DNA of 36,178 nucleotides from an uncultured Thermosynechococcus sp. (lineage in GTDB: Bacteria > Cyanobacteriota > Cyanobacteriia > Thermosynechococcales > Thermosynechococcaceae), in contig NZ_CALJEM010000083.1 in NCBI RefSeq assembly GCF_938074695.1, forward strand, positions 1 to 36,178, given 5' to 3'. The position numbers and the translations under genes are program-made. The notes beneath the pieces are model-generated. The model was given only the letters and a program-made list of their open reading frames with translations. It searched no databases and had not been told where the DNA came from. The stretch's first letter is position 1. Each line of letters opens with the position of its first letter. Positions 1 through 36,178 of the stretch are shown piece by piece.

Positions 1-1035
1 TTGCGATAGACTCGCCCCTGGATAGTAGGTTGCTAAAATTTGCAGGTGGTTGTAGCCACGCCGGCCCAGCTCATAGGCTCCCATTTGACTCATCCCCCGC
101 CCGCCAAAGACTTCCCGCACAATGTCGTTGGTTGCTGCATACATTGAAACTAGGATTCGTCCGCTTTTAGTGAGGACAATGCCCCGTGTGGCCTGAACTG
201 CCGCTTGCGTGGTATTCCACTCTGTTTCAATCCCACGATACACTTGCCAGCGCTCATCGTTCCCCAGATCAAAAAAGCGGCTAGCGGGTTGAACCATTTG
301 GGCAAGGGCATAGGAACGGGCGGCGATCGCTTGGGCTTTCAGGGTTTCCATGGGCCAGTCGGGATAGACCTCTGCACCGACAACACTCACTAAGTATTGT
401 TCTAGATCTACTTGGTTGACGGCTGTAACTGTGTTTCCCTGAGCAATGAAGCGGACGACGCCCCGATACCATCTATCGCCGACAAACGTGAGTTGATTCC
501 TAGGGCGAATCCAGAGGGAGGGGGCAAGGGGTTGACCATTCCAGAGCAAAAAGCCATCGCGGGCTGTCACCACAGCGCCTTGGGAAGGGGCAAGCTGTGT
601 CATCACTTGCTGTTGATCATTGGTAACGGCGGTGGTGACGGTGGTGCCAATGGTGAGTTGGGGCTGATTACGGGCGATCGCCACCCGCACTTGAGGGGCA
701 GGGCCTTGACTTGGGGGCACCGGCTTGAGGGCAGGAGGAGGGACGGTGGGCAGGATGGTCTTAGCAGAGGTGGAGATGGGGGTTGCCGAAGGGGGGGCTT
801 GACTGCCTAGCGGCGCCAGTAGAGGATCACGGCCATCCAAAATTGGCCGCGGCAGAGGCCGTTGGGGTTGAATCGGATCAGGTAAAGACACCGGTTCTGA
901 AGGAGCAACAGAGGTTGGGGATAAGCTCCGTAAAAGCCAGATTCCTAGGCCAGCACTGGCAATTGTTGCCATGGCAAAGGAAGTGAGCAAGGTTGAGTAT
1001 CCTCGCTTTGCTCCGGGAAACAGAACCTCGCCCAT
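1..1035 (-). CDS. SpoIID/LytB domain protein, C-terminus cut by the window edge
   Basis: Reading the minus strand from an ATG at 1035 gives 345 uninterrupted codons running off the window. Upstream sequence GGAGGGAAAACCTGA ahead of the ATG supplies a Shine-Dalgarno. The first residues carry a membrane/signal helix (about 15-35), followed by a Pro-rich linker (about 40-95). The rest fits the SpoIID/LytB family: a 'DLEQYLVSVVGAEV' stretch, 'ALKAQAIAARSYAL'-like core (here ETLKAQAIAARSYAL), and near the edge GGRGMSQMGAYELGRRGY followed by ILATYYPG, which is the family signature. In Bacillus SpoIID is a lytic transglycosylase acting on amidase-stripped glycan; in cyanobacteria these proteins are assumed to remodel peptidoglycan in the periplasm. 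The catalytic assignment is family inference. The 3' end, and therefore total length, is not visible. Confidence 0.88.
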   Translation of the reverse strand, partial: MGEVLFPGAKRGYSTLLTSFAMATIASAGLGIWLLRSLSPTSVAPSEPVSLPDPIQPQRPLPRPILDGRDPLLAPLGSQAPPSATPISTSAKTILPTVPPPALKPVPPSQGPAPQVRVAIARNQPQLTIGTTVTTAVTNDQQQVMTQLAPSQGAVVTARDGFLLWNGQPLAPSLWIRPRNQLTFVGDRWYRGVVRFIAQGNTVTAVNQVDLEQYLVSVVGAEVYPDWPMETLKAQAIAARSYALAQMVQPASRFFDLGNDERWQVYRGIETEWNTTQAAVQATRGIVLTKSGRILVSMYAATNDIVREVFGGRGMSQMGAYELGRRGYNHLQILATYYPGASLSQ

Positions 1036-1066
1036 TCAGGTTTTCCCTCCACTCACACCTTGGCCT

Positions 1067-1072
1067 ATTGTA
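1067..1072 (-). promoter_or_regulatory. Possible -10 box for the SpoIID-like gene
   Basis: The minus strand reads TACAAT about 31 bases upstream of the ATG at 1035, within the only 84-base gap before the glycosyltransferase gene. No convincing -35 box is present at the right spacing, so this is a weak assignment. Confidence 0.3.
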
Positions 1073-1119
1073 TAGGGTGGCAGAGGGGAGTGCAGCACTG
1101 GCCATGCCAGTTTACTAAG

Positions 1120-2190
1120 CTAGGCTTGAGACAACACTGCCACCTGCTGTAGCCACTGTTCCACCCTATCCCCATACACCGCTAAGCTATACTCCTGTTC
1201 TGCCTGTTGGCGGCAGGCGGCGCGATCAATTTGATCAATTTTGCCAATGGCGGCAATTAAGGCTTCAACAGAATCAGGAGTAACGAGAAACCCCGTCTGA
1301 CCATCGCGGATAATTTCCCTAGGCCCACCGCGATCGTAGGCAATCACGGGAACGCCGCAGGCAAGGCTCTCAATAACCACATTGCCAAAGGCTTCCACCC
1401 AGCGGGAGGTCAGCAGGAGAGCGCGACACCGCCGCAAGCGTGCCTGCATTTCCCGTGTGGGGAAAAATCCCAGGTATTCAATGGGGGCATCGGGGTAGTC
1501 AGTTTGAATCCGCTGCCAATAGTCATGATCTTGCAGTTGTCCCATGATCTTCAAAGGGGTACGGGTGACATTGACGGCAGCGACGGCATCTTCTAGTCCC
1601 TTTTCGGGGGCAATGCGCCCCAGCCAGCACAGGGCATCCTCCGGCTCTGCACAAAAGTCATAGAGCGAAAGATCAAGACCGCTGCCCAAACAGACACAGC
1701 GATCGCCAAAGGGAAAGGTGGCGGCTTGGGTACGGGTATAGACAGCAATGGTGCCCGGATACCGATCAAGGACATCCGCGATCGCCCGATCCATGACATC
1801 CGCGACCGAGGCCATACTGACCAGATGCCCCACCGGCCGACTTAAAAAAGGCGTCAGATAAAAGGGCAACCAGTCGTAGGCAAAATTGACAATGACATCA
1901 AATTGGTCTTGGAGCTGCCGCACCCGTATCCACATATTGGCTAACACACTATGGGGCGGCAGCATAATTGGTTGGTCGCGGGTTTGATGCTGGGCGGGCA
2001 CCTGAAGGGCACCTGGTACTTCCTCAATTGTTGCCGCCACAGGCAGGTGGGAACCCTCAGGAGCAAGGATGTAAACGGTGTGCTGGCGATCGCCCAAAGC
2101 CTGAGCCATGTTGAGAATCGTCAACTCCACACCGCCCCCTTTTCCGCTGCCCAGAGGGCCAACCGAAGTGGCAACAAAGAGGAGTTTCAA
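1120..2190 (-). CDS. GT4-family glycosyltransferase, likely pteridine (tetrahydrobiopterin) glucosyltransferase
   Basis: A 356-residue GT-B glycosyltransferase. The N-terminal Rossmann half carries the glycine-rich loop GSGKGGGVEL at residues 14-23; the C-terminal half has WLGRIAPEKGLEDA (189-202) and the EX7E donor-site motif (E266 to E274) in VEAFGNVVIESLACGVPVIA. There is no signal peptide or membrane span, so it should be cytoplasmic. The sequence resembles, from memory, the UDP-glucose:tetrahydrobiopterin glucosyltransferase of Synechococcus PCC 7942; that substrate is plausible, not proven. The start codon is TTG, preceded by a GGGGGGAG Shine-Dalgarno, and lies only 14 bases behind the atpG stop, so it is probably co-transcribed and translated with atpG. 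An alternative is a generic sugar-nucleotide transferase for another small molecule. Confidence 0.85.
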   Translation of the reverse strand: MKLLFVATSVGPLGSGKGGGVELTILNMAQALGDRQHTVYILAPEGSHLPVAATIEEVPGALQVPAQHQTRDQPIMLPPHSVLANMWIRVRQLQDQFDVIVNFAYDWLPFYLTPFLSRPVGHLVSMASVADVMDRAIADVLDRYPGTIAVYTRTQAATFPFGDRCVCLGSGLDLSLYDFCAEPEDALCWLGRIAPEKGLEDAVAAVNVTRTPLKIMGQLQDHDYWQRIQTDYPDAPIEYLGFFPTREMQARLRRCRALLLTSRWVEAFGNVVIESLACGVPVIAYDRGGPREIIRDGQTGFLVTPDSVEALIAAIGKIDQIDRAACRQQAEQEYSLAVYGDRVEQWLQQVAVLSQA

Positions 2191-2204
2191 AGGACAACTC
2201 CCCC

Positions 2205-3152
2205 CTAACGGAGAGCTTCTGCGCCAGCGACCACTTCCAGAATCTCTTGGGTAATGGCGGCTTGGCGAGCTTTGTTGTAGGAGAGGGTGAGAGTACCAAT
2301 TAGGGCTTGGGCATTGTCACTGGCGTTATTCATTGCCGTCATGCGTGCTGCCAATTCCGAGGCAGCAGCCTCTTGCAGTGCCCGTAGCAATTGGTTGTTC
2401 AAGTATAGAGGCAGGAGAGCATCGAGAATTTGCACAGGATCCTGCTCAAAAATCATGTCAGAGGGTAGAGCAGGCAATGTGGAAGCCACCTTCTCACGAT
2501 TGACCTGTAGTTGGGAGCCACGGGTGGTCAGGCGGAAAATTTCATCATCAGCAGTCTCTAGCCCCTGAGGATCTAAGGGCAGCAGGGTCTGAACCACGGG
2601 TTTTGAACTAATGAGGGAGACAAACTTAGTGTAGATAAGCTCCACCCGATCCACTGTTTCCGAGAGAAAGAGTGAGAGCAATTCACTGGCAATTTGACCT
2701 GCTTCACTGGCAGAGGGGATTTGCTCGAGGCCAGAATAGACGGCATCAATGGGATAATTGCGGCGCTGGAAGTATTGAGCAGCTTTGCGACCAACAATCA
2801 CCAGCGTATATTTGACGCCTTCAGCTTCAAGTTCTTGGATCCGTTCCCTAGCGCGACGGATAACGTTGGCGTTGTAACCACCGCACAGACCGCGATCGCC
2901 CGTCACCACTAACAGCGCCACTGTCTGCACAGGACGCTTGGCTAACAAAGGTAAATCCACATCCTGAAAGCGTAGCCGAGTTTGCAAGCTATACAGCACC
3001 TGCGCCAAGCGATCGGCAAAGGGACGACTCGCCATCACCTGCTCTTGGGCACGGCGAACTTTGGCTGCCGCCACGAGGCGCATCGCTTCGGTAATCTTGC
3101 GGGTATCTTTAATTGTTTTAATGCGATCGCGAATAGCTTTGAGATTGGGCAC
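2205..3152 (-). CDS. atpG: ATP synthase F1 gamma subunit
   Basis: The central rotor shaft of the thylakoid F1Fo ATP synthase, 315 residues (also named atpC in cyanobacteria). The N-terminal helix [20 protein letters not shown] and the C-terminal helix rich in small residues ([12 protein letters not shown]) are the antiparallel coiled coil that turns inside the alpha3-beta3 head; the [18 protein letters not shown] segment is the family hallmark. The cyanobacterial/chloroplast-specific insertion is present around residues 190-235 ([20 protein letters not shown]) but lacks the two cysteines that make the plant enzyme thiol-regulated, as expected for cyanobacteria. The start is GTG at 3152 with TTAGGAG about 11 bases upstream. 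Other ATP synthase genes are not in this window. Confidence 0.98.
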
Positions 3153-3214
3153 GGTAATCTAAACTCCTAAGCAAAGCGTCCCTGCCCTAAGATTTTAGCC
3201 CAGAGGGGGATCGC

Positions 3215-4186
3215 CTAAGCAGTCTTTTCACTGGCGGTTGATCTCCCCTTAGCGACAACCGTTGTGATCACCGGAACCGCCAAGGCAGCCACAGGCGGCA
3301 CGATGCGGCCAATAGGCTGAGGGAAATTTAAGCTCACACTCAAGGCAGAAACTACAGTTGCTGCAATGCCACTCATCCAGAGCACTGTGTCGCGCCGCCG
3401 TTGTTGGCGCTTCAGTTGGTGATTTTCTTGGGCTGCAAGGGTCAGTTCCGTAGGGACAACGGTTGAGGATGGGCTGCGCAGAGCTTCTAAATCTTGCCGA
3501 AGGATGTGTAGTTCATTTTGGGCTTGGGCAAATTCTTCTTGCAGGCGATCGCGCTCCCTTTCCACTTGGGCAAGCTGCCGCGTTATCTGCGCTAGTTGTT
3601 GGGCGAGGCCGGCCTCTGGAGGGTTACCGAGAAGGGCTGGATCCTCTAAAGGAGCTGCTGGTGAAGCAGCCAACACCGTCTCTAGCTGTTGTTCGAGAGC
3701 GGCTTTTTCAACTTGTAGTGAAGCAAGTTGATTTTGGAGCGCTTCAATTTGCGAGACTTGGGATTGCAGTGTGGCAACTTGACTTTGCAGTTCGTGAATC
3801 TGGGAGACTTGAAGTTGCAGTGTTGCCAGTTGCTGCTGAAGCTCGTCCTGCTGAATGAGAGCCTGTGCCAGTTCCTGTTCAAGATTTTGCCGCAGGCCGC
3901 TCAAGTAAGCGTTTTCTTCACGGAGGCGGGCAAGATCTTGGCTGAGTTGATCCCGTTGCTGTTGAACGTTGTTCAGTTCTGCAGTGAGCCGGCTCATTTG
4001 CTCCTGTAAGGCTTCGTTTTGGGCGATCGCCCGCTGTTCTGCGGTACCGGTGAGCAACTCCAATTCTGCCGTCAAAGAATTGAGATCGATATTCTGTGCG
4101 GGAGGCTCGTCCAACTCACCCAAATCCCTGATGATGCTTTCGAGTAGGTCATCGGGTTGGTTGCTAGGGGGTTCTGGACTGGCCAT
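3215..4186 (-). CDS. Coiled-coil protein with C-terminal membrane hairpin, unknown function
   Basis: A 323-residue protein that I do not recognise. Residues 1-45 are acidic and proline-bearing; about 55-240 is a long Gln/Leu/Glu-rich coiled coil containing a near-tandem repeat (LQSQVSQI / LQSQVATL / LQNQLASL around 130-155). Residues about 265-285 (TVLWMSGIAATVVSALSVSL) and 295-312 (VPPVAALAVPVITTVVA) are hydrophobic and could form two membrane spans joined by a short Pro-containing turn, after a basic KRQQRRR stretch. The architecture suggests a membrane-anchored scaffold with a cytoplasmic coiled coil, but this is inference. It is just upstream of atpG in the same direction (62-base gap). 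Start: ATG at 4186 with an AGGAG unusually close (1 base). Confidence 0.75.
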   Translation of the reverse strand: MASPEPPSNQPDDLLESIIRDLGELDEPPAQNIDLNSLTAELELLTGTAEQRAIAQNEALQEQMSRLTAELNNVQQQRDQLSQDLARLREENAYLSGLRQNLEQELAQALIQQDELQQQLATLQLQVSQIHELQSQVATLQSQVSQIEALQNQLASLQVEKAALEQQLETVLAASPAAPLEDPALLGNPPEAGLAQQLAQITRQLAQVERERDRLQEEFAQAQNELHILRQDLEALRSPSSTVVPTELTLAAQENHQLKRQQRRRDTVLWMSGIAATVVSALSVSLNFPQPIGRIVPPVAALAVPVITTVVAKGRSTASEKTA

Positions 4187-4223
4187 GCTCCTGATACCTG
4201 TGCAAGTGCTAAGAATTGCTCCA

Positions 4224-4229
4224 ATTATA
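4224..4229 (-). promoter_or_regulatory. Probable -10 box for the coiled-coil gene
   Basis: A perfect TATAAT on the minus strand lies 38 bases upstream of the ATG at 4186 and directly follows a HIP1 octamer. No good -35 hexamer is seen. It sits in the 156-base gap 4187-4342, in which nothing else stands out. Confidence 0.4.
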
Positions 4230-4342
4230 GCGATCGCTGTCCCTATCCTCTAGACTAGATAGTATTTATCTAGGTTTAGTCAAATAATTTTGGCAGTAGA
4301 TGAGCAGGGTTGCAATTCCAACCTTCTCAGACTGGCTTGGCA

Positions 4343-4927
4343 CTATTGGGTGCGCAGGGCAAAGGCTGTTTGAAAGTCTTGACGGGTCATGGGTTGTGTC
4401 ACCTCTAGTCCCTCGCCTCCCAGTACACGCAGCGGCTCACCGCCAACGGAAATCCACACAGGGGCATTGGGATCACTGGCCGTTGCTGTGTAGAGTATTT
4501 GTCCTAGACGCGCTTGCATTGAAGCACTTCCACCCCCTTTTGTAAACTCTGGGGAGAGATCGATATGAATGCCATCGGCTTTAACTTCTACACGGTTGAC
4601 ACGGGTATTGTCTGGAATACTGGTGGTGACATCGCGATTGGCAGGCCCGGCCAAAAGCCGCTCCAGACGAGATTGGATAAAGAGTTCGGGTCGCGCTGCC
4701 GGCGCATTGAGACGTACTGTGGAGGGCACTAAAACTAGTCTGTCTCCTTCATTTTTAACCCAAAAGAGTTGGGTTTCCTGTTGCTGGGCAACTTCCGCTG
4801 AATTGGGAACTGTATTTCTCTGTTGGGGCGGACTCAAGGTTAACCATGCCGCTGTCCCAGCCGACGCAAGGCCAATCACAGCCAGCACAATCAAGGCAGG
4901 GCGGGAGCGGGTGACTTTTGCGACCAT
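4343..4927 (-). CDS. GerMN domain protein, single membrane anchor
   Basis: A 194-residue protein: a basic N-terminus, one hydrophobic segment (about 8-28, ALIVLAVIGLASAGTAAWLTL) that is a signal anchor, then a GerMN domain from about 48 to the end. Family-typical stretches are LFWVKNEGDRLVLVPSTVRL, IQSRLERLLAGP, IPDNTRVNRVEVKADGIHIDLS and RLGQILYTATASDPNAPVWIS. GerMN domains occur in sporulation GerM and in cell-wall-associated lipoproteins; in a cyanobacterium the protein probably acts at the periplasmic face near peptidoglycan. The reading frame stays open far upstream (to 5632), but that extension is antisense to the DUF2227 gene. The start at 4927 is chosen because AAGGAGA sits 6-7 bases before it; ATGs at 4975/4978 are weaker alternatives. 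Confidence 0.85.
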   Translation of the reverse strand: MVAKVTRSRPALIVLAVIGLASAGTAAWLTLSPPQQRNTVPNSAEVAQQQETQLFWVKNEGDRLVLVPSTVRLNAPAARPELFIQSRLERLLAGPANRDVTTSIPDNTRVNRVEVKADGIHIDLSPEFTKGGGSASMQARLGQILYTATASDPNAPVWISVGGEPLRVLGGEGLEVTQPMTRQDFQTAFALRTQ

Positions 4928-5074
4928 CGCGATCTCTCCTTGGCGGGGTGCACCTGCTTCTACTTTAGACGCCATCATTCCAAGGTAAGGTTCCAGTCTC
5001 CATCGGGTTAGAGGTAGCCAGAAACTGCTTAAGCTATAAGGGATAGCGTTTTGTATTTTTCGTAACTTCAAATT

Positions 5075-5320
5075 ATGCTGCAAACAACGCCTTGTGCTGA
5101 AGAACTGGCCACTGCTCTCCTTGATGCAGTTAGGATTGCGCCTCAAGATTGGCATCGCCTGAAGGGAAATCGCCGTGCCCGTGCTCTTGAACAAGCGGCT
5201 GCCGCCCTTGTTTATCTCCTGAAGGAAAATGAGGCGGAAGCACTGGCGCATTTGCAACAGGCCGTGGGTTGGCTTGATCACTCCATTAGTGCGCCCCCTT
5301 GCCCTACCCACCACCATTAG
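5075..5320 (+). CDS. Small cyanobacterial protein (DUF6439-like)
   Basis: An 81-residue soluble, helical protein. The DWHRLKGNRRARALEQAAAAL core and the C-terminal SISAPPCPTHHH tail look like a small family conserved in cyanobacteria (I recall it as DUF6439; the number is from memory). No function is known. Its last 4 bases overlap the end of the convergent DUF2227 gene. The region between it and the GerMN gene (4928-5074) must hold divergent promoters; a CTATAAGG at about 5034 could be a -10 for this gene, but no -35 is clear. A good Shine-Dalgarno is missing before the ATG. Confidence 0.75.
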   Translation: MLQTTPCAEELATALLDAVRIAPQDWHRLKGNRRARALEQAAAALVYLLKENEAEALAHLQQAVGWLDHSISAPPCPTHHH

Positions 5321-5808
5321 CGCTGCCAGCGTCGCCACCGGGAAACCACAAAATCGCTGGTGAGATGGAGCAGTGCCGATAGCTCTAAGCCAAGGGCGAT
5401 CGCGACTCCCCATCGCCAATCTATTCCCTGCCAGCGACGTAACCATTCCTGTAGGAGGGGAAGCTGTCCGGTGAATGAGGCGACTCCGGCCACAAAACCC
5501 AGTCCTAACCCCAGCCAAAGGCTTAGATAGAGCAAGCGGATCACGGTGCCCACCACTGGGCCATGGGTCCAAAATGAGCGATGCGAAAACGCTTTTTGGT
5601 AAGGGAGCCAGATTCCCCGTAGCCAGCCCCAACGGTAGTAGGGCAATGAAAGCGTATCGAGGTCGGGACTGAGGAGAAAGCCGCCAATACCAAAGCTACT
5701 GCTAACCACCACGCCCCAAGCCCAATCGCGGCTGAGCGCACCGGCTGTGAAGCCCACAAGGGGCATGCCGATCCAAGTCAGGCGATCGTGGGTACGGCCA
5801 CTGGGCAT
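5317..5808 (-). CDS. DUF2227-type membrane protein with conserved His/Asp residues
   Basis: A 163-residue integral membrane protein. The N-terminus MPSGRTHDRLTWIGMPLVG and the GFLLSPDLDTLSLPYYRWGWL and FSHRSFWTHGP blocks match the family annotated as putative metal-binding DUF2227; the conserved His and Asp residues (THD, SPDLD, HRSFWTHG) are the candidate ligands. Roughly four membrane spans are visible (about 13-45, 83-105, 128-148 and the C-terminal helix before RWRRWQR). Function is unknown. The frame is open to 5868, but the family begins at MPSGRTHD and a GGAG lies 8 bases before the ATG at 5808, so I chose that start. It is convergent with the small gene at 5075-5320, overlapping by 4 bases. 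Confidence 0.82.
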   Translation of the reverse strand: MPSGRTHDRLTWIGMPLVGFTAGALSRDWAWGVVVSSSFGIGGFLLSPDLDTLSLPYYRWGWLRGIWLPYQKAFSHRSFWTHGPVVGTVIRLLYLSLWLGLGLGFVAGVASFTGQLPLLQEWLRRWQGIDWRWGVAIALGLELSALLHLTSDFVVSRWRRWQR

Positions 5809-6079
5809 TGATGACTCCGCAGACATTTCCTCGGGCAAACCTACGAAAAAGTGGTCTAGATCATGCAATCGGAGAACTCATTGACTTGAGCGTGCGTCTA
5901 AGTGGACTTGAACCAAGCTGAAATTTGAATCTGAACAAGGGCGATCGCGCAAACCTAAATCGCAGGCTATGCCAGTTCCCATACCTGTCCCCGATCAAGT
6001 ATGCTGAGCACGCTTGCTTAAGCGGCTTGGCCAGCCAACTGGGTAGTGCGTTGTGCATCGCTGGTGGAGGAAGCGTGAG

Positions 6080-7879
6080 ATGGATCAACCGTGGCGTTCG
6101 TGGCAATCGCGAGCTGTGATGAGTGTTCTATGGGCACCCACCGCTGCATTGATCATGGCTCAGCCCGCTTCGGCCGGCCGCCTGCAATTGTGGCGACTCA
6201 ATCCGGCCACCAATCAACTGGAAATTCGCACAGAACGAGGAGTTCAACCCCGTGCTGAGTTGGTTTACAATCCAACCCGCCTTGTGATTGATTTGCCCGG
6301 TGTGGTTCTCGGTAGCCCCCAGATCACTCAAAACTATAGTGGTGCCATTCGCCAAGTACGAGTTGCCCAGTTTGACCCCCAAACCACCCGGATTGTGGTG
6401 GAGTATGCGGCTGGTTTGACCATTGACCCCCAGCAAGTGCGCTTCCGAGGGGTAACAGCTAATAACTGGTTGGTGCAACTGCCCACACCACAGCAACAAA
6501 CAGTTTCGTTACCGCCTCCTCCATCCCCTTCTCCTCCCAGCTCTCCGCCGGTGACACCTACAGGGCCACTGCAAATACGCAGTTGGCGGGCAGATGATAC
6601 GGGTTTTCTCGTGCTGGCCGATCGCCCCCTGCCCGAAGGCAGTTACACCATTCGCCGCCCGCGGCGCGATCGCCTTGAAATTCTCCTCAGCAATAGTGAA
6701 CTCATTCGCAACTTTAGTCCTCGGCGTCTGGAGTTACGCCGCTTTGGGCGGGATCGCGTTCGCGCTGAGGTGCGACCCCAAGGCAATCGCCAAGTGCAAA
6801 TTCTCCTCGACATTGACCCCCAAGAGGCCGATTGGCAAGTTTCTCCTCACAATGACGGCTTTGTGATTGTGCCCTCAACCACGGCAATTGCACCGCCCCC
6901 CCCGACGGCTCCACCATCGCCCCAACGACCCAGGGGGATTCCCCCCGCTAGTGCTCAACCCCCCGTTACAACGATTCAGCGTGTTGATCTAGGGGGACGG
7001 GAGTTGCTGATTCAGGGCGATCGCACCATTTTTTATAGCGTGGGTTGGGAGGGCGATCGCTATCGCATTCGCTTACGCCAAGCCCGGTTGGGTAGCCAAG
7101 TCCGAGAACCCTATCTTGCCACCGGCAGCCCCCTCAGCAATATTGAATTTCGCCAAGAGGAGAACCAGATTGTTTCTATTTTGTTGACCCCTGCCCCCAA
7201 CTTCCGGATTCTCGGTCCCCGCCCCCTCTCCGCGGAATCCTTTGTGGTGCAAATCCAAGGGGTGAATGACTCGCCAACCAGTGCTCCTACCCCCATTGAT
7301 GTGCCCGCTACAGCGACAACTCAACCCGTACCCCGTGGCCGTTTTGTGGTGGTCATTGATCCGGGTCATGGGGGCAGTGATCCGGGAGCAATCGGCATTG
7401 GCGGCATTCGTGAAAAGGACATTGTTTTGGATGTGGGTCTGCAAGTTGCCCAATTTTTGCAGCAGCAGGGAGTACAGGTGATAATGACCCGCACGACAGA
7501 TATAGATTTAGACCTAGCGCCACGGGTGGCGATTGCGGAACGGGCACGCGCCAATGCCTTTGTGAGCATTCACGCCAATGCCATTAGTTTGGCTCGCCCC
7601 GATGTCAATGGCCTAGAGACCTACTTTGCCCCCGGACGTTCAAGTCGCTTGGCCTCTGCGATTCACAACAGGATTCTCAATTCTCTAAATATCCGCGATC
7701 GCGGAGTCAGAGCTGCCCGCTTCTATGTCATCCGCAATACGTCAATGGATTCTGCCCTTGTCGAGATCGGCTTTGTTACAGGTGCAGAGGACGCCGCCAA
7801 TTTCCAAAATCCTGCTTGGCGGACGCAAATGGCACAGGCGATCGCCCAAGGTATCCTCAGCTTTTTGCAGGGGCGTTAA
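6080..7879 (+). CDS. amiC: N-acetylmuramoyl-L-alanine amidase with AMIN domain
   Basis: A 599-residue exported peptidoglycan amidase. It begins with a signal peptide ending at AQPASA (residue about 33), then an AMIN domain (about 35-140, LQLWRLNPATNQLEIRTE and RLVIDLPGV), a Pro-rich linker, a less conserved middle with further AMIN-like strands (about 170-400), and a C-terminal Amidase_3 domain (about 420-597). Catalytic zinc ligands are visible: VVIDPGHGG (His), the Glu of GIREKDIVL, and FVSIHANA (His); the second Glu is in SALVEIGFV. It cleaves the bond between MurNAc and L-Ala in the periplasm, mostly during division. ATG 6080 follows GGAGG at good spacing; a GTG at 6053 is possible but less likely. 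The stop codon touches the 3' end of ssrA on the other strand. Confidence 0.93.
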   Translation: MDQPWRSWQSRAVMSVLWAPTAALIMAQPASAGRLQLWRLNPATNQLEIRTERGVQPRAELVYNPTRLVIDLPGVVLGSPQITQNYSGAIRQVRVAQFDPQTTRIVVEYAAGLTIDPQQVRFRGVTANNWLVQLPTPQQQTVSLPPPPSPSPPSSPPVTPTGPLQIRSWRADDTGFLVLADRPLPEGSYTIRRPRRDRLEILLSNSELIRNFSPRRLELRRFGRDRVRAEVRPQGNRQVQILLDIDPQEADWQVSPHNDGFVIVPSTTAIAPPPPTAPPSPQRPRGIPPASAQPPVTTIQRVDLGGRELLIQGDRTIFYSVGWEGDRYRIRLRQARLGSQVREPYLATGSPLSNIEFRQEENQIVSILLTPAPNFRILGPRPLSAESFVVQIQGVNDSPTSAPTPIDVPATATTQPVPRGRFVVVIDPGHGGSDPGAIGIGGIREKDIVLDVGLQVAQFLQQQGVQVIMTRTTDIDLDLAPRVAIAERARANAFVSIHANAISLARPDVNGLETYFAPGRSSRLASAIHNRILNSLNIRDRGVRAARFYVIRNTSMDSALVEIGFVTGAEDAANFQNPAWRTQMAQAIAQGILSFLQGR

Positions 7880-8262
7880 TGGAGCTGACGGGAGTCGAAC
7901 CCGTGTCCGCCCTAGCTATTCGCCGACTGCTCCTTCACAGGCTTAGCCTTTCTCACCCTCAGGCGGGAACTGTTCCTTATCCCGAACAGTAGGATGCTCT
8001 GGTAGAGTCTTTGCTAAGCAGCCCACCAGAGAGAGCTGCCTAGCGCATCCGTTGGGGTTTACCCGCTGCCCTTAACGGAGTCGGACAACGAGTGCTCGAA
8101 CCTGTTTAGAGGTCTTAGGCTACCGCAGCAGCTTTACGAGCGAAAGGAACGATGTTGTTCGCAGTTACTTTTGGTTTGGACTTTGGATTAACGAGAGATA
8201 GTCCACTCTCGGCCTGCGTCACAGCCCAACTTTCACTAGGACGTCGAAGCCGTTTCAGCCCC
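7880..8262 (-). ncRNA. ssrA: Transfer-messenger RNA (tmRNA)
   Basis: The minus strand holds a complete one-piece tmRNA of 383 bases. Its 5' end GGGGCTGAAACGGCTTCGAC and its 3' end with a T-arm (GGGTTCGACTCCC) and CAGCTCC pair into a 7-bp acceptor stem with one G-U. The discriminator A is base 7880 and CCA is not encoded. The internal reading frame (8115-8162) gives the tag ANNIVPFARKAAAVA, typical of cyanobacteria. tmRNA rescues ribosomes stalled on broken mRNAs and tags the product for proteolysis. The 3' end is directly adjacent to the stop codon of the convergent amidase gene, leaving no spacer and no visible terminator for either. Confidence 0.97.
8115..8162 (-). other. tmRNA tag-peptide reading frame
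   Basis: Resume codon GCG followed by codons for NNIVPFARKAAAVA and a TAA stop. The tag ends in the small hydrophobic residues recognised by ClpXP-type proteases. Confidence 0.93.
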
Positions 8263-8280
8263 ATGCATAGAGCTACTTTT

Positions 8281-8309
8281 AAGCTAGCGTATTTTCTTGA
8301 ACTTGACAA
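8281..8309 (-). promoter_or_regulatory. ssrA promoter
   Basis: On the minus strand TTGTCA (8304-8309) and TAGCTT (8281-8286) are separated by exactly 17 bases, placing a transcription start about 10-15 bases before the mature 5' end of tmRNA at 8262. It lies in the short gap after the HerA-type gene, so ssrA can be transcribed independently of that gene. Confidence 0.55.
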
Positions 8310-8316
8310 CAGGTGA

Positions 8317-10020
8317 TCATTCGAGCGATCGCCGGCCAAGGGTGTGCGGTTTTGCGCGTGGTGCCGGTCCTGCCATTGCCCCCATGCGCTCCAACTGTTT
8401 GTGTTTGGCAAAATACTCCTTCCACAGGGCAGGGGCATCCAGTGTGTCACCCCCGTGGGTAGTCAAGCGTTGCCGTACCCGACAGAGAACCGGTGTATTC
8501 ACACAGGCGCCGGCAATAATCACTTGGCCTTTACTGAGGGCAGGCAGTTCTTTGAGCAAATCCCGCCCCGCTGCTTCTACTCCATGTTTAAGACTCTCTT
8601 GATCCACGGGATTGACAATCCGCAGAATAAACTGGCTCATACACTGGGAAAGCACATCGCTGTCCAGTTTGCCCGGCCGCTGGGTAATCAGTCCCACCCC
8701 CAGTCCAAATTTACGCCCCTCGCTGAGGATTGTGCGCAATACCTGCTTACACTGGGAGGGTTCATGGGCAGGGGCAAACCGATGCGCTTCCTCAATCAAA
8801 ATAAAGACTGGGTAGGGGAGGTACTGCTCATCTCCTTCTAACACGTGGTTTTTGTGGGTATTCATGCGAGCGTGGTTTGTTTGGCGCAAAATGGCCGTGG
8901 CAATGACCTGCTGCTCCTCCAAGGGAATCTCGTTCATTTCTAGAATGGTCACTTGGCCTGGGGCGAATAACTTTTGCGGGGGCAAGTGTTCACAGGTATG
9001 GAAATAGCTAGAACGTTGCATTTTTTCCAACTTCCAAGCTAGGGCATCAGCAGAAGACCCCTGCTTGAGATTCCCCTCCTCATCCTCCACCCGATCCACG
9101 CGATAGACAGCGTTAATCAAGTCCTGGGTACTCCAATGATGGTTTCTATAGGTACGGCGCACTTCATCGTAGGCTTTTTTGAGAATGGCCTGCTGGCGAT
9201 CGCTCATCGGGGGAAGCAGCGTGAGAATATCGTAGAATTCAAGGGAAGAAACCCGTATTTTAATCTCCTTTGGCCCAATAAGGTTGACCTGAGGCTGATA
9301 GCCATCCTTATCCCTAAAGGCTTGATGTCCCCTCAGCTGTGTCAGGGTATGGTATTCCCCGTGGGGGTCGAGAATGAGCACTGCAGCTCGATTTTTGGGC
9401 GACAGCAACTCCTCCACCAAGACACCTGCTGTATAGGACTTGCCCGACCCTGTTCCGGCAAGGATGGCCACATGGGTACTCACCAGTTCTTTGACATCGA
9501 GGGCAATGGGCACCGCCCCCTCCTCTCGCAACAACAGCGAACCAATGTGGGCAGCCCCCTCCTCCTCTGGCTTTTTCTTGTTGAGAACGTGCCGCAGCAG
9601 TTCGTTGTCCGCTAGATAGACCTTCGCACCGGGCAAGGGGAGCCGCCGCAGATTGTTGAAGCCAAACACGGGGTGAAATTCCCCAATCACTTCTACGGTC
9701 ATTTCATAGAGTTCTGCCGGTTCACAGGTAAAACCAATCAGCGCCGCCACTGTGCCGGGATTCAGTTCATAATCGGCAAACATTCGATCCGGCAGATGCT
9801 CAATGAGACGGCAGCCAGTAATTTTGCCCAAGACTTGGTGAACAGTACCCGTGGCAGAATTCGCACTTTCATTTGGGCGATCGCTCAATTCATAGTAAAC
9901 AAATTCACCAATACGTGCCGGTTGAGGGTCAGCAGTAATAAACATGTACTCACTGCCGGTCTCCCCAGGACCTTTAACAATGCCAACAATGGTGCGGCAG
10001 GAATTGTGATTGGCAATCAT
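8317..10020 (-). CDS. herA: HerA-type hexameric DNA-translocating ATPase
   Basis: A 567-residue protein with a HAS-barrel-like N-terminal domain (about 1-130), then a RecA-like HerA/FtsK-superfamily ATPase core. Walker A is AGTGSGKS (188-195), followed by LILDPHGEY; Walker B is VFILIEEAHRF, and a later LITQRPGKLD with SQFILRI matches the sensor/arginine region of HerA. HerA works with the nuclease NurA in archaeal DNA-end resection; bacterial relatives also occur with other effectors. No NurA, Sir2 or other nuclease gene is beside it, so partner and role are open, and nothing here supports a defence function. Downstream is ssrA; upstream, a 70-base gap separates it from the Psb32-like gene in the same direction. 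The ATG at 10020 has no strong Shine-Dalgarno. Confidence 0.88.
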   Translation of the reverse strand: MIANHNSCRTIVGIVKGPGETGSEYMFITADPQPARIGEFVYYELSDRPNESANSATGTVHQVLGKITGCRLIEHLPDRMFADYELNPGTVAALIGFTCEPAELYEMTVEVIGEFHPVFGFNNLRRLPLPGAKVYLADNELLRHVLNKKKPEEEGAAHIGSLLLREEGAVPIALDVKELVSTHVAILAGTGSGKSYTAGVLVEELLSPKNRAAVLILDPHGEYHTLTQLRGHQAFRDKDGYQPQVNLIGPKEIKIRVSSLEFYDILTLLPPMSDRQQAILKKAYDEVRRTYRNHHWSTQDLINAVYRVDRVEDEEGNLKQGSSADALAWKLEKMQRSSYFHTCEHLPPQKLFAPGQVTILEMNEIPLEEQQVIATAILRQTNHARMNTHKNHVLEGDEQYLPYPVFILIEEAHRFAPAHEPSQCKQVLRTILSEGRKFGLGVGLITQRPGKLDSDVLSQCMSQFILRIVNPVDQESLKHGVEAAGRDLLKELPALSKGQVIIAGACVNTPVLCRVRQRLTTHGGDTLDAPALWKEYFAKHKQLERMGAMAGPAPRAKPHTLGRRSLE

Positions 10021-10090
10021 TGCCCAAGATGGCTAGCGGTGTGTTTAACTTCAATCCTAAGCAATTTTCTAATCAGGTGTAGGAAAGGTT

Positions 10091-10900
10091 CTATTCCTCC
10101 AGCACGGGCGGCGGCAGACTAGGGCTAGGAATTAAAAAGGCAACAATTGCACCAAGAGCAAAACCGGCAACATTGCGCAGAATCGGGAGCCACTCTTGGG
10201 TGCGCGCCAGCACAGGCCCCAAACCAAAGACAAAGAAAAGCATCCCCCACAGTGGCGAAAAGAGGAGAATCCACTTCCAAGCCACTTTTTGATCGGCACG
10301 GCGGGGACGGGCAACAAAGCCCAAAATAATACCCCCAAAGATGGACGTGGCAAGGGTGAGCACCCACTGTTCTTGGGGCAGTCCCGGTACAGCGCGACAT
10401 CCCCCCTGGGCGAGGCAGGTTTCAATAGCATGGAGGGATTGCAGGATCGCCTGATCTTCGCCGTTGTCACGCACAAAGTATTGATTGCCAAAACGGGTTT
10501 GCAACTCGACCCAAAAGGTGCGCTGGAGAACGCGGTAGGCGGTGTCACCGACATTAAAGTTCAAAAGATTGCCACCACGGGTATCGGCCACCAGCAGAAT
10601 ACTGCGATCGTCCAGATCCCAAAAATCCCGTACTGCTAAGCCGGGGGTGCGATCGTATTGGGTAAGGACGCGCAGCTTCCACCCCGTCTGTGCTTCAAAG
10701 TCTGCTAGTTCGCTGTCGAGGCGTTCTCTTTGAACCGGTGTGAGAATTTGGGCGAGGTCAATGACATTCGTAGGCGACGGAGGCAACAACTCTGGATTGT
10801 TGAAGCTGTGAGCAGGGGCGATCGCCCCCAGCCAGCAGAGGCTCACCAGCACCATCCCTAAACCAATTTGGCGAAGCCAGCGCCACACCTGTTGAAGCAT
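10091..10900 (-). CDS. psb32: TPM-domain protein, Psb32/TLP18.3-like
   Basis: A 269-residue protein with a signal peptide ending near APAHS (residue about 32), a TPM domain (about 45-165: VIDLAQILTPVQRERLDSEL, WKLRVLTQYD, WDLDDRSILLVADTRGG) facing the lumen or periplasm, and C-terminal membrane segments (about 180-200, 210-232 and 240-262). Psb32 in Synechocystis and TLP18.3 in plants help protect and repair photosystem II, and this is the likely role by family. Cys143 and Cys149 (CLAQGGC) may form a disulfide. The ATG at 10900 has no clear Shine-Dalgarno; a TATTTATAAAT lies close upstream, so the leader may be very short or the start could differ slightly. It is divergent from the DUF2949 gene. 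Confidence 0.85.
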   Translation of the reverse strand: MLQQVWRWLRQIGLGMVLVSLCWLGAIAPAHSFNNPELLPPSPTNVIDLAQILTPVQRERLDSELADFEAQTGWKLRVLTQYDRTPGLAVRDFWDLDDRSILLVADTRGGNLLNFNVGDTAYRVLQRTFWVELQTRFGNQYFVRDNGEDQAILQSLHAIETCLAQGGCRAVPGLPQEQWVLTLATSIFGGIILGFVARPRRADQKVAWKWILLFSPLWGMLFFVFGLGPVLARTQEWLPILRNVAGFALGAIVAFLIPSPSLPPPVLEE

Positions 10901-11093
10901 CGTAATAAAAATTTATAAATAGGGCATCTTTTTTAATTATCTTAAGGGGATGCTGCGAAACATTGCAATCAACCCCAGCGTCTTCCCAGACAATGTGCAG
11001 CTTTTGTTAAACTCACCCTATCCTGAAAATCTCGTTGTTATACTGCAAGTCTAAAGGTTGTCCTGTCCCTGTACTGGTCACTCCTCACCGACA

Positions 11094-11306
11094 ATGCCCT
11101 ACTCTCCTCAGCTACTGCGATACCTTGAACAGGAACTGGCACTGCCGCCAGAGAGTATTGCCATGGCTTTGCGTCAGTGGCAACAGCAGCGGGGATCGCT
11201 GCCGATTATTCTTTGGCAGTATGGATTGATTACGCTGGAGCAGTTGGATCGGATTTTTGAGTGGCTAGATCAAACGCGAGGCGATCGCCTGCCCACCTCC
11301 TCATAG
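11094..11306 (+). CDS. Small cyanobacterial DUF2949-type protein
   Basis: A 70-residue soluble helical protein. The blocks LLRYLEQELALPPESIAMAL, LPIILWQYGLITLEQLD and IFEWLDQ match the small DUF2949 family found in cyanobacteria. No function is known. The ATG at 11094 fits the family's N-terminus; an in-frame TTG at 11058 would add 12 unrelated residues. A TATACT at 11039-11044 is a possible -10 without a clear -35. Its end is 15 bases from the end of the convergent M3 peptidase gene. Confidence 0.82.
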   Translation: MPYSPQLLRYLEQELALPPESIAMALRQWQQQRGSLPIILWQYGLITLEQLDRIFEWLDQTRGDRLPTSS

Positions 11307-11321
11307 GGATTGCAGAACGGC

Positions 11322-13424
11322 TCAACGGCATAACCCCCGTTGCCGTAGTAGGGGTTCGGTGATAGGTTCGCGGCCTCGGAAGGCCTTGAAAATCTCCATG
11401 GGGGGCTGGCTGCCGCCAAGGGCAAGCACCGTGTCGCGATAGCGTCGTCCCATTTCAGCAACGGCCTGCTCGTTGTCCAGACCCACTTCCTCAAAGGCAG
11501 CAAAGGCATCGGCGCTCAGAACCTCTGCCCAAAGATAGCTGTAGTATCCCGCTGCATAGCCGCCGGCAAAAATGTGGCTAAAACTACACAGAAAGGCATC
11601 TTCTGGCAGAGGGGGTAGAATCATTGTGGTCTGCGCTAAGCGATCGCGCACCTGCTGGGGCGTTTCCCCCTGACCTGGTTGATAGCGATGGTGCAGTTCT
11701 AGATCCAACAAGCTAAAGTGCAATTGCCGTAAGAGGGCGCTCCCTGCGCGATAGGTACGGGCAGCAACCAGCTTTTCGTAGTAGTGCTCTGGCAGCGGCT
11801 CCCCCGTTTCATAGTGCCGTGCCATGCCAAAAAGGGTGGGACGATGGTAGCACCAATTTTCCATAAATTGGCTGGGGAGTTCAACGGCATCCCACTCCAC
11901 GTTATTAATGCCCGCTGCTCCCGCTTCATCCACCCGTGTCAGCATGTGGTGCAAGCCATGACCAAACTCATGGAAGAGGGTTTCCACCTCGCCAAAGGTC
12001 ATCAGGCTGGGTTTGCCATCCACAGGTGGGGTCTGATTGCAGACTAGGTAGGCCACAGGTAAACGGGTTCGCCATTCTCCCTGAATGCGATATTTGGCCC
12101 GACCAAGACAATCGTCCATCCAAGCCCCGCCTCGCTTTTCGGCAGGACGGCTGTAGGGGTCAAGGTAAAAGTGGGCAATTGTTTGGTTGTTTTCATCGAG
12201 GATGGCAAAAAAGCGGACATCGGGATGCCAAACGGGCGCTTGCCCGTCCGCTGGTACCACCGTGACACCAAAGAGCCGCTTCACTAAGCCAAATAACCCC
12301 TCAAGCACTTGGGGCAGTGGGAAATAAGGACGGAGTTCTTCATCGCTAAAGGCAAAGAGGGCTTCCCGCTGCCGTTCTGCCCAGTAGGGAATATCCCAGT
12401 GCTGGAGGTCGTGGGCTTCCGGTGCCCCTTGGGCCGCAGCAAAGGCTTTGAGTTCCTCTAGTTCCCGTCTCGCTGCCGGATAGCTCACTTGGCGCAACTC
12501 CTCTAGGAGCTTTTCCACACTGGCAACACTGTCGGCCATTTTGCCGGCAAGGCTAAGTTCAGCATAGGTGTTGAATCCCAATAACTGGGCTTCTTCTGCC
12601 CGCAGGGCAAGGATGCGCTCAAGAATTGGACGGTTATCCCACTCACCCCTACTGGCACGGGAAATATAGGCGCGATAGAGCTGCTCCCGCAAATCCCGCC
12701 GCTGGCTGTGTTGCATGAAGGGGCCATAGCTGGGAAAGTCTAAAGTGATGTGCCATGGCCCTGTTTCTGGGCTGGCGGTCTCAACGCCATCTTGGCGAGC
12801 AGTTTGCGCCGCAAGGGCAAGGAGACTAGGCGGCAGGCCGGCGACTTCATCGGGTTGAGTGAGCTTGAGGCGGAAGGCCTTGGTGGCATCTAAAAGATTG
12901 TTGGCAAACTGAGTTGATAGTTCGGCTAATTCCAGCTGAATGGCGTTGAAGCGTTCTTTGGCTGCCCCCGTCAAACTAACCCCACTGTGCTCGGCATTGC
13001 GAATAGCAGCTTCCACAATGCGTTTGCGAGCAGGGGGATAGCTCTGAAATTCCGAACTGGCAGCCAGTGTCTTGAACCCTTCATAGAGGGGGCGGGATTG
13101 TCCTAGACGGGTGTAGAACTCCACCACTTGGGGTTGGACGGCTTCGTAGGCTTGGCGCAGTTCAGGGCTGCTTTTGACAGCTGTTAGATGGTTCACAATG
13201 CCCCATGTCCAATCAAGGCGATCGCTCAGGCGTTCGAGGGGTTCCACTAGCCCTTCCCAGGTGGGCGTGAAGGATTGCTCTAGGGCCGCTAATTCTTGGC
13301 TGAGTTCCTGCAATAGTTGGCGCACCGCTGGCTCAACATGGCCCACCTGAATCTGATCAAAGGGGGGAAACCCATCGCCCCGCAAGAGGGGATTATCGGT
13401 GTAAGGGGAAGTGGCAATAACCAT
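11322..13424 (-). CDS. prlC: M3-family zinc oligopeptidase (oligopeptidase A-like)
   Basis: A 700-residue thimet-oligopeptidase-family enzyme without signal peptide, so cytoplasmic, degrading short peptides. The zinc motif HEFGH is at 485-489 within TLFHEFGHGLHHML, and the third ligand should be a Glu in the NVEWDAVELPSQFMENW region just after it. The RGGAWMDDC block (431-439) and YFLDPYSRP-like block upstream are also family signatures. Length matches E. coli OpdA/PrlC. The start ATG at 13424 has an AGGAG whose sequence overlaps the stop codon of the M23 gene 7 bases upstream, showing tight coupling in the mrdA-M23-M3 order. It could take part in recycling signal-peptide or wall-derived peptides, but that is inference. 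Confidence 0.95.
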   Translation of the reverse strand: MVIATSPYTDNPLLRGDGFPPFDQIQVGHVEPAVRQLLQELSQELAALEQSFTPTWEGLVEPLERLSDRLDWTWGIVNHLTAVKSSPELRQAYEAVQPQVVEFYTRLGQSRPLYEGFKTLAASSEFQSYPPARKRIVEAAIRNAEHSGVSLTGAAKERFNAIQLELAELSTQFANNLLDATKAFRLKLTQPDEVAGLPPSLLALAAQTARQDGVETASPETGPWHITLDFPSYGPFMQHSQRRDLREQLYRAYISRASRGEWDNRPILERILALRAEEAQLLGFNTYAELSLAGKMADSVASVEKLLEELRQVSYPAARRELEELKAFAAAQGAPEAHDLQHWDIPYWAERQREALFAFSDEELRPYFPLPQVLEGLFGLVKRLFGVTVVPADGQAPVWHPDVRFFAILDENNQTIAHFYLDPYSRPAEKRGGAWMDDCLGRAKYRIQGEWRTRLPVAYLVCNQTPPVDGKPSLMTFGEVETLFHEFGHGLHHMLTRVDEAGAAGINNVEWDAVELPSQFMENWCYHRPTLFGMARHYETGEPLPEHYYEKLVAARTYRAGSALLRQLHFSLLDLELHHRYQPGQGETPQQVRDRLAQTTMILPPLPEDAFLCSFSHIFAGGYAAGYYSYLWAEVLSADAFAAFEEVGLDNEQAVAEMGRRYRDTVLALGGSQPPMEIFKAFRGREPITEPLLRQRGLCR

Positions 13425-13431
13425 CGGTCTC

Positions 13432-14406
13432 CTAGGAACGGCGATGCGACTGCTGGCGCGTTTGGGCGATCGCCTGCTTTAACTGCGCTAATGCCAATTC
13501 TAACCGCGCTTCGGGAGCCACAGGAATCAATCCCTGCGCCGTCATTTCATGAATCTCAAAATGTAGGTGCGGGCCGGTGGAGTTGCCGGTACTGCCCACC
13601 AACCCAATGACCTCACCCTGTTTGACCCACTGACCGGGATTGACAAAAAGCTGCAAGAGGTGGGCATAAAGGGTTTGGTGCTGTTCTGGGGGGTGTTGCA
13701 AAATCACGGTGAGGCCATAGCCCCCCAGCCAGTTGGACTCAACGACACGGCCATCAAAGACCGCAAGCACGGGTGTTCCCGCCGGTGCGCCTAAATCGGT
13801 TCCCGAATGGAAGCGGCGATCGCCAAAAATGGGGTGGATGCGCCAGCCAAAGGTGGAGGTAATCGGCACCGGAAAAGGCAAAGGAAAGAGCATTTGGCCA
13901 TTGTTAAGCTTCAGCCAACGCAGGGGATTAGCTCCCGGAAAGGGCTGACGCACGTAGGCCGGTGCCGTCCTATGGCCAGAAAATCCTGCATTGCTGGGGG
14001 TTGCAGCGCTTTGCAGTGCCGTTGCTAAGGGGCGAGGGCGAGCGGTCGCCAGTCGGGGAGCTGTTGGTAAAGCAGGGGAACGTGGAGCAGTTGGAGCGGA
14101 GCAAATGCTGTTGGGAATGTCCTCAGTCACAATTGCTTGACAGCCTGTGGAGCGTTCTTGGATCACCACGGGGATGGAGCGCGCGGGCTTGAGGTTTTCT
14201 AGGGGTTCACTACCCGCCGGTGGATCTACAGGTTCTGAGGAGAAAACGAGGGGATCGCTATTGATGGATTGCACAGGATTCACAAGGATCGGCGCAGCCG
14301 CTTCGGGTTCAGCAGGAATAGTCTCGGCAACACTCCGGCGAGTCCCCAAGGCCGTTGCCAATAGACCCATTGTCAGGCCAAGGGCAATGATGCGCTGCTC
14401 AATCAT
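13432..14406 (-). CDS. Exported M23-family peptidoglycan endopeptidase
   Basis: A 324-residue exported protein. An N-terminal signal segment (IIALGLTMGLLATALG) is followed by a Pro/Ala-rich linker (about 30-175) with two cysteines (CQAIVTEDIPNSIC) and a C-terminal M23/LytM domain (about 195-305). The zinc-site residues are all present: HSGTDLGAP (His and Asp), YAHL (His) and HLHFE (His). These enzymes cut peptide cross-links in peptidoglycan. Because all ligands are intact it should be an active hydrolase, not an EnvC-type activator. The frame is open upstream to 14541, overlapping mrdA; I chose ATG 14406, which has a GGGGGA just before it and places the hydrophobic segment at the N-terminus. 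An ATG at 14427 is the alternative. Confidence 0.88.
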   Translation of the reverse strand: MIEQRIIALGLTMGLLATALGTRRSVAETIPAEPEAAAPILVNPVQSINSDPLVFSSEPVDPPAGSEPLENLKPARSIPVVIQERSTGCQAIVTEDIPNSICSAPTAPRSPALPTAPRLATARPRPLATALQSAATPSNAGFSGHRTAPAYVRQPFPGANPLRWLKLNNGQMLFPLPFPVPITSTFGWRIHPIFGDRRFHSGTDLGAPAGTPVLAVFDGRVVESNWLGGYGLTVILQHPPEQHQTLYAHLLQLFVNPGQWVKQGEVIGLVGSTGNSTGPHLHFEIHEMTAQGLIPVAPEARLELALAQLKQAIAQTRQQSHRRS

Positions 14407-14483
14407 GAATCCCCCTATTAGACGCATTCCTTCAAATTCTAGGCGCAACCCTGGGGAATGACAATCTTGCTGCCAGCAAGGGA

Positions 14484-16262
14484 CTAGCGATCGCGAATCT
14501 TCATGTAGGCTTGAATGACCTGCAACACCATTGGGCCACACACTGAGGCGCCACCCCCCCCAGAGTTTTCCGCAAAGGCAACAACCACAATTTCAGGCTT
14601 GTCCGCAGGGGCATAGGCCCCAAACCAAGTGTGGTGAGGACGGGGCGGGTCTTCACCGGTTCCACTTTTGCCGGCGATCGCCACTTCACCGGTGTTCAAG
14701 GCGGCACCGGTGCCGCTGGTTACCACCTGTCGCAGACCTTGGCGGAGTACTTGCACCGTAGAGGGCTTCAAATTCAACGACTGGCGCCAGCGATCGGGAT
14801 TCTCAGAGGCAACCAAATGCGGACGTACTTTGTAGCCCCCATTGGCCGGTACGGCAAACATTACCGCCGCCTGAACTGGACTGACCTGCAGTGCTCCTTG
14901 ACCAATGGCTGTGATGAGGGAATCCCCGTCATACCAGCCTTCACCAAAGGTTTTCTGTTTCCACTGGGGGTCGGGGACAAAGCCCGCCGCTTCCCCCGGC
15001 AAGTCAATCCCTGTCTTCGATCCCATCCCAAAGCGCCGTGCCCACTCAATGAGCGTCTCAGGTCCAATGCGGCGCGCCACTTGGCCAAAGAATGTATTAC
15101 TGCTCCAGGCTAAAGCACCGGCAAAGCCCAGAGGACCAAAGCCGGCACGGTTCCAATCATGGAAGGCAAACCCACCCGAATAGAGAGCAGGATAGGTCAT
15201 CAGCACTGTGTCGGGGCTAAACTTTCCCGACTCCAGACCCGCCACCGTCGTGACGATTTTGAAGGTACTGGCGGGGGGAAACCCTTGCAGAGCACGGTTG
15301 ACAAAGGGAAACTGCCGCCGTTGGAGTTCCTCCCATTGGGCTTGGGTCAGGCGGCGGGCAAACCAATTGGGGTCAAAGGCAGGGTAACTGGCAAGAGCCA
15401 GAATCGAGCCATCGCGGGGATCCATAGCCACGATCGCCCCCGGCCGATTCCCCAAGGCTGCTTCGGCGGCTTTTTGCAGGTCTAGATCCACAGAAAGGGT
15501 GATGTCGTTTCCCGGTCGCGCCACCTTTTGGCCGAGAATGCGGATGACTTTGCCCTGGCCATCCACCTCCACCTGCTGACCGCCCCAGGCTCCCCGCAGA
15601 ACCTTTTCATAGGTGGCCTCCACGCCCATTTTGCCCATGACATCGCCAAGGCGGTAACCCTGATCCCGACGGGCAGCCAATTCTTCCTCATTCAGTTCAC
15701 CAATGTAGCCAATAATGTGGGCAGCCGTCTCGCCGTGGGGATAAAAGCGCATGGCTTCACGGTCAATTTCGACGCCCGTGAGAAAACTGCGGTGTTCTTC
15801 AAGGGCAACAATTTGGGCGGGGGTGATTCCTTGGGCAATGCGAATCAAAGAGGGAGAATTCACCCCTGCTTGTTTGACCCGCGCTTCAATTTCAGCAGCA
15901 GGGATATTGAGTACTTGCGAGAGGATTCTCACGGTCTGTGGCCAGGTGGGCTTTTTAGCTGCAAGGGGCCAGAGAAAAACGGAGTAGGAAAACTTGTTCC
16001 CCGCGAGAATCCGCCCTTTGCGATCCAGAATTTTGCCGCGCTCCGGGGGTTTAGGAATGAGGCGAATGCGGTTTTCATCGGCCATTTGGCGATTGTGATC
16101 CCCTTCAACAATTTGCAGGTAGCCCAAGCGAGTGGCGATGCCCCCCAGGAGAAATAGCGTCATGAGGGAGAGCAGTACTAAGACTCGCTCCCCTTTGCCC
16201 ACTTTGCGATCGCAGGCTTGGGAGGTGAAGGAACGAGTAGGGCGGGTTTTGAGCATTGCCAT
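14484..16262 (-). CDS. mrdA: Penicillin-binding protein 2, elongation transpeptidase
   Basis: A 592-residue class B PBP anchored by one membrane span (about 26-48). The pedestal/dimerisation region is around 65-250 (PERGKILDRKGRILA is diagnostic). The transpeptidase domain has SxxK at S332-K335 (PPASTFK), SxN at 387-389 (SSN) and KSGT at 532-535. It cross-links peptidoglycan in the rod complex with RodA and MreB and is a beta-lactam target. The annotation as PBP2 rather than PBP3/FtsI rests on the N-terminal region and the ASTFK context. It heads a minus-strand run with the M23 and M3 peptidases. Start ATG at 16262; an internal ATG two codons later is possible. The gap 16263-16379 is the divergent promoter region with the next gene, where I see no convincing boxes. 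Confidence 0.95.
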   Translation of the reverse strand: MAMLKTRPTRSFTSQACDRKVGKGERVLVLLSLMTLFLLGGIATRLGYLQIVEGDHNRQMADENRIRLIPKPPERGKILDRKGRILAGNKFSYSVFLWPLAAKKPTWPQTVRILSQVLNIPAAEIEARVKQAGVNSPSLIRIAQGITPAQIVALEEHRSFLTGVEIDREAMRFYPHGETAAHIIGYIGELNEEELAARRDQGYRLGDVMGKMGVEATYEKVLRGAWGGQQVEVDGQGKVIRILGQKVARPGNDITLSVDLDLQKAAEAALGNRPGAIVAMDPRDGSILALASYPAFDPNWFARRLTQAQWEELQRRQFPFVNRALQGFPPASTFKIVTTVAGLESGKFSPDTVLMTYPALYSGGFAFHDWNRAGFGPLGFAGALAWSSNTFFGQVARRIGPETLIEWARRFGMGSKTGIDLPGEAAGFVPDPQWKQKTFGEGWYDGDSLITAIGQGALQVSPVQAAVMFAVPANGGYKVRPHLVASENPDRWRQSLNLKPSTVQVLRQGLRQVVTSGTGAALNTGEVAIAGKSGTGEDPPRPHHTWFGAYAPADKPEIVVVAFAENSGGGGASVCGPMVLQVIQAYMKIRDR

Positions 16263-16379
16263 AGGCGTGAGGAGTTGATGAGATCATCAGTGGTAACTCA
16301 ATTGCCACTCTATCAAATGCACCCAGACCAGAGTTCGAGAATTCCGATAACCTAGAAAGGGTCTCTGTACTGCAGCTCC

Positions 16380-17039
16380 ATGAAGCGATCGCGGACCCGT
16401 CCCCAAGTTCAAGCCCCCAGTCAAAATCTCGACTCGTTCCTCGATGTCCTCACCAATACCGTGGGGGTCATGATCTTTGTTTGCCTTTTTGCCAGTTTGA
16501 CGGCGGCGGTATCTCCTGCCTTGGTGCGCACCCCCATTGCCCGCGAAACTCGCAAGCAGGTGTATTTCTTTGAGTGTCGTGAAAACCGCGCCCTGCCCCT
16601 TGAGGAGGATCAAGCTAGGGAAGCCATTGATCGCCATCTGCGGCACATCACAGAAAATCCCTTTGCAGATCTGCGCCAAATTCAGGAACAATTGGAGGCT
16701 TTTCACCACCGTACCCGCTACTACGATGTGCGCTTGAGGCTGGTTCGCAGCCAAGGACAACCGATTTTGCAAACCCTTTTTGAGCCTCGCGATCGCACCG
16801 CCGGTGAACCCTTGAGCACTCTAGAAAAACCCACCTCCAACTTTCGTCGTACCATTGATCGCCTCTCCCCCAGCCAACATTCCCTTGTCTTTTTTGTGCG
16901 TCCCGATAGCTTTGATTGTTTTCGGGCTGCCCGCGCCATTGCTTGGCGCAGTGGCTTTGATGTTGGTTGGGAACCCATGGCAGAAGACCGTGCCATTATC
17001 TTTGTCAGTGGCGGTGGTCGGCGTGTCACTGTGCAGTAG
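16380..17039 (+). CDS. Single-span membrane protein, possibly ExbD-like; unknown function
   Basis: A 219-residue protein with a basic cytoplasmic N-terminus (KRSRTRPQ), one membrane helix at about 20-42 (SFLDVLTNTVGVMIFVCLF) beginning with Asp22, then a soluble domain that would lie in the periplasm. The layout (short N-terminus, one helix bearing an Asp, periplasmic domain) resembles ExbD/TolR/MotB-type stator partners. The C-terminal part (about 160-215, LVFFVRPDSFDCFRAARAI followed by GFDVGWEPM) can be read as the ExbD-type strand-helix-strand. This is a structural guess, not recognised homology. No ExbB/MotA partner is adjacent. hisF follows after 15 bases in the same direction, suggesting co-transcription without obvious functional link. 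No Shine-Dalgarno is evident. Confidence 0.72.
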   Translation: MKRSRTRPQVQAPSQNLDSFLDVLTNTVGVMIFVCLFASLTAAVSPALVRTPIARETRKQVYFFECRENRALPLEEDQAREAIDRHLRHITENPFADLRQIQEQLEAFHHRTRYYDVRLRLVRSQGQPILQTLFEPRDRTAGEPLSTLEKPTSNFRRTIDRLSPSQHSLVFFVRPDSFDCFRAARAIAWRSGFDVGWEPMAEDRAIIFVSGGGRRVTVQ

Positions 17040-17054
17040 TCCCAAGGAGGCCAA

Positions 17055-17879
17055 ATGCTTGCCAAACGAATTTTGCCCTGTTTGGATGTGAAGGCGGGTC
17101 GCGTTGTCAAGGGCGTGAACTTTGTCAACTTGCGCGATGCCGGCGATCCTGTGGAGCTGGCTCAGGCCTACAATGCCGCAGGTGCCGATGAGCTGGTGTT
17201 TCTCGATATTACAGCTACCCATGAGGAGCGCAATATCCTCATTGATGTTGTCTATCGCACAGCAGATCAGGTGTTTATTCCCCTGACGGTGGGGGGTGGC
17301 ATCCAGTCCCTCACGATGATCAAAGACCTGCTAAGAGCAGGGGCGGATAAGGTGAGTCTCAACTCGGCGGCAGTGCGGCAACCCGATCTCGTGAATCAGG
17401 CCAGCGATCGCTTTGGTGCCCAGTGTATTGTTGTTGCCATTGATGCGCGACGCGACCCCCACTGTGATCCGAGCCAACCCCGTTGGCAAGTGTATGTGCG
17501 GGGTGGACGGGAAGCCACCGGGCTGGATGCCGTGGAATGGGCAGTGGAAATGGCTAAGCGGGGCGCGGGGGAACTGCTGGTGACGAGTATGGATGCCGAT
17601 GGCACCCAGGCGGGCTACGACCTCGCATTGACGCGGGCGATCGCCGAGCGGGTGGAAATTCCTGTCATTGCCTCCGGGGGGGCGGGCACCTGTGAGCATA
17701 TTCGCGCTGCCCTTGTGGAAGGGAAAGCAGAGGCGGCACTCTTAGCCTCGCTTCTGCACTATGGCCAACTGACGATCGCCCAAATTAAGAGCTATCTGCA
17801 GCAGCACCACGTGCCGGTGCGCCAAGAGGAACCAGAGGGGCTAGAGGATCGGGCTAAAACGGCCAAGTCCAGTGGCTAA
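17055..17879 (+). CDS. hisF: Imidazole glycerol phosphate synthase, cyclase subunit
   Basis: A 274-residue TIM barrel that, with the glutaminase HisH, makes imidazole glycerol phosphate and AICAR in histidine synthesis. The catalytic Asp11 is in [14 protein letters not shown] and the second catalytic Asp in VVAIDARR (about 131). Phosphate-binding loops PLTVGGGI and VIASGGAGT are intact, as is the [17 protein letters not shown] segment. A perfect AAGGAGG stands before the ATG. The last about 20 residues ([17 protein letters not shown]) extend past the usual end. The final 26 bases overlap the end of the convergent phosphoketolase gene. HisH is not in the window. Confidence 0.97.
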
Positions 17880-20292
17880 ACTCCGGCTTGTCCACACCGT
17901 GCTCGTAGGCGTAGTTGCGGGCTTCAATTTGCATGTTGCGGAATTTTTCCTTGGCATGGGCACCCGCCACCTGAAGATGGGGGAGGCGATCAATGGCATC
18001 AATGGCCAGACTAAAGCGATCAATCTCATTGTTGATGGCCAGCTCTAGGGGAGTGTTGATGTTGCCCTTTTCCTTGTAGCCGCGCACGTGCAGATTGCGG
18101 TGATTGTGGCGACGATAGGCCAAGCGGTGGATCAGCCACGGATAGCCATGGAAGTTGAAGATAATTGGGCGATCAAGGGTGAATAGGCTATCGAAGTCGC
18201 GATCGCTGAGGCCGTGGGGGTGCTCGGTTTCGGGTTGCAGCTTAAAGAGATCCACCACATTGATATAGCGAATCTTCAGCTCTGGAAACTCCTGCCGCAG
18301 AAGGGCGATCGCCGCCAACGCCTCTTGGGTGGGAATATCCCCGGCGCTGGCCATCACCAGATCCGGCTCACAGCCTTGATCATTGCTTGCCCAGTCCCAA
18401 ATCCCTAATCCCTTCGTGCAGTGAACAATAGCTTGCTCCATCGTCATGTACTGTAGGTGCAACTGCTTGTCAGAAACAATCACATTCACATAGTTTTTGC
18501 TCCGCAGGCAGTGATCCGCCACCGACAGCAGGGAGTTGACATCGGGGGGCAGGTAAATCCGCGTCACCTTAGCACTCTTATTGCAGACAATATCCAAAAA
18601 TCCCGGATCTTGGTGGGTAAAGCCATTGTGGTCCTGCCGCCACACCGTTGACGTAATCAACAGATTCAAAGAAGCAATATCGGCACGCCAGGAGAGTTCA
18701 TTGCAAATGCTCAACCATTTGGCGTGTTGGTTAAACATCGAGTCAATCACATGGACAAAGGATTCATAGGTGGAGAAGAACCCATGCCGACCCGTGAGCA
18801 GATAGCCCTCCAGCATGCCCTCCATGGTGTGCTCACTGAGCATTTCAATGACACGACCATTGGGGGACAATTCACCGCCATCGGCATCCTCCTCAAAGTA
18901 TTCCGCAATCCAGAATTTCTTACTGACCTCGTAAATAGCATTGAGTTTATTGGAGGTATTTTCATCGGGACCAAAGACGCGGAAATTGGTCATGTTATTG
19001 CGCATCACATCCCGCAGAAAGACCCCCAAGGGACGGGTATTCTCCACCTCAATTTGCGCCGGTTTCTCAACCGTAATGCCGTACTGCCGGAAGTCGGGCA
19101 TTTTCAAATCCTTGCGCAGTAGTCCACCATTGGCGTGGGGATTCATGCCCATACGGTAGTTGCCCGTGGGTGCTAAAGCCTTGAGTTCAGGGCGGAATGT
19201 CCCATTCTCATCAAAGAGTTCTTCGGGACGGTAACTGCGCAGCCAGTTTTCCAAGAGCTTGAGGTTTTCAGGGTTGGTGTGGACATCAGCTAGGGGCACT
19301 TGGTGTGCTCGCCAGAAGCCTTCTACTTTGTGGCCATTCACTTCCGCAGGGCCTGTCCAACCTTTGGGGGTACGCAGCACAATCATGGGCCAACGGGGTA
19401 AGGTGGTAACCCCCTCTTCGCGCGCCGCCCGTTGAATCTCCTTAATTCTAGTCACGCAGTAGTCAAGGGTAGCCGCCATGGCTTGGTGCATTGAGGGGCG
19501 ATCGGAACCTTCCACAAAGCAGGGTTCATACCCTAAGCCTCGGAAATAGTTCTCCAAATCCTGATGGGGAATCCGTGCCAGAATCGTGGGGTTGTTAATC
19601 TTGTAGCCATTCAGGTTAAGAATCGGCAAAACCGCTCCATCCCGCGCCGGATTGAGGAACTTATTGATATGCCATGAGGTGGCCAAAGGCCCCGTTTCTG
19701 CTTCACCGTCGCCAACTACTGCTGCCACAATTAAATCAGGGTTATCAAAGGCCGCACCGCAGGCATGGGAGAGGACATAGCCCAGTTCTCCCCCTTCATG
19801 AATCGAGCCGGGCGTTTCGGGGGTGCAGTGGCTACCAATGCCGCCGGGGAAGGAGAATTGCTTGAAGAATTTTTTCAGGCCCTGAGCATCCTCACTAATG
19901 TCGTGGTAAATCTCGGTGTAACTGCCCTCAAGGTAAACGGGTGCTAAGACCCCCGGTGCCCCATGGCCAGGGCCGGCAAGAAAAATCACCTCCTGTTGGT
20001 ACTTTTTAATAATGCGATTGAGGTGAAGATAGCAAAAGGCCAGACCCGGACTCGCTCCCCAGTGACCGAGGAGACGTTTTTTGATGTGTTCCGGCTTGAG
20101 GGGTTCTCTAAGCAGGGGGTTATCGAGTAAATAGATCATGCCCACGGCCAGATAGTTACAGGCGCGGAAGAAGGCATCCATGGCCTCAACTTCACTCTCA
20201 CTCAAGGGTTGTCCTTGAATCGTGGCGCGAGCAGGCCCAAAAGCATGAATATCATCGGTGAGTTCAGCGGGACGGGGAGGAGAGCTAACCAT
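17854..20292 (-). CDS. xfp: Phosphoketolase (xylulose-5-P/fructose-6-P)
   Basis: An 812-residue thiamine-diphosphate enzyme that splits xylulose-5-P or fructose-6-P with phosphate into acetyl-P plus a triose or tetrose phosphate. N-terminal [19 protein letters not shown] and GPGHGAPG, the cofactor motif [14 protein letters not shown], the SFPGGIGSH segment and the central [13 protein letters not shown], plus C-terminal [14 protein letters not shown], are all family signatures. The length is full. In cyanobacteria this gives a carbon-saving bypass from the Calvin and pentose-phosphate cycles to acetyl units. The ATG at 20292 has GAGG about 7 bases upstream. It is convergent with hisF (26-base overlap); the 247-base region upstream is its likely promoter, although no clear boxes are visible. 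Confidence 0.97.
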
Positions 20293-20443
20293 ACAGTATC
20301 CTCGTCAAGTGAGCATGGGTATCCAGAAAATCCGCCGCGATCAATCGATCCACGGGCCAACGTATTCAAAAGAGTCCACGGCTTACTAAAAGTACTTGCT
20401 AATGAGGGACACATCCTAGACCATCGTCTTTCGCCTACAGCCC

Positions 20444-20455
20444 CATCCTAGGATG
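20444..20455. promoter_or_regulatory. 12-bp perfect palindrome in the xfp upstream region
   Basis: CATCCTAGGATG is a perfect palindrome in the 20293-20539 gap between tatD and xfp, about 150 bases before the xfp ATG. It is not followed by a T-run, so it is not a terminator; it could be an operator site or chance. Nothing else stands out in this gap. Confidence 0.25.
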
Positions 20456-20539
20456 TTAGAAAGGTCGAGCTGGCAAATACCCTAGATCTTTTAACAACGT
20501 GGTGAAACTTTTGAGTTGAGCTGTGGAAGGGTTGGGGAT

Positions 20540-21337
20540 TTAGAGGGCCAGTTCAGCAGGGAGGGGTAAACGAAAGAGATTACAGGCGTTGAGGGTCGTC
20601 TGCCGTTCTAATTCTAAAAGATCGCACTGTCGTAGTCGGGCGACAGCTTCGGCCACAAAACGCACATAGCTGGGTTCATTGCGTTTTTCGCCCCGTTTGG
20701 GCACAGGAGCAAGGAAGGGGCAATCGGTTTCCACAAGCAGGCGATCGCCGGGAACCATCTGTGCCGAGGCATGGATTTGTTTAGCGTTCTTAAAGGTGAC
20801 CGTGCCGCTAAAGCTAATAAACAGGCCAAGGTCGAGGAACCATTCAGTTTCTTCGGGGGTACCGCCCCAGCAGTGCATTACTCCTAGAACACGCCCGCGA
20901 TCGCGAGCAAATTGCTGAAGCAAATCTCGTGCGGCGGCCGCTGCCTCCCGACAGTGAATGATAACGGGGAGGTTCAACGCGTGAGCCACCTCTAACTGTG
21001 CCCAAAAGGCAGCTTCCTGCTCCTCGCGGTTTGTGGCTTTGTAAAAATCTAGACCTGTTTCGCCAATGGCTACGACCTTGGGATCACTGGCCGCAAGGCT
21101 GGCAATTTTATCTTTAAGATCGGGCTGCCACTGTTCCGTCTCCAAGGGATGCAGCCCCACGGCCATAAAGAGTTCGGGAAATTGAGCTGCAAGGCGTTGG
21201 ATAGTGGGAAATTCCCTGGGTTCAACGCAGGAATGTACCAGCCCCACCACCCCCGTCGATCGCCAGCGCTCAGCCACTGCCTCCAGATCGGGCGCGTACT
21301 CCGGAAAGTTGAGATGGACGTGGGTATCCACCAACAT
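20540..21337 (-). CDS. tatD: TatD-family metal-dependent DNase/hydrolase
   Basis: A 265-residue amidohydrolase-fold protein. The metal-binding motif [11 protein letters not shown] begins at residue 4, GETGLDFYK is the Glu site, IIHCREA and MHCWGG supply further His ligands, and [12 protein letters not shown] holds the C-terminal Asp. These proteins are 3'-5' exonucleases or nucleotide hydrolases in DNA repair or RNA turnover; the exact substrate is not determined by sequence. Its ATG is 5 bases after the rpsT stop and lacks a good Shine-Dalgarno, so translation is probably coupled to rpsT. Confidence 0.94.
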
Positions 21338-21342
21338 GGGGA

Positions 21343-21639
21343 TTAGGCAGCCGGTTGCAGCGTTTTGCTCAGGATACGGGCTAGACGGGCTTTCCGACGG
21401 GCACCGGTGTTGCGATGGAGAACGCCGCGCTTTACGGCTTTGTCAATTTTGCTGTAGGCCAAGTTCATTCTGTGGTGCACTTCTGCTAGCTTTTCTGGGG
21501 TTGGCTCAGCACTATACTCACTCACGGCCTTCAAAAAGTTTTTAATCAGTGTCCGCACCGCCGAGCGATAGGCTTTGTTACGCAGACGGTTGCGCTCGGC
21601 AATTTGGGCACGTTTAGCGGCAGATTTAATGTTAGCCAC
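21343..21639 (-). CDS. rpsT: 30S ribosomal protein S20
   Basis: A 98-residue basic helical protein; [23 protein letters not shown] and the [18 protein letters not shown] tail are diagnostic. It binds 16S rRNA early in small-subunit assembly. The start codon is GTG at 21639, with AGGTGA close upstream; the inefficient codon is typical of S20 genes and could support autoregulation. Own promoter at 21681-21708. Confidence 0.98.
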
Positions 21640-21680
21640 AGGTCACCTGATGATCAATCACACGTTAAGAACAAATAATC

Positions 21681-21708
21681 ATTATAACCGTTGGCTGAGG
21701 GATCGCAA
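21681..21708 (-). promoter_or_regulatory. rpsT promoter inside the 3' end of larB
   Basis: On the minus strand TTGCGA (21703-21708) and TATAAT (21681-21686) are spaced 16 bases apart. The -10 box overlaps the larB stop codon. This would give a 30-odd base leader for rpsT-tatD. Confidence 0.6.
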
Positions 21709-22443
21709 GATCTTGGCCGCCAGCATTGCCGCCCCAAAGCCATTGTCAATATTGACAACACCAATGCCGGGGGCACAGGAGTTGAGCATGGTCAGCAGCG
21801 CTGCCAAGCCCCCAAAGTTGGCGCCATAGCCCACACTGGTGGGGACAGCAATAACAGGGACGGACACCAGCCCCGCCACCACACTGGGCAGTGCCCCCTC
21901 CATGCCGGCCACCACAATGAGCACAGCCATCTCCTCAAGGCGATCGCGCACACTCAGCAGGCGATGAATGCCCGCTACGCCCACATCCCAAAACCGTTCC
22001 ACTGGGAACCCGCAGAGTTGCAAGGTAATGGCTGCCTCTTCGGCCACGGGCAAATCCGCGGTACCCGCACAGACCAAGCCCACTTGCAGTGGGGATTGGG
22101 GCGGCAAAATGGGCGCCGTACTACAAATTTGGGCTTTCTCGAAATAGTGCAGCCCGCCAAGGCGGGATCGCACTGCCTCAAAGACCTCCGGGGAAATGCG
22201 CGTGGCCAGCACACAGGGATAGTGGGGACGCATTCGCTCCAAGATTTCGGCAATCTGCTGCGGTGTCTTACCGGGTCCCCAAATCACCTCTGGAAAGCCC
22301 GTGCGCTGCTGTCGCTGGTGGTCAATCCGCGCAAAATCGCCAATGGGTTCGTAGGTGAGGTGTTGCAGTTGGCGATAGGCGGCTTCTACGCTCAGTTGCC
22401 CGTGGGCGATCGCCGTCAAAATCTGCCGTAGTGAATCGGGCAT
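21682..22443 (-). CDS. larB: LarB, nickel-pincer cofactor biosynthesis carboxylase
   Basis: A 253-residue protein with an N-terminal helical region (1-60) and a PurE/AIR-carboxylase-like domain (about 115-245). VCAGTADLPVAEEA, VVAGMEGALPSVVAGL, VPTSVGYGA and VVNIDNGFGA are the LarB blocks. LarB carboxylates and hydrolyses nicotinic acid adenine dinucleotide in the first step of nickel-pincer nucleotide formation, used by lactate racemase and related LarA enzymes. larC, larE and larA are not in this window, so the rest of the pathway must be elsewhere or absent. Its ATG directly follows the TAA of the S2P-like gene, and its Shine-Dalgarno GGAGG lies within that gene, so translation is coupled. 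Confidence 0.92.
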   Translation of the reverse strand: MPDSLRQILTAIAHGQLSVEAAYRQLQHLTYEPIGDFARIDHQRQQRTGFPEVIWGPGKTPQQIAEILERMRPHYPCVLATRISPEVFEAVRSRLGGLHYFEKAQICSTAPILPPQSPLQVGLVCAGTADLPVAEEAAITLQLCGFPVERFWDVGVAGIHRLLSVRDRLEEMAVLIVVAGMEGALPSVVAGLVSVPVIAVPTSVGYGANFGGLAALLTMLNSCAPGIGVVNIDNGFGAAMLAAKILRSLSQRL

Positions 22444-23910
22444 TTAGCCTCCGATGCCTAACCGTCCTGCCAGCCCCGGTGCCATGGGGATTAGGGTGGC
22501 CGCCATTAAGAATAACAGCAACAGACCAAGACCGGCGCGGGTATCCTCCGGTTCTGTGATCTCATCGAGACTGGGCTGATCCACCTCCCGCTGCAACAGG
22601 AGAATCACCAGCGCCCAATACAGGGCCAAGGGGTTGACGATCGCCACTAGGCCCAAGATCACAAGGGTAATAATCGTCAGTCGCCTCGCAGTTTTGGTGC
22701 CGTAAATGGCTTGAATAATACGTCCGCCATCCAGTTGCCCCGCCGGCATTAAGTTCAGGGCGGTCATGATCAGGCCTAACCAACCCAGAATGACCAAGGG
22801 ATGCACCGTCACCACTTCGCTTTGCAACTGCTGACCCAAAAAGAGCTTGGCGATCGTCCCCACCAAAATTGAGCCTTGAAAAAAGAGAGTCGGCACCTCC
22901 CAGCCCTGACTTGTGGGCGAGAGGACAAGGCCAAGGCTCAACAGCAGCAGGGAAACTCCACCGGCGGCGATCGCCCCCGCTGCGCCAATGTCAAAGAGCT
23001 GGCTGCGATTGGCAAGGAAAGATTCAATACGGGTCATGGCACCAAATGTCCCCAACTGCCACGCCGGCAAAAAGATGGGCGGACCCAAGCGAGCTTGATA
23101 GCGTTTGGCCATAAACCAGTGGCCCAGTTCCCGCACGGCCGCAATGCCCAAAAGGCCGAGGGCAAAGGGCAGCGATCGCTGGAAAAGGCCGGGGGTGGGA
23201 TTCCCCAGTAGGCTAAACCCCTGCAGAATAGCACTGGTCTCCAAACAGGTGCCGAGGGTAGCCACCGCCAAGAAAACCGCTGCCAGCTTCTGGAGAGTGC
23301 CGGAGCGAGCGGGTTCGGTGGTTATCGGCAAGATCACCACCATTGGCTTGCCCTCCCTATTGGGCACCATAAAGAGGCGATAGCGGTGGGGCAAGGCCGC
23401 TTGGAGGCGCTCTGTGAGCTGTTGATGGACAGTCTTAGCCTCACCGCGCAAATTCCCCGGACAGATCACCCCCCCCTTATAGGGGATGTAGTCGGTGGCA
23501 AAATAGGTATCCACACTAAAGATACTCTGAATGGCTTGCAGATCCTCAGCGGGAAGGGTTGGCTTTTCGGCAGCTTCGGCTGGGGTCGGCTGTGCGGCGG
23601 TAGCCTGCTCGAGTTCAGCACGGCCAGAGGAAGCAGGGGGCAGGGGCAGCTCGGCGGTGGCCGCCAGCGATCGCAACCAGCGTCCAAGGGCAATATAGGC
23701 CACAATGGAGAACACAAGGCCAAAGAGCACCGCCGCAAAGTTAATCCCAATCCCAAAGCTGAGACTGCCAAAGACCACCAGCCAAGGGAGCATCAAAACA
23801 AGGGTTTGCAGCCAAGCCACAATCCCCAGCTTGCCGTAGGGCAGGTTGCGGTACAGCCCCCACCCCAGTAGGGCGATCGCTCCCGCCAATAGACCTGCTG
23901 TAATAATCAT
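22444..23910 (-). CDS. Site-2 protease (M50/EGY) homologue with a degenerate HExxH motif
   Basis: A 488-residue polytopic membrane protein of the EGY-type site-2 protease family. It has N-terminal spans (about 1-20, 32-75), a soluble domain (about 85-205; IQSIFSVDTYFATDYIPYKGGVICPGNLRGEA-like region is typical for EGY relatives), and a membrane core (about 210-485). In place of HELGH it has R260-ELGH264: the first zinc-ligand His is Arg (CGG). The second motif, NLMPAGQLDGG with Asp394, is intact. The FGAMTRI segment also fits. As written it should not bind catalytic zinc normally, so it may be a pseudoprotease like plant EGY3. The start ATG at 23910 has GGGAGGTAA upstream; htpG lies 25 bases upstream and larB immediately downstream. 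Confidence 0.88.
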   Translation of the reverse strand: MIITAGLLAGAIALLGWGLYRNLPYGKLGIVAWLQTLVLMLPWLVVFGSLSFGIGINFAAVLFGLVFSIVAYIALGRWLRSLAATAELPLPPASSGRAELEQATAAQPTPAEAAEKPTLPAEDLQAIQSIFSVDTYFATDYIPYKGGVICPGNLRGEAKTVHQQLTERLQAALPHRYRLFMVPNREGKPMVVILPITTEPARSGTLQKLAAVFLAVATLGTCLETSAILQGFSLLGNPTPGLFQRSLPFALGLLGIAAVRELGHWFMAKRYQARLGPPIFLPAWQLGTFGAMTRIESFLANRSQLFDIGAAGAIAAGGVSLLLLSLGLVLSPTSQGWEVPTLFFQGSILVGTIAKLFLGQQLQSEVVTVHPLVILGWLGLIMTALNLMPAGQLDGGRIIQAIYGTKTARRLTIITLVILGLVAIVNPLALYWALVILLLQREVDQPSLDEITEPEDTRAGLGLLLLFLMAATLIPMAPGLAGRLGIGG

Positions 23911-23935
23911 GGGTTACCTCCCGCCTCTGCAAACG

Positions 23936-25864
23936 TTAGCGTGTGGCCAGAGTGGTCAATTGGGTCAGGACTTGACTGGCACGCTCCGTAAATTGCTGCA
24001 TACCATTCGCATCAAAGCCCCGCTGCGACATTAAGGCCAAATCGTAGATATACTGACACAGCTTCTCCACCAGTGCGCCGGTTTCTGAGGTGCCGCTGGT
24101 TTGGAGGATGGTGCCTTGATTGAGCTTGAGCAAATTTTCCACCAAGGGATGGGCGGTATTCACCACCAAGGTGTGCTCCTCCGGCAACTGGGCATTGGGT
24201 TGCTGCTGCATCATTGCCATCATTTCCCGCAGCCGCCGACTGGTTTCCGGCAACAGGATCATTGCCGGCGGTGCATCCGCCTTCAGCGCTTCCGTGCGGA
24301 TGGTTAATTTGGGCTTTTTCAGCACCGATTCAAAGAGTGCTTTAATTTGCTCACTGCGGGTTTTGTTCGTTGTCGGGTCAACGAGTTCCCTTTCTTTGGT
24401 TTTATCAATGAGGGTTTCATCCAATTCGGCATCCACCCGCAGGAACTTGACATCGCTATAGTTCTGCTCTAGCCACGGGATAAAGTGGGTATCAATGAAG
24501 CTGTCCATAAAGAGCACTTCAATCCCTTGGCTTTTGAGCAGTTGCACGTAGGTGGCCTGATTCACTTCGTCGGTGCAGTAATAGACGCGGTTGCCTTGGC
24601 GCGCCTTGTTGCGCTCGCGGTACTCCTTGAGCGTGGTATAGGTTTTGCCATCTACACAAATTCCGCCCTCTTTAGCCCATAAATCGTCGCTCTCTTTGGG
24701 GGTTAGCTCCGCAGTCGTGCGATAGATGAGAATATCCTCCACTTGTTTTTTGAATTTCTCATCGTTCATTGAGCCAAACTTGACAAAGGTGCCTAGGTCT
24801 TGCCAAGAGCGCACGTAGGCAGTAGGGTCTTCACGGTACAGTTCTTTGAGGCGATCGCCCACCTTCTTGGCAATGTAGTCGGCAATTTTGCGCACGGTGC
24901 GATCGTTTTGTAGGAAACTGCGAGAAACATTGAGGGGAATATCGGTACTGTCAATCACGCCCCGCAGCGGCAGCAAAAAGCGCGGGATGACCTCTTCACA
25001 GTTATCGCTGACAAAGACTTGATTGCAGTAGAGCTTAATTTGCCCCTTGGTGACATCAATATCGGGACGCAGCTTTGGAAAATAAAGAATCCCGTTCACC
25101 ACAAAGGGATAGTCGGTATTGAGGTGAACCCAGAGCAGGGGGTCTTCTTGGAAGGGATAGAGGTAGCGATAAAACTCCAGATATTCCTCTTTAGTGAGAC
25201 TGTTGGGGGCACTCTTCCAAGGGGCAATTTGTTTGTTAATCTGCTCCCCTTCAAGCTTGATGGGCACAGGCAAAAAGTCACAATACTTGCGCACCAGTTC
25301 GCGGATGCGGGCCGGCTCTAGGTACTCTAATTCACTCTCTTGGAGTGTTAGGGTCACGGTAGTGCCAACGCTGGTGCGCTCACCGTCAGAGAGAGTAAAT
25401 TCCGTGGAGCCATCGCAGGTCCAGTGCACGGGAACGGCACCTTCGCGGTAGGAGAGGGTATCAATTTCCACCCGTTCTGCCACCATAAAGGCGGAGTAAA
25501 ATCCCAAGCCAAAATGTCCAATAATGGCGTTTTCCCCTTCGCCTTTGTATTTTTGAACGAATTCCTCGGCGCTGGAGAAGGCCACTTGGGTAATGTACTT
25601 TTTCACCTCTTCGGCGGTCATGCCAATGCCATTGTCGGCGATCGCCAGCTTCTTGTTTTCTTTGTCAATCGTGATCGTCACTTCGGGGTGATCTACATCG
25701 CCGCTGTATTCCCCAGAGCGTGCCACCATGCGCAGTTTTTGAATGGCATCCACCGCATTGGAGACCAGTTCCCGCAGGAAAATCTCATGATCGGAGTAGA
25801 GCCACTTTTTAATGATTGGAAAGATATTCTCAGTGTGGATTGAAATGGTTCCCTGTTCCAACAT
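23936..25864 (-). CDS. htpG: Hsp90 chaperone HtpG
   Basis: A 642-residue Hsp90. The GHKL ATPase domain is at 1-220 (LRELVSNAVDAI, IADNGIGMT and GHFGLGFYSAFMVA are the N, G1 and G2 boxes), the middle domain about 230-500 has the catalytic-loop arginine in NVSRSFLQND, and a C-terminal dimerisation domain follows. Cyanobacterial HtpG is needed for heat and light stress and interacts with phycobilisome linkers and a haem enzyme, so hemW upstream (37-base gap) is a notable neighbour. The frame continues upstream to 25975 over the hemW end, but MLEQGTISIHTENIFPIIKK is the universal N-terminus, so the start is 25864. No CIRCE inverted repeat is seen before it. Confidence 0.97.
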   Translation of the reverse strand: MLEQGTISIHTENIFPIIKKWLYSDHEIFLRELVSNAVDAIQKLRMVARSGEYSGDVDHPEVTITIDKENKKLAIADNGIGMTAEEVKKYITQVAFSSAEEFVQKYKGEGENAIIGHFGLGFYSAFMVAERVEIDTLSYREGAVPVHWTCDGSTEFTLSDGERTSVGTTVTLTLQESELEYLEPARIRELVRKYCDFLPVPIKLEGEQINKQIAPWKSAPNSLTKEEYLEFYRYLYPFQEDPLLWVHLNTDYPFVVNGILYFPKLRPDIDVTKGQIKLYCNQVFVSDNCEEVIPRFLLPLRGVIDSTDIPLNVSRSFLQNDRTVRKIADYIAKKVGDRLKELYREDPTAYVRSWQDLGTFVKFGSMNDEKFKKQVEDILIYRTTAELTPKESDDLWAKEGGICVDGKTYTTLKEYRERNKARQGNRVYYCTDEVNQATYVQLLKSQGIEVLFMDSFIDTHFIPWLEQNYSDVKFLRVDAELDETLIDKTKERELVDPTTNKTRSEQIKALFESVLKKPKLTIRTEALKADAPPAMILLPETSRRLREMMAMMQQQPNAQLPEEHTLVVNTAHPLVENLLKLNQGTILQTSGTSETGALVEKLCQYIYDLALMSQRGFDANGMQQFTERASQVLTQLTTLATR

Positions 25865-25901
25865 GATGTTTCCCGTGAGTGCATTCTTGGTCAGACAACT
25901 T

Positions 25902-27101
25902 CTAGTGTATCGGTAGGGGTTCCCCTTTCTGTTGGCGGAAAACCGATCCCTCCAATGCTTCCCAAAGGGTAACAATGACGTGATTGGCTACAAGAAAGCC
26001 TGCCGGCTGCGTCAAGTGCAGGCGATCGCCCGTTACACAAAGCGTCTTGGGAGACACTTTTGCTGCTGCCATGGGCAGAGCTTCAACCCACGAGAGAGGA
26101 AATTCATCCGCCAAAGCCCTCAAACAGAGGCCGTCTCTGAGGCGCAGACCCAGCATAATCGTTTCCAACCAGCGATCCCACAGGGAATCCGGACTCACTT
26201 GCTGAAGGCTCCCTGGTAAGGTTTGCAGCCATTGATAGTATTCACGGCGGGTACGCGGACGGCTGAGGCGGCGATGCTCCAGATAACTGGTGGCTCCCAT
26301 GCCAAAGCCATAGTAGGGTTGATTGCGCCAATAGACTTGATTGTGACGACAGGCAAACCCCGGTCGGGCATAGTTGGAAATTTCATAGTGGTCATAGCCC
26401 GCTGCGGTTAAGATTTCGTGGCCAAGACGATAGGCGGCGGCGGCCTGCTCTTGGGTAGGCAAGGGGGCAACTTCCGGTTGATAGCGTTTGCTGAAGACGG
26501 TTTTTGGCTCAATGATCAAGTCATAGATTGAGAGATGGGTTGGCTTGAGGGCGATCGCTCGTTCTAGGGAGAATTGCCAACGCCCTAGGGATTGTTGCGG
26601 CAGACCTGAAATAAGATCGATGCTCCAGTTTTCTACCCCCGCCATATACATCATCTCAACGGCATGCTCAACATCAGCGACAGTGTGACTCCGACCACAG
26701 AGCCGCAATAGCTCATCATCAAAGGCTTGGACGCCCAAGCTAATGCGATTTACCCCTGCGCTGAGGTAGCCCTGCAATTGTTCTAGGCCAAACGTCCCCG
26801 GATCCATTTCCATGGAAATTTCCGCCCCTGGCGCAATCCCTATCTGGCGATCCAGAGCTTCCAGCAGTTGGGCAATATACTGAGGTGGGACTAAAGACGG
26901 CGTTCCACCCCCAAAAAAGATAGTTTGCAGCGGTTGTGGATCAGGAGGAGTCTGGGCAATTTCTTGGCACAGCGCAGCCACATACTCTTGAATCAACGAT
27001 GCTGCCAACGTCGGAGAATTCCCCATCACTGTAATTGGAAAGTCACAGTAGAAGCAGCGGCGCCGACAGAAGGGCAGATGGATGTATGCGGCTGTCGTCA
27101 T
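25902..27101 (-). CDS. hemW: HemW, radical-SAM haem chaperone (HemN-like)
   Basis: A 399-residue radical-SAM protein. The [4Fe-4S] cysteines are C12, C16 and C19 (CRRRCFYCDF): the residue after CxxxCxxC-x is Phe, not the Cys found in true coproporphyrinogen dehydrogenase HemN. IFFGGGTPSL, GVQAFDDELL and the HNQVYWRN motif are HemW signatures. HemW transfers haem to target enzymes; database entries often misname it coproporphyrinogen III oxidase. It appears to head a minus-strand run hemW-htpG-S2P-larB. The start ATG at 27101 lacks a strong Shine-Dalgarno; the 64-base gap to the UPF0182 gene shows no clear promoter. Confidence 0.93.
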   Translation of the reverse strand: MTTAAYIHLPFCRRRCFYCDFPITVMGNSPTLAASLIQEYVAALCQEIAQTPPDPQPLQTIFFGGGTPSLVPPQYIAQLLEALDRQIGIAPGAEISMEMDPGTFGLEQLQGYLSAGVNRISLGVQAFDDELLRLCGRSHTVADVEHAVEMMYMAGVENWSIDLISGLPQQSLGRWQFSLERAIALKPTHLSIYDLIIEPKTVFSKRYQPEVAPLPTQEQAAAAYRLGHEILTAAGYDHYEISNYARPGFACRHNQVYWRNQPYYGFGMGATSYLEHRRLSRPRTRREYYQWLQTLPGSLQQVSPDSLWDRWLETIMLGLRLRDGLCLRALADEFPLSWVEALPMAAAKVSPKTLCVTGDRLHLTQPAGFLVANHVIVTLWEALEGSVFRQQKGEPLPIH

Positions 27102-27165
27102 AGTTTTTTAACTGGTTTGTATCGTTTAGTTGCGTAGCTAGGAAGGATTCAAAGCCTTTCCACGA

Positions 27166-30033
27166 CTAGGGAAAGAGTTGTTTCAGAGCCTCTTCGAGGG
27201 TAGGTGCCATCACAATCCGCTGATTGTCCATGACAATGACCCGTGCTAAGGTGGGCAGTCGGTTTTGATCGGCTTCTAGGTAAATGGGTTCGACATAAAG
27301 GAGCGATCGCTCGATGGGAATAATCAGAAGATTGCCCTGCACCGATCTTGACCCTTGGCGATTCCAGAGGGAAATTTGCTGTGAAATGACTGGGTCTTGA
27401 TTGATGCGCGCCTCCATCTGTTCAGGGCCAAAGACCAGTTCTTGCTTGGGAAACAGGTACAGCAGAAGCTTGCCGTAGTTTTCGCCATCGGAGCGAGCCG
27501 CCAGCCAGCCAATGAGGTTCGGGCGATTCACAGGCGTAAAGGGGACAAGAAGAATAAACTCCTCGGTGTCGCCAATAGGCAGCTTGGTAATCAGATAGTA
27601 GGGGGCTACAGCTTGGGGTTTTTCGCGGTAGATCTCCTTGGGAATTTGCCAGAGGTCTTCGCGGTTGTAAAAGATCACAGGATCCGTCATGTGGTACTTT
27701 AGGAGCTGCTCGGACTGCACTTGCAGCAGGTCAATGGGATAGCGAATGTGGCGATAGAGGCGCGGGGGCATGGCACTCAAGGGGCGAAAGAGGGTCGGGA
27801 AGATGCGCTGCCACGTGCGAATAATCACATCCTCAGGTTCCACTACATAAAAGGTGACATCGCCGTTATAGGCGTCCACCACCACTTTGACGGAGTTGCG
27901 AATGTAGTTAAACGAGTGCTGCCCCGGATCGCTATAGGGATAGTAGCGACTGACGGTATAGGCATCAATAATCCAGTAGAGATAGCTGACCCCCGCCGTG
28001 CTTGGGCTGGTTGCAATCTCTCGTTCAGAGCGGGGATCGGCAACAACTAGATAGGGTTCACTGTCAAAGCGCAGAAAAGGGGCGATCGCCCGCACCCGAT
28101 CCTGAATCAAGCGCCGAAAGAGTACCCTTGAGTCGGGGCGCAAATTGGGGGTTAGCAGCAATTGCCAATCCCGAAAATAGACGCCATAGACTAGGCGGCG
28201 CCACCAACTGGCAATGGGCACGCCCCCATGTCCATCGTAGTGGTTATAGACATTTTCAGCGCCGCGGGGAAAATCCAGTTCAGGAACCTTAGACGGGGCA
28301 AAGATGTAGGTATTGGTGAGTTCACCGTAGTAAATCCGTGGATAGAAAAACGGGATACTCTCGCGGATCTGAGGCGGATTAACCAGTAGCTCACCTGTGT
28401 CGCCAATATCGCGCACAAAGTACTTGGGCAAACCATTGACTTCTGCCGTATTCACAGGACTCATGGTGAAGCCATAGCCGTGGGTAAATACGAGGTGCTC
28501 GTTAATCCAAGTGCGGGCAAACTGCTGAACCGCACTGTAATCTACTTCGCGCGCGGCAATGAGGACTTGGCGAATTTCCGATTGCTCTTGCTCAGGCGAT
28601 AGTTTTAGAGAGTAGCGATCCAAAAATGCGGCGGGAAACCGATAGTAAGAGCGCAGTTGTTGAAGTTGACGGTTGGTTTCAAGGAGGGGGCGGGTATCCC
28701 AAAGGCGAATGTTGCGGGTGGTGGCGGCATGAGCAGCAATGATCTCGGCGTTGAGGTTATTTTCTGGTTGGAAGGGTTCGACCTGCATTTTTTCAAGATC
28801 AAAGCCTTCACGGGTGTGGGTAATCGTGCGTTGAATGTAGGGCAGTTCCCGTTGCAGTTGGTTGGGTTGAACAATCACTGCTTCAATGGCTGTGGGCAGG
28901 AGTCGGTCGGCAATTAGGATGACCACTAGATAGCCCAATGTAAACCCAAAGAAGCCGGGGGCAATGGGGCCTAACCGCCGCTCTCCTTCTCCGCCCCGGC
29001 GAATTGCTGACCAAGCCATTAAACAGGTGACGCCAAGTGCCGAGGCCGCAAGCCAACCATAGAGGGGTAAGCGCACGGTGACATCGGTATAGCCCGCCCC
29101 AAACGCAGCTCCACTGGTTGAATAAAGAAGCTTGTAGCGCTCTAGCCAAAAACTAAAAGCCACTGTCACAAAAACAAACGCACTCAAGCCCTGTAAATGC
29201 CGCCGTTGCGATCGCCCGAAGCCGAGGAATTTGCCGTGACTAAGACTGTCATTGGCAAGGAGATAGCCCAAGGCTGTTCCCGCTAAGCCAACAACACTGA
29301 GGTTTACCAACCACAGTCGCAGTAGTTCCCACAGGGGAATTTGAAAGAGGTAAAAGCTAATCGAGTGGTGAAATAGCGGTTCGGTATGGGAATCCCTGGC
29401 GGCAAACAGTCCCTTGAGCACAACCGGCCAACTGAGGCTGGCGATCGCCCCCATGGCGAGGCTTAGGAGGATGCCTATCCCCTGAAAGAGACGCACGGGC
29501 AACCAAAGCCCCAGAACCAGCGCCCCCAGACTAGGCACCAACAACCAAGGATTCTGTACCACTTGCAAAGAGATCTCTGCCACTCGCCAAACACTTAATT
29601 GCGGAAGTAGAGGGCTATTAAACGTAATTTCTGAGCGCTGTTGCCAAAGTTGCAGGGCGATTGCCCCGATGTGATAAGTGGCAACAATCAGCAGCCAAGT
29701 TAAACCGCTCGCACACCCCAAAAGCCGCCATAGCCCCAGTCCCCGATAGGTACTCCGTGCTGTGAGGGTGGGATCGAGGGTCACCGGGCGTTGCCGCAGT
29801 AGCCGGTGTTGCTGCCAGCCGTAGAAGAGCGCCGATAACCCCGCAACCGCAAGAAATAGCAAGGCTTGGACACTCCAGCGCTGCCAGACCACCTGCAAGT
29901 AGCCCAGTTGATCAAACCAGAGGCTTTCGGCAATTAGTCGGCACAGCCCCACTCCTAGGGCGATCGCCAGAACTAGGGTACAAAGCCAGCGCGACCAGCG
30001 GGGCATGGCCTGGACAACGGGAAGGGACAGCAT
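27166..30033 (-). CDS. UPF0182-family large membrane protein
   Basis: A 955-residue protein. The first about 340 residues hold roughly seven membrane spans (for example 15-38, 52-68, 100-128, 155-178, 180-210, 240-262, 275-297), and the remaining 600 form one large domain outside the membrane. The blocks ESLWFDQLGYLQVVWQRW, HGYGFTMSPVN, YGELTNTYIFAPS and YLYWIIDAYTVSRYYPYSD mark the UPF0182/COG1615 family, widespread in actinobacteria and cyanobacteria, with no established function. It appears full length. The start ATG has GAGG 4 bases upstream; ATG at codon 10 (MPRWSRW) is a possible alternative. It is divergent from the PrxQ-like gene across only 75 bases. Confidence 0.93.
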   Translation of the reverse strand: MLSLPVVQAMPRWSRWLCTLVLAIALGVGLCRLIAESLWFDQLGYLQVVWQRWSVQALLFLAVAGLSALFYGWQQHRLLRQRPVTLDPTLTARSTYRGLGLWRLLGCASGLTWLLIVATYHIGAIALQLWQQRSEITFNSPLLPQLSVWRVAEISLQVVQNPWLLVPSLGALVLGLWLPVRLFQGIGILLSLAMGAIASLSWPVVLKGLFAARDSHTEPLFHHSISFYLFQIPLWELLRLWLVNLSVVGLAGTALGYLLANDSLSHGKFLGFGRSQRRHLQGLSAFVFVTVAFSFWLERYKLLYSTSGAAFGAGYTDVTVRLPLYGWLAASALGVTCLMAWSAIRRGGEGERRLGPIAPGFFGFTLGYLVVILIADRLLPTAIEAVIVQPNQLQRELPYIQRTITHTREGFDLEKMQVEPFQPENNLNAEIIAAHAATTRNIRLWDTRPLLETNRQLQQLRSYYRFPAAFLDRYSLKLSPEQEQSEIRQVLIAAREVDYSAVQQFARTWINEHLVFTHGYGFTMSPVNTAEVNGLPKYFVRDIGDTGELLVNPPQIRESIPFFYPRIYYGELTNTYIFAPSKVPELDFPRGAENVYNHYDGHGGVPIASWWRRLVYGVYFRDWQLLLTPNLRPDSRVLFRRLIQDRVRAIAPFLRFDSEPYLVVADPRSEREIATSPSTAGVSYLYWIIDAYTVSRYYPYSDPGQHSFNYIRNSVKVVVDAYNGDVTFYVVEPEDVIIRTWQRIFPTLFRPLSAMPPRLYRHIRYPIDLLQVQSEQLLKYHMTDPVIFYNREDLWQIPKEIYREKPQAVAPYYLITKLPIGDTEEFILLVPFTPVNRPNLIGWLAARSDGENYGKLLLYLFPKQELVFGPEQMEARINQDPVISQQISLWNRQGSRSVQGNLLIIPIERSLLYVEPIYLEADQNRLPTLARVIVMDNQRIVMAPTLEEALKQLFP

Positions 30034-30108
30034 GAACCTCGAAAAATTCTTGAAACTACGCTACAGTGCAGCTAGATGCTTTCCTAAGGCCAGTTTAACG
30101 ATTTCGCC

Positions 30109-30648
30109 ATGTTCTTGCGCTCACTACTTGTTGCCCTTTTGAGTTTGATTCTGTTCCTCAGCCCATCAGCGTCTAGTTTGGCTCTAGGAGGTGAACTGCC
30201 GCCCCTCAATGCCCCGGCACCCGACTTTTCCCTGCCCAGCAGTGTGGATGGTCAGCCGATTTCCCTCAAGGATTATCGCGGCAAGTGGGTGGTGTTGTAC
30301 TTTTACCCCAAGGACTTTACCTCGGGCTGCACCCTCGAAGCTCGGCGCTTCCAACGGGACATTGAGGAATTTCATGCCCACAACGCAGAAGTCATCGGTG
30401 TCAGTGCCGACTCGGTGGATTCCCATCAAGATTTTTGTGACAGTGAAGGCTTAACGTTTCCCCTCCTCTCTGACCCCGATGGCCAAGTCAGCAAGGCCTA
30501 TGGCTCGTGGTTGGGATTTGTCTCGCTGCGCCACAGCTTCATCATTGATCCCGAAGGCATCCTGCGGGAGCGCTATGTAAAAGTAAATCCGGCAACCCAC
30601 AGTCAGGAGGTGTTGGCTCGCCTTAAGGAACTGCAACAGCAAGTTTAG
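30109..30648 (+). CDS. Exported PrxQ/BCP-type peroxiredoxin without the usual resolving Cys
   Basis: A 179-residue peroxiredoxin with a hydrophobic signal segment (about 4-26), so it should act in the periplasm or thylakoid lumen; thioredoxin fold from about 30. The peroxidatic Cys is C74 in DFTSGCTLEARR. In typical PrxQ a resolving Cys lies five residues on (as in the second paralogue at 32966-33403, C45/C50); here the position is Arg79. The only other cysteine is C110 (HQDFCDSEG), which could be an alternative resolver, or the enzyme may work as a 1-Cys type with an external thiol. It reduces hydroperoxides. The gene ends 7 bases from the convergent TPR gene. A TTGAAA 17 bases before TAGATG upstream is a weak promoter candidate; no Shine-Dalgarno is clear. 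Confidence 0.9.
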   Translation: MFLRSLLVALLSLILFLSPSASSLALGGELPPLNAPAPDFSLPSSVDGQPISLKDYRGKWVVLYFYPKDFTSGCTLEARRFQRDIEEFHAHNAEVIGVSADSVDSHQDFCDSEGLTFPLLSDPDGQVSKAYGSWLGFVSLRHSFIIDPEGILRERYVKVNPATHSQEVLARLKELQQQV

Positions 30649-30655
30649 GTTTTAT

Positions 30656-31501
30656 CTATTTCTGGGGTGAGGGTTCGGACGTTTTTGCAGATTCCTCTTG
30701 CACCTGCTGCGCCGCCTGCTGAATGGCATCCTTATACTTGGCGGGGGCTAATTCCACAGCTTTGGCATAGAGCGAAGCTGCCTCAGTCTTTTTCCCCTGT
30801 TCCGTCAGCGCCATCGCTTGGGCAAGAACCGGACGAAAATCGTTGGGGTTCTCTTTGCCGAGGTTCTGGAACAGGGTTAGCGCCTCAGCGTAGCGTTTTT
30901 GAGCCATATAGACATCGCCGAGGAGGAGTTGTACCGCCGTGACATCCACGCTCCCCGGCTGTACTTTATTGGCGGCCTCTGCTCCCTTGAGGGTCTCTTC
31001 AATCAAACCAATAGCCGCTTGGGGACGATTTTCCTTCAGGTACAGATCTACCAGCCCCCGCAGGGCATTGAGATTCCCCGGCGATTTGGCAAGAACCCCC
31101 TGAAAGGTCTGAGCAGCCCCCTCGCGATCGCCCGTTTGTTGTTGCGCTTGCCCTAGGAGAATCGCATAGTCTGGCTGTTCAGGTCGCTGTTCCGCCAACC
31201 GTCGCAGTGGGTCAATGACGCTGGCAATTTCCCCTTTGCCCAGTCGAATGAGTTGCAGCCGCGTCAGCACCAAGCCTTCCAGTGCCGTGGCATTGTTGGG
31301 TTCACGCTCTAGCACCAGTTGATAACCCTTTTCTTGGGCTTGGAGTTCTGCGATTTTGTCTCCCGCCAGGGGACTGGCCACAGGGCTAGGGGTGGCTTGA
31401 GGGGCTGTAAAGGCACTGGTGAGCAGGGGCATCACAGAAATGGCGATGAAGGGAATCATCCCCAACGCCAACACTAAAAGGGTGATCCATTTCTTGCGCA
31501 T
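30656..31501 (-). CDS. Membrane-anchored TPR protein
   Basis: A 281-residue protein. One hydrophobic segment at about 5-32 (WITLLVLALGMIPFIAISVMPLL) acts as an anchor or uncleaved signal; a Pro-rich spacer precedes about five TPR-like helix pairs (about 55-265), for example YQLVLEREPNNATALEGLVL, LLGQAQQQTGDREGAAQTFQ, and LLGDVYMAQKRYAEALTLFQNLGKENP. A charged tail ends SAKTSEPSPQK. TPRs serve as protein-binding scaffolds; in cyanobacteria similar anchored TPR proteins assist photosystem assembly, but no specific role can be read here. The start ATG has AGGAGG 5 bases upstream. Confidence 0.85.
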   Translation of the reverse strand: MRKKWITLLVLALGMIPFIAISVMPLLTSAFTAPQATPSPVASPLAGDKIAELQAQEKGYQLVLEREPNNATALEGLVLTRLQLIRLGKGEIASVIDPLRRLAEQRPEQPDYAILLGQAQQQTGDREGAAQTFQGVLAKSPGNLNALRGLVDLYLKENRPQAAIGLIEETLKGAEAANKVQPGSVDVTAVQLLLGDVYMAQKRYAEALTLFQNLGKENPNDFRPVLAQAMALTEQGKKTEAASLYAKAVELAPAKYKDAIQQAAQQVQEESAKTSEPSPQK

Positions 31502-31599
31502 TCTGCCTCCTACCCAATGTTTCCCGTGCCAGTACGATTCTAACCTAGGGGATCAGGGGAATCGTTGCCAATTTTTGGGTAGGGGATTCTTCCCTTTGT

Positions 31600-31605
31600 T
31601 AAAAT
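31600..31605 (+). promoter_or_regulatory. Possible -10 box for the small Cys-motif gene
   Basis: TAAAAT lies 26 bases before the ATG at 31631, without a clear -35. It is a weak assignment. Confidence 0.28.
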
Positions 31606-31630
31606 TTGAGCAATTCCTCGGAGAGCTGCT

Positions 31631-31858
31631 ATGAGCGAATTAACGCCAGAAACCATTAATTGCGCAGAGGCCTGTGTCAACGGCTGTGTCCTGGGCGATC
31701 GCTGTCCCAATCGCGAGTACATTGCTGCCGCCACTAAGTTCATGAATGACACCCCCCTCGATAAAATTCTACAAATTGCCGCGGATAGCTATCCCAAACG
31801 GCTTCTAGCCTCGATTGAGCGCGATCGCCAGCGAGCAGCAAACTCACCCCAAGAATAA
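31631..31858 (+). CDS. Small four-cysteine protein, unknown function
   Basis: A 75-residue soluble protein. Near the N-terminus it has C11, C15, C19 and C25 (CX3CX3CX5C), followed by NREYIAAATKFMNDTPLDKIL and a basic, helical C-terminus. The spacing suggests a bound metal or iron-sulfur cluster, but I do not recognise a characterised family and other readings, such as redox thiols, are open. A GGAGAGC stands before the ATG, supporting real translation. The DppB-type permease gene begins 14 bases after its stop. It is divergent from the TPR gene across 129 bases. Confidence 0.75.
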   Translation: MSELTPETINCAEACVNGCVLGDRCPNREYIAAATKFMNDTPLDKILQIAADSYPKRLLASIERDRQRAANSPQE

Positions 31859-31871
31859 CCGGGCGTGCCTA

Positions 31872-32897
31872 ATGTCTCGTCTGCGGGCATTGCAGGGGTA
31901 CCTACTGCTGCGGCTTTTACTAGCGCCGCTGATGCTGTGGACAATCGTCACCGTCGTCTTTTTGCTCCTGCGAGCTACTCCCGGCGATGCCGTGGATGCG
32001 ATTTTAGGCCCCCGTGCTCCGGTAGCTGTCAAGGAAGCTCTACGAGCGCAATTGGGCTTAGCTCAACCCCTGTGGCAGCAATACTTGAACTATTTGGGAC
32101 AACTCCTGCGATTTGATTTAGGCACTTCCCTCACCAGTCAAGGGGAAGCAGTGACCAAGATTATTGCCCAGCATTTTCCCGCAACGGCAGAGTTAGGCCT
32201 CGCCAGTCTGGCGATCGCCTTTGGCTTGGGTGTGCTCATCGGGAGCTTGGCTGCGGTTAAATCTGGCACGGTTTGGGATTTGGGGGGGCGTCTTTTTGGC
32301 ATCATCACCTATGCGTTGCCTCTTTTTTGGCTGGGGATGCTCCTGCAACTCCTCTTTGCCGTAAATTTGCATTGGCTGCCCCTAGGTACCCGCTACCCCA
32401 TGACGGAAACGCCGCCGCCCAGCGTTACCGGCCTGTACCTAGTTGATGCACTTCTCAACGGCAATCTCCACCAATGGGGAACCGCTTTTAGCCACTTGCT
32501 TCTACCAGCCCTCACCCTAGGAATTGTTCTCAGTGGTATCTTTGAGCGCATTGTGCGGGTAAATCTCAAGGAAACCCTCGCTGCCGATTATGTGGAAGCT
32601 GCCCGTGCCCGTGGGATTCCTGAGCATCGGATTCTCATTCACCATGCCCTCAAGAACGCTTTAATTCCAGTGATTACAGTTTTGGGTCTGACCCTTGCCA
32701 GCCTTTTGGGGGGCGCTGTGCTGACGGAAGTCACCTTTTCTTGGCCAGGGCTAGGTCAGCGACTCTACGAAGCCATTGCGCTGCGGGACTATCCAACCGT
32801 CCAGGGGATTGTCGTTTTCTTTGCCGTGATTGTGGTTGCCGCGAGTATTCTCATTGATTTCCTCAATGCTTGGATTGACCCTCGCATCCACTACTAA
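31872..32897 (+). CDS. DppB/OppB-type ABC transporter permease
   Basis: A 341-residue inner-membrane permease with six or so spans. The family N-terminus (LLRLLLAPLMLWTIVTVVFLLLR, then TPGDAVDAILG), the LGLAQPLWQQYLNYLGQLLRFDLGTS block and the EAA loop (DYVEAARARGIPEHRILIHHALKNA) are clear; the latter docks on the ATPase. Substrates of this family are peptides, oligosaccharides or nickel. No DppC, ATPase or binding-protein gene is adjacent, so partner subunits must be encoded elsewhere. I chose ATG 31872, which places the first helix correctly; an in-frame TTG at 31815 overlaps the small gene. The Shine-Dalgarno is weak, and coupling to the upstream small gene is possible. Confidence 0.92.
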   Translation: MSRLRALQGYLLLRLLLAPLMLWTIVTVVFLLLRATPGDAVDAILGPRAPVAVKEALRAQLGLAQPLWQQYLNYLGQLLRFDLGTSLTSQGEAVTKIIAQHFPATAELGLASLAIAFGLGVLIGSLAAVKSGTVWDLGGRLFGIITYALPLFWLGMLLQLLFAVNLHWLPLGTRYPMTETPPPSVTGLYLVDALLNGNLHQWGTAFSHLLLPALTLGIVLSGIFERIVRVNLKETLAADYVEAARARGIPEHRILIHHALKNALIPVITVLGLTLASLLGGAVLTEVTFSWPGLGQRLYEAIALRDYPTVQGIVVFFAVIVVAASILIDFLNAWIDPRIHY

Positions 32898-32965
32898 GGG
32901 GCAGCTAGGGAATAGAATAGGGAACGAAGCTTGTAATAAAACTTAACATTAGGAGGATATGCGTC

Positions 32966-33403
32966 ATGGCTTTAGCCGTCGGCACGCCTGCACCTGCTTT
33001 TACCGCCAAAGACACCCATGGTAATACGGTTTCCCTGAGTGACTTCAAGGGCAAAACGGTAGTGCTCTATTTCTACCCCAAGGATGACACCCCCGGCTGC
33101 ACTAAAGAAGCCTGTAGCTTCCGCGACCACTACACTGCCTATCAGGAGAAGGGTATTGTCGTTCTGGGCGTGAGCGCCGACGATGAAACCTCACACCAAA
33201 AATTCACCGAGAAATTCAATCTCCCCTTCCCCTTGCTCGCAGACGTAGATCGTTCCATTATCAAAGCCTACGATGTGGATGGCGGCGGCTACGCCAAGCG
33301 CGTCACCTATGTGATTGACGGCAACGGCATCATTTCCCATGTCTATACCAGCGTGAAAACCGATACCCACGCCACCGACATCTTGGCGGATCTCGGCTTA
33401 TAG
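32966..33403 (+). CDS. prxQ: Peroxiredoxin Q (BCP-type)
   Basis: A 145-residue cytoplasmic atypical 2-Cys peroxiredoxin. The peroxidatic C45 and resolving C50 are in DTPGCTKEACSF. It reduces H2O2 and alkyl hydroperoxides using thioredoxin. No signal peptide is seen, unlike the paralogue at 30109-30648. An AGGAGG stands 8-13 bases before the ATG, and a strong terminator follows the stop codon, so it is a single-gene unit. The short upstream gap holds TAATAA as a possible -10, unconfirmed. Confidence 0.96.
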   Translation: MALAVGTPAPAFTAKDTHGNTVSLSDFKGKTVVLYFYPKDDTPGCTKEACSFRDHYTAYQEKGIVVLGVSADDETSHQKFTEKFNLPFPLLADVDRSIIKAYDVDGGGYAKRVTYVIDGNGIISHVYTSVKTDTHATDILADLGL

Positions 33404-33440
33404 GTCTTGTAGGTCAGGCTAAAAAATCCTGATTTAGTTG

Positions 33441-33471
33441 AGGCGGCAGGAGACGTTCCGGCTGCCTTTTT
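33441..33471 (+). terminator. Rho-independent terminator after prxQ
   Basis: A stem with pairs from 33441-33447 with 33461-33467, one mismatch, then GGA with TCC closes a 5-base loop; it is followed by TTTTT (33467-33471). It lies 38 bases after the prxQ stop codon. Confidence 0.75.
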
Positions 33472-33481
33472 CTCAATTGAG

Positions 33482-33568
33482 CGGAGAGAGAGGGATTCGA
33501 ACCCTCGGTGGCATCACTGCCACACTCGATTTCAAGTCGAGCGCATTCGACCACTCTGCCACCTCTCC
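33482..33568 (-). tRNA. trnS-UGA: tRNA-Ser (UGA)
   Basis: The minus strand folds as an 87-base class II tRNA: acceptor stem GGAGAGG with TCTCTCC, anticodon loop CTTGAAA with anticodon TGA, a long variable arm (GTGGCAGTGATGCCAC), and T-arm GAGGGTTCGAATCCCTC. The discriminator is G, as in serine tRNAs. CCA is not encoded. The gene stands at the edge of a composition change. Confidence 0.97.
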
Positions 33569-33627
33569 AGGTTTGAAATTTTTAAATCAGGCCAAGGGCC
33601 CAATCCTACTTTCCAGGCTAGTCGATC

Positions 33628-33633
33628 ATTATA
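33628..33633 (-). promoter_or_regulatory. Possible -10 box for tRNA-Ser
   Basis: TATAAT on the minus strand lies about 60 bases before the tRNA 5' end, immediately downstream of the metallophosphoesterase stop codon. No good -35 is visible. Confidence 0.35.
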
Positions 33634-33646
33634 ACACCTCCGCCAC

Positions 33647-34564
33647 CTAAACCACAGATTCAATTTTTTGATGGTAAAGAATCTCTTGGGACGCTACAGA
33701 CAAATCCTCCCCCACCCAAACTAAAGCTGCCTCCGTCACCGCCCCATCGACCAGAGACACTAGGGAAAAATTCCGCAACTTCTGTCCCTCGACCTCCACA
33801 ATACGAGGGGCGCTGGCCGCGTTCAAATAAACAGTGCCACCCAATCCCACATCTAGGGACTTTCTTAACCGGCTCTTCGTATGTCGCAACTTATGGTGCA
33901 TGTGACCAAAAGCAACTAAAGGGATGCTCTTGCCTAAACTGCGGGTTTGTGCTATGGCATTGGCAAAATCCGGGTCCCCATAATCTCCCCCCAACGGGTT
34001 CCAGTCCTTACCGCAGGGATCCTCGGGCTCCTTTCCTAATCCAGTGGGGCCGTTATGACCTAGAAAAATGATGGTATTAGAGGCCGCACCCCGGGCAGCC
34101 TCTACTATTCGGTCCGTAGATTCCCTAAAGCTATTGACACCAAAGCGATCGCGATAAAATTCCTCTAATTTCCAATCCGGCCCGCCCCAACTAAAAGGAC
34201 GGCTGCCAACTACGCTCAAACCTAATTCTGGGAAGTCTCGCTTGCCATAACCGACATGAAATTCCCCGAGAATATCTATCTGTTGTTGCACTCTGTCTTC
34301 TTGGGTTGGATCGTAGGGGCGCTTTTTTTTCCCCCAACTGGTGGCTGTGTACCAGGCGTCGTGATTGCCGAAAACCGCAGCTTTCGGGATATCGACGGCG
34401 GCGATCGCTCTTACTAATTCCACCGCTTCGTTACCAAAGTCTCCCACGAACAACACTAGCTCCACTCCCAAATTGTTCAGAGCTATCTCGTCTTCTGCGA
34501 ACCAGCCATCGTGAATGTCCCCGACTACAGCAATTTTTATCCGTTTTTCTTGAGGATCGGTCAT
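33647..34564 (-). CDS. Calcineurin-like metallophosphoesterase (TIGR04168-type)
   Basis: A 305-residue cytoplasmic protein with all metallophosphoesterase motifs: VVGDIHDGW (Asp16, His18), FVGDFGNE, VFGNHDAW, IFLGHNGPTG and the C-terminal FGHMHHKL. The overall sequence matches a cyanobacterial/plant family I recall as TIGR04168, of unknown substrate. A GGAAG is present before the ATG. Base composition and codon choice are more AT-rich than in genes to the left, and two HIP1 octamers lie within the gene (34145 and 34401). It is divergent from nadA across about 208 bases. Confidence 0.92.
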   Translation of the reverse strand: MTDPQEKRIKIAVVGDIHDGWFAEDEIALNNLGVELVLFVGDFGNEAVELVRAIAAVDIPKAAVFGNHDAWYTATSWGKKKRPYDPTQEDRVQQQIDILGEFHVGYGKRDFPELGLSVVGSRPFSWGGPDWKLEEFYRDRFGVNSFRESTDRIVEAARGAASNTIIFLGHNGPTGLGKEPEDPCGKDWNPLGGDYGDPDFANAIAQTRSLGKSIPLVAFGHMHHKLRHTKSRLRKSLDVGLGGTVYLNAASAPRIVEVEGQKLRNFSLVSLVDGAVTEAALVWVGEDLSVASQEILYHQKIESVV

Positions 34565-34710
34565 TGTTTCTTCCTAACTTTCCTTTTCCTTCCTTAAGGA
34601 TAAAACACGACCGAGTTATGGATGTGACTTACGCCTCGGGAGCTACTTCTGTCTCCAGCATCGAAAATTGCCGCCAAATCTAAAATCTAATCGCAAACGA
34701 ATTGATAAAT

Positions 34711-34739
34711 CGGACAGTTTTGGTAAAATCAACTATAAT
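34711..34739 (+). promoter_or_regulatory. nadA promoter
   Basis: CGGACA (34711-34716) and TATAAT (34734-34739) are separated by exactly 17 bases, giving a leader of about 27 bases before the nadA ATG at 34773. The rest of the 34565-34772 gap shows no other obvious signals. Confidence 0.55.
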
Positions 34740-34772
34740 TCAGAAAAGATTGTTTGATCTAACACCATAATT

Positions 34773-35741
34773 ATGTTTGCAACAACACTGAAACGGGACG
34801 CCGCCCAAACAAGCCAATTACCCCTAGATTTATTTGGAGCGATCGCTGGCCTCAAAAAGGAACTCAACGCCGTAGTCTTGGCCCACTATTACCAAGAAGG
34901 AGACATCCAGGATACCGCAGACTTTATCGGCGACTCCCTCCAGCTTTCCCGGCAAGCAGCCGATACCAGCGCCGATGTCATCGTCTTTGCCGGAGTCCAC
35001 TTCATGGCAGAGACTGCTAAAATCCTCAATCCCGATAAATTGGTATTATTGCCAGACTTGGATGCCGGATGCTCTCTGGCAGATAGCTGTCCGCCGGCTG
35101 AGTTTGCCGCTTTCAAGGCCGCCCATCCAGACCATCTCGTAATTTCTTATATCAATTGCTCTGCTGCAATTAAGGCAATGAGCGATATTATTTGTACCAG
35201 TTCTAATGCCGTAAAAATCGTTAACCAAATTCCAGCAGACCAACCGATTATCTTCGGTCCAGACCGCAATTTAGGGCGGTACGTTATTAAGGAAACTGGT
35301 AGAGAGATGTTGCTCTGGCAAGGTGCTTGTATGGTTCACGAGATTTTTTCTGAAAAGAAAATTATCGGCTTAAAAATAGAGCATCCAGAAGCAGAATTAA
35401 TCGCTCATCCAGAATGCGAAGAAGCGGTCTTGCGTCACGCTCAATTTATCGGCTCCACCAGCGCTTTATTAAAGTATTCTCAGCAAAGTTCGACTAATAC
35501 TTTTATCGTGGCAACGGAACCGGGTATTATTCACCAAATGCAGCGCTCTTCTCCGGGCAAACAGTTTATTCCCGCGCCTCCAACTAATAGTTGTGCTTGT
35601 AATGAATGCCCGCACATGAGGTTAAATACTTTGGAAAAATTGTATTTGGCGATGAAGAATAAGGCTCCAGAAATTACTATGGCTGAAGATGTTAGGCTTG
35701 CGGCTTTGCGACCGATAGAACGGATGTTAGAAATGAGCTAG
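34773..35741 (+). CDS. nadA: Quinolinate synthase
   Basis: A 322-residue [4Fe-4S] enzyme that condenses iminoaspartate with dihydroxyacetone phosphate to quinolinate in NAD synthesis. [22 protein letters not shown] and [14 protein letters not shown] are family blocks. Probable cluster ligands are C100 ([10 protein letters not shown]), C186 (QGACMVHE) and C279 (CNECPHM), with C274/C276 nearby. Length is normal for cyanobacteria. The gene is more AT-rich than the leftward genes and has one HIP1 site (34839-34846). nadB and nadC are not in the window. No Shine-Dalgarno is clear ahead of the ATG. Confidence 0.97.
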
Positions 35742-35742
35742 C

Positions 35743-35778
35743 AATTAATAATTAATAATTAATAATTAATTATTAATT
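35743..35778 (+). repeat. Tandem heptamer AATTAAT, four perfect copies plus a mirrored end
   Basis: AATTAAT repeats at 35743-35770, followed by TATTAATT to 35778. It begins two bases after the nadA stop codon. Confidence 0.95.
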
Positions 35779-35819
35779 GGTAGTCGAGCGCAAATAGTTT
35801 TTAAGTTTCATAAAGCTCG

Positions 35820-35877
35820 TTCGTAGTAATCGCTTTAGCGATTCATATAGATAAATCGCTAAAGCGATTACTACGAA
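35820..35877. repeat. Perfect 24-bp inverted repeat with a 10-base loop
   Basis: Arms 35820-35843 and 35854-35877 are exact reverse complements; the loop is CATATAGATA. Each arm itself contains a smaller near-palindrome (AATCGCT-TT-AGCGATT). No T-run follows, so it is not a standard terminator, although it may block 3' exonucleases or form a cruciform. Confidence 0.95.
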
Positions 35878-35891
35878 GCGATTACTACGAA
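35864..35891 (+). repeat. Tandem duplication of GCGATTACTACGAA
   Basis: The 14-base unit occurs at 35864-35877 and again at 35878-35891. The first copy is the outer half of the right hairpin arm. Confidence 0.95.
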
Positions 35892-35932
35892 GGGCAACTA
35901 CATATTTAGCACTACCATAATTGGGTTGATTG

Positions 35933-35966
35933 TTAATTATTAATTATTAATTATTAATTATTAATT
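35933..35966 (+). repeat. Tandem heptamer TTAATTA, four copies plus TTAATT
   Basis: The unit is the reverse complement (rotated) of the AATTAAT array at 35743-35770. It ends four bases before the ATG at 35971, replacing any Shine-Dalgarno for that gene. Confidence 0.95.
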
Positions 35967-35970
35967 GTTT

Positions 35971-36178
35971 ATGAACCATTTAATTATTTTTACTCGCTAT
36001 CCAGAACCGGGAAAAACGAAAACCCGATTAATTCCTGCTTTGGGGGCTGAAGCTGCTGCCGAGCTTCAGCGTAAATTCACCGAAGAAACTGTCGCTAAAG
36101 CTAGGGAGTTATCGTCGGTTTTTCCGGTATCTATTGAAGTTCGGTTTGCCGGGGGGAATTTGTCGCTGATGGAGAGTT
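35971..36178 (+). CDS. DUF2064/TIGR04282-type glycosyltransferase, cut by the window edge
   Basis: From ATG 35971 there are 69 open codons to the window end. MNHLIIFTRYPEPGKTKTRLIPALG matches in pattern the start of the family (FTRYPEPGKTKTRL is the nucleotide-binding signature), related to GT-A transferases and linked by others to arsenosugar or rSAM-associated glycosylation. The role here is unknown. Only the first third or so of the protein is visible. Confidence 0.85.
   Translation, partial: MNHLIIFTRYPEPGKTKTRLIPALGAEAAAELQRKFTEETVAKARELSSVFPVSIEVRFAGGNLSLMES

Follow-up and report, generated by a model that had tools for sequence, protein, structure and literature searches.

Membrane proteins of the EGY type are relatives of the site-2 proteases (S2P), and their architecture of GNLR, HExxH and NPDG regions has been described for EGY1 and EGY2 of Arabidopsis and for Slr0643 and Sll0862 of Synechocystis (PMC6131628, PMC4284730). 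The function of the GNLR signature is called unclarified (PMC6131628), and Slr0643 is cited as required for acid acclimation (PMC4284730). The plant protein EGY3 is a conserved S2P-like pseudoprotease of the chloroplast, and under stress it keeps other proteins stable (PMC9355673, PMC10978774), and it has been called the only S2P pseudoenzyme, found in plants only (PMC9355673). Among other protease families, the plastid FtsHi proteins are metalloprotease relatives with a mutated HExxH which are still essential and work in complexes (PMC8197885). The iRhoms are inactive relatives of intramembrane proteases which act on membrane clients without cutting them (PMC3149277), and bacterial pseudo-orthocaspases are cyanobacterial protease homologues whose catalytic residues have been replaced (PMC6426788). 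No description of S2P pseudoproteases from bacteria was found in the open-access papers searched, a mention in subscription papers being possible.

Here we analyzed an EGY-type gene of an uncultured Thermosynechococcus sp. in a window of 36,178 nucleotides, the whole stretch of DNA considered. The encoded protein shares the EGY architecture with EGY1 and EGY2, which differ from it in being reported as active. Its likeness to EGY3 is that of a conserved EGY-type S2P relative in photosynthetic cells from which the zinc motif is missing; the difference is that EGY3, compared here by its description, is presented as plant-only, whereas the cyanobacterial losses are separate events in many clades and leave most of the motif in place. 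The fold of FtsHi is unrelated and includes an intact ATPase domain, which the Thermosynechococcus protein does not have, the pseudo-orthocaspases have a soluble caspase-type fold, and the iRhoms are animal proteins with a serine-protease fold, so that they offer an analogy of mechanism only. The kind of protein is thus known, and its repeated origin in bacteria with an Arg/Lys signature appears to be new. The features of the gene are given in Table 1; the reading frame, strand, length and both active-site motifs which the initial annotation had reported were all found again in the sequence and its translation.

Table 1. Features of the EGY-type gene, as positions in the window.
Feature	Position	Strand	Basis
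EGY-type site-2 protease homologue of group A, predicted zinc-less pseudoprotease	22444..23910	-	ORF and translation; 488 aa plus stop; Pfam M50
RELGH in place of HELGH, codons 260-264; codon 260 is CGG	23119..23133	-	Sequence; Arg in 11/11 congeners
Ala for the conserved Pro of the AGP motif, codon 313	22972..22974	-	Pro in 161/163 intact group A proteins, lost in 50/60 broken ones
NLMPAGQLDGG, codons 386-396, third zinc-ligand Asp394 kept	22720..22752	-	Sequence; Asp kept in 6/8 broken group A clades
GNLRGE, the EGY signature motif, codons 152-157, kept	23440..23457	-	GN[LM]R in 60/60 broken group A proteins; signature per PMC6131628

Membership of the site-2 protease family M50 is given by homology, through a Peptidase_M50 domain (PF02163, residues 249-407, E 2.1e-14, 53.8 bits against a curated cut-off of 27.2) and a membrane core with two motifs, and the GNLR signature places the protein in the EGY subfamily; the NCBIfam models searched with the 488-aa protein gave no match. 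The orthogroup profile was also compared with the archaeal S2P structure 3b4r, and in this weak match (E 0.012) both metal motifs were aligned, with position 260 on the first His of the archaeal HELGH, position 394 on the Asp of MDGG, and the AGP proline likewise on its archaeal counterpart. An active S2P carries HExxH with both His ligands together with the Asp of the LDG/NPDG motif; in the Thermosynechococcus protein the Asp is present and one His ligand is absent throughout the genus, while Glu261 and His264 are still there. The proline of AGP is also gone throughout the genus (Ala or Ser at 313), which gives a double active-site signature and had been missed by the initial annotation. No substitute His, Cys, Asp or Glu ligand was evident near the metal site in Thermosynechococcus, the only fixed gains being at positions 150 and 338. 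An AlphaFold model built from three sequences reached a mean pLDDT of 39.8 and a pTM of 0.22, too low for the model to be used.

The alignment with close relatives which the initial annotation had proposed was run, and each of the 11 Thermosynechococcus genomes searched, several of which are assembled as a single contig, was found to carry Arg260, within the motif variants RELGH, REVGH or REGGH. Codon 260 is CGG in every one of them and CAT, for His, in the sister genera; the motif is HELGH in Synechococcus PCC 6312 and HDLGH in a second sister genus. Arg260 therefore originated on the Thermosynechococcus stem, and the HELGH of PCC 6312 makes the loss a recent one. Fixation across the genus rules out a sequencing error, against which the initial annotation had also argued; its argument from two base changes is right in its arithmetic (CAT or CAC to CGG) and superfluous given this fixation. 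Within the genus the dN/dS (NG86) of the gene is 0.084, against 0.078 in the case of the intact paralogue, which indicates purifying selection and a maintained gene. The zinc motif has accordingly been lost from a gene kept under purifying selection, as in EGY3, and the parallel with the plant protein that had been drawn from the sequence was borne out. In one Thermosynechococcus genome (L010, G005) the motif has drifted further to REGGH, with Gly within the motif helix.

The initial annotation did not see that the motif has been lost many times over, in separate events, in two families of the EGY type. Orthologues of the protein, here called group A, were collected from 223 genomes of the class, and the motif is broken in 60 of these, a count which gives no estimate of frequency because the sampling was enriched for affected families. 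Broken motifs are RE[LVG]GH in Thermosynechococcus (11/11), RELAM and variants in Pseudanabaenaceae (32/32 sampled), RELAH with Ser at 394 in Synechococcus elongatus, and YEGGR, YELGR, NEIGR, TEIAH (with Asn at 394) and GEIAR/REIAR in five further genera; in the affected genera all sampled members are broken. On a joint tree of group A and its paralogue group B, built without the active-site columns, nine separate breaks were placed in group A, eight of which remove a zinc-ligand His, so that at least eight losses are independent. In S. elongatus, of a genus that serves as a model organism, the group A copies (L063, L138) are doubly broken by RELAH and by Ser for the Asp of LDG; a frame of 3271 codons around one copy was rejected as an artefact of a masked stretch of N. 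In two unrelated genera (L017 in G012 and L080 in G069) the motif reads HDLGH, with the catalytic Glu changed to Asp and both His kept, and these two proteins may still be active.

Most of the conserved core, and usually the Asp, is kept in the broken copies. Of 103 positions conserved in at least 93% of the intact group A proteins, 69 survive in every one of the eight broken clades, and only His260, His264, Pro313 and Gly316 were lost in four or more of them; the last two belong to an AGPxxG segment. In group B the proline at 313 follows the same pattern as in group A, being present in 81/83 intact and 13/28 broken proteins. A basic residue is commonly gained: Arg or Lys stands within the motif in 81 of the 85 proteins of both groups that lost a ligand His, and 84 of the 85 have either this or a changed Asp, sequences within one clade not being independent. 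Counted by event, the charge pattern holds in 8/8 group A events, and no Arg or Lys was found in the flanking helix columns sampled in intact group A proteins. Since one transition is enough to turn His into Arg, mutation may account for some of the Arg excess.

Taken as a whole, we consider it probable that the gene encodes a zinc-free membrane pseudoprotease of the EGY type which keeps a non-catalytic job. Arg260 would occupy the place of the zinc ligand, putatively paired with Asp394 and Glu261, two buried acids, and this pairing could stabilise the membrane core without metal, the basic residue standing in for the positive charge of zinc beside the buried Asp and Glu. The soluble GNLR domain and the transmembrane groove would then hold membrane clients or partners without cutting them. 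To judge from the sequences, the catalytic zinc and proteolysis are both very probably absent; binding of clients is a guess by analogy with EGY3, the iRhoms and FtsHi, to which we give somewhat less than an even chance. This explanation is favoured by the fixed Arg260 beside the HELGH of PCC 6312, by the normal constraint on the gene, by the independent losses (at least eight in group A and about ten in group B), by the positions never lost together with the GN[LM]R kept in every broken group A protein, and by the two further marks of broken proteins, a basic residue in the motif and the missing Pro313. Against it stand the retention of His264, Glu261 and Asp394 in Thermosynechococcus and the ease of the change from His to Arg. 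The initial annotation had also read a pseudoprotease with its fold preserved, and the genus-wide Arg, the normal constraint and the want of an evident substitute ligand support that prediction.

That cyanobacteria have lost the zinc site repeatedly, in independent events, indicates that S2P relatives without zinc exist in bacteria, and it suggests that the EGY scaffold serves a function which can be separated from proteolysis. In Synechococcus elongatus, a host with simple genetics, the role of EGY3 and the GNLR domain, which is unexplained, thereby become testable. Of the cyanobacterial EGY-type proteins sampled, about one in four is probably not a protease, although homology alone would call it an S2P. 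More tentatively, the ancestral EGY proteins may have had a non-proteolytic task in the GNLR domain and membrane core for which cutting was optional; cyanobacteria would hence have dropped zinc repeatedly in two paralogous groups, almost every time with Arg or Lys in the metal motif or with a changed Asp, and EGY3 would be one more instance and no peculiarity of plants.

The second EGY-type S2P of the host (C11, 485 aa), which defines group B, has an intact HELGH and leads to the explanation that we rank second, namely that one active site serves a complex in which the active paralogue is joined by the group A protein as a non-catalytic half. Pairs of active and inactive proteins exist in plastids, as ClpP/ClpR and FtsH12/FtsHi (PMC8197885), and outside Pseudanabaenaceae none of the genomes with both genes has both of them broken. 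In Pseudanabaenaceae, on the other hand, groups A and B are both broken, and the trade-off between the groups is not significant at the genus level (Fisher p = 1.0 overall and 0.18 without Pseudanabaenaceae), so that such a complex is rather unlikely. A reciprocal loss between A and B, striking at first, was rejected on the same two grounds. The motif is broken in 28 of 111 group B proteins (from 111 genomes), in about ten independent clades of ligand loss, some tree placements in this group having low support and long branches. The RseP-type copies, a small control, were intact in 13/13 examined.

Several observations concern the members of these groups. In the Pseudanabaena genomes examined (L324, L325, L381; also L375-L378 and the group A copies L072, L111 and L132) three S2P types appear broken, namely group A (RELAM/RELAI), a diverged group B (RGIAQ, NTITK etc.) and a type with a CBS domain (NKIAH/SKIAH, with PFEGG), and the RseP-type copy is intact. 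The EGY signature of intact group B proteins is mostly GQLR or GQMR, and many broken ones (families f5 and f24) read GNLR like group A. Primer matching with an in-frame CPLLYW suggests that Slr0643 belongs to group B and not to the group of the Thermosynechococcus protein; the sll0862 primer pattern matched no Synechocystis genome among 390, and Sll0862 was left unplaced by this matching.

It is very unlikely that the protein is still a metalloprotease, with its metal held by His264, Asp394, water or a replacement ligand, or with another metal. The three catalytic residues that remain in Thermosynechococcus would allow this, but no new ligand was gained near the site, a basic residue at the ligand place should repel a metal ion, the proline of AGP has gone as well, and other broken clades have lost His264 or Asp394 too.

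The neighbouring genes had led the initial annotation to propose a role in folding or stress, and a factor acting with HtpG and LarB is, by a little, the more improbable reading still. The identities of HtpG, LarB, HemW and TatD were checked, and the order of htpG, the S2P gene and larB is tight in Thermosynechococcus: the gene lies just behind htpG, as had been stated, with a gap of 25 bp. The claimed coupling to larB holds here, where larB begins at the base after the stop codon, and the spacing differs between genomes. Apart from Thermosynechococcus, a single sister genus (G012) has this order, which is missing from nearly all orthologue loci outside the family of the host, and in PCC 6312 htpG adjoins a group A protein with an intact HELGH; the adjacency is thus older than the loss of the motif, which makes the argument weak. 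With none of these neighbour genes at 126 of 139 orthologue loci, the htpG/larB context was rejected as functional evidence, and gene context says little on function. A decaying pseudogene or a sequencing error, which would account for the loss of one catalytic residue, can be dismissed, since the congeners share Arg260 with an identical codon in a frame open in 11/11 and under the low dN/dS given above.

One minor point concerns the start of htpG. The listed htpG frame begins at a TTG inside hemW (window 25859-25975, minus strand), and the family match sets in near residue 40; the true start is probably an ATG about 37 codons downstream.
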